A stretch of 64,000 bases of DNA from Verrucomicrobiia bacterium (GTDB lineage: Bacteria > Verrucomicrobiota > Verrucomicrobiia > Verrucomicrobiales > Akkermansiaceae). Numbering within the stretch: the stretch's first letter is position 1; every line of letters begins with the position of its first letter. The notes under the pieces were generated by a model, which saw only the letters and a list, made by a program, of their open reading frames with translations, did no database searches and had not been told where the DNA came from. The stretch is taken from NCBI GenBank assembly GCA_030431475.1, contig JAUIJD010000025.1:1-64000 (forward strand), in the 5' to 3' direction. Made by a program: the position numbers and the translations under genes. This document shows, one piece after another, positions 1 through 64,000 of this stretch.

Positions 1-189
1 TTCCAGGGTGCTCTCTTCGCTCATCGCCATGGCTCGCGCCATGGTGTCCTCATTTATGAGGCAATGGGGACCAACCGCTCAGCCCTGAACCCTGCTCTCG
101 GTGTCCGCTTCAATGAGGCAACACGCGCGTCCCGGGCGTCGGACGTTTTCCCTTGTCATCCGATGGTGGAGCCGGGGCATGATGCCATC

Positions 190-477
190 ATGAAGCGCAA
201 GCGGTTCCTCGGCGTGCTGGCCCTTTCCACGCTCGCGGCTTCCAGCGGTCTGCCGATGGCCACCCCGGCGACGCCGCTGGGGCGCTGGATCCGTGATCAT
301 GGCGTGACCGCGGCCGGTGGAGGCCCGAAGGGTCTGCAACTGAGGGCGGCCATCGCTCGGGAACGGCTCGGCGCGACCCTGCAGGATCTGGCTTCGATCT
401 GCGAACGGCTCCATGCCGAAGGCAACCGCTTGAAGGGCGTCAGCCACGGCGAGGCCTTCGAGCTGGTCGTCAGTTGA
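190..477 (+). CDS. Small exported hypothetical protein
   Basis: A 95-residue protein of no family I recognise. Translation most likely begins at the ATG at 190, because from there the protein opens with a basic Lys/Arg cluster followed by a hydrophobic stretch (FLGVLALSTLAAS), a plausible signal peptide. The reading frame is open upstream to 64, but that part does not look like protein sequence. The mature part is Ala/Gly/Arg-rich with a helical C-terminal segment. It converges with the DUF6916 gene and overlaps it by 8 bases at the 3' ends. With no conserved motif it could be spurious in this high-GC context. Confidence 0.45.
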   Translation: MKRKRFLGVLALSTLAASSGLPMATPATPLGRWIRDHGVTAAGGGPKGLQLRAAIARERLGATLQDLASICERLHAEGNRLKGVSHGEAFELVVS

Positions 478-763
478 CGGTCACCAGCATCTCCCGGCCC
501 ATGCCCGGGCAGGCGAAGAGCGTGCCCTCGTATCCTCCATCGAGGCTCCGGATTTGGTAGGTCCCCTGGGGAGCGGGTCCGTTGACCGGGCGGAGGAACA
601 CGAGGGAAAAGCACACCAGCCCGCGGAGCTCTTCGCGTTCCGGTGCCGGAAGGGGTGAAACTTCGTGCAGCAGCCATTCCTCCCCGACGTCATCGGTCAG
701 GTGGCGGCTGGTGAAACCCTCGCCGACCCGGCCCTGGAAATCTTCGATTCTCGGCCGCTCCAT
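470..763 (-). CDS. DUF6916 domain protein
   Basis: A 97-residue protein that resembles the DUF6916 family: it opens with the typical 'L/IEDFQGRVGEGF' type motif, has the 'FSLVFLRP' strand in the middle, 'PQGTYQI' about two thirds along, and ends on short beta strands. DUF6916 proteins of unknown function are commonly encoded beside tail-collar (microcystin-dependent) proteins, and such a gene lies 1.9 kb away here on the other strand. The start codon lies 3 bases after the stop of the large secreted propeller gene upstream, so the two are probably co-transcribed. No signal peptide is visible. The family call rests on recalled motif similarity. Confidence 0.65.
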   Translation of the reverse strand: MERPRIEDFQGRVGEGFTSRHLTDDVGEEWLLHEVSPLPAPEREELRGLVCFSLVFLRPVNGPAPQGTYQIRSLDGGYEGTLFACPGMGREMLVTVN

Positions 764-766
764 GAA

Positions 767-2530
767 CTAGTCGCGAAGCTGGACATCGACCCGCGAGAAC
801 AGTCGCCCGGTCCCCACGAAGCCGTAGTCGGCGGGGTCGAAGCGATAGGTCCATTCTTCGTAGAGCCCGTCGACCGGGGTCGTCTCGGGCAGGCGTGGAA
901 TCTCCTGCCACCCCCCGAGGTCGTCGGACAGGTAGAGGCGATAGTGGTAATCGCTGGTGAGCAGCGCGCGGTGCCGGACCACGACCTGACCACTGCCCTC
1001 GGGCGTCAGGCTCTGCGGAGGTCCGGCTCCCCCGGTGGCGCCGGAGCCGACCGCGGCCTCGAGGCCATCGCTCAGGCCGTCGCCGTCGAAGTCGCTGCCG
1101 AAGGCGATGCCCGGTGTCGTGTCGAGGCCGGCCGCCTCCTCCCACGCGTCGGGCAGGAGATTCCCATTGAGGTCGATCCCGTTGAAGGTTGCGACGTCGC
1201 GCCCGCCCGGCGCGCTCGCGTATTCGAGCGCCGGGTTGGAGCCGATGACCGTGACGCGGTCCGCTCCGGCCTCCACGCAGTGGAGCCGGCCCCAGCGGTC
1301 GAAGACGAGGCCCCGCGGGCCGGACAGGCCGGAGGCCTCGAGCGTGGGAGTCGATCCTGGAGCCCAGCGCCAGATTTCTCCGCGGTCGTGGCTGCTGTAG
1401 AGGATGTCGGAGGTGGCCGGGTCCACGGCCACGCCCCAGGCGCCGACGGTGGAAGGGTCCGAAAGTTCGTCGAGCAGGGTGCCCGCCCGATTGTAGATGA
1501 AGAGCTTGTCGAGGCCCGAGTCGCTGATGATGAGGCGGTTTCCCGGGGCATCGTGGAAGAGTTCGTTCGGCCTCTGGAAGCCGGAGGCGAGCGCACCGAA
1601 GTAGGAGCCGGTGCCCTGCTGGTAGATTTCCAGCGCGTCGCTGTCGGAGTTGAGCGCGTAGATGAGCTGGTTCGCCTCGTCCACCGCGAGTCCGTGGAAG
1701 ACCGCGTTGGCCCGGGTCGCCAGCACCGTCGATACCGCCGGGTCGGCATCGAGCGGAACCTGCTCGATGGTGCCGGCGGTCGGCGATGACAGGTAGAGCA
1801 TGCGATTGCCGGGGCTCACCACCGCGCTCCAGTAGTTCTCGCCGGCGAGCAGGTTCGCCAGACCGGGCGTGCCGGCCCGGGCGGCGACGGCCTCGAAGGT
1901 GTTCGGGGCGGTTGCCACGATGCGGTCGATCGAGACATTTCCGGTGTCTTCGAATGCAATCTCCCCGAGCCCGACGCGGTCGCCGCCGAAGATGCCGTCC
2001 GAGTAGCGGTTGTCGGTGATGGTGACCTCAACGAAGCGGGCGCGGACCGCCTGGGTGAAACGGAAGCTCTGACGCGGGGCGAAGTCGGCCACGATCGAGA
2101 ACTCCGGCTGGTAGGCGACCGAGGTGCCGAGGCCTCCCACGCCGTCGGCCTCGGTCGCGAAGCGCAGTGTCAGGTCGCGCGCGCCGTTCCGGTTGCTGTT
2201 GCTGTAGTTCCAGAGGCTGATTTCGGTGAGGTCGCAATCGGCTCCGAGATCGACGGTGAGGACGGGCGGCGGGAAGTGGTCGAAGTAGTCGCTCGGGTAG
2301 CCGAACTGGTCGGTCACCCAGAGAAAGCCGGCGGCATCCCCGAGGGCCGCGTGCGGCTCGGCCGCGTCGTAGCCGCTGCCGGGGCCCTGGATCAGGCGGG
2401 ACGCCGGATAGAGATCCGTGGCGGCGGTCGACGAGGTGATGCCGGCGATCGGAAAAAACTCGGCGCCGTGGAGGGGGAGCAGCAGGCCGGCCGCGACCGC
2501 CATCGGTATTCTGCTTGCGGATCGGTTCAT
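767..2530 (-). CDS. Secreted protein: discoidin-like domain, NHL/SMP-30-type propeller, Ca-binding linker
   Basis: A 587-residue exported protein. Residues 1-23 form a signal peptide (MNRSASRIPMAVAAGLLLPL). Residues ~25-200 look like an F5/8 type C (discoidin)-like carbohydrate-binding beta sandwich. Residues ~220-440 contain repeated 'GLAVDEANQLIYAL', 'GVAVDPATSDILYSS' and 'GLVFDRWGRLHCVE' blades typical of NHL/SMP-30 propellers. An Asp-rich calcium-binding linker follows ('DLNGNLLPDAWEEAAG', 'DFDGDGLSDGLE', residues ~450-490), as in thrombospondin type 3-like repeats. The last ~90 residues have the 'YRLYLSDDLGGW' pattern often seen at the C-terminus of secreted Verrucomicrobia proteins. Likely a cell-surface or secreted glycan-related protein; no catalytic residues can be assigned. 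It runs into the DUF6916 gene and is divergent from the tail-collar gene. Confidence 0.75.
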   Translation of the reverse strand: MNRSASRIPMAVAAGLLLPLHGAEFFPIAGITSSTAATDLYPASRLIQGPGSGYDAAEPHAALGDAAGFLWVTDQFGYPSDYFDHFPPPVLTVDLGADCDLTEISLWNYSNSNRNGARDLTLRFATEADGVGGLGTSVAYQPEFSIVADFAPRQSFRFTQAVRARFVEVTITDNRYSDGIFGGDRVGLGEIAFEDTGNVSIDRIVATAPNTFEAVAARAGTPGLANLLAGENYWSAVVSPGNRMLYLSSPTAGTIEQVPLDADPAVSTVLATRANAVFHGLAVDEANQLIYALNSDSDALEIYQQGTGSYFGALASGFQRPNELFHDAPGNRLIISDSGLDKLFIYNRAGTLLDELSDPSTVGAWGVAVDPATSDILYSSHDRGEIWRWAPGSTPTLEASGLSGPRGLVFDRWGRLHCVEAGADRVTVIGSNPALEYASAPGGRDVATFNGIDLNGNLLPDAWEEAAGLDTTPGIAFGSDFDGDGLSDGLEAAVGSGATGGAGPPQSLTPEGSGQVVVRHRALLTSDYHYRLYLSDDLGGWQEIPRLPETTPVDGLYEEWTYRFDPADYGFVGTGRLFSRVDVQLRD

Positions 2531-2619
2531 TTCACTTCTAAACCATCAAGACCCTAAGAGGCGGTCGTCCGGTGACCAGAAGAATCGGAGCGTCGTCGTC
2601 CTTCACCCCAGCAGCTCCC

Positions 2620-3135
2620 ATGGAACCCTTTATTGGCCAGATTCAGATGTTCGGCTTCAACTTCGCGCCGCGCGGTTGGGCCTTTTGCGACGGGCAATTG
2701 CTTCCGATCGCCCAGTACTCCGCCCTTTTCTCGCTTTTGGGGACGACCTTCGGCGGCGACGGCCGCACAACCTTCGCGCTGCCCGATCTGCAGTGCCGCT
2801 TTCCCCGGCATGTCGGTTCGGCCTCGGGGATCGACGATGTGACCTGGGGCGAGGTCGGCGGCACTCACACGCATACGCTGACTCCCGGCCAGCTGCCGGG
2901 CCACACCCACGAGGTGCCGGTCACGGCGGAAGTCGGGACCGAGAGTTCCCCGGTGGGCAACGTGCCGGCGACGGCGAACGACGGTGAAAGCAACTACGCC
3001 CCGTCCGGCGGGATGGGCCAGATCGCCCAGCAGACGGGCAGCGTCGGTTCCAACCAGGCGGTGAACCATCTGCCGCCCTATCTCGGGATCCACTTCTCGA
3101 TTGCCTTGGTCGGGGTCTTCCCGTCGCGCAGCTGA
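2620..3135 (+). CDS. Tail-collar (microcystin-dependent protein) family protein
   Basis: A 171-residue phage tail-collar domain protein. The signature 'PFIGQIQMFGFNFAPRGWAF' followed by 'CDGQLLPI...YSALFSLLGT' and 'FALPDL' opens the protein, and the His-containing 'GGTHTHTLTPGQLPGHTHEV' segment is the classic collar/fibre beta motif. The start is set at the ATG at 2620, which places the conserved MEPFIGQ at the N-terminus; the 16 upstream residues of the longer frame are not conserved in the family. Chromosomal versions (MdpB-like) occur in many bacteria outside prophages and their role is unclear. A GNAT acetyltransferase gene follows after 22 bases, a common partner, and a DUF6916 gene is nearby. 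Confidence 0.88.
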   Translation: MEPFIGQIQMFGFNFAPRGWAFCDGQLLPIAQYSALFSLLGTTFGGDGRTTFALPDLQCRFPRHVGSASGIDDVTWGEVGGTHTHTLTPGQLPGHTHEVPVTAEVGTESSPVGNVPATANDGESNYAPSGGMGQIAQQTGSVGSNQAVNHLPPYLGIHFSIALVGVFPSRS

Positions 3136-3157
3136 GACAGCATCGATCGCGACGCGC

Positions 3158-3646
3158 ATGTGGCGACAGGCGGGAGTGTCCTTGCGGCCCCAGACGGAGG
3201 CGGACCTTCCCTTCGTCGAGGAGTTGGTGATCGCGGTGCGGGAGGACGAGCCCGGTTTCCGCCACCTGCTGCCCGATGAGCGGGTCCGCCTGCTCAAGGA
3301 GCAGCATCAGCTCCAGTGGAGCCACTACCGGAAGGTGTTCCCGGCGGCCCACTTCCTCCTCATTCTCGCCGACGGCCAGCCCGTCGGTCGGTTCTATCTG
3401 GACCATGCCGCCGACCACCTGCGGGTCATCGAGCTCTCGATCCTGCCGGACTACCAGGGCCATGGCATCGGCCGCCGGTTGATGGAGACGATCCAGGCCG
3501 AGGCCGCCCGGCGCCGGCACCCGGTGCGGCTGTCGGTGGTGAACGGCAACCCCGTCGAACGCTTCTACGCGGCGCTCGGCTTCGTGCGCGACGGCCTGAA
3601 CGGCAGCCACCTCCGCATGCGGTGGTCCGCGGATGCCCGGGGCTAG
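3158..3646 (+). CDS. GNAT family N-acetyltransferase
   Basis: A 162-residue GCN5-related acetyltransferase. The acetyl-CoA motif A is visible as 'LSILPDYQGHGIGRRLMETI' (residues ~95-114; Q/R-x-x-G-x-G/A consensus), preceded by the beta4 strand 'ADHLRVIEL' and followed by the 'NGNPVERFYAALGFV' motif B typical of the fold. I set the start at the ATG at 3158, just after the tail-collar stop, rather than at 3101 inside that gene. GNAT genes next to tail-collar genes are frequent, so the substrate may be the collar protein or a cell-surface amine, but that is inference. The 3' end overlaps the convergent sulfatase gene by 4 bases. Confidence 0.87.
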   Translation: MWRQAGVSLRPQTEADLPFVEELVIAVREDEPGFRHLLPDERVRLLKEQHQLQWSHYRKVFPAAHFLLILADGQPVGRFYLDHAADHLRVIELSILPDYQGHGIGRRLMETIQAEAARRRHPVRLSVVNGNPVERFYAALGFVRDGLNGSHLRMRWSADARG

Positions 3647-5238
3647 CGATCCGCGGTTGGATACTGATCCCCGAAGAGCGGGACGAGTTCGTCCTTCACC
3701 GGTTGGAGCTTCCGTTCGGGAAGGCGGTCGACGTCCCGCGCGAGGTGGAACCACTCGCGGCTCATGCGGCGGACGCGTTCGGGGTGCTTCGCGGCCAGGT
3801 CGCTCAGTTCGGTGGGGTCTTGTGCGAGGTCGTAGAGCTCCCAGCGGCCGCGCTTGGCGGAGACCAGCTTCCAGTCGCCCTGGCGCAGGGCTCGGTCGGT
3901 ACCGAAATGGAAGTAGAGGGCGTCGTGGGGATCCCGCCGCAGTCCACGGATGACGGGGACGAGGGATTTGCCCTGCAGCGGGTCGATGCGGCGGTCGCCG
4001 ACCTGCCGCGGGTAGTCCGCGCCAGCCACCTCGAGGCACGTCGCCATGAAGTCGATCAGATGGGCCGGTTGGTCGGTGACCTCGCCGCCGGGCGTCGGGC
4101 GCCGGGTGGGGTCCCGGGTCGAGTCGGTCCCGAAGCCGGACCCGAGGCTGCGGGCGTTCTTGATGATGAGCGGCGAAGAGGTGCCGCCCTCGTGCTGATT
4201 CTGCTTGTAGAGGCGGAAGGGGGTGTTGCCGACGTGGGCCCAACCGGTACTATAACACCAGTAGGATTCGGGGTCCCAGGGGTTCTTGTCGCGCCCTCGG
4301 GTGCGGTCGAAGGGGCAGGCGCCGTTGTCGCTGCAGAAGAGGATGAGCGTGTTGTCGTAGAGCCCCTCGCGCTTCAGGTGCTCGATGAGGCGTCCGACGT
4401 TGCGGTCCATGATCTCGACCATCGCGGCGAAGACGGCCATTCGCCGGGATTCCCAGGTCTTCTGCTTCTCGGAAAGCGTGTCCCAGGCGGGGACATGCTC
4501 GGGCCGGGGCGAGAGTTTCCATTTCGCCGGCAAAAGCCCCGAGTCGAGCTGCCGGCGATGGCGGCGCCCGCGGATGACGTCCCAGCCGTCGTCGTAGCGG
4601 CCGAGGTGCTTCTCGACCTCGTCCTTCGGCGCCTGCAGCGGGTAGTGCGGGGCGTTGAAGGCGAGGTAGAGGAAGAAGGGGCGCTCCCTCTCCGCGGACC
4701 GGCGGTGGTCGTCGAGGAACTCGATCGCAAAGTCGCCGATGGCGTCGGTGGTGTAGAAGGGCCTGCCGTTGAGTTCCTTCGGGACAGACCACTTTTCGCC
4801 GTCGAGGCGGAAGCTGTCGTCGCCGGTGAAGAAGTTGGTGGCGCCGGAGAGGTGGCCCCAGTAGCGGTCGAAGCCGAAGTCGGTCGGTTGACGCGAGAGA
4901 TGCCACTTGCCGGCCATCATGGTGTGGTAACCGGCGGGCGCGAGCGCCTCGGCGATGGTCGCGCCGCGGGAGAGCTTCTCGTCACCGGCCTGGCCGCAGT
5001 AGAGACCGGTGAGCAGGCTGACCCGCGACGAGTGGCACTTGGCGGTGTTGGCGAACTGGGTGAAGCGGAGGCCCTGCCTCGCCAGCGAATCGAGGTGGGG
5101 AGTCTCGACCTCGGACCCGTAGCAGCCGAGGTCCGCGAAGCCGAGGTCGTCGGCCATGATGACGACGATGTTGGGCCGGGACACCGCGGCGGGCAGGAGG
5201 CCGGTGCCGGCGAGGAGCAGGAGGAAGGAAAGGCGCAT
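3643..5238 (-). CDS. Sulfatase (family S1, exported)
   Basis: A 531-residue exported sulfatase, predicted to remove sulfate esters from a sulfated glycan or aryl substrate. The ATG at 5238 gives a clean signal peptide (MRLSFLLLLAGTGLLPAAV); the longer open frame upstream is junk. Calcium-binding 'MADDLG' (D30, D31), the formylglycine motif C68-H-S-S-R72 followed by 'VSLLTG', 'GKWHL' and the second metal site 'SDNGACP' are all present. The motif has Ser where the usual C-x-P/A-S-R has Pro or Ala. The C-terminal 'ALRQGDWKLV' and 'LYDLAQDPTE' segments are the standard arylsulfatase ending. The enzyme needs a formylglycine-generating enzyme, which is not encoded here. It lies between a GNAT gene (convergent) and the BaiN-like flavoprotein gene upstream. 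Confidence 0.92.
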   Translation of the reverse strand: MRLSFLLLLAGTGLLPAAVSRPNIVVIMADDLGFADLGCYGSEVETPHLDSLARQGLRFTQFANTAKCHSSRVSLLTGLYCGQAGDEKLSRGATIAEALAPAGYHTMMAGKWHLSRQPTDFGFDRYWGHLSGATNFFTGDDSFRLDGEKWSVPKELNGRPFYTTDAIGDFAIEFLDDHRRSAERERPFFLYLAFNAPHYPLQAPKDEVEKHLGRYDDGWDVIRGRRHRRQLDSGLLPAKWKLSPRPEHVPAWDTLSEKQKTWESRRMAVFAAMVEIMDRNVGRLIEHLKREGLYDNTLILFCSDNGACPFDRTRGRDKNPWDPESYWCYSTGWAHVGNTPFRLYKQNQHEGGTSSPLIIKNARSLGSGFGTDSTRDPTRRPTPGGEVTDQPAHLIDFMATCLEVAGADYPRQVGDRRIDPLQGKSLVPVIRGLRRDPHDALYFHFGTDRALRQGDWKLVSAKRGRWELYDLAQDPTELSDLAAKHPERVRRMSREWFHLARDVDRLPERKLQPVKDELVPLFGDQYPTADR

Positions 5239-5326
5239 GACGGGTCTCGGGGTGGCAGGGGAAACCTGCGGGGCATGCTGGCGCGTTCGGCGGCGGGAGG
5301 GGAAGCCGTTTTCCGCGACGCCGCGC

Positions 5327-6574
5327 TCAGAGCGACGCGGCGAGCGCCTCGCCGGCGATCCGGGAGGTGGTCCATGCGGCCTGGAAGTTGAAGCCGCCGG
5401 TGATGCCGTCGATGTCGAGGATCTCGCCGGCGAAGTGGAGACCATCGACCTTGCGGCTCTCCATGGTTTTGAAATCGACGTCGCCGGGATGCACGCCGCC
5501 GCAGGTGACGAACTCATCCTTGTTCATGCTCTTGCCGTCGACCTGGAAGCGACAGGCGCCGAGTTGGGCGGCGAGCCGGCGGGCGACGGGCTTGGTGAGG
5601 TGCGGCCAATGCAGCGAGTCGTCGTCCGCCTCCGCCGCGGCGGCCACCAGGCGTTTCCACAGGCGCAGCGGGATCCCGAAGCGTGGATCGTTCACCAGTT
5701 TCTTCCGCGGGGTGTCCGTCCGCCTCCGGTCGAACTCCTGGAGGATCGCGTCCTCGCCGAGCTCGCCGGTCCAGTTGACCTCGACCTCAAAGCGGTAGTC
5801 GCGCTGTTGCAGTTCGCGAGCCCCCCAGGCCGAGATCCTCAGGATGCCCGGACCGCTGAGGCCCCAGTGGGTGACCAGCACCGGTCCGGTCGAGACGAGC
5901 TTGGTTCCGGGGATCCGGACGCGGGCGGATGGCACCGAAAGCCCCGGCAGGTCGGCGAGCCGCGGATCGCCGATGCGGAAGGTGAAGAGCGAGGGAGCCG
6001 CCGCTTCGATCCGGTGGCCGAAGCCGGCGGCGAGGTCGGCGCCGATCCGGTTGCGGGTGCCCCCGAGGGTGAGCAGCAGCTTCCGGGTCGCGAGGATTCC
6101 GCCGTCGGCGGTTTCAACCTCGTAGGTGCCGCCGTCGGTTCTCGAGACCCGTTTCACCGCGGTCCGGCACCGGACCTCCACGCCGGTGCGCCGCGCCTCC
6201 CCGACGAGGCAGTCGATGATGCTTTGCGAGCGGTCGGATTCTGGAAACACCCGGCCGTCCTCCTCGATCTTCAACGGCACCCCGCGCGACTCGAACCACT
6301 CCATCGTGTCCGCCGGACCCCAGTGGTGGAAGGGGCCGATCAGCTGACGCGAGCCGCGGGGGTAGTGGGTCACCAGCCTTCTCGGCTCGAAGCAGGCGTG
6401 GGTCACGTTGCAGCGACCGCCACCGGAGATGCGCACCTTGCCGAGCACCTCGCGGCTCTTCTCGAGGATGACCACCCGCGATCCCGGCCGGGCCTCGGCG
6501 AAGGTGATCGAGCCGAAGAAGCCCGCCGCCCCGCCCCCGGCGACCACCAGGTCCACGGTGTCGGTCCCGTCCAC
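5327..6574 (-). CDS. BaiN/HI0933-family FAD-dependent oxidoreductase
   Basis: A 415-residue flavoprotein of the HI0933/YhiN/BaiN family. The N-terminal dinucleotide-binding motif is 'DLVVAGGGAAGFFGSITFAE' (residues ~8-27), followed by the family signature 'VLGKVRISGGGRCNVTH' (residues ~43-59). The C-terminal 'GGVHPGDVDFKTMESRKVDG' and 'FAGEILDIDGITGGFNFQAA' motifs complete the FAD site. Length matches the family (~400). Members are soluble, NAD(P)-linked flavoenzymes with few assigned substrates; BaiN acts on bile acids, but nothing here suggests that substrate. The gene precedes the sulfatase by 88 bases and follows the BLUF gene by 21 bases on the same strand. Confidence 0.9.
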   Translation of the reverse strand: MDGTDTVDLVVAGGGAAGFFGSITFAEARPGSRVVILEKSREVLGKVRISGGGRCNVTHACFEPRRLVTHYPRGSRQLIGPFHHWGPADTMEWFESRGVPLKIEEDGRVFPESDRSQSIIDCLVGEARRTGVEVRCRTAVKRVSRTDGGTYEVETADGGILATRKLLLTLGGTRNRIGADLAAGFGHRIEAAAPSLFTFRIGDPRLADLPGLSVPSARVRIPGTKLVSTGPVLVTHWGLSGPGILRISAWGARELQQRDYRFEVEVNWTGELGEDAILQEFDRRRTDTPRKKLVNDPRFGIPLRLWKRLVAAAAEADDDSLHWPHLTKPVARRLAAQLGACRFQVDGKSMNKDEFVTCGGVHPGDVDFKTMESRKVDGLHFAGEILDIDGITGGFNFQAAWTTSRIAGEALAASL

Positions 6575-6595
6575 GTCAGCGATTCGGGTTTCGGC

Positions 6596-7078
6596 TCACG
6601 ATTCCGGGCGTTCGGTTTCGGAAAGCGTGATCCGCTTGGCGTCGAGCAGCAGGGCAAGTGCCGGCCGCGGGTCGTCGGGAATGAGCACCGACCCGTCCTC
6701 GACCGGGAACTTCGCCGCGAGCATCTCCCGCTGCGGCAGCGGGAGGTCGTCGAGATCGACCACGTGCATCGCCCAGTCGTCGAAGGCCCTGCGGGCGATC
6801 GGCTCGTAGCTCAGAAGCCTCAGCGATCCATGGCGCTTGTCGCGGGCGATTCGGAGGTAGAGCTCGTTGACCGCTTCGGCCGGACCCTCCAGGACCTGCA
6901 GGAAGCGCTCGCCGGAGAGGATGAGCAAACCCGTGATGTCCCGGCTGGCGTTGTTCTCGGCGCTGGTGTTCGCCATCTCGAGCAGGACCTCGTTGGAGAG
7001 CAGGTCCCAGGAGGTCACGCTCTTGTAGATCAGCCGGCACTGCGGGCCGGGTCGGGCGTCATTCGGAGGATCGGACAT
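6596..7078 (-). CDS. BLUF domain blue-light photoreceptor protein
   Basis: A 160-residue protein whose first ~100 residues form a BLUF (blue light using FAD) domain. The flavin-interacting residues are present: Tyr18 in 'RLIYKS', Asn42/43 in 'AENNASRDITGLL', and Gln61 in 'FLQVLEG'. The segment 'ELYLRIARDKRHGSLRLLSY' and the following 'FDDWAMHV' (a Trp near the usual semi-conserved position) are also typical. The start is taken at the ATG at 7078. There is no fused EAL, cyclase or other output domain, so it is a short BLUF protein that presumably signals through a partner. Its downstream neighbour is a flavoprotein, which may be coincidence. Confidence 0.85.
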   Translation of the reverse strand: MSDPPNDARPGPQCRLIYKSVTSWDLLSNEVLLEMANTSAENNASRDITGLLILSGERFLQVLEGPAEAVNELYLRIARDKRHGSLRLLSYEPIARRAFDDWAMHVVDLDDLPLPQREMLAAKFPVEDGSVLIPDDPRPALALLLDAKRITLSETERPES

Positions 7079-7180
7079 GAGATGGCGTCGCGCGATGTCT
7101 CCATCCGACGAGGGATCCCGGGGTCGAGTCAATCGATTCCTTCGATCGGCAGGCCGCCGTGGCGGAATCGGGGGAAGCGG

Positions 7181-7531
7181 TCAGTCCTGCGCCGGTCGCC
7201 GCGACTTCGGCAGCGAGGCGACGACGAGCTCGTGGGAATGGTCGATCAGGTCGGCGACCAGCGCCGCCGGGATCGAGCCGTCGAGGAGCACCGTGTTCCA
7301 GTGCTTCTTGTTCATGTGGTAGCCGGGAAGGATGGCCTCGTACTCGTCCCGCAGTTCCACGGCCCGCTCGGGGTCGCACTTGAGATTCAGACGCACCGGG
7401 AAGTCGGAGGGATCGGTCAACGCGAACATCTTGCCGCCGACCTTGTAGACCAGCACCTCCGGGCCGAAGGGCGTGGTTTCCTCCGAGCCGGCCTTCGACA
7501 GGCAGTGCGCGATCGCTTCGGGGAGATCCAT
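7181..7531 (-). CDS. MmcQ/YjbR family protein
   Basis: A 116-residue protein matching the MmcQ/YjbR family (CyaY-like fold, DUF419): 'EVLVYKVGGKMFALTD' forms the central strands, 'LNLKCDPERAVELRDEY' the middle helix, and 'PGYHMNKKHWNTVLLDGSIP' is the signature motif. Length is typical. Members are small cytoplasmic proteins often annotated as DNA-binding, without a firm biochemical role. It is encoded 22 bases downstream of the kinase-fold gene on the same strand and 102 bases upstream of the BLUF gene. Confidence 0.9.
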   Translation of the reverse strand: MDLPEAIAHCLSKAGSEETTPFGPEVLVYKVGGKMFALTDPSDFPVRLNLKCDPERAVELRDEYEAILPGYHMNKKHWNTVLLDGSIPAALVADLIDHSHELVVASLPKSRRPAQD

Positions 7532-7553
7532 GGCGGTCAGCGGGCGCGGCGTG

Positions 7554-8513
7554 TCACCTGTAGTCGAGCGCCTTGTCGATGACCTCCTCGAGCGGGGCTT
7601 CGAAGGGCGTGCCTTTCACCACCTCGGCGAGCTGGCGGGCACCGGCGGAGACGTGCGGCCGGTACCAGTCCTCGCCCTGGGTGCGGATGATCTTGCCGAA
7701 GGCCCCCATCGCCTGCATCAGGCGCTGGGTCGCGCAGTCGCGGAAGACCGTCTCGGCCGGCCGGTCCTCGGAAACGTCCTCCCACAGGTCGAGCAGCTTC
7801 TCCCGCTCGTCGGCGGAGTGGTCGAGGTAGGGGTCGAAGATCAGCGAGGCGAGGTCGTATTCCTGACGCCCGCGGCGCATCCCCTGGAAGTCGATCCAGT
7901 AGACCTCCTCCTCGCCGAGCATCAGGTTCTGGGACTGGAAATCACGGTGGACGAGATGCTTGGACATCCCGCCGAGGCGCTCGGCCATTTCCCGGAACTC
8001 CGGCATCTGTCGTAGTTCGTCGGCATTCATCCGCAGCAGGCCCTCGACCAGGTGCTCGAAGAAGTAGTCCTGCTCCGAGCGGTACATCGCGGCGTCGAAG
8101 TTCGGGTTGAACTCGGCGCCCCGGCCGGCGCGGCTGTAGAAGAGCTTGTCGAGCTGGGCGAAGGCGGAGCGGTAGTAGGGTTCTCGGGTTTCCCAGGGCT
8201 CGTCCTTGAGAGAGGTCAGGTCGGCGTCGCCGAGGTCCTCGACCAGCATCACGCGCCACTTGATGTCCTCGTGGAGGATGCCGGCGATGTTGATCCCCGC
8301 CTTCTCCAGGAAGTGGCAGACGGGTGGGAAGAAGTCGTTGTCGGGCCGCTCGTCGGTCCAGTGGATGCCGATGAAGGGCTCGTATTCCTCGGTTTTCACC
8401 CGGACGATCGTCCGACCCGAGGCGCCACGCTTGATCGGCTCGAGCGTGACCGGCGTGGTCGGCGGGTAGTCGAGATACTGCCGGACGGAGGTGAGGATCT
8501 GGTCGGCGGCCAT
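7554..8513 (-). CDS. Aminoglycoside phosphotransferase-fold kinase
   Basis: A 319-residue small-molecule kinase of the APH/choline kinase fold. The Brenner-type catalytic motif 'HLVHRDFQSQNLML' and the metal-binding 'VYWIDFQGMRRG' are clearly visible at residues ~185-215; the N-terminal lobe has 'KRGASGRTIVRVK' and 'MLVEDLGD'. The best-known bacterial relatives of this sub-type are sugar kinases such as AmgK (N-acetylmuramate/N-acetylglucosamine kinase), but the substrate cannot be fixed from sequence. The ATG at 8513 is preferred over 8528, because the region upstream is the hairpin-rich spacer. The C-terminal half is rich in conserved acidic residues, without any membrane segment. Confidence 0.82.
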   Translation of the reverse strand: MAADQILTSVRQYLDYPPTTPVTLEPIKRGASGRTIVRVKTEEYEPFIGIHWTDERPDNDFFPPVCHFLEKAGINIAGILHEDIKWRVMLVEDLGDADLTSLKDEPWETREPYYRSAFAQLDKLFYSRAGRGAEFNPNFDAAMYRSEQDYFFEHLVEGLLRMNADELRQMPEFREMAERLGGMSKHLVHRDFQSQNLMLGEEEVYWIDFQGMRRGRQEYDLASLIFDPYLDHSADEREKLLDLWEDVSEDRPAETVFRDCATQRLMQAMGAFGKIIRTQGEDWYRPHVSAGARQLAEVVKGTPFEAPLEEVIDKALDYR

Positions 8514-8572
8514 GGCGGCGCGAACCAAAACGAGCTGAACGAGTTACGGCAAGTACTTTGGTGCCTCCGGAG

Positions 8573-8669
8573 TGGCGCTTTCCAAGCGCCATGAGCCGGG
8601 AGGGTGGGCTCCGGCCACCCGGCGGCTGAAAGCCGCTTCCCCCCGCGCATGGCTCGCCGGAGCGAGCCA
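8573..8669. repeat. Cluster of four consecutive perfect hairpins in a spacer
   Basis: Four hairpins stand side by side between the kinase gene and the gene upstream of it: TGGCGCTT-tcc-AAGCGCCA (8573-8591), GGGTGG-gctccgg-CCACCC (8602-8620), GCGGCT-gaa-AGCCGC (8622-8636) and TGGCTCGC-cgga-GCGAGCCA (8650-8669). All stems are perfect. No T-run follows on either strand, so they are not classical Rho-independent terminators. They look like intergenic palindromic repeat (REP/BIME-type) sequence, but they differ from the REP family next to the transposase near 36-37 kb. Confidence 0.6.
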
Positions 8670-8681
8670 CTCCGCCGCGAA

Positions 8682-10172
8682 TCATCGGCTCATCGGGAGG
8701 TAGCGGTAGGGGACCTCGAGCATGAGGGCGGCGAGGGTGGTGCGGTAGTGGCGGCCGTCGGGGGTGTCGTCGGCGAAGAGCGCCCCGACGGCCCGGGGTT
8801 TCGCGCCTCCGCCCGGGACCGGCCACGAGCCGTCGTCGGCCTGACGCGGCATCAGCACGTCGAAAATCTGCGGGCGGTAGCTTTCCCAGGTGTCCCCGCC
8901 GCGGCGGAACATCGCCTGCGAGAGGTAGTAGTGGGCGTAGAGGTCGCACTCCGGACCGTCCCACTCGAAACGCAGTTTTCCGGCGGCGTAGCGCTCTCCC
9001 TTGCGCACCGGAGCAGCGGCGGCCTGGGCCCAGATCTGGTAGGACAGCATGCCGACGCCGGTCAGGCTCGCCCCGGCGGCGTCGCCGGCGGGGCGGGTCG
9101 ACTGGTAGCCGAAGCCGCCGTCGGCCGCCTGGCGTTCGCCGACGTAGTCGAGGCCGTCCCTGACGCAGCGCCGGAGGTGGCGGAAGTCGAGGCCGGTGAG
9201 CTTGCACGCCTTGAGCGCCTGCAGCTGCCAACCGGTGATCGACAGGTCGCCGCCCCGCGGGCCCTCGGTTTCGTAGGCGTAGTCCCAACCCCCGGACTCG
9301 TGCTGACCGTCGATGATGAGCTGGCCGGCCTTGCCGACGACGTCGCGGAGCCCGGGGAGATGGATGGCCAGCGCCCGGTGGAAACTCTCCGCCTCGGCCA
9401 GGGCGTAGGTCGCGATCGCCTGCTCGTACGGCCAGTGGCGCTCGCCGGTGTCGGCGACCAGGCGGCCGTCGTGTTTCATCCCGGTGTCGGTGAGGAAGGT
9501 GATCGCGTTCAGGCACGACTCGCCGAATTCTTCGCTGATCGCCGTCTCGCAGTGGCCGAGGTAGGCGAGCAATGCGAGGCCCGTCATCGCCGAGCGGTGC
9601 CGGCGTCCCCACCCGCCGTCGGCGGCCTGGGTCGACTTCAGGAAACGCAGTGCCCGCAGGACATGCTCGTCCGCTTCTGCCGGGGCGCCGGCCTGCTGGA
9701 GCCGATCGAGCCGGTCGGCGGCGGTGCAGCGTTTCCGCAGGCCGGTGGGGATGGGCTGGAAATCGTCGCCCTGCATGCCGGCGTCGCCCAGATCGTCGCC
9801 GACCCCGACCCCGGGGAAGCTTTCACCCACCCCGGGGTTCACGACGTCGGAAGGATCGACCTCCGGCAGCGACAGCGGCGCGGAGGTGTGGGCCCGGAGG
9901 TGGCGCATCGAGGGGGCACCGGGGGCGGCGGGGGTGCTGGCCGTTGTCGGCACCCTGGGCATGTCGGGGAGGTCGGGCTTGTCCTGATACAGATCGTGCA
10001 AGCGGACGGGACGGGTCGTGGCTTCCGGCCTGGGCAGGAAGAACAGCGCGAGGCCGAGCGACAGCAGGACGGTACCGAGGATGCCCGCGAGCAGGCTGGC
10101 GGCGCGGGCGCTGCGGCGTTGACGGGTGATGGCGGCGCGGGCCGCCGGGGACATCCGGGCGTGGAGACTCAT
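8682..10172 (-). CDS. Prenyltransferase/squalene oxidase repeat-containing membrane-anchored protein
   Basis: A 496-residue protein with an N-terminal cytoplasmic arm and one transmembrane helix (residues ~23-45, 'ASLLAGILGTVLLSLGLALF'), a Pro-rich linker, then an alpha/alpha-barrel of prenyltransferase/squalene-cyclase-type repeats: 'ALRFLKSTQAADGGWG', 'GQHESGGWDYAYETEG', 'GERQAADGGFGYQS' and 'MPRQADDGSWPVPGG'. These Gln/Trp-type 'QxxDGGWG' motifs define the fold, but no DxDD cyclase or zinc-ligand motif is evident, so enzymatic activity is doubtful. The start is taken at the ATG at 10172; the frame is open 147 bases further upstream. Related large repeat proteins are abundant in Planctomycetes and Verrucomicrobia and of unknown function. 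It is divergent from the rhodanese lipoprotein gene. Confidence 0.8.
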   Translation of the reverse strand: MSLHARMSPAARAAITRQRRSARAASLLAGILGTVLLSLGLALFFLPRPEATTRPVRLHDLYQDKPDLPDMPRVPTTASTPAAPGAPSMRHLRAHTSAPLSLPEVDPSDVVNPGVGESFPGVGVGDDLGDAGMQGDDFQPIPTGLRKRCTAADRLDRLQQAGAPAEADEHVLRALRFLKSTQAADGGWGRRHRSAMTGLALLAYLGHCETAISEEFGESCLNAITFLTDTGMKHDGRLVADTGERHWPYEQAIATYALAEAESFHRALAIHLPGLRDVVGKAGQLIIDGQHESGGWDYAYETEGPRGGDLSITGWQLQALKACKLTGLDFRHLRRCVRDGLDYVGERQAADGGFGYQSTRPAGDAAGASLTGVGMLSYQIWAQAAAAPVRKGERYAAGKLRFEWDGPECDLYAHYYLSQAMFRRGGDTWESYRPQIFDVLMPRQADDGSWPVPGGGAKPRAVGALFADDTPDGRHYRTTLAALMLEVPYRYLPMSR

Positions 10173-10361
10173 GGCAAATCGGGGTTTGGGGTTCGGGCCG
10201 CGGGCGGGATGCCCGGGCCGTGCTGATTTGCGGAAACTCCAGGCGCCGGAGGTTTCCGCGGCTCCGACGCCGTCGACGGGGGAAACGGTCCGCTGCGAAA
10301 CATCTTGGAGCTTTTCCACCCGGGCTTGTGGGAAGCGTCGCGGAATCGCAGGCTGGGGACG

Positions 10362-10862
10362 ATGAAAGTCGCGGTTTTGCTCAGTTTCGCCACCCTGCTG
10401 GCGTCGTGCGCCCCGTCACCGTCCGCGCCGCCGGTGGTCGCCGCCCCGGCCGAATCGACCCCGGCCGCCCCGCCGCCGGAAACCCGGCCGGAGCGGAAGC
10501 CCGAGCCCCAGCCGGCTCCGAGGCGCGGCAAGGTGAGCTCGATCGCGATCGACCAGATCTTTCCACTCCGCCTCGAGGGTCGGGTGCTGATGGTCGATGT
10601 GCGGCGGAAGCTTTTCCATCAGCTCGGCCACATCGACGGCTCGATCAACCTGCCGCTGGTGGACTTTGAGAACGCCTATCCCGGGGTGAAGCCGCAGCTC
10701 GAGGCCGCGGTCGCGGCCGGCAAGGTGATCGTCGTCTACTGCCAGAACGAAACCTGTCCGGACTCGCGCACGACGGCCGACGCACTCGCGGCGCGGGGTT
10801 TCGACGTCGCCGTCTACCGCGGCGGGCTCGACGAGTGGCGCGCGGTCGGGGTGGACCCGTAG
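10362..10862 (+). CDS. Rhodanese-like domain lipoprotein
   Basis: A 166-residue lipoprotein. The ATG at 10362 gives a signal peptide ending in a lipobox (TLLAS-C18), then a Pro/Ala/Glu-rich linker (residues ~20-60), then a rhodanese domain (~65-160). The rhodanese features are 'VLMVDVRRK', 'GHIDGSINLP', the active-site loop 'VVYCQNETCPDSRTTADAL' with a Cys at the sulfur-carrying position, and 'AVYRGGLDEWR'. It likely acts in the periplasm or at a membrane face as a sulfur- or redox-handling protein. It is divergent from the prenyltransferase-repeat gene and converges on leuD. Confidence 0.87.
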   Translation: MKVAVLLSFATLLASCAPSPSAPPVVAAPAESTPAAPPPETRPERKPEPQPAPRRGKVSSIAIDQIFPLRLEGRVLMVDVRRKLFHQLGHIDGSINLPLVDFENAYPGVKPQLEAAVAAGKVIVVYCQNETCPDSRTTADALAARGFDVAVYRGGLDEWRAVGVDP

Positions 10863-10880
10863 GGCCGGCGCTCCTTTCCG

Positions 10881-10907
10881 GGCCTCGCCATCCCGGGGTG
10901 GCGGGCC
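10881..10907. terminator. Possible bidirectional hairpin between rhodanese gene and leuD
   Basis: The interval between two convergent genes contains a near-palindrome around CGCCATCCCGGGGTGGCG (10886-10903), which pairs with itself if two G-T pairs are allowed, flanked by GGCC/GGCC. There is no strong T-run, so termination is only suggested by position and structure. Confidence 0.35.
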
Positions 10908-10917
10908 ACCCCCAACT

Positions 10918-11520
10918 TCAGACGTAGGGCAGCGCCTCGGCGGTCGTCTGGATGCGGTCGCCGTTGTCGAGCAGCTCCTGGATCGGATCCCAGCGGCCGG
11001 CGATCAGCGCGTCGCGCGCCGACTCGGGGAGCTCGCAGGGAAACTGGTGGCCGGCGGAGGAACGGACCTCCTTTTTCTCGAGATCGATGGTGATCTCGGT
11101 GGCGGGATCCGATTCGACCGCGGCCTTGAGGGCGGCGATGGCGTCGGTCCCGACGGTCACGCAGGGCATGCCGAGGGTGGTCGAGTTGCCGAAGAAAATC
11201 TCGGCGAAGGATTCGGCGATGACGGCCTTGAAGCCGTATTTGCTGAGCGACTGGGGCGCGTGCTCGCGCGACGAACCGCAGCCGAAGTTCACCCCGGCGA
11301 GCAGGATGGTGGCGTCGTCGAAGCGCGGGTCGTTGAGCGGGTGCTCGGTCTTTTCGCCGGTGTCGGGATTGAAGCGGACGTCGTAGAACGCGTACTCGCC
11401 GAGACCGTCGAAGGTGACGCACTTCATGAAGCGCGCGGGGATGATGCGGTCGGTGTCGATGTCGGCGCCGGGCACGTGCACGCCGCGACCGGAAACGGAG
11501 GTAATTTTCTCGAGAGCCAT
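10918..11520 (-). CDS. leuD: 3-isopropylmalate dehydratase small subunit
   Basis: A 200-residue LeuD, the small subunit of isopropylmalate isomerase, which with LeuC converts 2-isopropylmalate to 3-isopropylmalate in leucine biosynthesis. The aconitase swivel-domain motifs are present: 'DIDTDRIIPARFMK', 'VNFGCGSSREHAPQSL' and 'SFAEIFFGNS'. Length matches the family. The ATG at 11520 is chosen for the short family N-terminus. It is the last gene of a four-gene operon, leuC - TraB/GumN-like - DUF2059 - leuD, with gaps of 8, 17 and 16 bases. The subunit pair is thus separated by two unrelated genes, where leuC and leuD are usually adjacent. Confidence 0.96.
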   Translation of the reverse strand: MALEKITSVSGRGVHVPGADIDTDRIIPARFMKCVTFDGLGEYAFYDVRFNPDTGEKTEHPLNDPRFDDATILLAGVNFGCGSSREHAPQSLSKYGFKAVIAESFAEIFFGNSTTLGMPCVTVGTDAIAALKAAVESDPATEITIDLEKKEVRSSAGHQFPCELPESARDALIAGRWDPIQELLDNGDRIQTTAEALPYV

Positions 11521-11536
11521 GGGATTCAGAGGTGAT

Positions 11537-12046
11537 TCATTCGTCGGCCTCGCCGTGATCTTCGTCGTGTTCCGCGCCATGACCGGCTTCGGCGCCTTCG
11601 AGGATCTCCATCAGCTTGGCCTGAAAGTCCGGCATGCGTTTCTGGGCGGCGGCCTCGCCGAGCTTGGCGGCCTCGGCCATCAGGGTGGGTTGCACGGCGA
11701 GGAGCTTCTTCCCGATCGGGGTGTCGTAGAAGCCGATCAGTTCCTCGAGCTCCGGCTCGCTGAATTCGGCCGCGTAGAGTTCCGCCACCTGGCGCTGGAG
11801 CTTCGCATCGACGGTGATGCTGAGCATGAAGTCATCCGCCGCCTTGCGGATCTTCTCGAGCGTCTCCTCGTCCTGACCCTCGGCCCGCATCTGGTTGAGA
11901 AACGGCTCGAACATCGCGCGGCCCGCGGAGAGCGAGGTCTCCTCGTAGTTCATCGCCTTGAGGAGGCGCATGGCCGTGTCGACCTCGCCGGCGCGGGCGA
12001 TGCCGAGGCTGCCGGCGGCGACGAGAAGAAGGAGCAGGACTTTCAT
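11537..12046 (-). CDS. Exported DUF2059 domain protein
   Basis: A 169-residue secreted protein of the DUF2059 family. A signal peptide (MKVLLLLLVAAGSLGIARA) precedes an all-helical domain with the characteristic pattern 'LYAAEFSEPELEELIGFYDTPIGKKLLAVQPTL' (split here at residues ~95-130: 'ELYAAEFSEPELEELIGF' then 'YDTPIGKKLL'). The C-terminus is a His/Glu/Asp-rich tail ('GHGAEHDEDHGEADE') that may bind metal. DUF2059 has no known biochemical function. The gene sits inside the leuCD operon between the TraB/GumN gene and leuD, with an intact start at 12046. Confidence 0.85.
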   Translation of the reverse strand: MKVLLLLLVAAGSLGIARAGEVDTAMRLLKAMNYEETSLSAGRAMFEPFLNQMRAEGQDEETLEKIRKAADDFMLSITVDAKLQRQVAELYAAEFSEPELEELIGFYDTPIGKKLLAVQPTLMAEAAKLGEAAAQKRMPDFQAKLMEILEGAEAGHGAEHDEDHGEADE

Positions 12047-12063
12047 GGGGTGGATCGTGGGAG

Positions 12064-13005
12064 TCACTCGGTGACGAGCGTGACGGTGTAGCCCTGCTTG
12101 CGCAGGAGGTCGCCGATGTTGCCCTTGCCGATGTAGTGGGCGGCGCCGACGGCGAAGAAGTGGGACTTGGCGGGCTCGGCCTTGAGCAGGGCGGTCATTT
12201 CCTTGGCCATCTCGACGTTGCGGTCGTCGAGCAGCCGCTTGAGCAGCTTGTCGCCGAGGGCCTTGTGTTCACCTTCGGCCATTTCGTGGAACTGCTTCTC
12301 CACCTCGGCCTCGACCCGTTCGGGGTCGCCGGAGACGTAGGCATCGACCAGCCGCTCCACCGGGCTCGGGCCCTTCTCGGCCCGCGACTCGCGCTGGAGG
12401 CGGAGGCTTTCCGAAAGCAGGATGATCTGCTCCTCCTCGGTCAGGTCGTTGAAGATGACGAACTGGTCGGCGGGCTCTTCGAGGGCGCCGGTCGTCTTGC
12501 CGGCGTCCTTGGCCATCTGCCAGACGATGCCGTCGAGCGGCGTGCCGCCGGAGAGCTGCACCTCGAGCAACGGCACGGTCACCGCCACGGCCCAGGTCTT
12601 GAAGGACTCGAACAGCGCGGGCGTGAGGGCCGGGCTGACCTTCTTCAGTTCGGCCACCAATTGCTTGTGCAGCTCGTCGCCGATCGACTCGGAGAGCTTC
12701 TTGCCGTCGGCCCGGACGAAGTGCCCGGCCAGACCGAGCTGGGTCGCGGGATCCATCGACACCTCGGTGTAGACGGCATCGGAGCCTTCGAGGGCCTTCT
12801 TCGCCGCGGGGTGCAGCTTGCCGACCGGGCCCTTGCCGAGGTGGATGGTGCCGAAGAGCCACGACGGCTTCTCGAGTTCCTTGCCTTCCACCTTCCACAG
12901 CAGCGGCCGGACCGGGTGATCGAGAGCCTTGGCTTCGGGCTCGGCAACGACGGGTGAAAGCGCCACGAGCAGCGTGGCGAGCGGGGCGAGGAATCGGCGG
13001 ATCAT
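12064..13005 (-). CDS. TraB/GumN family exported protein
   Basis: A 313-residue protein of the TraB/GumN (Tiki-like) family. It has a signal peptide (MIRRFLAPLATLLVALSPVVA). The family's first motif is 'SWLFGTIHLGKG' (GTIH), followed by 'SDAVYTEVSMD' (conserved Glu); the last motif is 'SHFFAVGAAHYIGKGNIGDL' (GAxH). These conserved His/Glu residues are shared with the Tiki metalloprotease fold, so a metal-dependent periplasmic peptidase is possible but unproven. Length matches the family. It is encoded between leuC and DUF2059, only 8 bases after leuC. Confidence 0.88.
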   Translation of the reverse strand: MIRRFLAPLATLLVALSPVVAEPEAKALDHPVRPLLWKVEGKELEKPSWLFGTIHLGKGPVGKLHPAAKKALEGSDAVYTEVSMDPATQLGLAGHFVRADGKKLSESIGDELHKQLVAELKKVSPALTPALFESFKTWAVAVTVPLLEVQLSGGTPLDGIVWQMAKDAGKTTGALEEPADQFVIFNDLTEEEQIILLSESLRLQRESRAEKGPSPVERLVDAYVSGDPERVEAEVEKQFHEMAEGEHKALGDKLLKRLLDDRNVEMAKEMTALLKAEPAKSHFFAVGAAHYIGKGNIGDLLRKQGYTVTLVTE

Positions 13006-13013
13006 GGTGGAAA

Positions 13014-14432
<1,419 letters not shown>

Positions 14433-14580
14433 GTTTTCGGTGCGTGGATGGAGGCGGCGGAACCGGCCGGAACCGGACCGCGGGCCGCCCGCCATGGCCC
14501 GGAGGGGCGACGGCGGGGGCGGAAAGCTGCGTCAGCGCCGGGGGAATGTCAAAGCGGGATCCCGGCAGCGGCGGGACACG

Positions 14581-14616
14581 AAAACACCGGCGCTCCCGCG
14601 GGGGAGGCCGGTGTTC
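14581..14616 (-). terminator. Rho-independent terminator after the 51-residue lipoprotein gene
   Basis: On the minus strand, downstream of the gene ending at 14644, an 8-bp stem AACACCGG/CCGGTGTT (14583-14590 and 14608-14615) encloses a G/C-rich loop that can extend the stem, and the transcript continues into TTTT. Position, stem and T-run support termination ahead of leuC. Confidence 0.6.
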
Positions 14617-14643
14617 GAAAAGCGGTTGGGTAAGGGGAGCCCC

Positions 14644-14799
14644 TTACTTGGTGTATTCCACCTCGGGGGCCGCCGGCATTTCCTGGAATTGCGGAAGCGG
14701 ACGGAGTTCCGGTGCCTCGGGCTCGCCGGTGCAGCAGCAGGAAGCGCTGATCAGGGCGAAGGCGGAGGCGCAGGCGGCGGCGAGAATGCGAATGATCAT
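14644..14799 (-). CDS. Mini-lipoprotein (51 residues)
   Basis: A 51-residue predicted lipoprotein. The hydrophobic leader (MIIRILAAACASAFALISA) ends in a lipobox with three consecutive Cys (SCCC), followed by an acidic, Pro-rich tail (EAPELRPLPQFQ). The ATG at 14799 is chosen because the frame upstream to 14880 has no sensible sequence. It resembles the 39-residue gene just upstream: both have the same layout of leader, Cys cluster and short Ala/Pro tail, so the two may be paralogues. A terminator lies just downstream. Function unknown. Confidence 0.65.
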   Translation of the reverse strand: MIIRILAAACASAFALISASCCCTGEPEAPELRPLPQFQEMPAAPEVEYTK

Positions 14800-14840
14800 T
14801 GGTTTTTGGTGACGTTGACGGCTCTTCGTCTCGACAATAC

Positions 14841-14906
14841 GGGGCGGACTGTCAAGCAGTCCGCCCCGCTTTCGAGTCATGGACGGCCGACCAGCTCGTG
14901 GTCGGC
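14841..14906. terminator. Two strong hairpins between the mini-lipoprotein genes
   Basis: GGGGCGGACTG-tcaag-CAGTCCGCCCC (14841-14867, 11-bp perfect stem) and GCCGACCA-gctcg-TGGTCGGC (14886-14906, 8-bp perfect stem) follow the stop of the 39-residue gene on the minus strand. T-runs are weak, so they may terminate or stabilise the short transcript. Confidence 0.5.
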
Positions 14907-14920
14907 ACGTTCCTCAAAGC

Positions 14921-15040
14921 TTACTTGGCCGGTGCCACGTAGGTCGGAGCGGCGGGAGCCGGAGCGCTTTCGCAGCACGAGGTGGCGAGGAAAGTACCGG
15001 CGGCGGCGGCAGCAAGCAGGGCGATCTTCACGATTTTCAT
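14921..15040 (-). CDS. Mini-lipoprotein (39 residues)
   Basis: A 39-residue predicted lipoprotein that is short enough to be missed by gene callers. It reads MKIVKIALLAAAAAGTFLA, then the lipobox-like 'TSCC', then a Pro/Ala-rich tail ending VAPAK and a TAA stop. The leader type, the double Cys and the Ala/Pro tail match the 51-residue neighbour downstream, which supports both being real. It is divergent from asd, 171 bases away, and is followed by strong hairpins. Comparable small entericidin-like lipoproteins exist, but I cannot assign it to that family. Confidence 0.6.
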   Translation of the reverse strand: MKIVKIALLAAAAAGTFLATSCCESAPAPAAPTYVAPAK

Positions 15041-15211
15041 GATCAGGGATGTCGATGTTGGTTGTTCTAACGACGCCACAAGTGGGGTGACGATGTCCCG
15101 GAGTCTAGGTTCCGGCCCCGGTGGCGCAAGGATTTTACCAGCACGCGGCGTGCCGACGCACGATTCGATTGCCAGCGGCCCGGACGCCCCTACACTTCCC
15201 GTCCCTTTCTC

Positions 15212-16213
15212 ATGAGCGAAGCCAAGCACCTTGCCATCGTCGGCGCCACCGGAGCGGTGGGCCAGGAAATGCTCCTCTGTCTCGAGCAGCGCGACTTTCC
15301 CGTGAAGTCGCTCACCCTGCTTGCCTCGGCGCGCTCGGCCGGCAAGCGCTTCATCTTCCGTGGCGAGGAGATCGAGGTGAAGGAGCTCACCCACGACTCC
15401 TTCGCCGGCATCGACATCGCCCTCTTCTCCGCCGGTGGCGGCATCTCCAAGGAGTTCGCCCCCTCGGCCGCGGCGGCCGGCTGCGTGGTCATCGACAACT
15501 CGTCGGCCTTCCGCATGGACGACGACGTCCCGCTGGTCGTGCCCGAGATCAATCCCGACGCCGCCCGCCAGGCGCCGCGCAACATCATCGCCAATCCCAA
15601 CTGCTCGACCATCATCGCGCTGATGGGCCTGGCGCCGCTGCACCGCGCCTTCGGGCTGAAGGCAGTGATCGCCTCGACCTATCAGGCGGTCTCCGGCTCG
15701 GGCGCGCAGGGCATCATCGAGCTCGAGGAGCAGGTCGTGGCGCTGGCCGCCGGCGAGTCCTTCGAGCCCAAGGTCTATCCCTGCCAGATCGCCTTCAACG
15801 TGATCCCGCAGGTCGATGTGTTCCTCGACAACGGCTACACCAAGGAGGAGCTCAAGATGCTCCACGAGGGCCGCAAGATCATGGATCTTCCCGAGCTCAA
15901 GGTCTCCTGCACCTGCGTGCGGGTGCCGGTCTACCGCTCGCACTCGATCTCCATCACCGCGCAGTTCGAGCGGCCGGTCGAGGTCGCCGCCGCCCGTGCC
16001 GCCTACGGCGAAAGCCCCGGCGTCGCCCTGAAGGACGATCCATCGAAGAAGGAGTTTCCGGTGCCGCTCGACACCACCGGCAAGGATGACTGCCTGGTCG
16101 GCCGGATCCGCGAGAACCTCGTCCTCGACAACGCGCTCGACCTGTGGGTCGTCGGCGACCAGGTGCGCAAGGGCGCCGCGCTCAATGCGGTGCAGATCGC
16201 GGAGTTGCTTTGA
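15212..16213 (+). CDS. asd: Aspartate-semialdehyde dehydrogenase
   Basis: A 333-residue Asd, which reduces L-aspartyl-4-phosphate to aspartate semialdehyde for lysine/diaminopimelate, threonine and methionine synthesis. The NADP-binding 'VGATGAVGQEML' is at the N-terminus, the catalytic Cys in 'NPNCSTIIALMGLAPLH' (~residues 129-145), and the substrate-binding region around 'RVPVYRSHSISITAQFERPV' includes the conserved Arg and His. Length fits the family. It is the first of a two-gene unit, with the phosphodiester glycosidase gene starting 12 bases later. The 170-base upstream region shows no recognisable lysine riboswitch. Confidence 0.96.
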   Translation: MSEAKHLAIVGATGAVGQEMLLCLEQRDFPVKSLTLLASARSAGKRFIFRGEEIEVKELTHDSFAGIDIALFSAGGGISKEFAPSAAAAGCVVIDNSSAFRMDDDVPLVVPEINPDAARQAPRNIIANPNCSTIIALMGLAPLHRAFGLKAVIASTYQAVSGSGAQGIIELEEQVVALAAGESFEPKVYPCQIAFNVIPQVDVFLDNGYTKEELKMLHEGRKIMDLPELKVSCTCVRVPVYRSHSISITAQFERPVEVAAARAAYGESPGVALKDDPSKKEFPVPLDTTGKDDCLVGRIRENLVLDNALDLWVVGDQVRKGAALNAVQIAELL

Positions 16214-16225
16214 GCTTCTGGGCGG

Positions 16226-16975
16226 ATGCCGGATCGTCGATGGCTTCGCGCGTCCCGGGCGCTGTTCTCCGGCTGGCTGATGCTTTCCGCCGCGATGGCG
16301 GCGGACGTGGAGAAGAAGGTGGTCGATGGCGTCAGCTACCAGATCCTTCGTACTTCGCCGGAACAGGTCCGCATTCTCTGGCGCGCTGACGACGACCAGC
16401 CGCTGCGGACCTTTCCCGCCGCGGCGGCCTTCCTCGAGAAGAAGGACCTCAAGCCCGCCTTCCTGATGAACGGCGGCATCTTCGAGCCCGGTGGGGTTCC
16501 CAGCGGGCTGCTGGTGCAGGAGGGGAAGACCGTCCGCCCGGTGAACCGCCGGGACGGCCGCGGCAACTTCTTCCTCAAGCCGAACGGCATCCTGCTCATC
16601 GGCAGGGATCGGGCGCGGGTGATCCGCACCGACGAGTATCCGCTGGAAGGCTTCGAGGTGCGCGACGCCGTGCAGTCGGGACCGCTGCTGCTGCGCAAGG
16701 GCAGGCCGCATCCCGCCTTCAACGCCGATTCGAAGAACCGGCTGCACCGCAACGGCGTGGGCGTCGATGCCGAGGGTCGGCTGGTCTTCGCGATCACCGG
16801 GTTCCGCTCGCCGAAGATGCCGAACCTCCACGCCTTCGCCATGCTCTTCAAGTCGCTCGGCTGCGAGGACGCCCTGTTTCTCGACGGTGATATCAGCCAG
16901 CTCCGGGCGGCCGACCAGCTCGACCGTCCGAGCAACCGCTTCGGCAGCATCCTCGCGATCTTCCCGGCGCCGTAG
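16226..16975 (+). CDS. Phosphodiester glycosidase family (NAGPA-like) exported protein
   Basis: A 249-residue protein with a signal peptide (residues 1-26, ending near AMA-AD) and an NAGPA-like phosphodiester glycosidase domain (DUF2233). Diagnostic motifs are 'AFLMNGGIFEPGGVPSGLLV', 'GNFFLKPNGILLI', 'AVQSGPLLLRKG', 'NGVGVDAEGRLVFAITG', and 'GCEDALFLDGDISQL', which contain the Asn, Ser-Gly-Pro and Asp-Gly residues of the active site. Family enzymes cleave sugar phosphodiesters; the natural substrate here is unknown. It is encoded 12 bases after asd on the same strand and is probably co-transcribed, though functionally unrelated. Confidence 0.88.
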   Translation: MPDRRWLRASRALFSGWLMLSAAMAADVEKKVVDGVSYQILRTSPEQVRILWRADDDQPLRTFPAAAAFLEKKDLKPAFLMNGGIFEPGGVPSGLLVQEGKTVRPVNRRDGRGNFFLKPNGILLIGRDRARVIRTDEYPLEGFEVRDAVQSGPLLLRKGRPHPAFNADSKNRLHRNGVGVDAEGRLVFAITGFRSPKMPNLHAFAMLFKSLGCEDALFLDGDISQLRAADQLDRPSNRFGSILAIFPAP

Positions 16976-17035
16976 GCTGGAGAAAGGCCGCGACCTTTCC
17001 GGGGAGTCCTTGGTCCTCCGCCCACCGTCCCGCAG

Positions 17036-19156
17036 CTATCGGGCCGGTGCCGGGCTCAGGGTGAAGTCCCGGATCGTGACCCCCTTCACCTCGCCTTCCC
17101 GTGAGAACCGGAGCAGGTTGGCTCCCTGCTTCAATTCGATCGTCACCGGCGACGTCGTCTCCCACATCCCGACGGTGTGCGGCAGCGGAATCTCGATCGC
17201 TTCGCCCGCCTCGTTGACCTCGAGAAGCAGGCTTTGCCGCCAGCTGGGGGTCACCACCCGGGCCACCAGTTCGTAGCGCCCTGCGGCCGGGGCCTCGAAC
17301 GCATACTCGAAGTCCTGATGGCCGCCGTTGCGGGCGTAGTGGAGCTGCTTCCCCCCGAGGGAGCTGTCCATGAAGAGAATCTTGCCCGTGCCCGCGGTCG
17401 GCTTGCGGGTGGCGGCGGCGGGGATCGTGATGACGCCCCCGGCATCGATCGACACCTCGCGGTCGCCCGCCTCGAGGGCGACTTCGACCCGCTCCACCTT
17501 CTCCTTCGTTTCGTTGGCCTCGCCGATGTCCTCGCCCACGGCGGCCAGCGTCCTGGCCTGCCCGCGCCGGATTGCCGCCTTCTGGGTGAGGAGGGAAACC
17601 CCGTACCAGAATTCCGGGGCCTTGCCCGAGTGCAGGCCGAACACGGGCTTCTCGCCCATCACCCCGCCGATCCACTGGGCCCGCTTGACCTTCATGAAGG
17701 GCTCGCCGAGCGCCCTCGCCTGCGTGGTGGCGAGGAAATCCAGATCGCGGTCGTAGCGCGTCTTCGTCCACCCCGCCCCCCAACCGCCGCCGAGGCATAC
17801 GACCCAGCCCTCCGGCGTCCAGCGGGCCAGCGCGGCGTGCCCGCGCGACGGGCGCGCGGTGGTCGGGACCCCGAAGGCCCGGAGGATGAAGCGGCCGAAG
17901 AAGGCCCGGCGCCCGCAGACGCCGCCGTTCATCAGGATGTTCTGGAAGAACTGCAGCTCGTCCTTGTCGTAGTGGTTGTCCTGCGAACCGTAGCGGATGT
18001 CGCTTCTCACCACCGCGACGTAGCGCCAGCGGTCATCGGTGGTGCGGATGTGGTCCGGGCGGTAGTTGCGGAGCATCTCGCGACCCCAGGCGAGGATCTC
18101 GTCCGGCTCCTCGCCATCGACGACCATCCGGTACTCCCAGGTGGTCCGATCACTGAAGGTGGGATCGAGCTCTCCGGCGATGAGGGCCTTCTCAAAGTGG
18201 AGGTAGCGCGCGACCGGATCGACCGTCTCCGGTGCCTCGCGATCCGCCACGGCATTCCGCTGACGGATCGGCACGGCATGCTCCAGGCTGATCGCCAAGG
18301 CGAGCCGCCTCAGCGGTCCCTGCGCGACCTTGTCGCTCGCCTTCCAGATCTCGCGGTAAATCTCCATCGCGCGACCGTAGTCGCCCCCGTTCGCCCCGTC
18401 GGCGACGGCCATCTCGACCAGCAGCTCATCGGCGGAAAGCATGGTCTCGATCAGCTCGCGCTGCGCTCCGCCCTGCTGTGAGAAAAGCGCCAGGCGACGG
18501 GGGGTGGCCTCGCGCAGCACGGCATGTCTCGCCAGCTTCGCATCCAGCCGCGGGTCGGAGAGAAGGGGTTCGAGCCCCAACGCCTCGAGCCTCTGAAGGC
18601 TCGCCGCAGCGGCCTCGGCCAGCGCGGCCTCCGCCTTTGCGAGCGCCTTCTCGGTCTCCGGCCGCCGGGCTTCCACCCCGTCCAGCACCGCCTGGCGCTC
18701 CTCCAGCGCCCTCACGCCATCCTCCCGGTTCTGCTGCCATTTCGCGAGTTCCTCCCGGGCCTCCGACCGCGCCGCCTCGGTGCCAGCCTCCGCCAACTTC
18801 TTCTTCGCCGCGGCGATCCCCCGGTCGGCGCCGCCGATCCACTTGCCCTTCGCGTGAGCGACCAGCGCCTTCGCGGTCTTGATTTCGTCCATCCGCTTCC
18901 GCGCCCCGTCCAGAGCGGTCTTCGCGGCGAGCTCCGCGGCCCGGGCCTCCTCGTAGGCTTCCTTCTTCGAGTCGGGAACGGGTGGCAGCGAGGCAAGGAT
19001 CTCGGCCTTCAGCGACGCCAGCATTTCCCCGTAGTGAGCTTCCAGCTTCTCGCCCTCGGCGGTCAGCGCGACCGCGGGATCGTCCGGCTGCTCCTTGGCC
19101 ACCCCTCCATCCATCAGGGCGGCGAACGAGATCAGGGAGACGAGGAGGGTTCTCAT
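17036..19156 (-). CDS. Exported coiled-coil and transglutaminase-like protein with C-terminal beta module
   Basis: A 706-residue exported protein. Signal peptide residues 1-20 (MRTLLVSLISFAALMDGGVA) are followed by a long Ala/Glu/Lys-rich coiled coil (residues ~35-190), a helical middle, and a domain at ~430-500 with 'MNGGVCGRRAFFGRFILRAF', 'PSRGHAALARWTPEGW' and 'VVCLGGGWG' that has the Cys and His arrangement of transglutaminase-like cysteine proteases. The last ~170 residues form a beta-sandwich with carbohydrate-binding-module character ('YAFEAPAAGRYELVARVVTP', 'ANLLRFSREGE'). The start is placed at 19156 rather than 19219. A third catalytic Asp is not identified. It converges on the glycosidase gene and diverges from the prenyl synthase gene. 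Confidence 0.75.
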   Translation of the reverse strand: MRTLLVSLISFAALMDGGVAKEQPDDPAVALTAEGEKLEAHYGEMLASLKAEILASLPPVPDSKKEAYEEARAAELAAKTALDGARKRMDEIKTAKALVAHAKGKWIGGADRGIAAAKKKLAEAGTEAARSEAREELAKWQQNREDGVRALEERQAVLDGVEARRPETEKALAKAEAALAEAAAASLQRLEALGLEPLLSDPRLDAKLARHAVLREATPRRLALFSQQGGAQRELIETMLSADELLVEMAVADGANGGDYGRAMEIYREIWKASDKVAQGPLRRLALAISLEHAVPIRQRNAVADREAPETVDPVARYLHFEKALIAGELDPTFSDRTTWEYRMVVDGEEPDEILAWGREMLRNYRPDHIRTTDDRWRYVAVVRSDIRYGSQDNHYDKDELQFFQNILMNGGVCGRRAFFGRFILRAFGVPTTARPSRGHAALARWTPEGWVVCLGGGWGAGWTKTRYDRDLDFLATTQARALGEPFMKVKRAQWIGGVMGEKPVFGLHSGKAPEFWYGVSLLTQKAAIRRGQARTLAAVGEDIGEANETKEKVERVEVALEAGDREVSIDAGGVITIPAAATRKPTAGTGKILFMDSSLGGKQLHYARNGGHQDFEYAFEAPAAGRYELVARVVTPSWRQSLLLEVNEAGEAIEIPLPHTVGMWETTSPVTIELKQGANLLRFSREGEVKGVTIRDFTLSPAPAR

Positions 19157-19325
19157 GGCGTGTGGCTTTCCGGTTCCGACGAGGCGCGGCCAGCTTCCGT
19201 CCCGGCACGTAGCATTCATACCCGCTTTGGCCGCCGGAGATTACAACCCCGGGAACAGCCGGCATCCGGATGCCCCCATGGCTTGCAAATCGCGGGCGGT
19301 TGTCGGTGAATCCCCCTGCATCGCC

Positions 19326-20210
19326 ATGGACGACCTCAGATCCTACCTCGAAGTCCGCGCCGCGGAAGTCGACGCCGAACTCGACCGCGTGCTCCCGGGC
19401 AAGCGCCAGCGACCCGCGACCGTCCACGAGGCGATGCGCTACAGTCTGTTCGCCGGCGGCAAACGGCTGCGCCCGGTGCTGTGCCTCGCGGCCGCCGAGG
19501 CCTGCGGCGGGGAAACCGAGGACGCGCTGCCTCCGGCCTGCGCCGTGGAGCTGATGCACACCTACTCGCTGGTCCACGACGATCTGCCGTGCATGGACGA
19601 CGACGACCTGCGCCGCGGCCGCCCGACCTGTCACAAGGTCTACGGTGAGGGCATGGCGGTGCTCACCGGCGACGCGCTTCTGACCGAGGCCTTCCTCGTC
19701 CTTTCCGAAACGGCGCCGACCGCGCGCTATCCGCTGGCTGCCTTCATCGCCGAGCTGGCCGTGACCGGGGGCTCGACCAAGCTGATCGGCGGCCAGGTGC
19801 TCGACCTCGAGGGCGAGGGCAAGGACCTCACCAAGGCCCAGCTGGTGAAGATCCACGAGGCCAAGACGGCCGCCCTTCTGACCAGCTCCATCCGGCTCGG
19901 CGCGATGACCGCCAACGCCACCCCGGCACGGCTCGAGGCGCTGACCACCTTCGGCTATTCGCTGGGGCTGGCGTTCCAGGTGATCGACGACATCCTCGAC
20001 GTCACCCAGAGCACCGAGAAGCTGGGCAAGACCGCCGGCAAGGACGAGGCGGTCGCCAAGGCGACCTACCCGGCCATCCTCGGCCTCGACAAGGCGCGCA
20101 AGGAAGCCGCCCGCCTGACCAAGAAGGCGATGACCGCGCTCGAGCCCTTCGGCAAACGCGCCCACCGCCTGCGGCAGATCGCGGCCTATCTGTTGGAGCG
20201 GGACTATTGA
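19326..20210 (+). CDS. ispA: Short-chain polyprenyl diphosphate synthase (farnesyl/geranylgeranyl type)
   Basis: A 294-residue trans-prenyltransferase that condenses dimethylallyl or geranyl diphosphate with isopentenyl diphosphate. The first Asp-rich motif is D85-D-L-P-C-M-D91, the second is '[10 protein letters not shown]', and '[10 protein letters not shown]' is the conserved N-terminal motif. The insertion of two residues in the first Asp-rich motif (DDxxxxD) is characteristic of bacterial IspA-type enzymes. The start at 19326 gives the family N-terminus (MDDLRSYL); an in-frame ATG at 19278 is less likely. Product chain length cannot be fixed, so the symbol denotes the family. Confidence 0.92.
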
Positions 20211-20220
20211 GGCAGGGAGG

Positions 20221-20681
20221 GGCTCCTTCCAGGTGCCCCCCGTTCGGGAGTGACGCGCCCCCCGGGAACCGCCGGCCCAACCTGCTTGACGCCTCGGGTT
20301 TCGGTGAGATGCATGGGAGTGCCATGAAATCCATCCTTCCGCTTGCCGTTGCTGCCTGCCTGCTCTCGAGCTGCGTGATGTCGACCTCCGATTCGGAATC
20401 GACTGCGCCCGCTACCACCGCGGTAGCGCCGCCGACGATTGACCTGAACGAGGCCGACAACGCCGCGACCGTGCGCTTTTCCAACGGCCGCGAGGTTCTC
20501 TTCGCGCCCAACGGCCAGATGGTGAAATGGTCGCCCGCCACCACCGAGGCCGAGAAGGCTGCCGCGCGCCGGGCTTACGATGCGGCCGTGGCGGAGAAGA
20601 CCGCGACGCCGGATGACTACAGCGACGTTTGATTTTGCGAACCGAGGAAGTCGCGGGGAGACCCGGCACCTGGAAGGAGCC
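20221..20681. repeat. 17-bp perfect inverted repeat flanking a lipoprotein gene
   Basis: The sequence GGCTCCTTCCAGGTGCC at 20221-20237 reappears as its exact reverse complement at 20665-20681. The two copies enclose the gene at 20324-20632. The right copy overlaps a small hairpin AAGGAG-ccg-CTCCTT (20674-20688). It could be two inverted members of one intergenic repeat family, or the ends of a tiny non-autonomous element; no target duplication is evident. Confidence 0.6.
20324..20632 (+). CDS. Small lipoprotein
   Basis: A 102-residue lipoprotein. The leader MKSILPLAVAACLL ends in a lipobox (LSSC at residues 14-17). A Ser/Thr/Ala linker is followed by a compact domain 'NAATVRFSNGREVLFAPNGQ', then a helical, charged segment (ATTEAEKAAARRAYDAA) and an acidic C-terminus. 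The ATG at 20324 is preceded by GGAG at a suitable distance; the longer frame upstream overlaps the prenyl synthase stop and one arm of the inverted repeat. The family is not recognised; the layout suggests an envelope protein. It converges on the DUF1501 gene. Confidence 0.75.
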   Translation: MKSILPLAVAACLLSSCVMSTSDSESTAPATTAVAPPTIDLNEADNAATVRFSNGREVLFAPNGQMVKWSPATTEAEKAAARRAYDAAVAEKTATPDDYSDV

Positions 20682-20692
20682 GCTCCTTGGGC

Positions 20693-22168
20693 TCACGCCA
20701 GCAGCTCCTTCACCACCTGCCCGTGGACGTCGGTGAGGCGGAAGCGCCGGCCCTGGTAGCGGTGGGTCAGCGCGGTGTGGTCGATGCCCATGAGGTGGAG
20801 AATGGTCGCCTGCAGGTCATGGACGTGCACGGCGTCGGGATGGTAGTGGTGCTTGGTGGGGGAGATCGGGACGCCGTCGCGATCGACGATGCGGTAGCCG
20901 TAGTCGTCGGTGGCGCCGAAGGTGATGCCCGGCTTCACCCCGCCGCCGGCCATCCAGATCGTGAAGCATCGCGGGTGGTGGTCGCGGCCGTAGTTGTTCT
21001 TCGTCAGCGGTCCCTGCGAGTAGGCGGTGCGGCCGAACTCGCCGCCCCACACGACCAGCGTGTCCTCGAGCATGCCGCGGCGCTTGAGGTCCTGGATCAG
21101 CGCGGCGGAGGCTTGGTCGGTCTCCTTCGCCTGGCCGCGGATCGCGCTCGGCAGGTTGCCGTGCTGGTCCCAGCCCTGGTGGTAGAGCTGGATGAAGCGC
21201 ACACCGCGCTCGGCCAGGCGCCGCGCCTGCAGGCAGTTGGCGGCGAAGGTGCCGGGTTTTCTACTATCTTCCCCGTAGAGCTCGAAAACCTCGTCGGGCT
21301 CGGACGACAGGTCGGTGGCGTCGGGCACGCTGGTCTGCATCCGGTAGGCCATCTCGTACTGCGCGATGCGCGACTCGATCTCGGGGTCGAGCTCGCGGTC
21401 GAACTGCTGTTTTTCCAGCAGCTGCAGCGCATCCAGGGTCGAGCGGCGGCTGGAGCGGCAGATGCCCTCGGGATTGGAGAGGTAGAGCACCGGATCCTTG
21501 CCGGAGCGGAAGCGCACGCCCTGGTATTTCGAGTCGAGGAACCCGGACCCCCACAGCCGGGCGTAGAGCGGCTGACCGCCCTGGCCGGCGGAGACCAGCA
21601 CGATGAACGACGGCAGGTTGTCGTTGAGCGAGCCGAGGCCGTAGGAGATCCACGACCCCATCGACGGTCGCCCGGCGATCTGCGAGCCGGTCTGGAAGAA
21701 GGTGATGGCCGGGTCGTGGTTGATCGCCTCGGTGTACATCGAGCGGATGATGCACAGCTCGTCGGCGATCTCGCGATGGTGGGGGAGCAGCTCGCTGAAC
21801 CAGGCGCCGGACTCGCCCGCCTGCGAGAACTCGAAGTGCGAGCCGGCGAGCGGCAGCGAGCTCTGGTGGGCCGACATCCCGGTCAGGCGCTGGTCGCCGC
21901 GGACCCCGGCCGGGAGTTGTTCGCCGTTCTTTTCGCGGAGCAGTGGCTTGGGATCGAACAGGTCGTGCTGGGCCGGTCCGCCCGACTGGAACAGGTAGAT
22001 CACCCGCTTCGCCTTGGGCGCGAAATTCGGGAGGGCCGGCACCGGGGAGGGTGCGGCGCCGAAGGACCGGTCGAGCAGGCTCGAGAGGGCCAGCCCCCCG
22101 ATGCCGGTGGCACCGGCCCTGAAGAAATGGCGGCGGTTGAGGCGCAGAAAGTCGTCGAGGGTGCTCAT
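20693..22168 (-). CDS. DUF1501 protein (Tat-exported)
   Basis: A 491-residue DUF1501 protein (alkaline-phosphatase-like fold). The N-terminus 'RLNRRHFFRAGATGIGGLAL' has an RR-x-F-F Tat signal. Family motifs are 'RVIYLFQSGGPAQHDLFDPK', 'LPSFIVLVSAGQGGQPLYARLW', 'YHQGWDQHGNL', 'LVVWGGEFGRTAYSQG', 'GRDHHPRCFTIWMAGGGVKP' and 'THRYQGRRFRLTDVHG', so metal-binding Asp and His are in place. The function is uncharacterised. It is translationally coupled to the cytochrome/DUF1549/DUF1553 gene (ATGA overlap), the pairing usual in Planctomycetes and Verrucomicrobia, and is presumably part of an extracytoplasmic degradation complex. Confidence 0.93.
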   Translation of the reverse strand: MSTLDDFLRLNRRHFFRAGATGIGGLALSSLLDRSFGAAPSPVPALPNFAPKAKRVIYLFQSGGPAQHDLFDPKPLLREKNGEQLPAGVRGDQRLTGMSAHQSSLPLAGSHFEFSQAGESGAWFSELLPHHREIADELCIIRSMYTEAINHDPAITFFQTGSQIAGRPSMGSWISYGLGSLNDNLPSFIVLVSAGQGGQPLYARLWGSGFLDSKYQGVRFRSGKDPVLYLSNPEGICRSSRRSTLDALQLLEKQQFDRELDPEIESRIAQYEMAYRMQTSVPDATDLSSEPDEVFELYGEDSRKPGTFAANCLQARRLAERGVRFIQLYHQGWDQHGNLPSAIRGQAKETDQASAALIQDLKRRGMLEDTLVVWGGEFGRTAYSQGPLTKNNYGRDHHPRCFTIWMAGGGVKPGITFGATDDYGYRIVDRDGVPISPTKHHYHPDAVHVHDLQATILHLMGIDHTALTHRYQGRRFRLTDVHGQVVKELLA

Positions 22169-25100
22169 CGTTTCCAGATCGCGGCGTCGAGGTTGAGGAT
22201 GGCGAGGCAGACGCTGGTCGAGGCGGCGAGGTGCTCGACCGGGATGGCCGGGTCGGGTTTCGACTCGCCGTGCGCGAGAAGTTGCTTCGCCGCCTCCGGC
22301 TCCTGTTGGAAGCGCTGCAGCTCCGCCGCATGGAGCCCGGAAAGGATCTCGGTTTCCTCCGGCCGCGGCGGACGGCCGGCGAGGCGCAGGTAGGCGGCCT
22401 CGATCTCGGCGGGCACCGACGCGTCGTGCACGGTCTCGGCCAGGGCCCGGGCGGCCTCGACGAACTGGACGTCGTTGAGCAGGACCAGCGCCTGCAGCGG
22501 CGTGTTGGTGCGGCCGCGCGAGACGATGCAGGTTTCGCGCGTGCCGGCGTCGAAGGCGAGCATGTTCGGCAGCGGCGCGGTGCGCTTCCACACCGAGTAG
22601 AGCGAGCGGCGGTGGAGCGCCTTGCCGGTGGATTGCTTGAAGGCGGGCGACATCCCGTTCGACTCGCGCCACAGGTCGCCGCCGGGCTGGTAGGGCGAGA
22701 CCGGCGGACCGCCGCGGGTCGGGTCGAGCAGGCCGGAGGCGCTGAGGGCGAGGTCGCGGATCTGCTCCGCCGAAAGCCGATGGGCCGGGCCGCGGGCGAG
22801 CAGCAGGTTCCCGGGGTCGATGTCGGCCAGCTCGGGCCGGGTGGCGGAGTCCTGCCGGTAGGTGCGCGACAGCACGATGCGGCGGCAGAGCGCCCGGATG
22901 TCCCAGCCGCTGTCGATGAAGTCGCGGGCCAGCCGGTCGAGCAGGTCCAGGTGCGTCGGCAGCTCGCCCTGCAGGCCGAAATTCTCGGGCGTGCCGACGA
23001 GGCCGCGGCCGAAGAAGTTCGCCCACAGGCGGTTGACGAACACGCGGGCGGTGAGCGGATGGTCCGGCGAGGTCAGCCAGCGGGCGAGATCGAGGCGATC
23101 GGGGGTTTCTCCGCGGGCTGTCATCGGCGGCAGGGCGGTCGGGGTGTGGCGGCCGACGCGGGTGGACTCGTCGGTCGGGGCGTCGTAGGCACCGCGGGCG
23201 AGCACGTGGGTCTCGCGCGGTTCGGGAAGGTCCTCCATCACCGGCATCTCGCGGATCCCGTCCTCCGCCGCCACGACCTGCCTCCGGGTGTCGGCGAGCC
23301 TGCCGGCGGATGCCCGACAGGCCGAATCGATGGCCGAGCGGTAGTAGTCGAGCAGGCCCGGGCGCTTCGCCGCGAGGGCGGCGGAAAGCGTGCCGAGTCC
23401 GGCGAGCTCTCCGACCTCCGGTGCGGTCAGCGCCCGGGTGTGGATGGTCAGGTCGTCGATCCGTCCGCCGGCGAAGCCCCGGTCGCGGAAGCGCTGGCCG
23501 AGGGTGAGGTGACCGGCACCGTAGGTGCGGATCAGCGCACTCTTCACGAGGCGGTCGCGCTGGACCCCGGTGGCGACCGGCTCGCCGTCGATGAAGATCG
23601 AGAGGCCGTCCGCGCTACTGGATCCATCGTAGGTCACCGTGACGTGCTGCCAGGTGTCGGCCGGGATCGGTTCCGTGGTGCGGATTCCGATGCCGTTGCC
23701 GGGCCACACGCGGTAGAGCCGGGCCTCGAGGTGGCCGCGGTCGAGCATCAGGTCGAAGCCGTTGTAGCCGACGTCGGTGCCGAAGGTCCGCTGCAGCACG
23801 ACGACGGGTGCGTCGGCGCGCTCGGAATCGCGCAACCGCAGGCCGACCGTGAAGGGGGTCCACCGCTCGATGTGGAGGTTTTCCGGGAAGCTCGCGCCCC
23901 GGTCGCCGTCGAGCAACAGCGCCCGGCCGTCGCCGTGGGCTTCGGTGGCGAGTCCGCCGAGCTTGCCACTCCCTTTTCCGCCCGGGGCTTCGTTGGGAAT
24001 GGCGCCCCCCTTGATCGTATCGAAGGAGTAGCGCGCCTCGAGGTCGGGGATCGCGGGCCCGGTTCCGGCCGAAGCCAGCCAGGTGGCGAAGCGCTCCCCG
24101 GCGGCGGCGAGCGTTGCGCGGTGTTCGTTCTCGGCGGCCGCGACCGCCCGGCGGGCCGCTTCGAGCTGCGTTTCCTGTGCGGGGGTCGGCAGCAGCAGCG
24201 TCGGCGACGGGACCTTGGCGGGGTGGTCGTAGAGGCCGTTCTCGTCGATCGAGTTGAAGAAGGCGGTGAGCGCGTAGTAGTCGCGGGCCGGGATCGGGTC
24301 GTACTTGTGATCGTGGCAGCGGGAGCACTCGAGCGTGAGCGCGAGGAAGGTGGTGCCGAAGGTGTGGACGCGGTCGGCGGCGTTCTCGGCCAGCCATTCC
24401 TCCCGGATCGAGCCGCCTTCGTTGGTCAGGCGGTGGAGGCGGTTGAAGGCGGTGGCGAGCCGCTGGTCGCGGGTGGCGTCGGGCAGCAGGTCGCCGGCGA
24501 GTTGCCAGGTGACGAACTCGTCGTAGGGCAGGTTGTCGTTGAAGGCGCGCACGACCCAGTCGCGGTACGGCCACTGACCGTTGAGCTGGTCGCTCTGGTA
24601 GCCGTAGGAGTCGGCGTAGCGGGCGGCGTCGAGCCAGGCGACGGCCTGGTGTTCGCCGTAGGCGGGTGAGGCGAGCAGGGCATCGACCGCCTCGGTGCGG
24701 GCGGCGTCGGGGTCCCCGGCGAGGCGTTTCCGGAAGGCCTCGATCGCCGCGGGCGAGGGCGGCAGGCCGGTGAGGTCGAAGCTGGCCCGTCGCAACCAGC
24801 GCAGCGGGTCGGCCTCGGCCGAGGGCTCGATGTCTTCCCGCTTCAGGCGGGCGAGCACGAAGGCGTCGATGGGATCGAGCACCCACGGGTCGGCGATCGG
24901 TTCCGGCACGGCCTCCGGCAGCGGGGTGAAGGCCCAGTGCTTCTCATACTCCGCACCGGACTCGATCCAGCGCCGCAGCACCTCCCGGTCGGCCTCGTCG
25001 AGTGCCAGATGCGAGTCCGGCGGCGGCATCATCTCGTCGGGATCGTCCGATTGGATGCGGCGCCACATTTCGGAGGCCTCCGGGTCGCCGGGCACCAGCA

Positions 25101-25299
25101 CCTTGCGGCCCGATCCGGCCACCGCCGCGTAGGCATCCTCGGCCCGGTCGAGACGCAGGTCGGCCTTGTTGTTGGCCTCGTCCGGCCCGTGGCACTGAAA
25201 ACAGGTGTCCGAGAGCAGCGGGCGAACGTCCCGATTGTACGAGGGTGCCTCGGCGAAAACCGAAGAAATCAGGAATGCCGCCAGAAAGCTGCGTGCCAT
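22165..25299 (-). CDS. Cytochrome (PSCyt1)-DUF1549-LamG-DUF1553 exported protein
   Basis: A 1044-residue exported multidomain protein. A signal peptide (MARSFLAAFLISSVFAEA) is followed by a PSCyt1 domain with a heme motif ('SDTCFQCHGPDEANN', CxxCH) and 'GDPEASEMWRRI'. DUF1549 (~135-390) contains 'LARLKREDIEPS', 'AVAWLDAARYADSYGYQ' and a second CxxCH ('LECSRCHDHKYDPIPARDYY'). A LamG/concanavalin-like domain (~410-640) interrupts the two halves ('ADTWQHVTVTYDGSS', 'IDDLTIHTRALTAPEVGELA'). DUF1553 (~720-1020) has 'LTARVFVNRLWANFFGRGLV', 'RTYRQDS' and 'TNTPLQALVLLNDVQFVEAA'. The start at 25299 fits the leader. It overlaps the DUF1501 gene by 4 bases. A heme-dependent redox role on polysaccharide is plausible but unproven. 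Confidence 0.93.
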   Translation of the reverse strand: MARSFLAAFLISSVFAEAPSYNRDVRPLLSDTCFQCHGPDEANNKADLRLDRAEDAYAAVAGSGRKVLVPGDPEASEMWRRIQSDDPDEMMPPPDSHLALDEADREVLRRWIESGAEYEKHWAFTPLPEAVPEPIADPWVLDPIDAFVLARLKREDIEPSAEADPLRWLRRASFDLTGLPPSPAAIEAFRKRLAGDPDAARTEAVDALLASPAYGEHQAVAWLDAARYADSYGYQSDQLNGQWPYRDWVVRAFNDNLPYDEFVTWQLAGDLLPDATRDQRLATAFNRLHRLTNEGGSIREEWLAENAADRVHTFGTTFLALTLECSRCHDHKYDPIPARDYYALTAFFNSIDENGLYDHPAKVPSPTLLLPTPAQETQLEAARRAVAAAENEHRATLAAAGERFATWLASAGTGPAIPDLEARYSFDTIKGGAIPNEAPGGKGSGKLGGLATEAHGDGRALLLDGDRGASFPENLHIERWTPFTVGLRLRDSERADAPVVVLQRTFGTDVGYNGFDLMLDRGHLEARLYRVWPGNGIGIRTTEPIPADTWQHVTVTYDGSSSADGLSIFIDGEPVATGVQRDRLVKSALIRTYGAGHLTLGQRFRDRGFAGGRIDDLTIHTRALTAPEVGELAGLGTLSAALAAKRPGLLDYYRSAIDSACRASAGRLADTRRQVVAAEDGIREMPVMEDLPEPRETHVLARGAYDAPTDESTRVGRHTPTALPPMTARGETPDRLDLARWLTSPDHPLTARVFVNRLWANFFGRGLVGTPENFGLQGELPTHLDLLDRLARDFIDSGWDIRALCRRIVLSRTYRQDSATRPELADIDPGNLLLARGPAHRLSAEQIRDLALSASGLLDPTRGGPPVSPYQPGGDLWRESNGMSPAFKQSTGKALHRRSLYSVWKRTAPLPNMLAFDAGTRETCIVSRGRTNTPLQALVLLNDVQFVEAARALAETVHDASVPAEIEAAYLRLAGRPPRPEETEILSGLHAAELQRFQQEPEAAKQLLAHGESKPDPAIPVEHLAASTSVCLAILNLDAAIWKR

Positions 25300-25384
25300 C
25301 CCATGACTACGTGAGGCCGGCGGGAAGTTTGCAGGGGTCGCTTTCGCCTTGTCGCGGCGGCGGCGGGATGTCGGGGTGGCGGGC

Positions 25385-26083
25385 ATGAAATGCCAGCACT
25401 GCGGCGGCCGGCTCGAGGGGAACCTGACGGTGTGCCCGTTCTGCGGCACGCGGCAGGACGTCGACCTGCAGCAGATTCACTACCGCGACCTCGGCAACGA
25501 CGGCTCGATGCCGTGCCCCGGCTGCGAGAGCACGCTGAGCGTGATCGAGTTCGACACCGATCCGGCGATCCGCATCGAGCGCTGCGAGAGCTGCCTCGGG
25601 TTGTTCTTCAACCCGGGCGAACTCGAAGTGCTGCTCACGCAGAAGACCAACCCGCTGGTCTGGCTCGACCGCCGCCGGCTGAACGAGATCGCGGAGAATT
25701 TCGGCTACAACCACGAGGTCGTGTATCTCCAGTGCCCGATGTGCCGCGAGCGGATGAGCCACCTGAACTTCGGCGGCGAGAGCGGCGTGATCCTCGACCG
25801 CTGCGGCGCCCACGGCGTGTGGGTCGAGGGCGGCGAACTGCGGCGCCTGCTCGAGTGGTGGCGCGCCGGCGGCAAGCACATCCACCAGGCCCACGAGCAG
25901 AAGAAGGCGGCGCGCCTGAAATCGATGCACCTGCCCCCGATGGGCTCGGACATGGGCCGCTCGCGGGCCGGGGGGATCGACTGGGGCAAGGTCGATCGGC
26001 CGGCCCCGCCGGGCGACTACATGACCGGCGGCGAGGCGGTGGTCAGCGCGGTGAAGGAACTGCTGTCGCTTTTCTTCCGCTGA
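25385..26083 (+). CDS. Multi zinc-ribbon (zf-TFIIB-like) protein
   Basis: A 232-residue protein carrying three zinc ribbons. CxxC pairs are visible at 'CQHC' and 'CPFC' (residues 3-30), at 'CPGC' and 'CESCLGLFFNPGELEVLL' (~50-90; the typical zf-TFIIB motif), and at 'CPMC' with 'DRCGAHGVWVEGGELRRLL' (~120-160). The remainder is a basic, Lys/His-rich segment and a Gly/Pro-rich tail. There is no signal peptide or membrane segment. The start is assigned to the ATG at 25385. It may bind nucleic acid or protein, but the function is unknown. It is divergent from the cytochrome gene, 85 bases away, and its stop is one base from that of the convergent phosphofructokinase gene. Confidence 0.8.
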   Translation: MKCQHCGGRLEGNLTVCPFCGTRQDVDLQQIHYRDLGNDGSMPCPGCESTLSVIEFDTDPAIRIERCESCLGLFFNPGELEVLLTQKTNPLVWLDRRRLNEIAENFGYNHEVVYLQCPMCRERMSHLNFGGESGVILDRCGAHGVWVEGGELRRLLEWWRAGGKHIHQAHEQKKAARLKSMHLPPMGSDMGRSRAGGIDWGKVDRPAPPGDYMTGGEAVVSAVKELLSLFFR

Positions 26084-26084
26084 C

Positions 26085-27050
26085 CTATTGCGCCAGCGGC
26101 GTGCTGAGCTCGATGATGCGCGGATCGATCTGGTACTGCGAGTCGCAGACCTCGTGGATGGGCCGGGTGCTGTAGTGACCCTCGTTGAAGACCATCACCG
26201 AGTTGGTTTCCCCGGCTTCAAGCGAATCCACCGCGGCGACGGCGAACTTGTAGGCCATCAGGCGGTCGCGAACCGTCGGCGATCCCCCCCGCTGGACGTG
26301 GCCGAGCACGGTGAGGCGCGCTTCCATGCCGATCGAATCGTTGATCCAGCGGGTGAGGTAGTCGGCCATCTTCGTCCCTTCGGCGGCGATCGCGAGGATG
26401 TGGTTGCGGCCGGCGTCGATCTCGCGCTGGAGGCGCAGTCCGATGCTGTCGAGATTGTAGGGGACTTCCGGGGTCAGGCAGATCTCCGCCCCGCACGACA
26501 GCGCACTGACCATGGCCAGGTAGCCGCAGTGGCGCCCCATGACCTCGACGACGAAGGCGCGCGAGAACGAGGTCGCGGTGTCGTGGATCGAGTCGATCGA
26601 CTGGCGGATCATGTTGAGCGCGGTATCGACGCCGAGGCAGTAGTCGGTGCCGGCGATGTCGTTGTCGATGGTCGCGGGGATCCCGGCGAAGGGGATGCCG
26701 AAATCGGCGTAGAACTGGTTGAGGGCCCGGAAGGAGCCGTCCCCGCCGATGACGATCAGCTTCTCGATCCCGCGCTTCTTCAGGTTCTCGAGAGCCTGGC
26801 GGCGGAACCCGATGTCGAAGAAGCGCTTCTCCCGCGACGAGCGGAGGAGCGTGCCGCCGCGGTGGAGGATGCCCGAGAGCATCTCCCGGTCGGGCTCGAC
26901 GAACCGGTCGTCGATCAGCCCGCGGAGGCCGTCGTAGACGAGCCACGGCTTGAAGCCGCGGCTGGCGGCGTATTCGGCGGCGACCTTGATCGCCGGATTC
27001 ATCCCGGCGGCATCGCCTCCGGAGGTCATGATCGCGAGTCCTTTGCTCAT
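26085..27050 (-). CDS. pfkA: 6-phosphofructokinase
   Basis: A 321-residue phosphofructokinase that phosphorylates fructose 6-phosphate in glycolysis. The ATP loop is 'MTSGGDAAGMNPAIK', the nucleotide site 'VIGGDGSFRAL', the catalytic loop 'ATIDNDIAGTDYCLGVDTAL', and the substrate loop 'VVEVMGRHCGYLAM'. The 'GGDGS' motif is of the ATP type; PPi-dependent enzymes usually have GGDDS and a Lys before TIDND. The residue before TIDND is Ala here, where classic enzymes carry Gly or Lys. Length matches bacterial PfkA (~320). The start at 27050 gives the family N-terminus. It is divergent from the ammonium transporter gene. Confidence 0.92.
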   Translation of the reverse strand: MSKGLAIMTSGGDAAGMNPAIKVAAEYAASRGFKPWLVYDGLRGLIDDRFVEPDREMLSGILHRGGTLLRSSREKRFFDIGFRRQALENLKKRGIEKLIVIGGDGSFRALNQFYADFGIPFAGIPATIDNDIAGTDYCLGVDTALNMIRQSIDSIHDTATSFSRAFVVEVMGRHCGYLAMVSALSCGAEICLTPEVPYNLDSIGLRLQREIDAGRNHILAIAAEGTKMADYLTRWINDSIGMEARLTVLGHVQRGGSPTVRDRLMAYKFAVAAVDSLEAGETNSVMVFNEGHYSTRPIHEVCDSQYQIDPRIIELSTPLAQ

Positions 27051-27196
27051 GGCGCGGGGAGGGAACGGGATGCTCCCGGACGCGACAAGCACGGGATGGG
27101 CCGGATGATTCGTGTTTTTGCGGAGCGGGGTGCTGACACTTGCGGACGCAACCGGGGCTCGACAGCTTCCGGCGGAGTCCGGAGAACACACTTTCC

Positions 27197-28504
27197 ATGA
27201 ATCTCTCGCATATTTCCGGACCTCGAATCGTCGCCTGGCTCATGCTTCTCGCCCTGCCGGCCGCGGCGCAGGATAGCCCGGCACCCGACAGCGGTGACAC
27301 GGCGTGGATGCTCACGTCGACCGCGCTCGTGCTTCTGATGATGCTTCCGGCTCTGGCGCTCTTCTACGGGGGGCTGGTGCGGGCCAAGAACCTCCTGAGC
27401 GTGCTGATGCATTGCCTGCTGATGGCGGGGATCGCGTCGATTCTCTGGATGGTCGGTCTCTACAGCCTGGCGCTGAAGGGCGACGGCGGCGGAATTGCGA
27501 GCCTCGGTGGCTGGATCGGCGACCTCAGCGCCTTCGGGCTCAGGGGGATCACTCCCGAAAGCATGGCGGGCAACATTCCCGAGACCGTGCTGGTGATGTT
27601 CCAGATGACCTTCGCGATCATCACGCCGGGTCTCGTGGTCGGTGCCTTCGTCGAGCGGGTGAAGCTGAGTGCGGTGATCTGGTTCACCATCCTCTGGTCC
27701 ATCCTCGTCTACGCGCCGGCCGCCCACTGGGTCTGGGGCAATGGCTGGATGATGCAGAAAGGGGTGATCGACCTCGCCGGCGGGATCGTGGTCCACGCCA
27801 CGGCGGGCGTCAGCGCCCTGGTCTTCGCCGCGATGCTCGGAAGCCGTCGCGGATTTCCGAAGCAGATCCTCCCGCCGCACAGCCCGTGGATGGTGGTCAC
27901 CGGCGCCGGCCTGCTGTGGGTCGGTTGGTTCGGATTCAATGCCGGCAGCCAGGTCGCGGCCAACGGCAGCGCCGGCATGACCATGCTCGTCACGCACCTC
28001 GCGGCGGCCACCGGCACGCTGACCTGGGCGCTGGTCGAGAAGCTCAAGACCGGCAAGGCCGGCATCGTCGGTGCCGCGACCGGCACCATCGCCGGGCTGG
28101 CGACCGTAACCCCCGCCTCGGGGGTCGTCGGTCCGCTCGGGGCGATCCTTCTCGGCATGCTCGCCGGGGTGGTCTGCTACTTCGCCTGCGGCCTGATCAA
28201 GGAGCGCTTCAAGGTGGACGACAGCCTCGATGTCTTCGCGGTCCACGGCCTCGGTGGCATCATGGGAACGGTCCTGCTGGCGGTTCTCGGAACCTCGTCC
28301 TTCGGCGGCTTCGGCGACTTCGAAATGGGCACGCAGCTCGGCATCCAGCTCCTGTGCGTGGCCGTGACCGTGGTCTGGTCGGCGGCGGCGACCTTCCTGA
28401 TCGTGAAGGTGATCGGCTTCCTCGGCGGCATGCGGGTCTCCGACGAGGACGAGGAAACCGGACTCGACGACTCGAGCCACGGCGAGAAGGCCTATCACTG
28501 GTGA
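27197..28504 (+). CDS. amt: Ammonium transporter
   Basis: A 435-residue Amt/MEP/Rh ammonium channel. An N-terminal signal-like segment (residues ~10-25) precedes about eleven membrane helices. The pore histidines are recognisable in 'VYAPAAHWVWGNGW' and 'VFAVHGLGGIMG', the signature 'DLAGGIVVHATAGVSALVFA' is present, and 'GWFGFNAGSQVAANGSAG' is the second conserved motif. The C-terminal cytoplasmic tail is short and acidic. No PII (glnK/glnB) gene is adjacent, although the two usually lie together. The start at 27197 is preferred over the longer frame, whose first 19 codons overlap the promoter region. The 3' end overlaps the convergent small membrane protein gene by 10 bases. Confidence 0.94.
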   Translation: MNLSHISGPRIVAWLMLLALPAAAQDSPAPDSGDTAWMLTSTALVLLMMLPALALFYGGLVRAKNLLSVLMHCLLMAGIASILWMVGLYSLALKGDGGGIASLGGWIGDLSAFGLRGITPESMAGNIPETVLVMFQMTFAIITPGLVVGAFVERVKLSAVIWFTILWSILVYAPAAHWVWGNGWMMQKGVIDLAGGIVVHATAGVSALVFAAMLGSRRGFPKQILPPHSPWMVVTGAGLLWVGWFGFNAGSQVAANGSAGMTMLVTHLAAATGTLTWALVEKLKTGKAGIVGAATGTIAGLATVTPASGVVGPLGAILLGMLAGVVCYFACGLIKERFKVDDSLDVFAVHGLGGIMGTVLLAVLGTSSFGGFGDFEMGTQLGIQLLCVAVTVVWSAAATFLIVKVIGFLGGMRVSDEDEETGLDDSSHGEKAYHW

Positions 28505-28986
28505 GCCCGGTCGGCGGTCGTCGCCCGGGGTTCCCCGGCCCGGCGCTGCTTGCGGTGCTGGCGAAGGACGATGGTGCCCGCCGAGAGCAGCACGTAGCCG
28601 AGTACCACCAGCCAGTGGGCGACGGCGACGATTCGCGAGCGGTGGGTGTAGCCGGCGCCGTGGCTGACATCCAAGCGATGGAAGACCGCATCTTCCGGAA
28701 GGAAGAGCCCGGCGAACGATTTCTCGGGGAGCACCTCGGGAGGCGGCGGCTCGCGCTCGATCCGGAACCGATCCTGTCCGGGATGCGCGTAGGAGTAGGG
28801 ATTGTCGCTCCACCGCCAGAACACGGTCATTTCGCCGCCGCGCTGTCGCAGCAGGATCTGGCGCTCCCCGGGCATCATCCGGACGCCTGTCGAATATCGC
28901 CCCGAGTCCCCCCAGGCCCAGACCAGGAAGCAGCATCCGGGGATCAGCAGCCAGAACAGGCGCGAGCGGTACCAGGGGCGGGGCAT
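28495..28986 (-). CDS. Membrane protein with two predicted helices, unknown function
   Basis: A 163-residue protein I do not recognise. Hydrophobic segments at residues ~9-25 ('LFWLLIPGCCFLVWAWG') and ~120-140 ('VAHWLVVLGYVLLSAGTIVL') look like membrane helices and enclose an extracytoplasmic domain containing 'GEMTVFWRWSDNPYSY', a Pro-rich patch and a short C-terminal basic tail (RQHRKQRRAGE). The start at 28986 gives a Met followed by a Pro/Arg-rich region before the first helix. It lies 28 bases after the Nudix gene operon and converges on the ammonium transporter. Confidence 0.6.
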   Translation of the reverse strand: MPRPWYRSRLFWLLIPGCCFLVWAWGDSGRYSTGVRMMPGERQILLRQRGGEMTVFWRWSDNPYSYAHPGQDRFRIEREPPPPEVLPEKSFAGLFLPEDAVFHRLDVSHGAGYTHRSRIVAVAHWLVVLGYVLLSAGTIVLRQHRKQRRAGEPRATTADRAHQ

Positions 28987-29014
28987 GGTGCTTCTGCGGC
29001 GGGGCGGGCGACCT

Positions 29015-29404
29015 TCAGCGGGAGCGCCTGGCCCACTCGGCGAGAATGGGAAGGTCGGCGTCGGCGAGGTCGAGTCGCTGGAGTTCGTGAATGGCGCACC
29101 AGCGGATCTCGTCGTGCTCGTGGGGGTGCGGGGTGCCGTCGGTGATGCGGCAGAGGATGGGGATCAGGCGGATCGGGCCGCGGCCGTAGTCATGGACGAC
29201 GGGGGTGAGGGTTTCGGCCGGCTCGACCGTGATCTCGAGTTCCTCCCGCAGCTCGCGGACGAGGGCGCGGTGCGGGCTCTCCCCGGGTTCGACTTTCCCC
29301 CCGGGGAACTCCCACTTGCCGGCGAGGTGTTTGCCCTCCGGGCGCCGGCAGGCGAGCAGGCGGCCGCGGCCGTCGTGGATGAGGCCGGCGACGACGTCGA
29401 TCAT
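29015..29404 (-). CDS. mutT: Nudix hydrolase (MutT-like)
   Basis: A 129-residue Nudix hydrolase. The Nudix box is present as GKVEPGESPHRALVREL with the following REEL, with the metal-binding Glu residues intact; the box ends EELEI instead of the usual EExGU. Family sequence features include 'GLIHDGRGRLLACRR' before the box and 'PHEHDEIRWCAIHEL' near the C-terminus, the substrate-recognition region of MutT-type enzymes. Likely an 8-oxo-(d)GTP diphosphatase or related house-cleaning enzyme. The start at 29404 overlaps the stop of the phosphoesterase gene (ATGA), so it is translationally coupled as the last gene of the operon that begins with the ABC ATPase. Confidence 0.87.
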   Translation of the reverse strand: MIDVVAGLIHDGRGRLLACRRPEGKHLAGKWEFPGGKVEPGESPHRALVRELREELEITVEPAETLTPVVHDYGRGPIRLIPILCRITDGTPHPHEHDEIRWCAIHELQRLDLADADLPILAEWARRSR

Positions 29405-30219
29405 CGACCGTCGGCAAGGCGTTCGGCGAGCATCGGCGGCAGGTCGGCCTCGCGGATCTTCCGCTGGGTGGTCTCGATGTCGTACTCGATGCGGCGGAAG
29501 ACGACGAGCTTGTGCTCGAGGTCGTAGATCGCGTAGCAGCCGCGCCAGTCGCCGTCGCGCGGCTGGCCGACCGAGCCGACGTTGATGAAGTACTTCGAGC
29601 CCGGCTCGATGGCGACCGACTCGGCGGGCACCTCCTGCACCTTGCCGTCCTTGACGTAGACCCGCGGGACATGGGTGTGGCCGTGGAAGCAGACCTGGGT
29701 GAACTGGTAGGAGAAGTTCGACATCGCGTCGAAACGGTTGGTCACGTAGTTCCAGTTCGACGGCTGGTCGAGGGTGCTGTGGACCACGGTGAAATCCTCG
29801 ATCTGGCGGACCATGCGCAGGCGCCGGAGCCAGGTGCGCTGCTCTTCGGTGAGGTGTTCGCGGGTCCACTCCAGGGCGGTGGCGGCGACCGGGTTCATCG
29901 ACTCCAGCGAGTGGTTGCCGGAGGCGTCCTCGTCGTGGTTGCCCTTGACCACGGGGCAGTTCATGGCGCGGACCTTCTCGAGGCAGGCGCCCGGGTCGGC
30001 GTTGTAGCCGACGACGTCGCCGAGGCAGATGTAGTCGTTGCAGCCCTGCTCCTCGGCGTCGGCGAGCACGGCTTCCAGCGCCTCCAGGTTGGCGTGGATG
30101 TCGCCGAAAAGGGCGATGCGTTTCGAGCCGGAGGACACTTCCCCGGCAGGCTCGGCGGCCGGCTGTCCGGGCGGACCGGCGACGGGGGAGGGGGGCGGGC
30201 CGCTGGGAGGTTCCATCAA
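29401..30219 (-). CDS. Metallophosphoesterase (YfcE/MJ0936-like)
   Basis: A 272-residue calcineurin-type phosphoesterase. The dinuclear metal motifs are complete: 'ALFGDIHANLEALEAV' (GDxHxN), 'YICLGDVVGYNADP' (GD), 'VVKGNHDEDASG' (GNHD), 'TVVHSTLDQP' (H) and 'QVCFHGHTHVPRVY' (GHTH). An N-terminal Pro/Gly-rich extension (~30 residues) precedes the domain; translation could start at 30219 or the adjacent ATG at 30216. It is probably a cytoplasmic phosphodiesterase of unknown substrate. The gene is the fourth of five in the operon ABC ATPase, permease, TPR protein, phosphoesterase and Nudix hydrolase, 36 bases after the TPR gene. Confidence 0.9.
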   Translation of the reverse strand: MMEPPSGPPPSPVAGPPGQPAAEPAGEVSSGSKRIALFGDIHANLEALEAVLADAEEQGCNDYICLGDVVGYNADPGACLEKVRAMNCPVVKGNHDEDASGNHSLESMNPVAATALEWTREHLTEEQRTWLRRLRMVRQIEDFTVVHSTLDQPSNWNYVTNRFDAMSNFSYQFTQVCFHGHTHVPRVYVKDGKVQEVPAESVAIEPGSKYFINVGSVGQPRDGDWRGCYAIYDLEHKLVVFRRIEYDIETTQRKIREADLPPMLAERLADGR

Positions 30220-30255
30220 TGGGGTTCGGGTCGAAGTTGGGTGCCGGCCGGAGGC

Positions 30256-31170
30256 TCAGCGCCGGAAGATGCTCTGTTCTTCGGGGATGCCGAGGATTCT
30301 TTCAAGCCTGCGTAGATAGGATGCCACGCCGTCCATGGGATACTCTCCGCGGATGTCGAGGTAGTGGTTCCCGAGGATTTGGTAAGCCTTGCGGTGGGTT
30401 CCGAACAATTCGAGCGCGAGGGCGTCCGGGTCGATGTCGGGGTCGGCCCGGTGCTCGAGCGCAAAGCGCACCGAGAGCAGGGTCGGCGGCGCGCCTCCGT
30501 CCTCCGCCATGATCTTCCGGATCAGGGGCAGGGCTTCGTCGATGTAGCGGTCCGAGCGCGCCATCGCCATCGCCTGGAAGCGCCGCACGTAGGGCAGGGC
30601 GTCACCGGTCTCGACGGCCTTGCCGAACGCCTCGGAGGCCCGGTCGTAGTCGCGGATCTTGTTGGGGTCGATGTAGAGCCAGCCGAGCCGGCTCCAGAGC
30701 ACGGAGCTGTCCGGGTTCTGGCGCACGCCTTCCTCGAGGAAGGCCCCGCCCTTCTTGACCCAGCGCTGCCACTCGGCGCGGGCCCTCAGCTCGGGCAGGC
30801 CGACGTCGTTGCGGTCGTAGTAGGCCGCCGCGTTGTAGGCCATGTGCCAGTGGCCGGTGTCCCAGTAGTAGGCGGTGTGGGGGGCGAGCTGGACGATGGT
30901 TTCGTAGCTGTCGGCGACCTGGGTCCACTCGTAGTTCTCGAAGTGGGAGAAGGCGCGGAGGTTGAGCACGGTGGCGACCAGCGTCCGCAGACCGCCGAGC
31001 GAGACGGCCCAGAATCCCTGGCCGACCTTCTTCCGGACCTCGAGGTCGAGCGGTTCCTGGAGCAGGTCCTTCTGCCGGAGGTCCTCGGTGAGCGCCTGCT
31101 CGATCGGCGCGCGCACGATCCCGGCCACGACGATCGTGGCGAGGGCGGCGAGCTGCAGGCGACGGTGCAT
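30256..31170 (-). CDS. Exported TPR-like protein in ABC transporter operon
   Basis: A 304-residue protein with an N-terminal membrane segment or signal peptide (residues ~6-20, 'QLAALATIVVAGIVR') followed by all-helical TPR-like repeats: 'FSHFENYEWTQVADSYETIV', 'TGHWHMAYNAAAYYDRND', 'DYDRASEAFGKAVETGD', and 'FGTHRKAYQILGNHYLDIRG'. The 52-base gap after the permease gene and shared strand suggest co-transcription. It resembles tetratricopeptide proteins that accompany NosY-type ABC transporters in Verrucomicrobia; a specific role cannot be assigned. Confidence 0.7.
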   Translation of the reverse strand: MHRRLQLAALATIVVAGIVRAPIEQALTEDLRQKDLLQEPLDLEVRKKVGQGFWAVSLGGLRTLVATVLNLRAFSHFENYEWTQVADSYETIVQLAPHTAYYWDTGHWHMAYNAAAYYDRNDVGLPELRARAEWQRWVKKGGAFLEEGVRQNPDSSVLWSRLGWLYIDPNKIRDYDRASEAFGKAVETGDALPYVRRFQAMAMARSDRYIDEALPLIRKIMAEDGGAPPTLLSVRFALEHRADPDIDPDALALELFGTHRKAYQILGNHYLDIRGEYPMDGVASYLRRLERILGIPEEQSIFRR

Positions 31171-31222
31171 GGGGTGAATGCTGAAACGCTGGAAACCGAA
31201 ACGATGCGGGGAGGGAGACGGC

Positions 31223-32125
31223 TCAGAACTCCTTGCGGGCGAAGACCAGCCAGGAGGCGAAGGTGTAGACGATGAAGTAGAAGAGCGTGACGCCGGCGAC
31301 CTTGAGGAGGTCGAGGGCCTTGAGGACCTTGCCCTCGATCACGGCGTCGATGAGGTTGTAGATCTGCAGGTCGGGCAGGACGGTGGTCATGATCGCCGAG
31401 CCGATCCTCCCCAGCACCCCGGTCCCCTGGAAGTAGGCTTCGCGGGCATCCGCCTGGAAGAACCCGATGAAGACGACCAGGAAGCCGACGATGGCGGTGA
31501 ACAGCGTGCTGGTCGAGAAGGTCGAGAGCAGAAGGGCGACGCAGATGATGACGATGGCGCGCAGGAAGACGACGAAGACGGCGCCCTGGAGGTTCCAGGT
31601 CGGGCCGAGCGCCCGGGTTTCGGCGAGCTGGGACTCGATCAGGTCGGGCGGGTAGCCGAAGGCCTCGGCCGCGGCCCTTTGCTGCTCGAGCACGCCGCCG
31701 AGACGGAGCGCGAGCACGCCGGACATGAGCAGGTCCATCACCGCCAGCGAGACGAAGATCAGGGCGGCGACGCCGAAGAACTTGCCGAGCAGGTAGTCGA
31801 GCCGCGGGACGGGCTTGGCGAGGATGGTGTAGAGCGTGCGGTCCTCGACGTCCTTCGGCAGCAGCAGGCCGGTGGCGACGACGGCGATCACGATCGAGAA
31901 CAGGCTCATGCAGCCGATCGAGGTGTTCTTGATGGCGTAGAGCAGCTCCACGCCCGAGGACTCCGGGGCGGCGTGCGTCGGCAGTTCGAGGAAGTTGGCG
32001 CCGATGACGATGACCGCGAACAGCGCGAGGAAATAGAACACCTTCATCCGCACCAGCTGGGTGAAGGTGTGGAAGGCGAGCACGCCGATGCGGCGTGGGT
32101 TGAGCGGACGGTGGAGGGTCTTCAT
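31223..32125 (-). CDS. ABC-2 family transporter permease
   Basis: A 300-residue membrane protein with about six hydrophobic helices, the first at residues ~28-48 ('VFYFLALFAVIVIGANFLEL'). It has the typical ABC-2/NosY pattern: 'LLLPKDVEDRTLYTILAKPV' (conserved coupling motif with Glu-Asp-Arg-Thr), 'YLLGKFFGVAALIFVSLAVM' and a last helix near the C-terminus. The gene overlaps the ATPase gene by 4 bases (ATGA). Together they form a two-component exporter whose substrate is unknown. Confidence 0.85.
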   Translation of the reverse strand: MKTLHRPLNPRRIGVLAFHTFTQLVRMKVFYFLALFAVIVIGANFLELPTHAAPESSGVELLYAIKNTSIGCMSLFSIVIAVVATGLLLPKDVEDRTLYTILAKPVPRLDYLLGKFFGVAALIFVSLAVMDLLMSGVLALRLGGVLEQQRAAAEAFGYPPDLIESQLAETRALGPTWNLQGAVFVVFLRAIVIICVALLLSTFSTSTLFTAIVGFLVVFIGFFQADAREAYFQGTGVLGRIGSAIMTTVLPDLQIYNLIDAVIEGKVLKALDLLKVAGVTLFYFIVYTFASWLVFARKEF

Positions 32126-32973
32126 TCGGCCCGGTCGACGGTTTCGCGGAGAAAGAGGCGCTCGAGGGTGGTGCGGGGCTTGCCGGCGCGGACGAGCTCG
32201 GCGCCGTCCGCCGACGCCACCAGCCGGCGAATCTCGTCGACCAGCTCCGGCGGGGCGTCGCGCAGGACGAGCTCGGTCTGGTCTTCGATGGCGAGCATGT
32301 CCTCGAGCCGGCCTTCGCGGATCATCCTGCCGCGGAAGATGATGCCGACCTGGTCGCAGACCTCCTGGACCTGCTCCAGCAGGTGCGAGCAGAGAAAGAC
32401 GGTGATGCCGCGCTCGCGCAGGGCGAGGATGAGGTCGCGGATCTGGCGGGAGCCGATCGGGTCGACGCCGGCGGTCGGCTCGTCGAGGATGACCAGCCGG
32501 GGTTCCTGGATCAGTGCCTGGGCGAGCCCGATGCGCTGCAGCATGCCCTTCGAGTAGCCGCCGAGCCGGCGGTCGCGGGCGTCGTTGAGGTCGACGAGCT
32601 CGAGCAGCTCGTCGATGCGGGCGTCGAGCGCCTTGCCGCGCAGGCCGCAGAGCTTGCCGTAGAAGCGCAGCGTTTCGGCACCGCTGAGGTGCTTGTAGAA
32701 ATACGGGTTCTCGGGAAGGAAGCCGACCTGTTCGCGCGAGTCGACCGCCAGCGAGTCGGCGCCGAAGATGCGGCAGGTGCCGGACGTCGGAGCGACCAGC
32801 CCGAGCAGCGCCTTCATCGTGGTCGACTTGCCCGATCCGTTGGGGCCGATCAGGCCGTAGACCTGGCCGGGTTCGATCCGGATGCTGACGCGGTCGACGG
32901 CCCGCACCGGCCGGCCGCCGAAGTGGGCGGGGAAGACCTTGACCAGATTCTCGATTTCGACGGCGTGCTCCAT
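32122..32973 (-). CDS. ABC transporter ATP-binding protein
   Basis: A 283-residue ATPase. Walker A is 'GPNGSGKST' at residues 43-51, the ABC signature appears as 'LGGYSKGMLQRIGLAQAL', Walker B as 'RLVILDEPTAGVDP', and the H-loop as 'VFLCSHLLEQ'. The C-terminal ~70 residues ('LVLRDAPPELVDEIRRLV', 'TTLERLFL') resemble the CcmA/NatA regulatory end. It energises the permease encoded immediately downstream. It is the first gene of the five-gene operon and is divergent from the acidic lipoprotein gene, 125 bases away. Confidence 0.94.
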   Translation of the reverse strand: MEHAVEIENLVKVFPAHFGGRPVRAVDRVSIRIEPGQVYGLIGPNGSGKSTTMKALLGLVAPTSGTCRIFGADSLAVDSREQVGFLPENPYFYKHLSGAETLRFYGKLCGLRGKALDARIDELLELVDLNDARDRRLGGYSKGMLQRIGLAQALIQEPRLVILDEPTAGVDPIGSRQIRDLILALRERGITVFLCSHLLEQVQEVCDQVGIIFRGRMIREGRLEDMLAIEDQTELVLRDAPPELVDEIRRLVASADGAELVRAGKPRTTLERLFLRETVDRAE

Positions 32974-33098
32974 GGGTCGCGGGTGCTGCCGAAGCTAGAG
33001 GCGGACCCCCCGGACTGGCAACGCGTTTCCCGGACCGCCGGAATTGTCAGGATCCTTGGCTTGTGCCGGTCCGGCCGATGCCTCAGCGTACGCGGGCT

Positions 33099-33911
33099 AT
33101 GAAGAAACTGATGATGATGATTTCGGCGCTCGTCGCCCTGCTGGCGACGAGCTGCATGGAGCACCACGTGACGATCAAGCTGAACAAGGACGGCAGCGGC
33201 ACGATCACGGAGGAGACCACGCTCGGTGCCCAGGTGCTGGCGATGATCGAGCAGATGAGCGCGATGGGCGGCGAGGGCGCCGAGGCACCGGACCCGACCG
33301 CCGACATGGTGGACAAGGAGAAGGCCGCCGAGCAGGCGAAGAGCATGGGTGAGGGGGTGACCGTCGAGAAGGTCGAGAAGATCGACGAGGCCGGCCGCAA
33401 GGGAGGCCGCATCGTCTTCGCCTTCAAGGACATCAACAAGGTGAAGTACGGCTTCGGCGACGGCATGCAGGACATGGGCGAGGGCATGGCCCCCGGGGGC
33501 CCGGACGCGGCCGCCGAGGAGGAAACCGAGCCGATGGAGTTCGCCTATGCGGACGGGGTGCTGACGCTGAAGAACAAGGCCATGGATGCCGAGGGAGCCG
33601 AGAAGGCGGAGGCGGCGCCCGAAGCCGACCCGGCGCAGCTGGCCCAGGCCAAGCAGATGCTCGACGGCATGAAGATGAGCATCCGCCTCGAGTTCCCGGG
33701 CGGCATCGAGGAAACCAACGCCACCCACGTCGACGGCAGCACCGTGACGATGATGGAGATGGACATGAGCAAGCTGCTCGAGGATCCCGAGGCTTTCGCC
33801 AAGCTGCAGAAGGAGCAGCCCGACAGCCCGGCGGAGATGGCCGAGGCGCTGAAGGGCATCGAGGGCATGAAGGTCGAGGCCAACGAGGAGCTTCGCGTGA
33901 AGCTCAAGTGA
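33099..33911 (+). CDS. Acidic lipoprotein with Met-rich middle
   Basis: A 270-residue lipoprotein. The leader MKKLMMMISALVALLATSC has a lipobox cysteine at residue 19 (ATSC). The body starts with a beta strand motif 'EHHVTIKLNKDGSGTITEET' that is often seen in small outer-membrane-associated lipoproteins of this phylum, continues through an acidic Met/Glu/Ala-rich helical part, has two strands ('KGGRIVFAFKDINKVKY', 'MSIRLEFPGGIEETNAT'), and ends with a helical segment and 'VEANEELRVKLK'. No named family is recognised. The start is placed at 33099, which is where the leader begins. Confidence 0.75.
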   Translation: MKKLMMMISALVALLATSCMEHHVTIKLNKDGSGTITEETTLGAQVLAMIEQMSAMGGEGAEAPDPTADMVDKEKAAEQAKSMGEGVTVEKVEKIDEAGRKGGRIVFAFKDINKVKYGFGDGMQDMGEGMAPGGPDAAAEEETEPMEFAYADGVLTLKNKAMDAEGAEKAEAAPEADPAQLAQAKQMLDGMKMSIRLEFPGGIEETNATHVDGSTVTMMEMDMSKLLEDPEAFAKLQKEQPDSPAEMAEALKGIEGMKVEANEELRVKLK

Positions 33912-33918
33912 GTCGTCG

Positions 33919-33944
33919 ACGCGCGACTGCCGTCGCGCGTTCCC
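33919..33944. repeat. Solitary REP-like hairpin
   Basis: Nine bases after the lipoprotein stop, ACGCGCGAC-tgcc-GTCGCGCGT forms a perfect 9-bp stem (33919-33940), followed by TCCC. The sequence GCGCGAC-n-GTCGCGCGT-CCC is the same core as the inner and outer arms of the REP pairs next to the transposase at 36.2-37.4 kb, differing in the loop and by one extra T before CCC. It is probably a single member of that REP family. Confidence 0.6.
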
Positions 33945-33956
33945 TTTCCAATGAAA

Positions 33957-33984
33957 CGGCCGCCCCGGATTTCCGGGGCGGCCG
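33957..33984. terminator. Bidirectional Rho-independent terminator
   Basis: CGGCCGCCCCGG-attt-CCGGGGCGGCCG is a perfect 12-bp stem with a 4-base loop, preceded by AAA and followed by TTCTT. It lies between the convergent lipoprotein and superoxide dismutase genes and can serve both. Confidence 0.8.
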
Positions 33985-34011
33985 TTCTTGCAGAGGGTCC
34001 CGGGGAATCGA

Positions 34012-34632
<621 letters not shown>

Positions 34633-34742
34633 GGTAGGGGTTGGTTTGGTTTGCGTTCGAGGGGCCGCGCGGGTAATCCCGACTCGCGGCCGACGCCCCG
34701 ACGATGGCGCGGGCCTCACGCACTGCAAGGAACAATCCCCAC

Positions 34743-36215
34743 ATGCTTCTCTCCAACCTCGTTTTCACCGAAGGCCCGTGGCCCTGGGCGATCGGCGCGC
34801 TGGCCGGCCTTCTCATCGGATGGCTGATCACCTTTCTCATCGGATCGGCGAAGCGGGGTCGTCTCGAGGAGCGGCTCGGGGCGACCGCGCGCCAGGCGAC
34901 CGATCTCGAGGCGCGTCTCGCGCAGGCCCAGGCGGGGGCCGAGGAGGAGGAGCGGGAGGCCGAGACGCTGCGCACGCGGGTCGCCGAGTTGAAGACCCGC
35001 CTCGAACACGAAGGCAAGGCGGCGAGGGAGCGGCAGGAGCTGTTGGAGCAGACCGAGAAGCGCTTGTCGGATGTCTTCAAGGGGCTCTCGGCCGACGCCC
35101 TGAAGTCGTCGACCGAGCAGTTCTACCGGATGGCCAAGCAGACGCTGCAGGCGCAGCAGGACGAGGCCAGGGGTGAGCTGGAGAAGCGCCGCGTGGCGAT
35201 CGAGCAGATGGTCAAGCCGGTGAAGGAGACGCTCGGCAAGTTCGAAGGTCGCATCGGCGAGATCGAGAAGGCGCGCGAGGGCGCCTACGCCGAGCTCAAG
35301 ACGCAGGTGAAGGCGATGGCCGAGGCCCAGACCGGTCTGCAGCGCGAGACCGCGCAGTTGGTCAAGGCCCTGCGCCAGCCGACCGGTCGCGGGCAGTGGG
35401 GCGAGATCCAGCTCCGCCGGGTGGTCGAGATGGCCGGGATGCAGGAGCACTGCGATTTCCAGACGCAGACGAGCACGACCGACGACGAAGGGAAGCGGCT
35501 GCGGCCGGACCTGATCGTGCGGCTGCCCGGCGGCAAGACCATCGTGGTCGATTCGAAGACGCCGATGGACGCCTACCTCGACGCCGTGGAGGCAAGGGAC
35601 GACGTCGCCCGCGACGAAGCCCTGAACCGCCATGCGCGGCAGGTGCGCACCCACATCACGCAGCTTTCCTCGAAGAACTACACCTCGCAGTTCGAGCACG
35701 CGCCCGAATTCACGGTGCTGTTCCTGCCCAGCGAATCGTTCTTCTCCGCCGCGCTGCAGAGCGATCCGGGATTGATCGAGCGCGGGGTCGATCACGGCGT
35801 GATCCTGGCGACGCCGACGACCTTGATCGCGCTGCTGCGGGCGGTCGCCTACGGCTGGCGCCAGGAGGCGCTGGCCGAGAATGCGCGCGAGATCTCGGTG
35901 CTCGGACGCACGCTGCACGAGCGGTTGACGACGCTCGCCGGGCACTTCGCCAAGCTCGGACGGTCGCTCGATTCCGCGGTGGGTCACTACAACAAGGCGG
36001 TCGGGTCGTACGAGACGCGGGTGCTGAGCACCGCGCGCAAGTTCGAGGAACTGCAGGCGGCGCCGGAGGGGCAGTCGCTGGAAACGCCGCCGCAGATCGA
36101 GAAGGCCGCGCGCCTGCCGATGGCGGAGGAGGAACCGGACGCGCCGGAGGCCGACGAGGCCAAGGAGAAGGCAAGCTCCGCCGCGAGCGACCTGCGGTCG
36201 GCGCTCGGTGGGTAA
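34743..36215 (+). CDS. rmuC: DNA recombination protein RmuC
   Basis: A 490-residue RmuC. An N-terminal membrane helix ('[20 protein letters not shown]', residues ~11-31) is followed by a long Glu/Arg-rich coiled coil (~35-210) and the RmuC domain, whose core '[20 protein letters not shown]', '[20 protein letters not shown]', '[11 protein letters not shown]' is clearly present at ~220-290 with '[20 protein letters not shown]' at ~330-350. A nuclease-like fold in the family is inferred from the PD-(D/E)XK pattern '[18 protein letters not shown]'. RmuC limits recombination between inverted repeats. The ATG at 34743 places the membrane helix at the N-terminus. REP elements begin 14 bases after the stop. 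Confidence 0.93.
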
Positions 36216-36229
36216 AGGGGGCGGGCAAA

Positions 36230-36357
36230 GGGACGCGCGACGCTGTCGCGCATGGGCGAGTTCTGGCGGTGGGTGGCTGCCGGGGAATGTCGTGGCGGAG
36301 GATTTCGGCTGGGAGTGGGCTTGTTGGCAGGGCGGGCGCGACGGCGTCGCGCGTCCC
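36230..36357. repeat. REP pair, copy 1 (upstream of transposase)
   Basis: A ~128-bp element whose ends are the inverted motifs GGGACGCGCGACGC... and ...GCGTCGCGCGTCCC. Each end is itself a small hairpin (GCGCGAC-n-GTCGCGC), so the element is a REP plus inverted REP separated by a variable ~80-bp middle. Copy 1 has the most divergent middle of the four. Confidence 0.85.
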
Positions 36358-36372
36358 GGGGGGGCGCATGAA

Positions 36373-36498
36373 GGGGCGCGCGACGCTGTCGCGCTGGCCA
36401 GCTCTGACGGATGGTGGTTGCCGGTAGATGGCGCGGTGGAGGTTTTTGGGCAGGAGTGCGTTTACCGGCGGGGCGGGCGCGACGGCGTTGCGCGTCCC
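36373..36498. repeat. REP pair, copy 2
   Basis: A ~126-bp element with the same terminal hairpins. It is in direct orientation to copy 1, 15 bases after it. The middle contains TGGCCAGCTCTGACGGATGG and GGTTTTTGGGCAGGAGTGCG, nearly the same as in copies 3 and 4. One end differs by a G for A near the GGGACG terminus and by T in GGCGTTGCGCG. Confidence 0.85.
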
Positions 36499-36512
36499 GG
36501 GAGGAGCATGCA

Positions 36513-36637
36513 GGGACGCGCGACGCTGTCGCGCTGGCCAGTTCTGGCGGACGGTGGTTGCCGGCAGGTGGCGCGGTGGAGGTTATCGGCAGGAGTGGAG
36601 ATGCCGGCGGGGCGGGCGCGACGGCGTCGCGCGTCCC
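36513..36637. repeat. REP pair, copy 3
   Basis: A ~125-bp element with the same terminal hairpins, 14 bases after copy 2 and also in direct orientation. Its right end lies 60 bases before the transposase start. The middle reads TGGCCAGTTCTGGCGGACGG at the start and TTATCGGCAGGAGTGG later. Confidence 0.85.
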
Positions 36638-36697
36638 TTGCCTCGTTCGGCTCCTCGGCCTTGGAATCGACCGTTGAATGCGATTTTCTATAGAAGC

Positions 36698-37279
36698 ATG
36701 GACGAATCGCGTTCCAGTGGTTGGCGTCGCCGGGGTTATCTGCCCCACATCGACGCCGGCAATCGCCTTCAGGCGATCACCTATCGCTTGGCCGACTCGG
36801 TCCCGAAACGGGTGATCGACCGATGGAGAAGGGAATTGGCCGATGAGGACGAAGAGGTGCGCCATCGGGAACTCAGGGAGCGAATCGCCCGCTACGAGGA
36901 TGCAGGATACGGCGATTGCTGGCTCGGCGATCCCGAGAATGCCCGGATCGTGGCCGACAACCTCCGACATTTCGATGGGCAACGCTATCGTCTCGACGGG
37001 TGGTGTGTGATGCCGAATCACGTGCACGTCTTGATCTTCTGCTTTCAAGACCACCGGCTCGATCAGGTCGTGCGTTCGTGGAAGAACTACACGGCCAGAC
37101 GCATCAACCAGCGGGTGGGTCGCAGCGGGCGCCTTTGGGATCACGAATACTACGATCGGCTCATTCGGGATGAGCGGCATCTCGCCCGGGCGAGGCACTA
37201 CATTCGAATGAATCCGGTGAAGGCCGGACTTTGCCAGCAGCCGGAAGATTGGCGCTTTGGGAGTGCTTCTGAAGGCTGA
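36698..37279 (+). CDS. REP-associated tyrosine transposase (RAYT)
   Basis: A 193-residue transposase of the IS200/IS605-related Y1 family that acts on REP sequences. It has the HUH motif in 'VMPNHVHVLIFCF' (His-x-His) and the catalytic region 'LWDHEYYDRLIRDERHLARA' with 'RHYIRMNPVKAGL', both typical RAYT hallmarks, and 'RLDQVVRSWKNYTARRINQR' in between. Length is as expected. The start is placed at the ATG at 36698 because the open frame upstream runs through the REP copies. It is flanked by three REP pairs upstream and one downstream, which makes it an apparently complete REPtron. Confidence 0.93.
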   Translation: MDESRSSGWRRRGYLPHIDAGNRLQAITYRLADSVPKRVIDRWRRELADEDEEVRHRELRERIARYEDAGYGDCWLGDPENARIVADNLRHFDGQRYRLDGWCVMPNHVHVLIFCFQDHRLDQVVRSWKNYTARRINQRVGRSGRLWDHEYYDRLIRDERHLARARHYIRMNPVKAGLCQQPEDWRFGSASEG

Positions 37280-37294
37280 CCGGTGGCGGAGGAA

Positions 37295-37420
37295 GGGAGG
37301 CGCGACGCGGTCGCGCTGGCCAGCTCTGGCGGACGGTGGTCGCCGATAGATGGCGTGGCGGAGGTTTTTGGGCAGGAGTGCGCTTGCCGGCGGGGCGGGC
37401 GCGACGGCGTCGCGCGTCCC
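37295..37420. repeat. REP pair, copy 4 (downstream of transposase)
   Basis: A ~126-bp element in the same orientation as copies 1-3 and beginning 15 bases after the transposase stop. Its left end has a few changes (GGGAGGCGCGACGCGGTCGC), while the right end is the consensus GCGTCGCGCGTCCC. It sits 48 bases upstream of the NlpC/P60 gene. Confidence 0.85.
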
Positions 37421-37468
37421 GGACTTCGTGGCTTGGCGGCGGCGGTCGGGGCGGTTAGAGGAAGGCTT

Positions 37469-38116
37469 GTGAGTCTTCTGCGTGCGATCCTATTGCTGCT
37501 GTGCCTCGGCGTCGCGGGGGCGGCGGCCTCCGAGTCGCGTCCCGCGCCCGGGTCGATCACGACGTCCGACCTCGAGGATTTCGAGAAGCTTGAACCCGCC
37601 CGACAGCGCCTGGTGAAGCTGGCCCTCGACGAGACCCGGCGGCTCAAGTTGTCGGAGTACGTCTTCGGCAGTGCCGACCCGAAGCGGGGCGGTTTCGACT
37701 GTTCGGGTTCGGTGTTCTACCTGCTGAAGAAGATCGGGATCGATCCGGCGCGCAGCTCGGCGGCCCAGTATGAGTGGGTGAAGAAGGCCGGCCACCTGCA
37801 CGAGATCCCGGCCGGGGTCTCATCGTTGGCTGCCCCGTGCTTCCAATCGCTGAAGCCCGGGGATCTCCTGTTCTGGTCGGGCACCTACACCCCGACGGAC
37901 GGGCGCAGGAACAAGATCACCCACGTGCAGATGTACCTCGGCGTGGAGAAGGACGGCGGCCACGTGATGGTCGGTTCGAGCGACGGGCGCAGCTACCGGG
38001 GGAAGGCCCGCTGCGGTTTCGGCGTGTTCGATTTCAAGCTGCCTCGAAAGGGCTCGAAGGCCCGCTTCGCGGGCTTCGGCACGCCACCGGGGCTGGACGC
38101 CCCGGAGCCGCCCTGA
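37469..38116 (+). CDS. NlpC/P60 family cell-wall hydrolase
   Basis: A 215-residue exported peptidoglycan hydrolase. The start is a GTG at 37469 preceded by AGAGGAAGG, a good ribosome binding site; it gives a signal peptide (MSLLRAILLLLCLGVAGAAA). The catalytic Cys is in 'KRGGFDCSGSVFYLLKKIGI', the His in 'KITHVQMYLGVEKDGGHVMV', the two catalytic residues expected of NlpC/P60 endopeptidases; 'LKPGDLLFWSGTY' is the connecting motif. The frame extends upstream through REP copy 4, but that part is not protein. No extra substrate-binding module is present. A weak hairpin (38116-38135) follows the stop. Confidence 0.87.
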   Translation: MSLLRAILLLLCLGVAGAAASESRPAPGSITTSDLEDFEKLEPARQRLVKLALDETRRLKLSEYVFGSADPKRGGFDCSGSVFYLLKKIGIDPARSSAAQYEWVKKAGHLHEIPAGVSSLAAPCFQSLKPGDLLFWSGTYTPTDGRRNKITHVQMYLGVEKDGGHVMVGSSDGRSYRGKARCGFGVFDFKLPRKGSKARFAGFGTPPGLDAPEPP

Positions 38117-38197
38117 CCTCCGGGTGCCGGGAGGTGGTCGGCAGGTTCGAGGGTTCGCGTCTTGCAGCGGGATGCGTTTTGGGATAAGGTGCCCGCT

Positions 38198-39037
38198 ATG
38201 TTGCGTTTCTCCATCCTGTCCGCGGCGGGGGTCCTGATCTCCTCCTCCATCGCCTCGGCCGGCGTCCTGGCGCCGGGGGCGACGATCGTTCTTTCCGGCA
38301 GCAGCTTTGCCGAGGATCCCGGGCTCGGTGGATCCGGGTCGTGGGATGGCACCATGCCCTTCGAGATTCGCAATGCCGCCGACGAGGTCTTCATTTCGGG
38401 AAACCTGCAGGACTCGTTGACGATCTCGAACGTCGGGGATCAGCTGATCTTCACCCGGCGGATCCGGGATGTGGTCGCGACCAGCGGGACGGCGCGCATC
38501 GTAGGGTTCACCGCCACCGGATTCCGAAACCTGGAGCTGGTCGCCGAGTACCGCACCGACTCGCTCGGCACGATCACTCCCGGAAGCGCCTCACGCAGTG
38601 GCGGGAGTGGCGACGAGGTGAGCTTCGACTTCACCGGGGCGGGCCTCGCCAGCGGCACCTCGGCGACGAGTTGCTTCACCAAGACGAATGCCAACGGCTG
38701 GACGGTCGGCGCCTCGGTCACCCTTTCCGCGGTCGAGACCTCGGGAGGCTCCGTGTTCACCACCGTCGTTCCCGACCTCATCCGCCCGCAGCTTCTGCCT
38801 ACCGACCGGATTCTCGTTGAGTCGATCACGACCAGCGGCACCTCGCAGGTCCGGATCAAATGGCACTCGATCGCCACGGCCAGCTACCAGTTCTATTCTT
38901 CCCCGGACCTGAACGGTCCATGGAGTCCGGCGGGCACGGGCACCGCGGGCGTGAACCCCCGCGAGAAGGTCATCTCGATTTCCGGAGGCTTTTCGGTCAA
39001 CCCGAAGTACTTCTTCCGGATCGAGGACGTGCCGTAG
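38198..39037 (+). CDS. Exported beta-rich protein with Verrucomicrobia-type C-terminal domain
   Basis: A 279-residue exported protein. Signal peptide: 'SILSAAGVLISSSIASAG' after MLRF. The mature part is Ser/Thr/Gly-rich and beta-stranded ('TIVLSGSSFAEDP', 'QLIFTRRIRDVVATSGTARI'), with no catalytic motif. The last ~70 residues ('SQVRIKWHSIATASYQFYSS', then 'DLNGPWSPAG', ending 'KYFFRIEDVP') form the small module common at the C-terminus of secreted proteins of this phylum. The protein is of unknown function and presumably extracytoplasmic. It converges on the RNA helicase gene, 6 bases away. Confidence 0.7.
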   Translation: MLRFSILSAAGVLISSSIASAGVLAPGATIVLSGSSFAEDPGLGGSGSWDGTMPFEIRNAADEVFISGNLQDSLTISNVGDQLIFTRRIRDVVATSGTARIVGFTATGFRNLELVAEYRTDSLGTITPGSASRSGGSGDEVSFDFTGAGLASGTSATSCFTKTNANGWTVGASVTLSAVETSGGSVFTTVVPDLIRPQLLPTDRILVESITTSGTSQVRIKWHSIATASYQFYSSPDLNGPWSPAGTGTAGVNPREKVISISGGFSVNPKYFFRIEDVP

Positions 39038-39043
39038 CGCGGA

Positions 39044-40699
<1,656 letters not shown>

Positions 40700-41042
40700 G
40701 AATCGAGGCGGAAAGGCCCGCGGCCGCGGCGCGCGGTGGGGCCTGCGACGGCGGATGCGCAGCCTTGGGGGCCGCGCGTGCCGTGGCAAGCCGCGATTTT
40801 CCGCCGCGAAGGCAGGGCGATCAAGCCAGGGAAAGGATCATACGGAACGCCGGGGGTCGGGGAGCCTGATGGACTTGATGGACAGGATGAATGGGATCCT
40901 CTTTCCGGTTTCCGGCATCTCGCAGGACGTTCCGCGCACCGTCGGACCGACAAAATTCAAATCTCATCATGGTCATCCTTTGAATCCTCTCCATCAAGCA
41001 ACCGATCTCTCGCGGGCTTGAACACTCTGGCCGCGAAGAGCG
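40700..41042. other. 343-base spacer with an imperfect inverted repeat
   Basis: No gene is seen here. The arms CTTGATGGACAGGAT (40874-40888) and its near reverse complement (40984-40998) match at 14 of 15 positions and flank ~95 bases with an AT-rich stretch (AAATTCAAATCTCATCATGG). It is in the promoter region of the helicase gene and downstream of the pseudopilin gene. The DNA just upstream of the helicase start is GC-rich and without a recognisable promoter. Confidence 0.5.
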
Positions 41043-41492
41043 CTACCAGCTGGTCGTCGTCGGCAGGCTGTGCCGCTGTCCGGTCGCCAGCGAGCAGCTC
41101 ATGTAGAGCTCGCCGGTGAGCGGGAAGACCTCGGCCTTCTCGACCTCGTAGGTGCCGCCGCCGGGGCAGGGGCGCGATCCTTCGAGCATCTCGTGGAGAT
41201 TCTCGGGGATGTAGCCCTTGTCGTAGAGATGGTCGGCGATCGACTGCGTCCCGTTCTCGGCGTAGGGGATGGTCCCCGGGTTGTAGCCGTAGAGGTTCTG
41301 GTAGGCGCGGACGCTGCTCTGGATGTTGCGCATGTTGATGAGACATGCGGCGCGGTCGGATCCACGCTTCCAGGCGCGGGCGCCGACCATGGTGACGGTG
41401 ACGAGGGCAAGCAGCACGGCGATGACCACGGTCAGTTCGAGCAGGGTCAAACCAGCCGGCTTCCTCGTCCGCAGGGGGGATGCGGATTTCAT
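41043..41492 (-). CDS. Type IV pilin-like / pseudopilin protein
   Basis: A 149-residue prepilin-type protein. The leader is a short basic N-terminus (KSASPLRTRKPAG) cleaved before 'LTLLELTVVIAVLLALVTVT', with the Glu five residues after the cleavage site as in type IV pilins and type II secretion pseudopilins. Family-typical 'SDRAACLINMRNIQSSVRAY' and the later 'GYIPENLHEMLEG' and Cys pair (residues ~120-138) follow. Such single minor pseudopilins are abundant in Verrucomicrobia, where a partner secretion machine is often encoded elsewhere. The start at 41492 is the only one giving the short leader. Confidence 0.88.
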   Translation of the reverse strand: MKSASPLRTRKPAGLTLLELTVVIAVLLALVTVTMVGARAWKRGSDRAACLINMRNIQSSVRAYQNLYGYNPGTIPYAENGTQSIADHLYDKGYIPENLHEMLEGSRPCPGGGTYEVEKAEVFPLTGELYMSCSLATGQRHSLPTTTSW

Positions 41493-41560
41493 GTAGGGGG
41501 GATTGGGGTTGGGGGATCGTCCTTTCCTGGGTGGGGAAGGACGCCTGACCGTAACACGAA

Positions 41561-41596
41561 ACGCCCTCCGGACGATCACGTGATCGCGGAGGGCGT
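41561..41596 (-). terminator. Rho-independent terminator after the DUF1080 gene
   Basis: ACGCCCTCCG (41561-41570) and CGGAGGGCGT (41587-41596) pair perfectly, with an inner CGATCA/TGATCG stem. On the minus strand the transcript runs into TTT after the stem, in the right position for the gene whose stop is at 41633. Confidence 0.65.
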
Positions 41597-41632
41597 CGGG
41601 AAAGGGGGGGCGTCTCGGAAACGCTCGGCTCG

Positions 41633-42859
41633 TCAGAGCTCCTTGATCCAGAGGTTGGCGAAATCGATGGCCGCGCCGTGGTGCTGGAGTCCGATGGGAC
41701 CTTCCGGCTTCACGCCGGGCAGCCGGGCGTTCTCGATCACGGTCATGCCGTTGAGAACGACCGTGAGTTCCTCGCCCTTCATCGTGATCATCATCCGGTT
41801 CCATTCGCCGAGGGGCTTGTCGGCCTTGGTCTTCGGCGTCACGCCGGCCCGGATCTCGGCCGGGTGCGACTTGTTGGTGCGGTAGCCGTAGACCTCGCCC
41901 GAGCCGACCGGCCAGTTCCAGAGGTTCACCTGCGAGGTCGAGTTCCCGCGCAGGTAGACGCCGCTGTCGAGCTCCTGGACCACGACCTTCTTGCCGGTGT
42001 CGTTGCCGTCGCGCCCGATGATGGGCCGCTCACGCTTCGGCCCGGGGGCCGCCCAGCGCCAGTCGAAGACCAGGGTGAAGTCCTTGTAGGATTTCTCCGA
42101 CCAGAGGTCCTGGCCGCGGCCGTCGTACTTCAGCACGCCGTTGGCGGCGGTCCAGTTGCCGTCGGTGCCGGTCTTCCAGCCGGCGAGGCTCTTGCCGTCG
42201 AAGATCGGGGTGAAGCCGGCCTTCTTGACGCCCTCGGAGTTGGCCGCCGGCGGCAGCTCGCAGATCTGGAAGTTGCGGTAGGCGACGCGGTCGCCGTGGC
42301 CGCAGAGCGCGAGGTGTCCCGCGCGCCTCCGCACGCCCCGGTGCTTCGGATGCTTCTTCTCGAGTTCGGAGAGGTTCGCCTCGGTGATGGTGGTGCCGTT
42401 CAGCTCGACCTTGACCGTGTCGCCGAACACCGTGACCCGTTGCCGGTTCCACTCGCCGACCGGTTTCAGGTGGCCCTTCTTCGCCGCGACCATGGTGTAG
42501 ATCGAGCCGTGGAATTGGTAGGGCTTGAGGTTCTCGTACTTCTTGGCGGTGTTGTCGAGGACCTGCAGCTCCATGCCCGTGTAGGCCGGATTGCCGTCTC
42601 CGGGATAGTGGATGCCGAGACCGTTGTTGCCGGCCGGCGGCAGCTTGAACTCGAAATCGAGAACGTAGTTCGAAAAGGTCTGCTTGGTGACGAGGTTGCG
42701 GCCCTGGGGCGTGCAGACGATGGCGCCGTCCTCGACGACGTAGCCGTCGCCCGTCCAGCCATCGAGGGTCTTGCCGTCGAAGAGCGGGCGGAAGGTGTAT
42801 TCGGGCTCGGCCGCGGGGGCGGCCACGGCGAGGAGCAGGAGAGGTGCGAGAAACTTCAT
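41633..42859 (-). CDS. Exported protein with two DUF1080 (3-keto-disaccharide hydrolase) domains
   Basis: A 408-residue exported protein with a signal peptide (MKFLAPLLLLAVAAPAAE) and two tandem domains (DUF1080, LamG-like jellyroll), residues ~20-220 and ~230-405. Each has the family start: 'FRPLFDGKTLDGWTGDG' and 'FTPIFDGKSLAGWKTG', then 'NYVLDFEFKLPPAGNNGLGI' and 'DFTLVFDWRW', 'GMELQVLD' and 'VVQELDSGVYLRG', and 'GEWNRQRVTVFGDTVKVELN' and 'GEWNRMMITMKGEELTVVLN'. DUF1080 proteins include 3-keto-glycoside hydrolases. The upstream gene encodes a Gfo/Idh/MocA oxidoreductase, 7 bases away, suggesting a sugar-oxidation/cleavage pair. Confidence 0.93.
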   Translation of the reverse strand: MKFLAPLLLLAVAAPAAEPEYTFRPLFDGKTLDGWTGDGYVVEDGAIVCTPQGRNLVTKQTFSNYVLDFEFKLPPAGNNGLGIHYPGDGNPAYTGMELQVLDNTAKKYENLKPYQFHGSIYTMVAAKKGHLKPVGEWNRQRVTVFGDTVKVELNGTTITEANLSELEKKHPKHRGVRRRAGHLALCGHGDRVAYRNFQICELPPAANSEGVKKAGFTPIFDGKSLAGWKTGTDGNWTAANGVLKYDGRGQDLWSEKSYKDFTLVFDWRWAAPGPKRERPIIGRDGNDTGKKVVVQELDSGVYLRGNSTSQVNLWNWPVGSGEVYGYRTNKSHPAEIRAGVTPKTKADKPLGEWNRMMITMKGEELTVVLNGMTVIENARLPGVKPEGPIGLQHHGAAIDFANLWIKEL

Positions 42860-42866
42860 GGATGGT

Positions 42867-43943
42867 TCAGAGTTCGATGGTTTGGCCGGTGCGGAAACTG
42901 CGGTCGGCGGCGTCGACGATGCGCATCGAGTGAATCGCATCGTCCATGTGGTCGGAGAGGTCAAGGTCCTCGGTGATGGCCTTGAGGAAATACTGCTGCT
43001 CGCGCTTGCACAGCTCGTCGTGGTCGGGCTCGTCGCCGGTCTCGACCCACTGGTCCTCCTTCACGAAGCGGTTGTCGCCGTCGAGTTCGGAGAAGTGACG
43101 GCGCAGCGTGTTGGTCTTGGTGTGGGCATCGACTTCGGCGGAGGCGCCCTCGCCCGCCGCCTCGCGGGCCTCGATGGTCACGCAGCCCTTCGGGCCGACG
43201 ACGTCCTTCACGAAGAAGGCGGTCTCCGACATCATCGGCCCCCAGCCGGCCTCGTACCAGCCGACCGAGCCGTCCTCGAAGGTGACCTGGAGGTGGCCGT
43301 AGTTGATCTTCCCTTCGGGCAGCTCGTCGGTGAGCCGGGCGCCGAGGCCGGAGACGCGGACCGGCTTCGAGCGGGTCATCTGGCACATCACGTCGACGTA
43401 GTGCACGCCGCAGTCGACGATGGGCGAGATCGAGGACATCAGGTTCTTGTGCGTCTCCCAGTTTTCTCCGGACGACTGCTGGTTGAGGTTCATGCGCATC
43501 ACCAGCGGCTTGCCGAGCTCGTGGGACATCTCGATGAACTTCTGCCACGACGGGTGGTGGCGGAGGATGTAGCCGATGACCAGCTTGCGGCCGCTTTCCC
43601 GGGCCATGGCGACGATCTCCTCGGCCTCGGCCACGGTGTCGGCCAGCGGTTTCTCGATGAAGACGTCGCAGCCGGCGGCGAAGGCCGCCTTGGCGAAGGG
43701 CGCGTGGGTGTCGGGGTAGGTCGAGATCGCCACCGCGTCGGGTTGGGTTTCCTCGAGCGCCTTGTGGAAATCATCGAAGAGGGCGTAGCCGCCGCCCAGC
43801 TCGTCATTGAGCTTCTCCCGCGACCCCGTGGAGCGGGTGCAGATGCCGACGATCTCGAACTCGGGAATCTGATGGTAGGCGAGGGCGTGGGAGCGGCCCA
43901 TGTGGCCGGCTCCGACGCAGAGAACGCGGATGGTCTTGCTCAT
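42867..43943 (-). CDS. Gfo/Idh/MocA family oxidoreductase
   Basis: A 358-residue NAD(P)-dependent dehydrogenase of the Gfo/Idh/MocA family. The Rossmann motif is 'IRVLCVGAGHMGRSHALAYH', the conserved 'GCDVFIEKPLADTVAEAEEI' contains EKP, and 'PIVDCGVHYVDVMCQMT' contains the catalytic Asp and His. The family uses sugars and cyclitols, commonly oxidising or reducing C-3. It is translated just before the tandem DUF1080 gene, so a 3-keto sugar intermediate is plausible. The start at 43943 gives the family N-terminus. There is no Tat or other signal peptide, so it is cytoplasmic, whereas its partner is exported. Confidence 0.93.
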   Translation of the reverse strand: MSKTIRVLCVGAGHMGRSHALAYHQIPEFEIVGICTRSTGSREKLNDELGGGYALFDDFHKALEETQPDAVAISTYPDTHAPFAKAAFAAGCDVFIEKPLADTVAEAEEIVAMARESGRKLVIGYILRHHPSWQKFIEMSHELGKPLVMRMNLNQQSSGENWETHKNLMSSISPIVDCGVHYVDVMCQMTRSKPVRVSGLGARLTDELPEGKINYGHLQVTFEDGSVGWYEAGWGPMMSETAFFVKDVVGPKGCVTIEAREAAGEGASAEVDAHTKTNTLRRHFSELDGDNRFVKEDQWVETGDEPDHDELCKREQQYFLKAITEDLDLSDHMDDAIHSMRIVDAADRSFRTGQTIEL

Positions 43944-44111
43944 GATCGGGGCGGGAAAACGCGTCCAGCCGACAGGATGTTTCGCCGAGGGGCAAGTTTT
44001 TGTGCCCGCAAGGCGGCGTGGGAGGGCCGGCGGCGTTTTGGGATGCGCACGCGAGTCAGTGCCCCGGATGCGTCGTGGTCGAGCCCCGACGGATGGTGCG
44101 GAGGACGACGC

Positions 44112-44363
44112 TCAGTCGTCGTAGCCGCCACCGGCGCCGGGTCCCTCCATCGGGGTCGCTTCGTCGGGCGTGGTGGTCGTCGTGTCGGGCGTCACTTCCG
44201 GCGGCGCCTCGGGGGCCTCTTCCTCGGCCGGTTCGGCCGGAGCGTCGGCGGCGGATTCCGGCACCGGAAGATCGGTGGCCGGCGGATCCGGCTCGGGCAC
44301 TTCGGAGTCGCAGGCGACGAAGAGAAAAGCGGCGGCGATCGGGAGATAGGGGAGGAGTTTCAT
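44112..44363 (-). CDS. Acidic Pro-rich lipoprotein
   Basis: An 83-residue lipoprotein. The leader is MKLLPYLPIAAAFLFVAC with lipobox FVAC, and the rest is a low-complexity, acidic sequence rich in Pro, Glu, Ala and Thr (EPAEEEAPEAPPEVTPDT) ending GGGYDD. It resembles nothing specific and is likely a disordered envelope protein. It lies between the Gfo/Idh/MocA gene and the cyclase gene, all on the same strand, 47 bases after the cyclase stop. Confidence 0.6.
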   Translation of the reverse strand: MKLLPYLPIAAAFLFVACDSEVPEPDPPATDLPVPESAADAPAEPAEEEAPEAPPEVTPDTTTTTPDEATPMEGPGAGGGYDD

Positions 44364-44410
44364 CCCCGATCAGATACGCAGTCGCTCCGGACGCGGCAAG
44401 GGGAAAGGCA

Positions 44411-46198
44411 CTACTTCACATTGAACGACACCTCGCCCTGCCAGCCTTCCGGGGTGCCGTGGGCCTGGAACCAGGCGACCTGGCGCTCCAGCCAGTAGGT
44501 CGGTTCGTCATCGACCGGCAGCGCGCGCAGCCGGGTCCGGCAGCCGTTCCAGTCGCGGCGGGTGAACTCCTCGAGCGCCTGTTCGTAGGCGGCGATCCGC
44601 TCGGCATCCGCGCCACTGCCCCCGTGCTCGCGGGGAAGGACGAGTTCGTGGACCGGATAGGCCTGGTCGAAGCCGGCCGGCCGGATCCGGCAGATGCGCC
44701 GCACCGGCATCGCGTCGCCGAGGTGGCGAGCGGTTTCCTCGGAAATGAGAACCGGCACCAGGAACTGCTTGCCGAGACCCTCGAGGCGCGCGCCGAAATT
44801 CACCGCGCTGCCGAAGACGCCGATCTTGCGCTGCTGGCGCACGCCGGTCATGCCGACCGCCACGCGGCCGGTGCTGATGCCGACCCGGATCGCGGCGAAG
44901 CGGCGTCCGTCCCCGGGGTTCTCCTCGACCCACGGTGCCAGTCGTTTCGCAATCTCCGCCGCGGCGCGGGCGGCGCGGGTGGCGTGGTCCCGGTGGCCGG
45001 CGGGCCATCCCCAGAAGGCGAGCACGCCGTCGCCGGCGAAGTCGGCGATCACGCCCTCGTGTTCGAAGACGACGTCGGAAACCCTCTCGAGCATCTCGCC
45101 GTTCTCCCGCAGGCGATCGAGGATGCCGGCATCGTCCCGACCGCTCTCGGCCGCCTTCGATGAGCCGCGCCGGTCGCAGAAGAGCACGGTGCATTCCTCG
45201 ATCCTCGGTTCGAGTTCCGCCGGGTCGCGGTCGAGGACCAGCTTGCGCAGGCCGGGGGAGAAATAGCGGGAGAGCTGCTCCTCGGTCCGCTGCTTCTGCC
45301 AGCCGTCGAGCAGGCTGCCCGTCAGGCCCAACAGCAGTCGCGCGAAGGGCAGCGCGACCTCCGGATCGGTGTCGTCGCCGGCTTCCAGGTAGAGCCACAC
45401 CGGACGTCCCCGGCGGTCGCGAAAGGTCGAGCGCGATCCCGGCGAGGCGACCGGCGCGATGAAGACGAGGGGGCTTTCCCCGCAGCGTTCGCCGCCCTGC
45501 GCCACCGCCGCCTCGAGATTCGACCGGCTGGGCGTGAAGTCGGCGTGCAGCGAGGGATCCTCGTTCAGGATCTCGACCGATCCATCGTCGCCCACCGCGC
45601 AGAAGGCGGCCGCCACCCCCCGGCTCCCGAGCGCGAACTGAAGGAACTCACCCATCCGCGTGAACAGCTCCTCCGGCTCGCTCCAGGCGGCGAGCACCCT
45701 CGACGGCAGCTCTTCGCGCAGCAGCCGGAGCTGGTAGCGGGCGGCGTAGTCTCCGGGTTCCGCCGACGCGAGGGCGGACGCGGGGAAAAGGGTCGCCAGC
45801 ACCGCCTCGCGATCGGCCTCGGAGCGCAGACAGATGAAATGGGTGCCCCCTTTCCCCCCGACCGCCGCCGCCTCGCCGGGAGCCAGTCGCAGCGGCTCGG
45901 TGGAGGGCTCGGCGTCGCGTCCGGCGGCCGTCACGCGGTGGAGCGCGTTGGGCTTCGAGCGTCCCCCGGCGGGCTCGACCCGCTCGAGCACCAGGTGCCC
46001 GCCGTCGGCCCGGACGGTGAGGTGATCCCGGCTCAGGTAGCGGTCGCGCGGTCCCGACGCCGGACGCCCCCAAGGCACCTTCCACCGCGCGCCGTCACCG
46101 GCGGGATCGGCGCCGATCCGGATCGGTTGGTCATCCACCTCGCGCGACTCGGCGAGCAGCACGCCGCCGTGGTCGATGAGGGCGAGGAGAAGATGCAT
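44411..46198 (-). CDS. FHA-GAF-class III nucleotide cyclase
   Basis: A 595-residue signalling protein. The N-terminal ~120 residues have an FHA domain ('QPIRIGADPAGDGARWKVPW' and 'RYLSRDHLTVRADGGHLVLE'). A GAF-like region spans ~170-320. The C-terminal class III cyclase domain begins ~335 with 'CTVLFCDRRGSSKAAE' (first metal Asp), then 'VIADFAGDGVLAFWGWP' (second metal Asp), 'VGISTGRVAVGMTG' and 'SAVNFGARLEGLGK' (transition-state Asn and Arg). The residue usually Lys before F/Y-I-G-D is Asp here, so substrate binding may differ. No membrane segment. The start at 46198 gives the FHA domain directly. It is divergent from the kinase gene, 205 bases away, consistent with phosphothreonine-dependent signalling between the two. 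Confidence 0.87.
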   Translation of the reverse strand: MHLLLALIDHGGVLLAESREVDDQPIRIGADPAGDGARWKVPWGRPASGPRDRYLSRDHLTVRADGGHLVLERVEPAGGRSKPNALHRVTAAGRDAEPSTEPLRLAPGEAAAVGGKGGTHFICLRSEADREAVLATLFPASALASAEPGDYAARYQLRLLREELPSRVLAAWSEPEELFTRMGEFLQFALGSRGVAAAFCAVGDDGSVEILNEDPSLHADFTPSRSNLEAAVAQGGERCGESPLVFIAPVASPGSRSTFRDRRGRPVWLYLEAGDDTDPEVALPFARLLLGLTGSLLDGWQKQRTEEQLSRYFSPGLRKLVLDRDPAELEPRIEECTVLFCDRRGSSKAAESGRDDAGILDRLRENGEMLERVSDVVFEHEGVIADFAGDGVLAFWGWPAGHRDHATRAARAAAEIAKRLAPWVEENPGDGRRFAAIRVGISTGRVAVGMTGVRQQRKIGVFGSAVNFGARLEGLGKQFLVPVLISEETARHLGDAMPVRRICRIRPAGFDQAYPVHELVLPREHGGSGADAERIAAYEQALEEFTRRDWNGCRTRLRALPVDDEPTYWLERQVAWFQAHGTPEGWQGEVSFNVK

Positions 46199-46403
46199 CG
46201 TGGCGATGTTGGGCTTCGCGAGCGCCGGGTAGAAAGTAGAAAGTATCGGTCGGCGGGCCGTTGCCGCCGGACCGCGTGGCTCCCGCCGCGCATCCCCTTT
46301 CCCCGGTGGGGGCGCGACCTCCACGCGGCACTCGATCCCGGCACGACCCGCCGAACTTGCCGCTTCGACCTCCGGGGGTGGCGTGCTAACACGATCCCGA
46401 ACC

Positions 46404-49019
46404 ATGGACTCCGCGCCGATCATTCCCGACCACGAGATCCACCTGCCGGCGATCGGCGAGGGGACCTACGGGACCGTCTATCGCGCGACCTACCGAGGCA
46501 CCCAGGAGCGGGCGGTGAAGGTCTTCCGCCGCCGGGTGCTCAACCTGATGCAGATGCAGCGCGAGCTGGAGAAGATCAGCCTCGCCGCCGAGCACCCGAA
46601 CGTGGTCACGCTCTACGGCTTCGACCTCACCCATCAGCCGCCCTACTGCGCGATGGGACTCCACGCCGACCGGGGCGACGACGGCCGCTGGCACGGACGC
46701 ACGCTCGACGGGCTTTGTGGAAAAACCGACGGCGCCGAAACCGAGCGCCTGCTCACGCTGGTCGCCGACGCGCTCGGCTACCTGCACTCGATCCAGGTCC
46801 TGCACTGCGACGTGAAGCCGGCGAACGTCCTGCTCACCGACGAGTCGCCGCCGCGTCCGGTGCTCTGCGATTTCGGCCAGAGCCGCGCCTCGGGCAGCGG
46901 GCTCGACGAGGTGGCCGGCTCGCCCTGCTACGCCGCGCCCGAACAGCTGCGCCAGCCCTCCGACTCGGCCGGCGGCAAGGGCTACCGCTGGGATGTCTAT
47001 GGCTTCGGCGTGCTCGCCTTCCGCCTGGCGACCGGACGCTACCCGCGTCTCGGAGGGATGGCGGAGGAAGGTGCGGAGGCGTCGGCGGATCGCACCCTGC
47101 TGGATGAGGGCGACGGGTCGCGCGCCGACGAGATCGCGGCGAAGATCGAGGCGGCGGGCGACGCGGTCGACTGGGGCGACGCGGCGCTTTCGAAGGACTG
47201 GCGGGAGGTCATCGAGCGCTGCCTGCGGCTCGATCCGACGGAACGCTTCGCCGACATGCGGGAAGTGCGGGAGGAGCTTTCGCGGCGGACCCAGGCGCGG
47301 CGACTGCGGCGGGCCCGAAAGGTCGCCTTCGGCTTCGCCGGACTGGCCGGGGTGGCGATCATTGCCGGCGCGGTGGCGGTCACCCAGTGGCGAAACAGCG
47401 TCGAGGCCCGCCGGCAGGCCGAGGCCGCCCGCTCCGACGCCGAGGCGCTCGCTGGTTCGATGCTCTACGACCTCGGCGACAAGCTGCGCCCGCTCGGCCG
47501 GCTCGACCTGATGACCGATGTTTCCGACTCGGCGAAGCGCTATTTCGACAACCTCCCCGACGACCAGCGAACGCCGGAGAGCGACCTGCAACGCGTCGCC
47601 ATGCTCAACAACCGCGGCGAGATCCTCCACGCCGCCGGACGCCTGCAAGAAGCCGGGGCCACGCTGGACGAGGCCTCGGCGCTGCTCGACGAGCTTGAAC
47701 GGCTTTACCTCGGCACCTCGCCCGAACCGGAGAACCCGCCGCTCGATCAGCTCGAGCACGAACGCCTTTCCAACCACCTGCTCAAGGCCCGCGTCCGGCG
47801 CGACCTCGGCGAGACGGCCGAGGCGATCGCCGATCTCGACCGCTTCCTGCCGGAGGCCGTCGGCGGCGGCTCGATCCCGCAGTGGATCGCGCTGCACCAG
47901 ATCCACGGCGACCTGCTCGAGCACGAAGGCCAGCCGGAGGAATCCCTCGCGGCCCTGCGGCGGGCGCTCGAGCTGGCGAGGCGAATGGCGGAGGAGGCGG
48001 GGAATCCCGTGACGCTCCGCCTGCTCTCGGTCGCCGAGGCCAAGGTCGGCGCCTCGCTGCTGTATCGCGAGCGGATCGATGAAGCCGAACCCCGCTTCGT
48101 CGCCTCGCTCGATGCGCTCGAGAGCATCCCGGCCGAGGCCCGGAGCGGCGAGTGGGATGGCGACATGGCGGCCACGCTGGCCACCCTTTCCGACATCTCC
48201 CGCCTGACCGGGAAGGCCGACGAAGCCCGGCAGCGGGCCGACCGCGCCGTCGCGATCCTCCGGCAGCGGATGGCCGACGACCCCCTGAGCCAGAGCGCCC
48301 GCCTGAATCTCGCCAGCGCGCTCGGCAAGCGGGCCATCGCCCGCATGGGCGAGGACGGGAACGAGCCGTCGCTCGCCGACCTCCGCGAGTCGCTGGAAAT
48401 CCTGGAGCCGGTGGTGGCGATCGATCCCTCCAATCAGGCGGCCCTCAGCAACCGCGCCACCACCGCCGGTCAGATCACCAACCTGCTCATGATCGCCGGG
48501 CGCAACGACGAGGCCGTCGAGGCCTCACGTCGGCAGGTCGATTTCACCCGCGCGCTCTTCAAGCAGAACGAAGACCTGCTCGAGAACCGTGTGCTGCTGG
48601 TCGAGGCCCTCACCCGGCGCTCGATGCTCGCCCGTCCCGTCGATCTCGCCGCCGCCGCCGAGGCCTCCGCCGAAGCGGTGCGTCTCGCGGAGGCCTTCGG
48701 AACCGCCTCGCAGGACCTCTGGCAGGTCGCCCTGGCCGAGGGCAACGCGCTTTCCGAAAAGGCCGAGTGCGAGCTCGCCGCCGGCCGCGGGCGCCCGGCC
48801 GCGGAACTCTGGGAAAAGGCCCACGCCCTCTACCGGCAGGCCAACCGCCCCTACCACGCCTCGCTCGCCCTGCTCTACCGCGCCGACGCGCTCGGCCAGT
48901 CCGGAGAGGAGGCCGCGCCCCACTTCCAGCGGGCGGAGGATTTCATCAAGGCGAACACCGAGTCGCTGACCGCCGCCGAGGTCGAGTTGTTGAAGGGATT
49001 TCTTCCGGGCGCCCCGTGA
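46404..49019 (+). CDS. Membrane Ser/Thr protein kinase with helical repeats
   Basis: An 871-residue Hanks-type kinase. The kinase domain (~10-300) has the Gly loop 'IGEGTYGTVYRATY', the ATP-binding Lys39 in 'AVKVF', the catalytic loop 'LHCDVKPANVLL' (H134-C135-D136; Cys replaces the usual Arg of HRD) and 'LCDFGQS'. One membrane helix follows ('VAFGFAGLAGVAIIAGAVAV', ~310-330), and the last ~530 residues are TPR-like helical repeats outside the membrane or in the periplasm, rich in Ala/Glu/Arg. The non-RD loop suggests activation-loop-independent activity. The divergent FHA cyclase gene is a likely partner. The start at 46404 is preferred to the Met at 46383. Confidence 0.92.
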   Translation: MDSAPIIPDHEIHLPAIGEGTYGTVYRATYRGTQERAVKVFRRRVLNLMQMQRELEKISLAAEHPNVVTLYGFDLTHQPPYCAMGLHADRGDDGRWHGRTLDGLCGKTDGAETERLLTLVADALGYLHSIQVLHCDVKPANVLLTDESPPRPVLCDFGQSRASGSGLDEVAGSPCYAAPEQLRQPSDSAGGKGYRWDVYGFGVLAFRLATGRYPRLGGMAEEGAEASADRTLLDEGDGSRADEIAAKIEAAGDAVDWGDAALSKDWREVIERCLRLDPTERFADMREVREELSRRTQARRLRRARKVAFGFAGLAGVAIIAGAVAVTQWRNSVEARRQAEAARSDAEALAGSMLYDLGDKLRPLGRLDLMTDVSDSAKRYFDNLPDDQRTPESDLQRVAMLNNRGEILHAAGRLQEAGATLDEASALLDELERLYLGTSPEPENPPLDQLEHERLSNHLLKARVRRDLGETAEAIADLDRFLPEAVGGGSIPQWIALHQIHGDLLEHEGQPEESLAALRRALELARRMAEEAGNPVTLRLLSVAEAKVGASLLYRERIDEAEPRFVASLDALESIPAEARSGEWDGDMAATLATLSDISRLTGKADEARQRADRAVAILRQRMADDPLSQSARLNLASALGKRAIARMGEDGNEPSLADLRESLEILEPVVAIDPSNQAALSNRATTAGQITNLLMIAGRNDEAVEASRRQVDFTRALFKQNEDLLENRVLLVEALTRRSMLARPVDLAAAAEASAEAVRLAEAFGTASQDLWQVALAEGNALSEKAECELAAGRGRPAAELWEKAHALYRQANRPYHASLALLYRADALGQSGEEAAPHFQRAEDFIKANTESLTAAEVELLKGFLPGAP

Positions 49020-49107
49020 TCCCTCTCCGGGCGGCTCCTCCTTCCAATCCTCCTCGGATTTCGCACTCCCCCTTCCGCCGCATCGGCCGTTAGAGTGATC
49101 GCGAGTC

Positions 49108-50598
49108 ATGGCGGAGAAGAAGCGCAAGAAAGGCAACGGCATCATCTTCGGCCTCGTTCTGCTGGGGGCCTCCATCGTTGCCATCTGGAAAAACGAGCAC
49201 CGGTTCGACTACTACAAGGCGGCTCGCGACACCGTGCCGGCCGAGGCGGTCGACGGCCTCGCCGCCGGCGCGCTGTTCTCCCACACCGGCCGCATGGACC
49301 GCGACCTCACGCTCAAGGGCCGCTACGTCGAGTCCATCGTCGGCTACCTCGAGGTCGATCGCATCGCGGAGATCTACGCCTGGGACCGCGACGAGGATGA
49401 CGACGGCGTGAGCTGGTCCAAGGAATGGATGAGCCATCTGGAAAGCAACGAGCGGAACGAAGGACTGACGAAGCAGTTCGACTCCGGAACCCTCGTCCCG
49501 CCGAGCTACCGGGTCGCCGACCTTTCGGTCGACTCCGCCAGGATCCAGTTCGTCGATCCGGCTGAGGCTATCCCGCCCGCCGGGCTCCAGCTCACCGATC
49601 AGGGCACCGGCGGGGGACTCGTGCCGCGCGAGGATCACTTCTACCTCTCCAAGGGCGATCCCGACCAACTGGGCGACGAACGGATTTCCTACCGCGGCAT
49701 CCCCGTTCCGGAAGTGGCGACCTACTTCGGCAAGTGGGGCGACGGAGTCGGCGTCGCGCACCAGGCCGAGGTGAAGGAAGGGCTCATCGCCGGCATCATC
49801 CAGGACAAGGGCATCCTGCACCACCTCGTCGCCGGGCCCCGCGAGACCGCCCTCGCGACCATCAAGGCCCACCTCGCCCGGCTGAAGATGATCTTCCGCA
49901 TCGTCGGCCTGGTCGTCTGCACCATCGGCGGCGGCATTCTGTTCTCCAGCCTCACCCGCGTGCTCGTCTTTCTCCCCTTCGTCGGCCCTTTCCTCAACCG
50001 GGTCACCGGATGGATCGGCATGCTCGTCGGCTTCCTCCTCGGCCTCGTCACGCTCATCCTCGCCTTCCTTACCAGCAAGCCGATCATCCTCGCCGGCATC
50101 GCGCTTGTCGTCATCGCCGGGCTGGTGTTCTTCGTCCGGAATGCCCGCCGCAAACGCGGTCGGATCCAGGAGGACGTCGCCGGCCGCCTCGGCCACGCGC
50201 CGTCATCGCTCGAGCTGAGCGAGCTCGAGTTCATCCAGCTGTGGCAGCTCGCCGCTGGTAACGGCGCCATCAACCCCGACGAGCAACGCTGCCTCGACCA
50301 ATGGGTTCGCCGCCACGGCTGGAGCGCGGAAAAGGTCGCCGACCTCACCCGCCGCGCCGAGCAGGAGCTGGGAGGGACCAGCGACAAGGAGAAGCTCGAA
50401 GCCCTGATCCGCTACTCCCTCGCCGACGGCCGCATCGACCGCCGCGAGCTCAAGACCCTCCAAACCGCCGCCACCTGGGCCGGCATCGGCCGCAAGGGCC
50501 TCGGAACGCTGATGACCGAGGTGCAGGGGGATGAGGGGGGCCTGTTTATCGGCGACCTAGAGACGGAGAATCGCGATGCTCCGCTGAATACTATCTAA
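49108..50598 (+). CDS. TMEM43-like membrane protein with C-terminal TerB-like domain
   Basis: A 496-residue membrane protein. One N-terminal helix (~12-27) is followed by an extracytoplasmic domain (~30-270) of the TMEM43/DUF1625 type ('YVESIVGYLEVDRIAEIYAW', 'QFDSGTLVPPSYRVADLSV'), and three or four closely spaced helices ('MIFRIVGLVVCTIGGGILFS', 'MLVGFLLGLVTLILAFL', 'IILAGIALVVIAGLVFFV'). The C-terminal ~110 residues have two helical repeats with 'NGAINPDEQRCLDQW' and 'ADGRIDRRELKTLQT', resembling TerB/DUF533-type metal-binding modules. The last ~25 codons lie in DNA with different composition. The gene follows the kinase after 88 bases. Confidence 0.78.
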   Translation: MAEKKRKKGNGIIFGLVLLGASIVAIWKNEHRFDYYKAARDTVPAEAVDGLAAGALFSHTGRMDRDLTLKGRYVESIVGYLEVDRIAEIYAWDRDEDDDGVSWSKEWMSHLESNERNEGLTKQFDSGTLVPPSYRVADLSVDSARIQFVDPAEAIPPAGLQLTDQGTGGGLVPREDHFYLSKGDPDQLGDERISYRGIPVPEVATYFGKWGDGVGVAHQAEVKEGLIAGIIQDKGILHHLVAGPRETALATIKAHLARLKMIFRIVGLVVCTIGGGILFSSLTRVLVFLPFVGPFLNRVTGWIGMLVGFLLGLVTLILAFLTSKPIILAGIALVVIAGLVFFVRNARRKRGRIQEDVAGRLGHAPSSLELSELEFIQLWQLAAGNGAINPDEQRCLDQWVRRHGWSAEKVADLTRRAEQELGGTSDKEKLEALIRYSLADGRIDRRELKTLQTAATWAGIGRKGLGTLMTEVQGDEGGLFIGDLETENRDAPLNTI

Positions 50599-50833
50599 CG
50601 ATTGAGTTCCCGGTCGCAGGTAGTGCCAAGGCTGCAAATAGCCTGCTCTTCATGGAAGATCGAGGACCCAACATGCTGTAAACTACCGATTTGATTGTTT
50701 GTAGTTGGCGAATCGGCCCATCGACGGCCTACCGAATTGACTTCGCCTCGGAATCGTCTGAAGCGCGCGCTCGATTAAGAAGAATCGAACTTGACTCGAA
50801 GCGCCATCTTCGCTTGCTAAGAAAGCTCAGGCT

Positions 50834-51265
50834 ATGAAATACCTTATTTGCCCCTCTGTTTTTGTCTCGGTTTGCTTCTGCGCGCATGGAGAAGACATTA
50901 TTTTTGACAAGTCCGAAAAAACGTTAAGTGCCTTCGGAAAGGTCTGGAAGGCTCACTCTGGATCGAAGAATCATCCGGAAATCAAGAATGGGACCTATAA
51001 GATTCCCAAGAAGTCGCTGATGGTCGGCACCGAGAAAGTCTCCGGGGTCCCGCAAGACGACAAATATAAGGCGAAATCTTATCAAGACAGCAAAGGGTTC
51101 GGATGGTTTTGTTGGGTTGGCTCGGGAAACTTGGGGATCCATCCAGATGGCGGACCCAGCGGGACCGAGGGCTGTATAGGTCTCCTCAACGAGGATACTA
51201 GGGATCTTTTCGATGCTCTTAGAAAAGTGTATAACGACGAGCACTCTCTTATCGTCCGTGACTGA
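50834..51265 (+). CDS. Exported L,D-transpeptidase-like (YkuD/Tlde1-type) protein
   Basis: A 143-residue protein with a signal peptide (residues ~1-19, 'YLICPSVFVSVCFCAHG'). The C-terminal half contains an L,D-transpeptidase-like active-site arrangement: His103 in 'NLGIHPDGGPSGTEGCIGLL' and Cys114 in the TEGCIG motif ([S/T]-x-G-C), with conserved 'NEDTRDLFDALRKVYN' after it. This is the layout of the YkuD and Tlde1/DUF2778 families, which act on peptidoglycan tetrapeptides. The protein is shorter than canonical YkuD enzymes and lacks the usual LysM or SH3 module. It starts the low-GC block and precedes the giant gene by 86 bases. Its role with the giants, as toxin or wall-remodelling factor, is unknown. 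Confidence 0.65.
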   Translation: MKYLICPSVFVSVCFCAHGEDIIFDKSEKTLSAFGKVWKAHSGSKNHPEIKNGTYKIPKKSLMVGTEKVSGVPQDDKYKAKSYQDSKGFGWFCWVGSGNLGIHPDGGPSGTEGCIGLLNEDTRDLFDALRKVYNDEHSLIVRD

Positions 51266-51295
51266 GATTGCGAAGGATCAAGCGATACCTTTTAA

Positions 51296-51326
51296 TTGTC
51301 AGAATTTATTGGGAGATTGCTATAAT
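51296..51326 (+). promoter_or_regulatory. Sigma70-like promoter upstream of the 2251-residue gene
   Basis: A perfect TATAAT at 51321-51326 is preceded by TTGTCA at 51296-51301 (5 of 6 matches to TTGACA) with a 19-base spacer. The gene begins 26 bases later at 51352. The spacer is two bases longer than optimal. The AT-rich setting could produce it by chance. Confidence 0.5.
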
Positions 51327-51351
51327 CTCTTTGTTCCGGATTACCTAAACG

Positions 51352-54300
51352 ATGCCTGACGCCAGAAAAGAGCATCTTCTACTCAAGCTCTTCTATCCCG
51401 GTGGGGGCGTGCAGCGGGTCTATGGAAGGCTGATAGATGGAATAGGCTATAAACTCAATGTGGTCGGTGCCGATAGCGAAAAGCCACCTTTCGGCGTGCA
51501 GTTTTATGCTCCGGGCTTATCCGATTCTCCTCCGACCCAAAGTGACCTAAGGAACGAAGAAGAAGGTCGTCTAATCGAGTTGCAGTGCCTCAGGCTTGAG
51601 ATTGGAACCGATTTGGGTACCAATCCCCGAAAAGTTGAGATAGGGAACTCGGACTGGTGGAAGTTGACGAGCGCCCCGAAGCTATTCCCGAATGGGCTTC
51701 CAAGTCAGTTCTCGATATGGGCGGCCATCCCATGCCCCGTTTTTGATTCTGGGATTGATGGTATTCGAGGATCGGGTTTGGGATTTAGAGTTAACTATCG
51801 ATTCAAAAAGCATCCTAAAGGAGGACCTTATGAGCCTCAAATAGATGCAAAAGCCGAGTTCGGATCTAAGTCTCAACGAATATTTGGGGACAATCCCCGG
51901 GGAGTTCTTCAGCCAGGACTTGCGATATGGCATGTCCTTGATCAAGAGGGTTATGACTGGTTGCGTCAGAATCTAATCGGTTTGGATCGATTAGGAGAAC
52001 TGAAGAGTACCAAGGCAAGAACAGTGGTCGAAACTGTTTTTGGTGTGCGGCAGCATCCCTCGCAGCCCGACGAAAGCAAGAAGTTCCCGGACCGCGGTGG
52101 TCTGCTGCTGCGATGGAAGCTTCACGGCGCAGACAAGTCTGCGTTCTACAGTCCCAAGTTCATCAGGCGCTTCCTTTGTCAGCCCCACGCAAGCAATTCA
52201 GTCTTTCGCCAAGCCGAAACCTCCGAGGTTCGGGATGTGGTAGTCAAGAGCTGGCATCATGACACTCTTGCGACCGAAGGTGAAGATGCCAACTTAGCCG
52301 ACCGCGCACCTGAGGGACCTTCATGGGTTCTGGATGTGTCGAGCGAGGGCCCAAACGGGGTCGCGAACGGGGTCGATGCGTCCGGACGAATCTACAGCCG
52401 CTTTTGGAACTCCATCACGAGGACCTTTCATTCCAGGCCCCACCAGGAGCGCGCTTTTCTTTTCGATCTCTACCCGAATACGGGCTCTTTTGAGCCCATC
52501 AGGTTTCTTGTCGGACTCATCGATGGCGATGAAAGGTTTCACTTCCGACCACATGTTCCCCTTCTGAGTTCGGCTGCGGATGGAACTTACGAGATTGTTT
52601 TCCCGGCCCTGCAGAGCATCAGCGAGAGTGAGGACGCGGTGGCCTGCACGGTCAAACCAGGAAAGGTTGCCGATGCCGAATGGAAAAATAAGTACAAGAG
52701 AATACGAGTTCACCATCTCAAGGATCTAGAGTTGGCGGTGAGCTACCCCCTGGAATTCAGGACCATCCCGCGTTCGAGGAAGGTTCGATTCGGAGCCCTC
52801 GATTGCACGGTTTCCAAGCTAGCAAAGCCCTATAGGGCGCAGACTCATGCGCATTTCGTCTTCGGCTACGGAAAGACTGTCGGCGTGAAGCATCAGTTCA
52901 CGGATCTCGAACTCATATCCTACTCGATTGGACTGCGGCCATCCGCGGCCGAAGGGGAAGCGCCGGACGTGCTTCCGTTTCCTATCCCACTCAACGATGT
53001 TGCTCCGGGCGGAGCCGGACGGGGCGATGATGTCAGCGGCCTGATCTCCCATGGCGAGCAGCCGTTTCTCGTCCCGATCGAGCGCCCCGGACAGCCCGGG
53101 GAATTCGTGATGGAGGTCGTCGATGAGAATTCGCGGGACCACCGCCAACGCTTGATCCTCTCGATCAAGAAGCTGAGCGCAACGTCACGGATTTCGGGCA
53201 ATGAAAAGATCTTCTACCTAGATCGGAATCCGTTCCTGGTAGCACTACTCTCGGTGAGTGCGCTGCGTAACTTTCGTCCTGGCACCGGAAACGAAATAGC
53301 TTATTGGTCGACGGAGGGACCATTCCGGGGATGGCAACTGAAGGCGACGGTTGACAACTTCGATCTCACCCTGCCGCCACAGGTCCTTGCCGAGGAGATG
53401 GAGAAGCGGATCGGGAGTTCCGACATCGGACCTGGGGAGCTGGTGGATTTCCGATTTACTACCCCGGCCAAGCTCACCCTGCGGAGCGGAGAGTTGATTC
53501 GGAACTATGGAATCGTCCCGTGGGACCTTGAGTTCTACCTGAACGGGTTGCGGGAGTCACGGCTGGTTGGGCTTCCTCTGGAAAGGGCGGAATTCGAACT
53601 CCTTTACGGAATTCGGACCCGCCTCGACAATAACACTCGTCTAAGACTTGCGGAGATATTTACGCGTTTGGGTTTTCCGGCTTCACGCCTGCCCGACACG
53701 CCCCGCGACCCTGAGTTCCTTCCCCTGAAGTCAGAATACACGAAGTATCAGAAGCTATGGGACCGCTATCTCGCGGCGTTGGAGAACCGACTCGCGATCT
53801 ACGAGCTTTTCGAGGAAGACCAGCAGGAGTTCAACGAGACCGGAGAGCGGGTCGGACTCGAGATCAGCGGACGGCGCAACGAGGACGGGCCACAAGCCTA
53901 CATTGTGGCCAATAGAACCCGGGATGACGCGACCACTGGTAGCCCGGAATATTCGGTGTCGTTCGACAGCAGCCAGACCCGTCTACCCATCCCGGTTTAC
54001 GAGGAGGGCTTGGCAGGTAGTTTCGCATGGGCCTTCGAATCGCGATTGCTCTTTGAGGCACTCTACAACGATCCCGATCCGTCGACCCACATGCGGGTGG
54101 AGGCTGTGGAGGTGAGCCTCGCCCGGCTCTATTTCTCGGCCCTGGGTGGCTGGGGAACGCAGGAGGCTGCCTTCGATAACGGAAAAGCTCGGGTTCAGGT
54201 CACGGTTGAGATGGGCCGGGTGTCTGAAATGCGGGTCGAACGCATCGGGCGGGTTGGGGTTTTCTGGAACAAGGCCAAGATGGTCACGGTCTTCCGTCGC

Positions 54301-57300
54301 ACCGTGGCGCCGACCAAGCAGTTCGAGATGGAGCAGGATCCCCACCTCGGACGGCCGATCCTCCGGAAGGTCGAGGAGTATATCGAGTTCATCGAGAAAC
54401 ACCGCCGCCACCCGGACCTCGATACCGAAAAGGAAGACGGTCGGCTCGCGGGTTGCCTGGTAGGCTCGTCCTGCGAGGAGAAGATTCTCATGAACAGCCG
54501 GTGGGGAGTCGAGGTCTTCGCGGATGACGAAGAGGCGCGCCCGCTCGGGTGGAAAGTGCCCTTTCGAATTCCGACCGCGGATCGCGAAGTTTACAGACCA
54601 GCCAACGTCTATCTGCACTTCCCTTCCCACCCAGGCTCCCCTGATCCGGAGACCACCGCTCGCATCGAGAACCTGGAGGACCTGTGGTTCTGGACCGACC
54701 TGAATCCGGAGACTACCGACAATACCGACTCCTGGGATCCGCAGCCATACATCGACTTTGGGCCTTTTGCACGTGCACCGAAAGAAGCGCGTCCAATGGA
54801 TGGGGGGCGACCGCTCTGGGGAACAGCACCGATCCCTCCCGCGGCGGGCCGGTTCACCTTCCGACTGGGAGAATTAGAGCGGGGAATCAACCTCGCCGCC
54901 CATCAGCAACGAGAGCGCCCCCCTGAGGACCGGATCGATGTCAGTGCTCGGCTTAGGCACTTCACAATGACGCGAGGGGAGGCGCCCCCGCCAAGAGAGG
55001 AACTGAAAGGCGCGAGCCTTGCGGATCAGAAAATGGTGTTGGAAGCAGCGAACAAAGCCCGTCCCATCGGGCGACTCCGCGAGGAGGTGGAGGGAATTGC
55101 CTCGCTGTTAGAGCAGCTTCCGCTCACGCGACTACAGAAGCTGGGAGACCCGGATCGAACCGAAGTGGCGAAAGCGATCACGGGGGTCAAAGAGTATCTT
55201 GAGAAGGGCCTTGCCGGGCCGGCCAAGGCCCTGAACCCATTCGATCAGGCCCAAGGGGCGTTGGAGGAGCTGAAAGGCAAGCTTGGCGGCGGAGGCAACC
55301 CGCTTGCGAAGGACGAGCTCAAGAAGAAGCTCTGCGGGAAGGTGAAGGGATCAATGCTCTGGCAGCTGAGGCAGGCTGAGCGTCACATCGCGGCGATTCC
55401 CCGATCTTTCCTGGAGTACTCCAATGACGTGGTCCGGGAGATCGATGGGCTTGCCGACGAGAGGATCGAGGAGGCGCGTCGACTAGGACAGAGCTACCTG
55501 CGGAGCCTGAGAGAGCGCAGCCGAATAGACCGGCTCCAAGGAACCCTGCACGGACAGATCGACAAACTGTTGATCGTCTTGCGCGGGCCCGTCGATGGTC
55601 AACAGGGCGGCGCGATGAAGGACCTAGCCGACATCAAGGCCAAGGTGGCATCACTGCAGAAGGATCTTGGATCGCTCAATGCACCCGACATCCAGAAGAA
55701 ACTCAGAGCAATTGCGTTGCTGGTAGATAGCAGGTTGGTTCGCGAACTGAATGAGCGCATCTCGGCACTCCGGCAGATGCCGCACAAGCTCGATGTGACG
55801 CCCATCCAGACCCTGGTGGATCTGGGCCTCGCGAAGGTGGAACCCGGGCTGGAGAAGGCGAAGGACAAGGTCGCGGAGGTGCGAGCTTCGGTAAAGCAGG
55901 CCCTTGAGAAGCTTTTGGCCGCCGACGGGCCTATCGTGCAGGTGGAGTCCTCACTGGGAGCAGCGGTGGCGGCGCTGAAGAAGACCAAGGCGGATGCCAC
56001 TCTTTCAAAGAAGCTCAACCAGCTCGAGTCTTGGGCGGATGGCAAGATTGCGGAGATTGGCAAGCTGAAGAACGAGCAGCTGAAGGCGGGCGTGAAAAAC
56101 ATCCTCGGCGAGGCAAATGCCTCCCTCGACGCCTTCGAGGCCGAGGTCCGGACCCTCTTGGACAAGGAGGGAAAGACGGCGGCGAAAGAGGCAGAGAAGC
56201 TCTGTATGGACCTGGTGGGGAGTATCTACGATTCCACGTTGGGGCCGGTGGTCGGGCAGGTCCAAGCGGTTCTCGACTCTTTCAAGGATGATCTCGACCT
56301 GCTTGGTCAGCACTATGAAACCGCCAAGGAAATCCATGAGTGGGTGGACTCGCGGCGGCGCGTCCTGAAGTCCGCGCTTAATGGGATCCCCGACGCAGCG
56401 GAACGCGCACTGGATGCGACGGAGGATGTCCTCCAGCGACCGGGCAAGGCCCTGAAGGCGTTGCGTGGCGTGGGGAGCGATCCGGAGGCGGCCCTCCTCG
56501 CCTTCAAGGGGATGACCGACTTTTCTCACCTTGAGACCGGGCTAAACAAGAGTCTTAAGGCCCTCGACCGGCAGATGAAGTCGGTGGGTTACGTTTTCGG
56601 GGACACTGCGGAGGCGCTCGGCATGACGCCCATCACAGCGATGGTCGACAACGCGGAGAGCTACCTCGGTGATCGCTACGACGAGATCAAGATGAAGGCT
56701 GCGGAGTTGGCTGTGCCGGTTAACAGGCTGGGCAAGCAGCTGGAGGCGGATCTCGAGAGCATCAAGAAGGAGGCCAAGGACACCCTCTTCAAGGGCATGG
56801 CCGGCATGAAGAAGTTCCTGCGTGGACTCGTCGATGACGACCTAGCGAAGCGGATCGAGGAGGCCACCACGATCGAGACGAAGACCGATCCCAAGACCAT
56901 GACCGGATTCGTGGACGCCAAGATTTGCAACCTGAGGCTGGGTTCGGACTCGACGATCTTCTCATTCGGTCCGATTGCCCTTCGTCTTCGCAAGCCTGTC
57001 CTGGAAGCCCATGCCCGCATGGAGCGGACCCGCGATGGTTCGATCAACCGGACCTCGACCGGTAAGATCATCGCGGACTGGGAGATGTCCCTGCAGGGTC
57101 AGAAGCTCCTCATGTTCCGGCAGACTGAAGTGGTCTGCAAGGATGGGAAGGTCAAGGTTGACCTAGATCCCTCGAAACTGGAGCTGTCGAGCGTCATGCA
57201 GGCCCTCGCCGACATGGCGCAAACCTACGAAACCGAGGACGATGGGTTCCGCTACGGGCTGATCCAGGATCTCCCCAAGAAGATCGAGGCGTTCTGCGAG

Positions 57301-58107
57301 CTGAACATCAAGCTTCCTCCTGTCGAGGCGGGAACTTTTGCAGTCACGAATCTGAGCTTCGGAGCTTTCCTCAGGATTCGACTGGGTGCGAAAGACGATC
57401 CGGACAATGCGAGTCTGCCCGATCTCAAGACGACCGAACTGTCGATCGCGTCCGGCTTGAACCTTGCGAACGAGAAGGCGCCGTTCTCGATCATCGTCTT
57501 CATCTTGGGCGGCTGTGGTTGGTTCGAGGTGTCGGCGAAGTACTCGATCGGCCTAAGCAACGACCAGACCAGCCTCACGATCGATGTATCGATCGCGATC
57601 GGGGCGGCGGCGTTCCTGGGAATCAACCTCGGCTTCCTGCGGGGGTCGGTGATGGTGTCCCTGGCGGTGGAGGTCAAGGCGAGCCTGATCAAGCAGAGCA
57701 ACGGTCAGAACTCGCGAACGGTGCGATGGAGTATCGTGCTGACCTTCTCGGGCCGCTGCTCGGTGATTGGGCTGATCAGCGTCTCACTCACCATTGTGCT
57801 GGCCATCCGCTACAGTTCGGGTGGAGGAATGACCGGGACCGGCCGGGTCAGCATCTCGATCCGCATCTGCTGGTGCGTGAAGATCAAGGTGGAGCGCTCC
57901 TTCACCTATCGATTCAAGAAGGCGAAGGGCGGAACCGCACGAGTGAATGGGGCGCCCGCGCGGCTTGCGGATCCCCGCATGCGGGTCCCGTCGCAGCACG
58001 ATGCGCTTCTCGCGAGGTTGCAGGGTAAGGAGATCAGGGAGGCCGAATTGGTCGAGCGAAAACCGGCGGCGCGGAAACGGCCGAACCGGTTCAGCATGCT
58101 TGGGTAG
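51352..58107 (+). CDS. Giant protein of unknown function (2251 residues)
   Basis: I do not recognise this protein. There is no signal peptide. Residues ~1-1200 are beta-rich with no identifiable motif; ~1220-1840 are helical and charged, with coiled-coil character ('EGLADERIEEARRLGQSYL'-like heptads, many Lys/Glu/Leu), and ~1850-2190 are beta-stranded with a hydrophobic core ('APFSIIVFILGGCGWFEVSA', 'AAAFLGINLGFLRGSVMVSL', 'SVIGLISVSLTIVLAIRY'), ending in a basic tail (RKPAARKRPNRFSMLG). The alternating hydrophobic strands suggest a beta-sandwich, sheet or barrel that packs as a large particle or contacts membrane. The start is at 51352 after a TATAAT promoter but without a clear Shine-Dalgarno. 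Its first kilobase is AT-richer than the rest. The 1743-residue gene follows after 27 bases, so they form an operon. Confidence 0.9.
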   Translation: MPDARKEHLLLKLFYPGGGVQRVYGRLIDGIGYKLNVVGADSEKPPFGVQFYAPGLSDSPPTQSDLRNEEEGRLIELQCLRLEIGTDLGTNPRKVEIGNSDWWKLTSAPKLFPNGLPSQFSIWAAIPCPVFDSGIDGIRGSGLGFRVNYRFKKHPKGGPYEPQIDAKAEFGSKSQRIFGDNPRGVLQPGLAIWHVLDQEGYDWLRQNLIGLDRLGELKSTKARTVVETVFGVRQHPSQPDESKKFPDRGGLLLRWKLHGADKSAFYSPKFIRRFLCQPHASNSVFRQAETSEVRDVVVKSWHHDTLATEGEDANLADRAPEGPSWVLDVSSEGPNGVANGVDASGRIYSRFWNSITRTFHSRPHQERAFLFDLYPNTGSFEPIRFLVGLIDGDERFHFRPHVPLLSSAADGTYEIVFPALQSISESEDAVACTVKPGKVADAEWKNKYKRIRVHHLKDLELAVSYPLEFRTIPRSRKVRFGALDCTVSKLAKPYRAQTHAHFVFGYGKTVGVKHQFTDLELISYSIGLRPSAAEGEAPDVLPFPIPLNDVAPGGAGRGDDVSGLISHGEQPFLVPIERPGQPGEFVMEVVDENSRDHRQRLILSIKKLSATSRISGNEKIFYLDRNPFLVALLSVSALRNFRPGTGNEIAYWSTEGPFRGWQLKATVDNFDLTLPPQVLAEEMEKRIGSSDIGPGELVDFRFTTPAKLTLRSGELIRNYGIVPWDLEFYLNGLRESRLVGLPLERAEFELLYGIRTRLDNNTRLRLAEIFTRLGFPASRLPDTPRDPEFLPLKSEYTKYQKLWDRYLAALENRLAIYELFEEDQQEFNETGERVGLEISGRRNEDGPQAYIVANRTRDDATTGSPEYSVSFDSSQTRLPIPVYEEGLAGSFAWAFESRLLFEALYNDPDPSTHMRVEAVEVSLARLYFSALGGWGTQEAAFDNGKARVQVTVEMGRVSEMRVERIGRVGVFWNKAKMVTVFRRTVAPTKQFEMEQDPHLGRPILRKVEEYIEFIEKHRRHPDLDTEKEDGRLAGCLVGSSCEEKILMNSRWGVEVFADDEEARPLGWKVPFRIPTADREVYRPANVYLHFPSHPGSPDPETTARIENLEDLWFWTDLNPETTDNTDSWDPQPYIDFGPFARAPKEARPMDGGRPLWGTAPIPPAAGRFTFRLGELERGINLAAHQQRERPPEDRIDVSARLRHFTMTRGEAPPPREELKGASLADQKMVLEAANKARPIGRLREEVEGIASLLEQLPLTRLQKLGDPDRTEVAKAITGVKEYLEKGLAGPAKALNPFDQAQGALEELKGKLGGGGNPLAKDELKKKLCGKVKGSMLWQLRQAERHIAAIPRSFLEYSNDVVREIDGLADERIEEARRLGQSYLRSLRERSRIDRLQGTLHGQIDKLLIVLRGPVDGQQGGAMKDLADIKAKVASLQKDLGSLNAPDIQKKLRAIALLVDSRLVRELNERISALRQMPHKLDVTPIQTLVDLGLAKVEPGLEKAKDKVAEVRASVKQALEKLLAADGPIVQVESSLGAAVAALKKTKADATLSKKLNQLESWADGKIAEIGKLKNEQLKAGVKNILGEANASLDAFEAEVRTLLDKEGKTAAKEAEKLCMDLVGSIYDSTLGPVVGQVQAVLDSFKDDLDLLGQHYETAKEIHEWVDSRRRVLKSALNGIPDAAERALDATEDVLQRPGKALKALRGVGSDPEAALLAFKGMTDFSHLETGLNKSLKALDRQMKSVGYVFGDTAEALGMTPITAMVDNAESYLGDRYDEIKMKAAELAVPVNRLGKQLEADLESIKKEAKDTLFKGMAGMKKFLRGLVDDDLAKRIEEATTIETKTDPKTMTGFVDAKICNLRLGSDSTIFSFGPIALRLRKPVLEAHARMERTRDGSINRTSTGKIIADWEMSLQGQKLLMFRQTEVVCKDGKVKVDLDPSKLELSSVMQALADMAQTYETEDDGFRYGLIQDLPKKIEAFCELNIKLPPVEAGTFAVTNLSFGAFLRIRLGAKDDPDNASLPDLKTTELSIASGLNLANEKAPFSIIVFILGGCGWFEVSAKYSIGLSNDQTSLTIDVSIAIGAAAFLGINLGFLRGSVMVSLAVEVKASLIKQSNGQNSRTVRWSIVLTFSGRCSVIGLISVSLTIVLAIRYSSGGGMTGTGRVSISIRICWCVKIKVERSFTYRFKKAKGGTARVNGAPARLADPRMRVPSQHDALLARLQGKEIREAELVERKPAARKRPNRFSMLG

Positions 58108-58134
58108 GAACACTCAACGAGAGAAGACACGACC

Positions 58135-61100
58135 ATGTGGACGATCGTCACGAATACATCGAATCTGGGGGCCTATACCGGCGACAAGCGTGCTCGGCTG
58201 GCCTTCAACTGGAATTCCACTTTCTGGAGAGGAGGCGGGGTGCCGCCGGCGGTCGAAGCGGCCCAGTTCGGCCTCTTCCTGCCGTGGCGGAGTATACGCC
58301 TTGAATTGTGGGATGTGACGGACGGAAGCATTCCGTCCAAGCTGGGTGGCGCTGGTGGCCCGGCCGTGGTTCGCCCGGCGAAGCCAACGAACGGGGCTGG
58401 CTGGGGATCAGCAAGGGAGCGCCTCGGCAGCGCCTTGAGTGTGCAGGGCGGAATTGCCCCGGAGAGGTTCTTTGGCGTGGCAGCGGCGGGAGGCGAGTAT
58501 GCCATGAATCCCGAATCGTGGCCGGCCCTGATGGCGAGCTTGTCGAATTACGCTTCACCGGTGAACGAGGAGCTTGGACTGTCGTCGTTTCATCCTCTCG
58601 ACTGGTTCATCGAGAAAATGGAACTGAGTCCGGAAGAAGCGGACGGATTGGACGATGATGAGAAAGCGGAGGCCCTGAAGAACAAGAAGAAGGACATCGG
58701 AGACCGCCTGAGCGCAGGCGCTCGGATTGCCCTTGTTCCTGTCCCTCTCCCGGACCAACCCGGTGAAGAGGAGCTCTGGACCCTCAGTGCGAGCGATGCG
58801 GCGGGGCCTGAGCAAGCGATCCTGAAGCTGACGCACAAGGACCTAGCTGGTTTCAATGCCGAGATCCAGGTGCAAGGGGCCAATTCGTCCCTCAACCAGA
58901 ACGTGTGGGTCCGAGCATTCGGGGGGACGCGTTCGTATCTGCCGCTCAGCGATCAGTTCGATTCCGACGAGGACTCGGAGCTGCGGAAAAGGAATTGGAG
59001 GAAGGACTACGCCCACAATGTCCAGGCGCACCTCAATCTCCTGGCGTGGTGGCGGGAAAAGAATGTTCCTGCCAAGAATGATTGGGCGACCTTACGCCCC
59101 CTTCTCGAAGCGGGGTTGTTGTTGCTGCACGACCGGGCCGACCTGGGGCTTCGCTTCGGGGTCGAGGAGTTCGATTTGGACGAAGCGGGCCAAAGTGGCC
59201 CTCCTTTGCAGGATGGTGCAAAGCGCATTTCCGAGCACATCTTTCTCAGGCTCGCGAAGATCGATCCGGGTTCCGGCCGGAAGGTGCTGGACGAGCTTGG
59301 AGTCGGTCCGGGCTTGAAGGGAAAGAACGAGAAGTTCCTGCAACACCTGCGGGATGGTAAGGAGCAAAACTGGGTCGGTTTGGTCACCATGGCAGTCGAG
59401 CAGTGGGGAGAGGATTCCCTTGCCGTGAAGGGGAGGAGCACCAGTCACCTGCACGAGGCGTTGAGATTCCTTTCCAAGCCCGGATCCGAAGACGAATTCA
59501 AGGAAACCGGGATTGACGGGGCCAAAGCCCTCGAAGAGCTCGAACGGGTAGCAGACGACGAGGATATCGTGCTCGATCTGTTCATTGTCCAATGGGAGCA
59601 GTTCGTTGCGAAGCATGGTGGGGCGGGAAGTGAGAAACACTGGAGGAAGTTGTTGGGAGCGGACCGGCTGATGGACCGGCGTGGGGAGTTGCAGGAGTTG
59701 TTGCGTGATTCAGGTCGCACCCTGCGGGAGTGGCTGGGAGATGGCCTAACAGCCGAGCTGTGGTTCTGGAGAGAGAAGGAGAATGGCAAGATGGTGTCGA
59801 AGGGCCTCCACGTGCCGGACGGCACTCCTCAGAACGCCAAGTCGGAAGCGAAAGCGGTCCAGGAAGCAATCGTGCAAGGGATGAAACGACTGTGGAATAT
59901 CCCGACGACGCCTCCCTTTCGAGTGCCGGTACTGAGGACGACAAAGTCCGAGGAAAAGGACTTTCCGGCACCCGGGGCAGAGGCAAAGGAAGCGATTGAA
60001 GAGATGGTGGTTCGCCTCGCGACCCCAAGCGAGTTGCGGCGCACGATGCCGCATCCGCTCCGAGTGGACACTCCGATGTTGACCACCCCCGCAAAACAGC
60101 TCGCCGAGATGGCCGGGGTATTGGTTTTTCTACGCCGAAAGGGCGAGAAGGGGGGAAAGAAGGAGGGTAAATGGCGCTGCCTCAACATGGCAAAGCTTCT
60201 TGGGACGGTGGATGGAAATGAGTTGGTGCTCGGCAAGCCAGCTGAGCAGGTAGTTTCACCGTTCCAGGTGAACTCGGTGAATGGGGTCCTCCAGGGTGTG
60301 ATCGAATACCAGGAGCGACCGATTGCGGTCGAGTTGCTGGAGGCCATCGAACGGATGAAGCGGGATTCAGAAGTCGAGGGTGAGGAGATCGATCCGATGA
60401 AGATGGTGGCTGGCTTGGAGCTCAGCTACCGGCAACTGGACAAGGTCGATCCAGCCGGGTGGGGGGTGGTCCCTCCCATGATCTACTCGAAGGAGGACAA
60501 GCCGAACTTCGAGGTGGCATTTGCGCCAGTGCACAACTCGGGGGCTCTGCCGCCGGATCTGGCGGACAGTCCGGACACGCCGGGGCAAATCGGGGCATTC
60601 GGCACCATCGACAAGCCTGCGGGCAAGCAGATTGCCTCCTACGGACCCTATCGCCGCCGGGTCCCGGTTGGGGCAGTGCGCTTCAGTGGCTCGCGCGACA
60701 AGGAAGGGAATTGGGCCAAGTTTCAGCCCCGCATGGCTCCATCATCAGTGGCGCCGCTGGTGCATGACTTGATCGAGCCCGATCAGACTGAAGCGGGGAC
60801 AGCCGGAGACAGGAGGAAGGATCTGACCACCTACGTGTTGTGGCCCGGGGTGAATGGGGCCCAGAACCGGATCGGAAACAGCACGGTCGAGTTTCTTTTG
60901 CGGCCACCCGCAGTGGAAGTGGAGAACTGGGCTCGTGGCTTCGTGGCGGAGCGCTACCAGGAAGGTGGGTCTTTGGACCCGACGGACCAAGAACTCTTGA
61001 TGGATGTCGAAGATGCCTACTTCGAGTTGGTTGACGAGGACGAGACGGCCCGAGGCTCGAAGGCGGACGACCTCATTGACGACTACGCTGTCTCGATGGT

Positions 61101-63366
61101 GAAGGTGGAGTTCGAAGAAGTGGAGATGCCTGGCCAGAAAGTGGAGCTCAAGAAAATGGCAGTCCTCTTCTCCCAGGGAGCTGTGGAAGAGAAGGCCCCG
61201 ACTGGAAGGGAGTTTCTCGACAGAATCCAACGAATCTTCAGGGCTACCGATGGAGCTCCTGCTGGATTCCGTGGCTGGCTTGTCGTGGAGCGGGGGGACG
61301 CCGGAAGCAAGTTCAAGGTCGGCTTTCCACAAGCAGAAGGGAATGAAAACAAGAAGGATCCCAACAGGTGGCACCTGACCATCCCGCCAGGACGGATCGT
61401 CAAGATGACGGTGACACCGTGCCTGTCTCTGAAGGCCAAAAATCACTTCGACGTAATCTACTCGGAAGATGGCCCGAACAAGGAGTTGAAGGCAGTGGAT
61501 GGCGACAAGGCATTTGAGGTGATCCCGGCGGCACGAGAGTTCTACTTCGAGACCGTACCGTCGGCCCGGATTATCAACAAAGTTCCGAAACCGGCCTTAC
61601 CCACACCGAAGGAGACCTGGAACGCGATCACGTTAGGAACGACCTCAGCGGGCCGGCTCAGCGTCAACCTTCCGGTCTTGAAGGCCGAAGGGGATGGCGC
61701 CTACTGGCGCTACGTGGGTGCGATCGAGACCGGGGTGCAGCCTTGGCGCTGGTTGGGGCGAATTCAGGCCTGGGAGAAGCAGAAGACCGATGTCAACGGG
61801 AAGCTGCTGCCATCGCGACGACCGCGACTTTGCGAAAACGTCGAACTGCTGAATAAGAAGAACGAAGTTGACCAGCTCGAGCCGGTTCTCGCGAATGAGC
61901 TGGCGGACTTTGAAGGAGTGGCCCCGAACGACGCCTTCACACACGGGGGTCCAGGATCGGACCGGGACGGTGACGGGATTGATGACAGGGTCAACCTCAT
62001 GAAAGCGATCCAGGAACAAAAGGAGTTTCCCTTGTTTGAGGATCCGGGCGACCAAGAGGTGCTGGGGCGATACATGAGGGTACGCCTGAAGCTCTGGTCC
62101 CGTTACCTCGGTTTGCCGGGCTTCAGCGATACCATCACCTCGAAGTGGAGCGAAGTCAGCAAGGGCGGGAAGCGGGTTGTGGCCAGTTCGTTCAAGCGAA
62201 TGGTCCTGCCGGGTCGTCTGCGCACTCCGCTCGGCGCGCCGCGGGTGAAGATGCTGATCCCGCTAATCGAAGATGCTCCGAGAACATCGATGGGCGGCGA
62301 GGGCATCGAGGGGCGACCTGGTTTCCTCGCTCTTACCACCGAGGGCCTGGCCTCCCCTTTCCATATCCTCGAAGGCGCGATCGAGTTCGCGGAATACGAG
62401 ATTTTCAACGCCGACACCAACACGCTGGAGACCCGGTACTTTCCGGAGTTCGGCCCGGATCCGATTTCGTCCGCGAATTCTTTTGTGGATGGGGACGATG
62501 AAATCAACCAGAAGAAGGGCCTGGACAAGGCCGCCAAGGAGAAGGTCGACGCCGAGCCGCTTCAGGGACGAGCATTCGGCCTGACGGTGGAGCGAGAGGG
62601 CGCCGACGCCGCTTTTCCCTACGCCGCCTTCTCGTTCGACTTCCCGAAATTGCCGGACGGCGTGCTTCCCAACGGCAGGATGACCGAGGCCTACAAAAGC
62701 GACATCTTCCTGAAGCTGGCCTTCCGCTGGCGTATTTGGTCGGGCGAGGACAAGGCCCGCACCATGGATCACCCGGCCGAGGAGCTAGTGGGACCGCTCA
62801 CCTCCCCTTGGCAAATTAGAATGCTGGCACCGTCCGCACAGATCGAGATCGATCCCGGGGGAGACGTGGCGGTCGAGTCGTTGCGGTTCCTGCCGGCAAG
62901 GAAGAGATTGTTCATTAAACACGCCAATAAAGAAGTCCGTGTAATCGCACCCAAATACCAAGGCTCCACCGGAATCGGGAATCTCACCATGACATTTGCC
63001 TTTCTGACATGGAAGACGGTGCCGGACGTACTTTCGGGCAACCTGAGCAAGCTTCCGGTGGGCATCTACCTACCAGGGGTGAATAAGGAGTGGGAGCCAG
63101 TGTGGCTCCGTGCTGAAGGCGGTCGGCCGGATCGTGGTCAGTTTCTGCTCCTGATGACCCGTCGCCAGCGGGGGGAGGACCAGACAGTCGGCGAGATACT
63201 CAAGGTGGCGGCCGTAAACGGCGACTATAGTGACCGCTTGATGGCCTTCAGCAACGCGCTATTTCCGGAACAAGGACGGCATGACTCTGAGGAGGAGTAT
63301 CAGCCCGCAACCATGATGGTTGTCCGAGCCTTCAAACCGATCGATGTGGAGTCAGCAGAGAGCTAG
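58135..63366 (+). CDS. Giant protein of unknown function (1743 residues)
   Basis: I do not recognise this protein. It lacks a signal peptide and membrane helices and is rich in Glu, Lys, Arg, Trp and Pro, with mixed helical and beta segments. A possible calcium-binding Asp-rich motif, 'GSDRDGDGIDDRVN', is at ~1273-1286. Trp- and Arg-rich patches such as 'NWNSTFWRGG' at the N-terminus are notable. The C-terminal ~300 residues ('LEGAIEFAEYEIFNADTNTL', 'PYAAFSFDFPKLPDG') look like a compact domain. GAGAGAAG ahead of the ATG at 58135 is a weak ribosome binding site. It follows the 2251-residue gene after 27 bases and likely acts with it. The GC is ~60%, below that of the flanking genes, and codon use is shared with the first giant gene. 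Confidence 0.9.
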   Translation: MWTIVTNTSNLGAYTGDKRARLAFNWNSTFWRGGGVPPAVEAAQFGLFLPWRSIRLELWDVTDGSIPSKLGGAGGPAVVRPAKPTNGAGWGSARERLGSALSVQGGIAPERFFGVAAAGGEYAMNPESWPALMASLSNYASPVNEELGLSSFHPLDWFIEKMELSPEEADGLDDDEKAEALKNKKKDIGDRLSAGARIALVPVPLPDQPGEEELWTLSASDAAGPEQAILKLTHKDLAGFNAEIQVQGANSSLNQNVWVRAFGGTRSYLPLSDQFDSDEDSELRKRNWRKDYAHNVQAHLNLLAWWREKNVPAKNDWATLRPLLEAGLLLLHDRADLGLRFGVEEFDLDEAGQSGPPLQDGAKRISEHIFLRLAKIDPGSGRKVLDELGVGPGLKGKNEKFLQHLRDGKEQNWVGLVTMAVEQWGEDSLAVKGRSTSHLHEALRFLSKPGSEDEFKETGIDGAKALEELERVADDEDIVLDLFIVQWEQFVAKHGGAGSEKHWRKLLGADRLMDRRGELQELLRDSGRTLREWLGDGLTAELWFWREKENGKMVSKGLHVPDGTPQNAKSEAKAVQEAIVQGMKRLWNIPTTPPFRVPVLRTTKSEEKDFPAPGAEAKEAIEEMVVRLATPSELRRTMPHPLRVDTPMLTTPAKQLAEMAGVLVFLRRKGEKGGKKEGKWRCLNMAKLLGTVDGNELVLGKPAEQVVSPFQVNSVNGVLQGVIEYQERPIAVELLEAIERMKRDSEVEGEEIDPMKMVAGLELSYRQLDKVDPAGWGVVPPMIYSKEDKPNFEVAFAPVHNSGALPPDLADSPDTPGQIGAFGTIDKPAGKQIASYGPYRRRVPVGAVRFSGSRDKEGNWAKFQPRMAPSSVAPLVHDLIEPDQTEAGTAGDRRKDLTTYVLWPGVNGAQNRIGNSTVEFLLRPPAVEVENWARGFVAERYQEGGSLDPTDQELLMDVEDAYFELVDEDETARGSKADDLIDDYAVSMVKVEFEEVEMPGQKVELKKMAVLFSQGAVEEKAPTGREFLDRIQRIFRATDGAPAGFRGWLVVERGDAGSKFKVGFPQAEGNENKKDPNRWHLTIPPGRIVKMTVTPCLSLKAKNHFDVIYSEDGPNKELKAVDGDKAFEVIPAAREFYFETVPSARIINKVPKPALPTPKETWNAITLGTTSAGRLSVNLPVLKAEGDGAYWRYVGAIETGVQPWRWLGRIQAWEKQKTDVNGKLLPSRRPRLCENVELLNKKNEVDQLEPVLANELADFEGVAPNDAFTHGGPGSDRDGDGIDDRVNLMKAIQEQKEFPLFEDPGDQEVLGRYMRVRLKLWSRYLGLPGFSDTITSKWSEVSKGGKRVVASSFKRMVLPGRLRTPLGAPRVKMLIPLIEDAPRTSMGGEGIEGRPGFLALTTEGLASPFHILEGAIEFAEYEIFNADTNTLETRYFPEFGPDPISSANSFVDGDDEINQKKGLDKAAKEKVDAEPLQGRAFGLTVEREGADAAFPYAAFSFDFPKLPDGVLPNGRMTEAYKSDIFLKLAFRWRIWSGEDKARTMDHPAEELVGPLTSPWQIRMLAPSAQIEIDPGGDVAVESLRFLPARKRLFIKHANKEVRVIAPKYQGSTGIGNLTMTFAFLTWKTVPDVLSGNLSKLPVGIYLPGVNKEWEPVWLRAEGGRPDRGQFLLLMTRRQRGEDQTVGEILKVAAVNGDYSDRLMAFSNALFPEQGRHDSEEEYQPATMMVVRAFKPIDVESAES

Positions 63367-63406
63367 AACAATTCACCAACCTCCGGGTTGGCGACGGGTC
63401 TCTTGC

Positions 63407-64000
63407 TCAGGGGGCGTAGATTTCGATGCCGCGGCCAGCCACCGATGCCAGCACTGCGTTAAAAGCTCTCGCCACTTCGAAGCCGCAGCCTCCAAAGCTC
63501 TGGTTGTCATGGAGAGGTAGCGCTGATTGCAGCCTTGTTGCGAGACTCGTTGTTGAGCACTCGACGAGGCGCAAGGGTGCACTTCCAGAAGGGTGGCGGG
63601 AGAGGCTTTGCATAGGTTCGGATTCCGCGATGCGAAGAGCGAACGCTGCGTTTTCGAACTGGAACATGCAGACTTCGAGAGCGCCGGGCCGGGAATCCCG
63701 CCTGGCGCTCCTGAACCCGATAGCGGCCCGAAACAGCCCAAGAGGGTGAACCGCAGCCAACGAGTGTAGGACGTAAAACAGATCGCGATGCCACGACTTT
63801 GCATCGGATCCTGCCGTGTCCGGGCACCGCACCCGTGTCACAAGAATTTCAGCGTTGTTTAGGTTGCCCGGAATGCGGTCCTCGTCGAGTTCAAGACCGA
63901 TGAGGTTAGCCAGCGAGATCGCAGTCCGTCGGGAATTGGCAGTCTCTGCGAGGATCTGGAAATCCCCCGGACTATCCCACGCTGGACCCAAAAGAACAAG
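63407..64000 (-). CDS. Partial protein of unknown function, 5' end cut by the window edge
   Basis: At least 197 residues remain open to the window edge on the minus strand, and no in-frame ATG is present near the N-terminal end; a TTG at 63991 is possible, but the frame continues beyond it (LVL codons), so the gene likely starts outside. Readable features are 'GPAWDSPGDFQILAETANSR', 'DAKSWHRDLFYVLHSLAAVH' and 'RAFNAVLASVAGRGIEIYAP'. The middle is Ser/Arg/Leu-rich without membrane helices. It converges on the 1743-residue gene with 40 bases between stops. I cannot assign a family. Confidence 0.5.
   Translation of the reverse strand, partial: LVLLGPAWDSPGDFQILAETANSRRTAISLANLIGLELDEDRIPGNLNNAEILVTRVRCPDTAGSDAKSWHRDLFYVLHSLAAVHPLGLFRAAIGFRSARRDSRPGALEVCMFQFENAAFALRIAESEPMQSLSRHPSGSAPLRLVECSTTSLATRLQSALPLHDNQSFGGCGFEVARAFNAVLASVAGRGIEIYAP

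Follow-up and report, generated by a model that had tools for sequence, protein, structure and literature searches.

The window analysed here is the whole stretch of 64,000 nucleotides from a Verrucomicrobiia bacterium. The locus within it holds a RAYT (TnpAREP) gene located between rmuC and a gene for an NlpC/P60 protein. By repeat search the RAYT gene was found to be flanked by four inverted REP pairs, three upstream and one downstream, so that REPs lie on both sides of it, and this arrangement agrees with the earlier note on this DNA. The features are as follows:

34704..36215, + strand: rmuC, the left neighbour; same order in G017/E54 and G002
36230..36357: REP pair 1, with REP 36230-36251 (+) and inverted REP 36336-36357 (-); middle of 84 nt
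36373..36498: REP pair 2, with REP 36373-36394 (+, tag GGGGC) and inverted REP 36477-36498 (-, one stem mismatch); middle of 82 nt
36513..36637: REP pair 3, with REP 36513-36534 (+) and inverted REP 36616-36637 (-); middle of 81 nt
36698..37279, + strand: RAYT/TnpAREP gene, 193 aa; NCBIfam REP_Tyr_transpos, Pfam Y1_Tnp, PDB 4er8
37073..37075, + strand: codon of R126, in a helix predicted at 121-140 (low-confidence model); covaries with REP stem pair 5
37085..37096, + strand: codons 130-133 (N130 to A133); residues 130 and 133 covary with REP stem pair 6
37139..37141, + strand: codon of D148, after W147; aligned with Q95 of E. coli TnpAREP; covaries with guide base 4 (weakly in the strict set)
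37142..37147, + strand: codons of H149 and E150; covary with REP stem pair 3
37295..37420: REP pair 4, downstream, with REP 37295-37316 (+, tag GGGAG) and inverted REP 37399-37420 (-); middle of 82 nt
37469..38116, + strand: NlpC/P60 gene, the right neighbour; same order in G017/E54 and G002

The RAYT protein matched the NCBIfam model REP_Tyr_transpos (1.1e-28) with 100 bits, which is above the curated cut-off of 80, and Pfam Y1_Tnp with 2.4e-9. The sole match among PDB sequences at E up to 0.001 was TnpArep, 4er8 (3e-5). The HUH motif PNHVH at residues 106-110 and the residues Y168 and N172 (Y---N) were all aligned with 4er8, and the reading frame is open with HUH, Y and N intact. The Y1_Tnp match is common to IS200 transposases and hairpins are found on either side of the gene, as would also be expected of an IS200/IS605-type insertion sequence that moves as a unit with the hairpins as its ends. 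However, the IS200 model gave only 24 bits, below its cut-off of 55, against the 100 bits for REP_Tyr_transpos. The codon usage of RAYT was atypical, with a GC3 of 0.70 compared to 0.91 and 0.88 in the neighbouring genes, and its GC content was 0.60 compared to 0.66 for the window; GC and GC3 are low relative to the neighbours although the same locus is occupied in the congener G017. AlphaFold2 run on two sequences gave a mean pLDDT of 56, with residues 143-157 under 50, and because of the poor pLDDT the model was used solely for the helix at 121-140 and for no fold search.

Each REP consists of a GGGAC tag and a 7-bp hairpin with a 3-nt loop, GCGCGAC-GCN-GTCGCGC. The earlier note had given all pairs the same 22-base inverted ends. 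The ends are inverted in all four pairs but they are not all identical, as one of the eight carries a GGGGC tag, one a GGGAG tag and one a stem mismatch, and the third loop base is variable. Single-end folds, as single-stranded DNA, were computed for two of the eight. Both formed the 7-bp hairpin with the 3-nt loop (-8.6 kcal/mol), in accordance with the hairpins proposed earlier, and were only modestly better than shuffles (z -2.0 and -1.1, with 7/200 and 29/200 shuffles at least as good). The whole pairs, all four of which were folded, were far better than shuffles (z -4.4 to -6.7, 0/200 at least as good), with the two REPs of one pair annealing together.

The middles were correctly described as variable and of about 80 bp (81-84 nt). 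They were also said to be near-identical in copies 2-4, which is not what was found: the gapped identity was 0.90 between copies 2 and 4, 0.84 between 2 and 3, 0.83 between 3 and 4, and 0.70-0.74 relative to copy 1. The REP ends show more likeness than the middles. Pairs 1-3 are arranged in tandem, repeating about every 141 nt. No full-length match to the window middles was found among 21 other pairs of the genome, and besides the matches among window copies 2-4, the 21 pairs and the four window middles shared two 15-nt matches only. Since the middles differ by 10-17% within copies 2-4 and by 26-30% from copy 1, and have no full-length match in the other genome pairs, the window pairs are best read as local duplicates. 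Their likeness would fit local tandem duplication better than transposition, and the recent multiplication suggested previously is not upheld.

The genome of the bacterium comprises 4,728,419 bases (4.73 Mb) in 109 contigs. When it was searched at up to 3 mismatches, the 22-mer had 83 matches and a control with the same letters reversed had 0. Some of the 3-mismatch matches were the opposite strand of the same palindrome, and the set of 72 REP sites at up to 2 mismatches, spread over 29 contigs, was therefore used. Neighbours within 300 nt in this set formed 23 tag-outward pairs, 3 tag-inward pairs and 4 same-strand pairs. The tag-outward pairs take in 46 of the 72 sites and have a median gap of 91 nt. 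A symmetrical REP doublet is what defines a REPIN. The many scattered REPs that the earlier note had expected genome-wide are present, absence of other copies is excluded by the 72 sites, and the family models together with this population support its self-consistent pairing of RAYT and REPs (REPtron). Most REP pairs have no adjacent RAYT, which argues against an insertion sequence that carries its own ends. A simple gene caller based on codon usage and trained on the window, which is crude and left RAYT itself uncalled, placed 61 of the 67 REPs examined (in 40 stretches) outside called genes, compared to 439 of 2000 positions picked at random from these stretches. At positions 876-1053 of locus L091 (G000 C65:2600-4700) three same-strand REPs, the first with 3 mismatches, were seen with a 78-nt period, unlike the pairs.

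In 57 genomes, including that of the window, the REP had 70 matches at home, 6 in G017 and 1 in G001 at up to 1 mismatch, and 0 in the other 54. The sole match in G001 lies at locus L072 (C146), within a 2.1-kb stretch that is 93% identical to L112 (G000 C35:5100-7200), and the best RAYT of G001 is 55% identical to that of the window. The likeness of L072 and L112 possibly results from a mis-binned contig or from recent exchange.

We collected 70 copies of the REP. The search pattern included the loop and allowed up to 3 mismatches, so that GCN loops were favoured. Among the copies the loop was GCT in 35, GCC in 23, GCG in 11 and GTT in 1. The tag was GGGAC in 58 copies, GGGGC in 8 and one of four others once each, and the window REP family thus does not have the canonical GT[AG]G tetranucleotide at the foot of the hairpin, a point that the earlier note had not raised. 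Ten departures from the stem were observed, all one-sided and none compensatory. With one-sided changes only, the window REP family does not by itself support the hairpin through covariation.

A protein search of the same genome identified ten RAYT loci (11 rows, two of them pieces of one gene). The nearest paralogue, on contig C34, is 55% identical, and no near-identical second copy was found in the genome. It is flanked by REPs of the sequence GGAGC-GCCGATTATGAAATCGGC. At up to 3 mismatches this family comprises 82 sites, against 0 for the reversed control, with 27 outward, 0 inward and 2 same-strand neighbours, and at least 8 of its sites read GGAGCGCCGGTTATGAAACCGGC, a two-sided stem change. 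The genome-wide counts for the window and C34 families correspond to one RAYT per REP family, with the gene itself unmultiplied. As the nearest paralogue has a REP family of its own, specificity appears private to each enzyme. That the nearest protein in the genome is so distant and has different REPs is also difficult to reconcile with an IS200/IS605 element. In some relatives many RAYT candidates were seen: G049 gave 35 matches, and G531 gave 143 first-look candidates, 8 of which were scored.

The gene order rmuC, RAYT, nlpC and RhlE-like gene was common to the window, the congener G017 and Verrucomicrobiaceae bacterium E54 (L120). G017 and the E54 record are probably one genome. The RAYT of G017 is the orthologue at the same locus, with 74% identity, and most residues near HUH and Tyr are unchanged in it. 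In G002 the rmuC, nlpC and RhlE-like genes were found in this order without a RAYT between them. The other 14 nlpC-like loci, from 13 genomes (L124-L137), lacked all of these neighbours within about 1.5 kb, and the shared context is consequently limited to close relatives. At about 1380-1460 of the G002 locus (L123), the rmuC-nlpC gap contains a REP pair resembling the family of G002's own RAYT, GGACC-GCGTGGCTCCGACCACGC, and this pair differs from L044 by a two-sided stem change. Having an orthologue at the same place in the congener, the RAYT locus is in all likelihood old, which the earlier note had not recognised, and RAYT was probably inherited vertically here. The shared neighbours in the congener do not agree with a gene and its ends moving as a unit, and we regard an IS200/IS605-type element as very improbable.

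The gene could instead be an inactive relic whose REPs persist as terminators or as structure elements of mRNA or DNA and no longer move. The REPs are mostly intergenic, their stem changes are one-sided only, the middles are diverged with no recent spread apparent in the window, and the codon usage of RAYT is atypical, all of which would agree with a relic. It is less easily combined with an open frame in which HUH, Y and N are intact, with REP ends that are more alike than the middles, and with a gene kept at the orthologous locus with the surroundings of HUH and Tyr mostly identical. We consider an inactive relic unlikely and favour a RAYT that would still act on its REPs.

Near the guide-contact loop, the RAYTs of the window and G017 differ by D148N, E150D and Y152H. 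In G017, 56 sites of GGACC followed by the same hairpin were found at up to 3 mismatches, compared to none with the reversed control; 49 of the 56 have a GGANC tag. Orthologous REP sites were sought by comparing 26 stretches around G017 REPs with 40 around REPs of the window's genome; two were found in this comparison, which took REP-bearing stretches only and covered about half or fewer of the G017 sites. One is a pair, C18:71380 here and C224:855 in G017, in which the left tag is GGGAC here and GGACC there. The other is a single REP, C52:50383 here, with GGACC in both genomes, where the match spans the REP and about 1 kb on one side. That only two REP places are shared in the compared stretches would fit mobilisation of REP pairs. 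Since one orthologous REP here keeps GGACC, a guide change in the window lineage is the simplest reading. The tags suggest that the guide changed in this lineage from GGANC to GGGAC, probably in that direction, with the stem unchanged. RAYTs near that of the window often have GGANC tags before a GC-starting hairpin, found without an assumed sequence, while a second RAYT subclade has GGAG, GTAG or GTGG at the hairpin foot; the GGGAC of the window departs from both. At many of the 139 relative loci examined a repeated hairpin was not found. The window and its congener would make a natural before-and-after pair for a guide change.

For the analysis of covariation, each column of the RAYT alignment was compared with the fourth guide base and with stem pairs 3-6, and base evolution was simulated on the RAYT tree. 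The pattern of guide and residue was spotted by eye before the test, whereas the stem-pair signals came from a control run in which none were expected. The first sample comprised 139 loci, 8 without a gene by motif and 131 with a gene. From the order, 65 loci with a GG[AT]NC tag before a GC-starting hairpin entered the test, the GGGAC of the window being admitted by hand. As the selection rule allowed nothing but A or T at the third tag position, conservation there is no result. Loci L182, L184 and L188 (Q148; read as GGTCC by the rule) were dropped by hand, their commonest tag reading GTGGT; if kept, they would count against Q with G. Out of 40 more loci, from other orders or the same family, 4 were without a gene, L262 and L273 (same family) were dropped and 20 had the tag. 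The 65 loci from the order and the 20 from other orders make up the 85-locus set, which includes single-copy rows, some of them doubtful (L210, L247). A strict set consisted of 80 loci (66 + 14) with at least 2 REP copies each, and all six contact columns were masked from its tree.

In the 85 loci, residue 148 ranked highest among 162 columns for guide base 4 (z 7.2, 300 simulations), and its mutual information with this base was reached in 0/2000 simulations. The control run gave stem pair 3 with residues 149/150, pair 5 with 126 and pair 6 with 133/130. The highest z that any of the 162 columns reached for flanking bases and for loop length was 4.1-4.5, about equal to the 95% null maxima of 4.3-4.8, which were computed for guide and stem positions and not for flanks. 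At pair 3, C was found with R149 in 36/41 and with other residues in 0/44. At pair 5, Q126 was found with A in 30/31, R126 with G in 11/12, H126 with G in 18/21 and D126 with C in 2/2. It is familiar from protein-DNA recognition that G is paired with Arg or His, A with Gln or Asn, and C with Asp. For guide base 4, Q148 was found with G in 23/24, E148 with G in 4/4, A148 with C in 14/23 and M148 with A in 13/20.

The stem signals were retained in the strict set. Pair 3 had a z of 9.5 with residue 149 and 7.3 with 150 (0/500 null maxima over 167 columns), pair 5 had 8.6 with 126 (0/500), and pair 6 had 6.6 with 133 (0/500) and 5.6 with 130 (1/500). The signal between guide base 4 and residue 148 was reduced from a z of about 7 to 4.8 (17/500), and is no stronger than that between pair 4 and residue 155 (z 4.8, 19/500), for which no contact is proposed. 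The window fits the stem rules (R126 with G5, H149 with G3, N130 with A6), and so does the paralogue L032 (Q126 with A5, R149 with C3). The guide of L032 (A148 with G) falls outside the commonest rule of A with C, and D148 with GGGA in the window is a single case. Some M or K at 148 go with GTGGC in the other RAYT subclade (L037, L170, L193), so that the guide rule is not general. A sign test of the guide base against Q148, with 3 independent pairs only, was not significant. Residue 148 aligns with E. coli Q95, and residues 126-133 lie within the predicted helix 121-140, which is aligned near alpha 3. In the accessible parts of the literature, Q95 of E. coli TnpAREP is listed among the guide-contact residues (PMC6006769, PMC8266576) and the alpha 3 helix of TnpAREP is called DNA-binding (PMC8266576).

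A look-up table fixed beforehand, with K at residue 126 unscored, was applied to 40 held-out loci. Twenty-three of these were without the GG[AT]NC tag, and 14 of the 17 with it were counted (at least 2 copies and an aligned W147). The held-out loci were non-random: 12 had been missed by the first motif, 20 came from earlier lists and 8 were new from a further search, in which the other new loci were truncated or repeated ones used before. The genes L361 and L362 lie next to each other and their stretches overlap, and L216 shares 95% identity with a training row. The look-up was correct in 7/9 for pair 5, 11/14 for pair 3, 8/13 for the guide base and 9/12 for pair 6. Copying from the nearest relative was correct in 8, 13, 10 and 9 cases, and taking the commonest base in 3, 5, 6 and 9, in the same order. 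From these scores the look-up is informative for pairs 3 and 5, yet not beyond relatedness in a sample that is small and in part related. The rule for the guide is weak, and in the held-out set nothing is gained from pair 6.

The covariation could reflect shared ancestry, if RAYT clades keep both their residues and their REPs. Copying the nearest relative predicts the held-out REPs as well as the residue rule does, independent pairs are few, and whole-tree coevolution of RAYTs and REPs is already described in Stenotrophomonas in the accessible part of PMC2817692. However, the simulation on the masked tree reached the observed values for pairs 3 and 5 in none of its 500 runs (best of 167 columns), flanking bases and loop length stayed at about the level of the null maxima, and the top columns fall within two regions reported as REP contacts in E. 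coli (PMC8266576, accessible text). Shared ancestry is, in our judgement, a doubtful explanation. Covariation is evidence of correspondence and not of contact.

We lean towards the view that RAYTs read REP hairpins through a small residue-base code, in which residue 148 corresponds to guide base 4, 149 to pair 3, 126 to pair 5 and 130/133 to pair 6, and which is changing in the window lineage. In the proposed code, Q or E after the W would go with G at guide base 4, A mostly with C and M mostly with A. At residue 149, R would go with C on the 5' arm of pair 3 and other residues with G. At residue 126, Q would go with A, H or R with G and D with C at pair 5. The window lineage may show this code changing, as the stem is the same, the tag would have gone from GGANC to GGGAC, and residue 148 is N in G017 and D here. 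If the code is true, REP specificity would be readable and could be re-aimed by point mutations, and this would go some way to explaining how about ten RAYTs, with separate repeats, are kept in one genome. In the accessible text of PMC8266576, from 2021, the contacts of group 3 RAYTs with perfect-palindrome REPs were left to speculation, structures lacking. Should individual residues read individual bases, the identity of the contact residues could be tested by point mutants with existing cleavage assays.

Altogether, the locus is very probably a REPtron of a Verrucomicrobiaceae-like bacterium, with a vertically inherited, hairpin-reading RAYT, REPs of its own and a changed guide. The sequence itself shows the gene, the REPs, their genome-wide population, two separate REP families, the congener locus and the covariation, whereas binding, cleavage, mobility, vertical descent, the direction of the guide change and direct contact of the covarying residues are what we infer. 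As a single-strand HUH transposase, the RAYT most likely recognises its REP in the form of a hairpin folded from one strand. The loop after W147 (D148) would read the guide on the 5' side of the hairpin, and residues 149/150 and the helix residues 126/130/133 would read the stem. Y168 would cut, and REP pairs (REPINs) would be moved or copied to intergenic sites. By homology with the TnpAREP studied in the accessible part of PMC8266576, the loop G and the guide may help cleavage. The enzyme is one of about ten RAYTs in the genome, each apparently with a private specificity.

An extension of the cross-complementarity model (PMC8266576, accessible text) to the cleavage site predicts TC for GGGA, CT for GGAG and GT for GGAC. 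The flanking dinucleotides in 70, 36 and 36 REPs gave no support for this prediction, since AT, and in two families TC, was enriched just 3' of the hairpin whatever the guide. A tendency to AT or ATC 3' of the hairpin, independent of the guide, was seen in three REP families and could either belong to the REP or act as a signal for cleavage.

The comparisons with known systems are based on the accessible parts of the papers cited. In group 3 (subclass 2.5) TnpAREPs the REP is a short perfect palindrome, with D at the position of E100 and possibly R at that of H101 (PMC6006769). The window RAYT has D153 and R154, and its REP a 7-bp perfect stem, features that would place it in this group. REPtron Sm of S. 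maltophilia, also of group 3, likewise has a short perfect-palindrome REP (PMC8266576). Its stem is of 8 bp and its 3-nt loop is GCT, with the first G critical (PMC8266576), compared to 7 bp and a GCN loop in 69 of the 70 copies collected here with the loop-including search pattern. The tag of REPtron Sm is GTAG, while that of the window is GGGAC, with one base between GGGA and the hairpin and with D at the Q95 position. With the E. coli TnpAREP of REPtron Ec (group 2, 4er8) the window RAYT shares HUH, the catalytic Tyr, the following N and a W before the guide-contact residue. Q95, E100 and H101 of E. coli correspond to D148, D153 and R154, and the REP of REPtron Ec is long and bulged with GTAG (PMC8266576), in contrast to the short perfect hairpin of the window.

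Canonical REPs carry GT[AG]G (PMC6006769), 'most often GTAG' (PMC8266576). Atypical tags have been reported for classes 2.6 and 3 (PMC6006769) and for TIRtrons (PMC3733652), and since RAYT-like genes with repeats lacking GT[AG]G are already described, a tag other than GTAG is not new as such. As far as they are described there, these REPtrons and TIRtrons show secondary structure that is weaker or of another kind, a foot of CnGA in class 3, or long inverted repeats at the termini, whereas the window has a short perfect hairpin with GGGAC. The REPINs of Pseudomonas (PMC3116915) are symmetrical REP doublets dispersed between genes, as in the window, but here the middles differ between sites and the tag is different. 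The repeats of Opitutus terrae (Verrucomicrobiota, PMC3733652), from the phylum of the nearest named relative, are alike in REP abundance; their tag is GTAG, compared to GGGAC here and GGANC in many near relatives. Coevolution of RAYT and REP as whole molecules is known (PMC2817692, PMC8266576). In the literature searched, which was mostly open-access, lay outside the E. coli co-crystal paper and included the accessible text of PMC6006769, PMC3733652, PMC3686654 and PMC8266576, a residue-by-base correspondence was not found. The observation is an ordinary one for the field, a system of a known kind with a variant guide, and the residue-base correspondence is its new and testable part.
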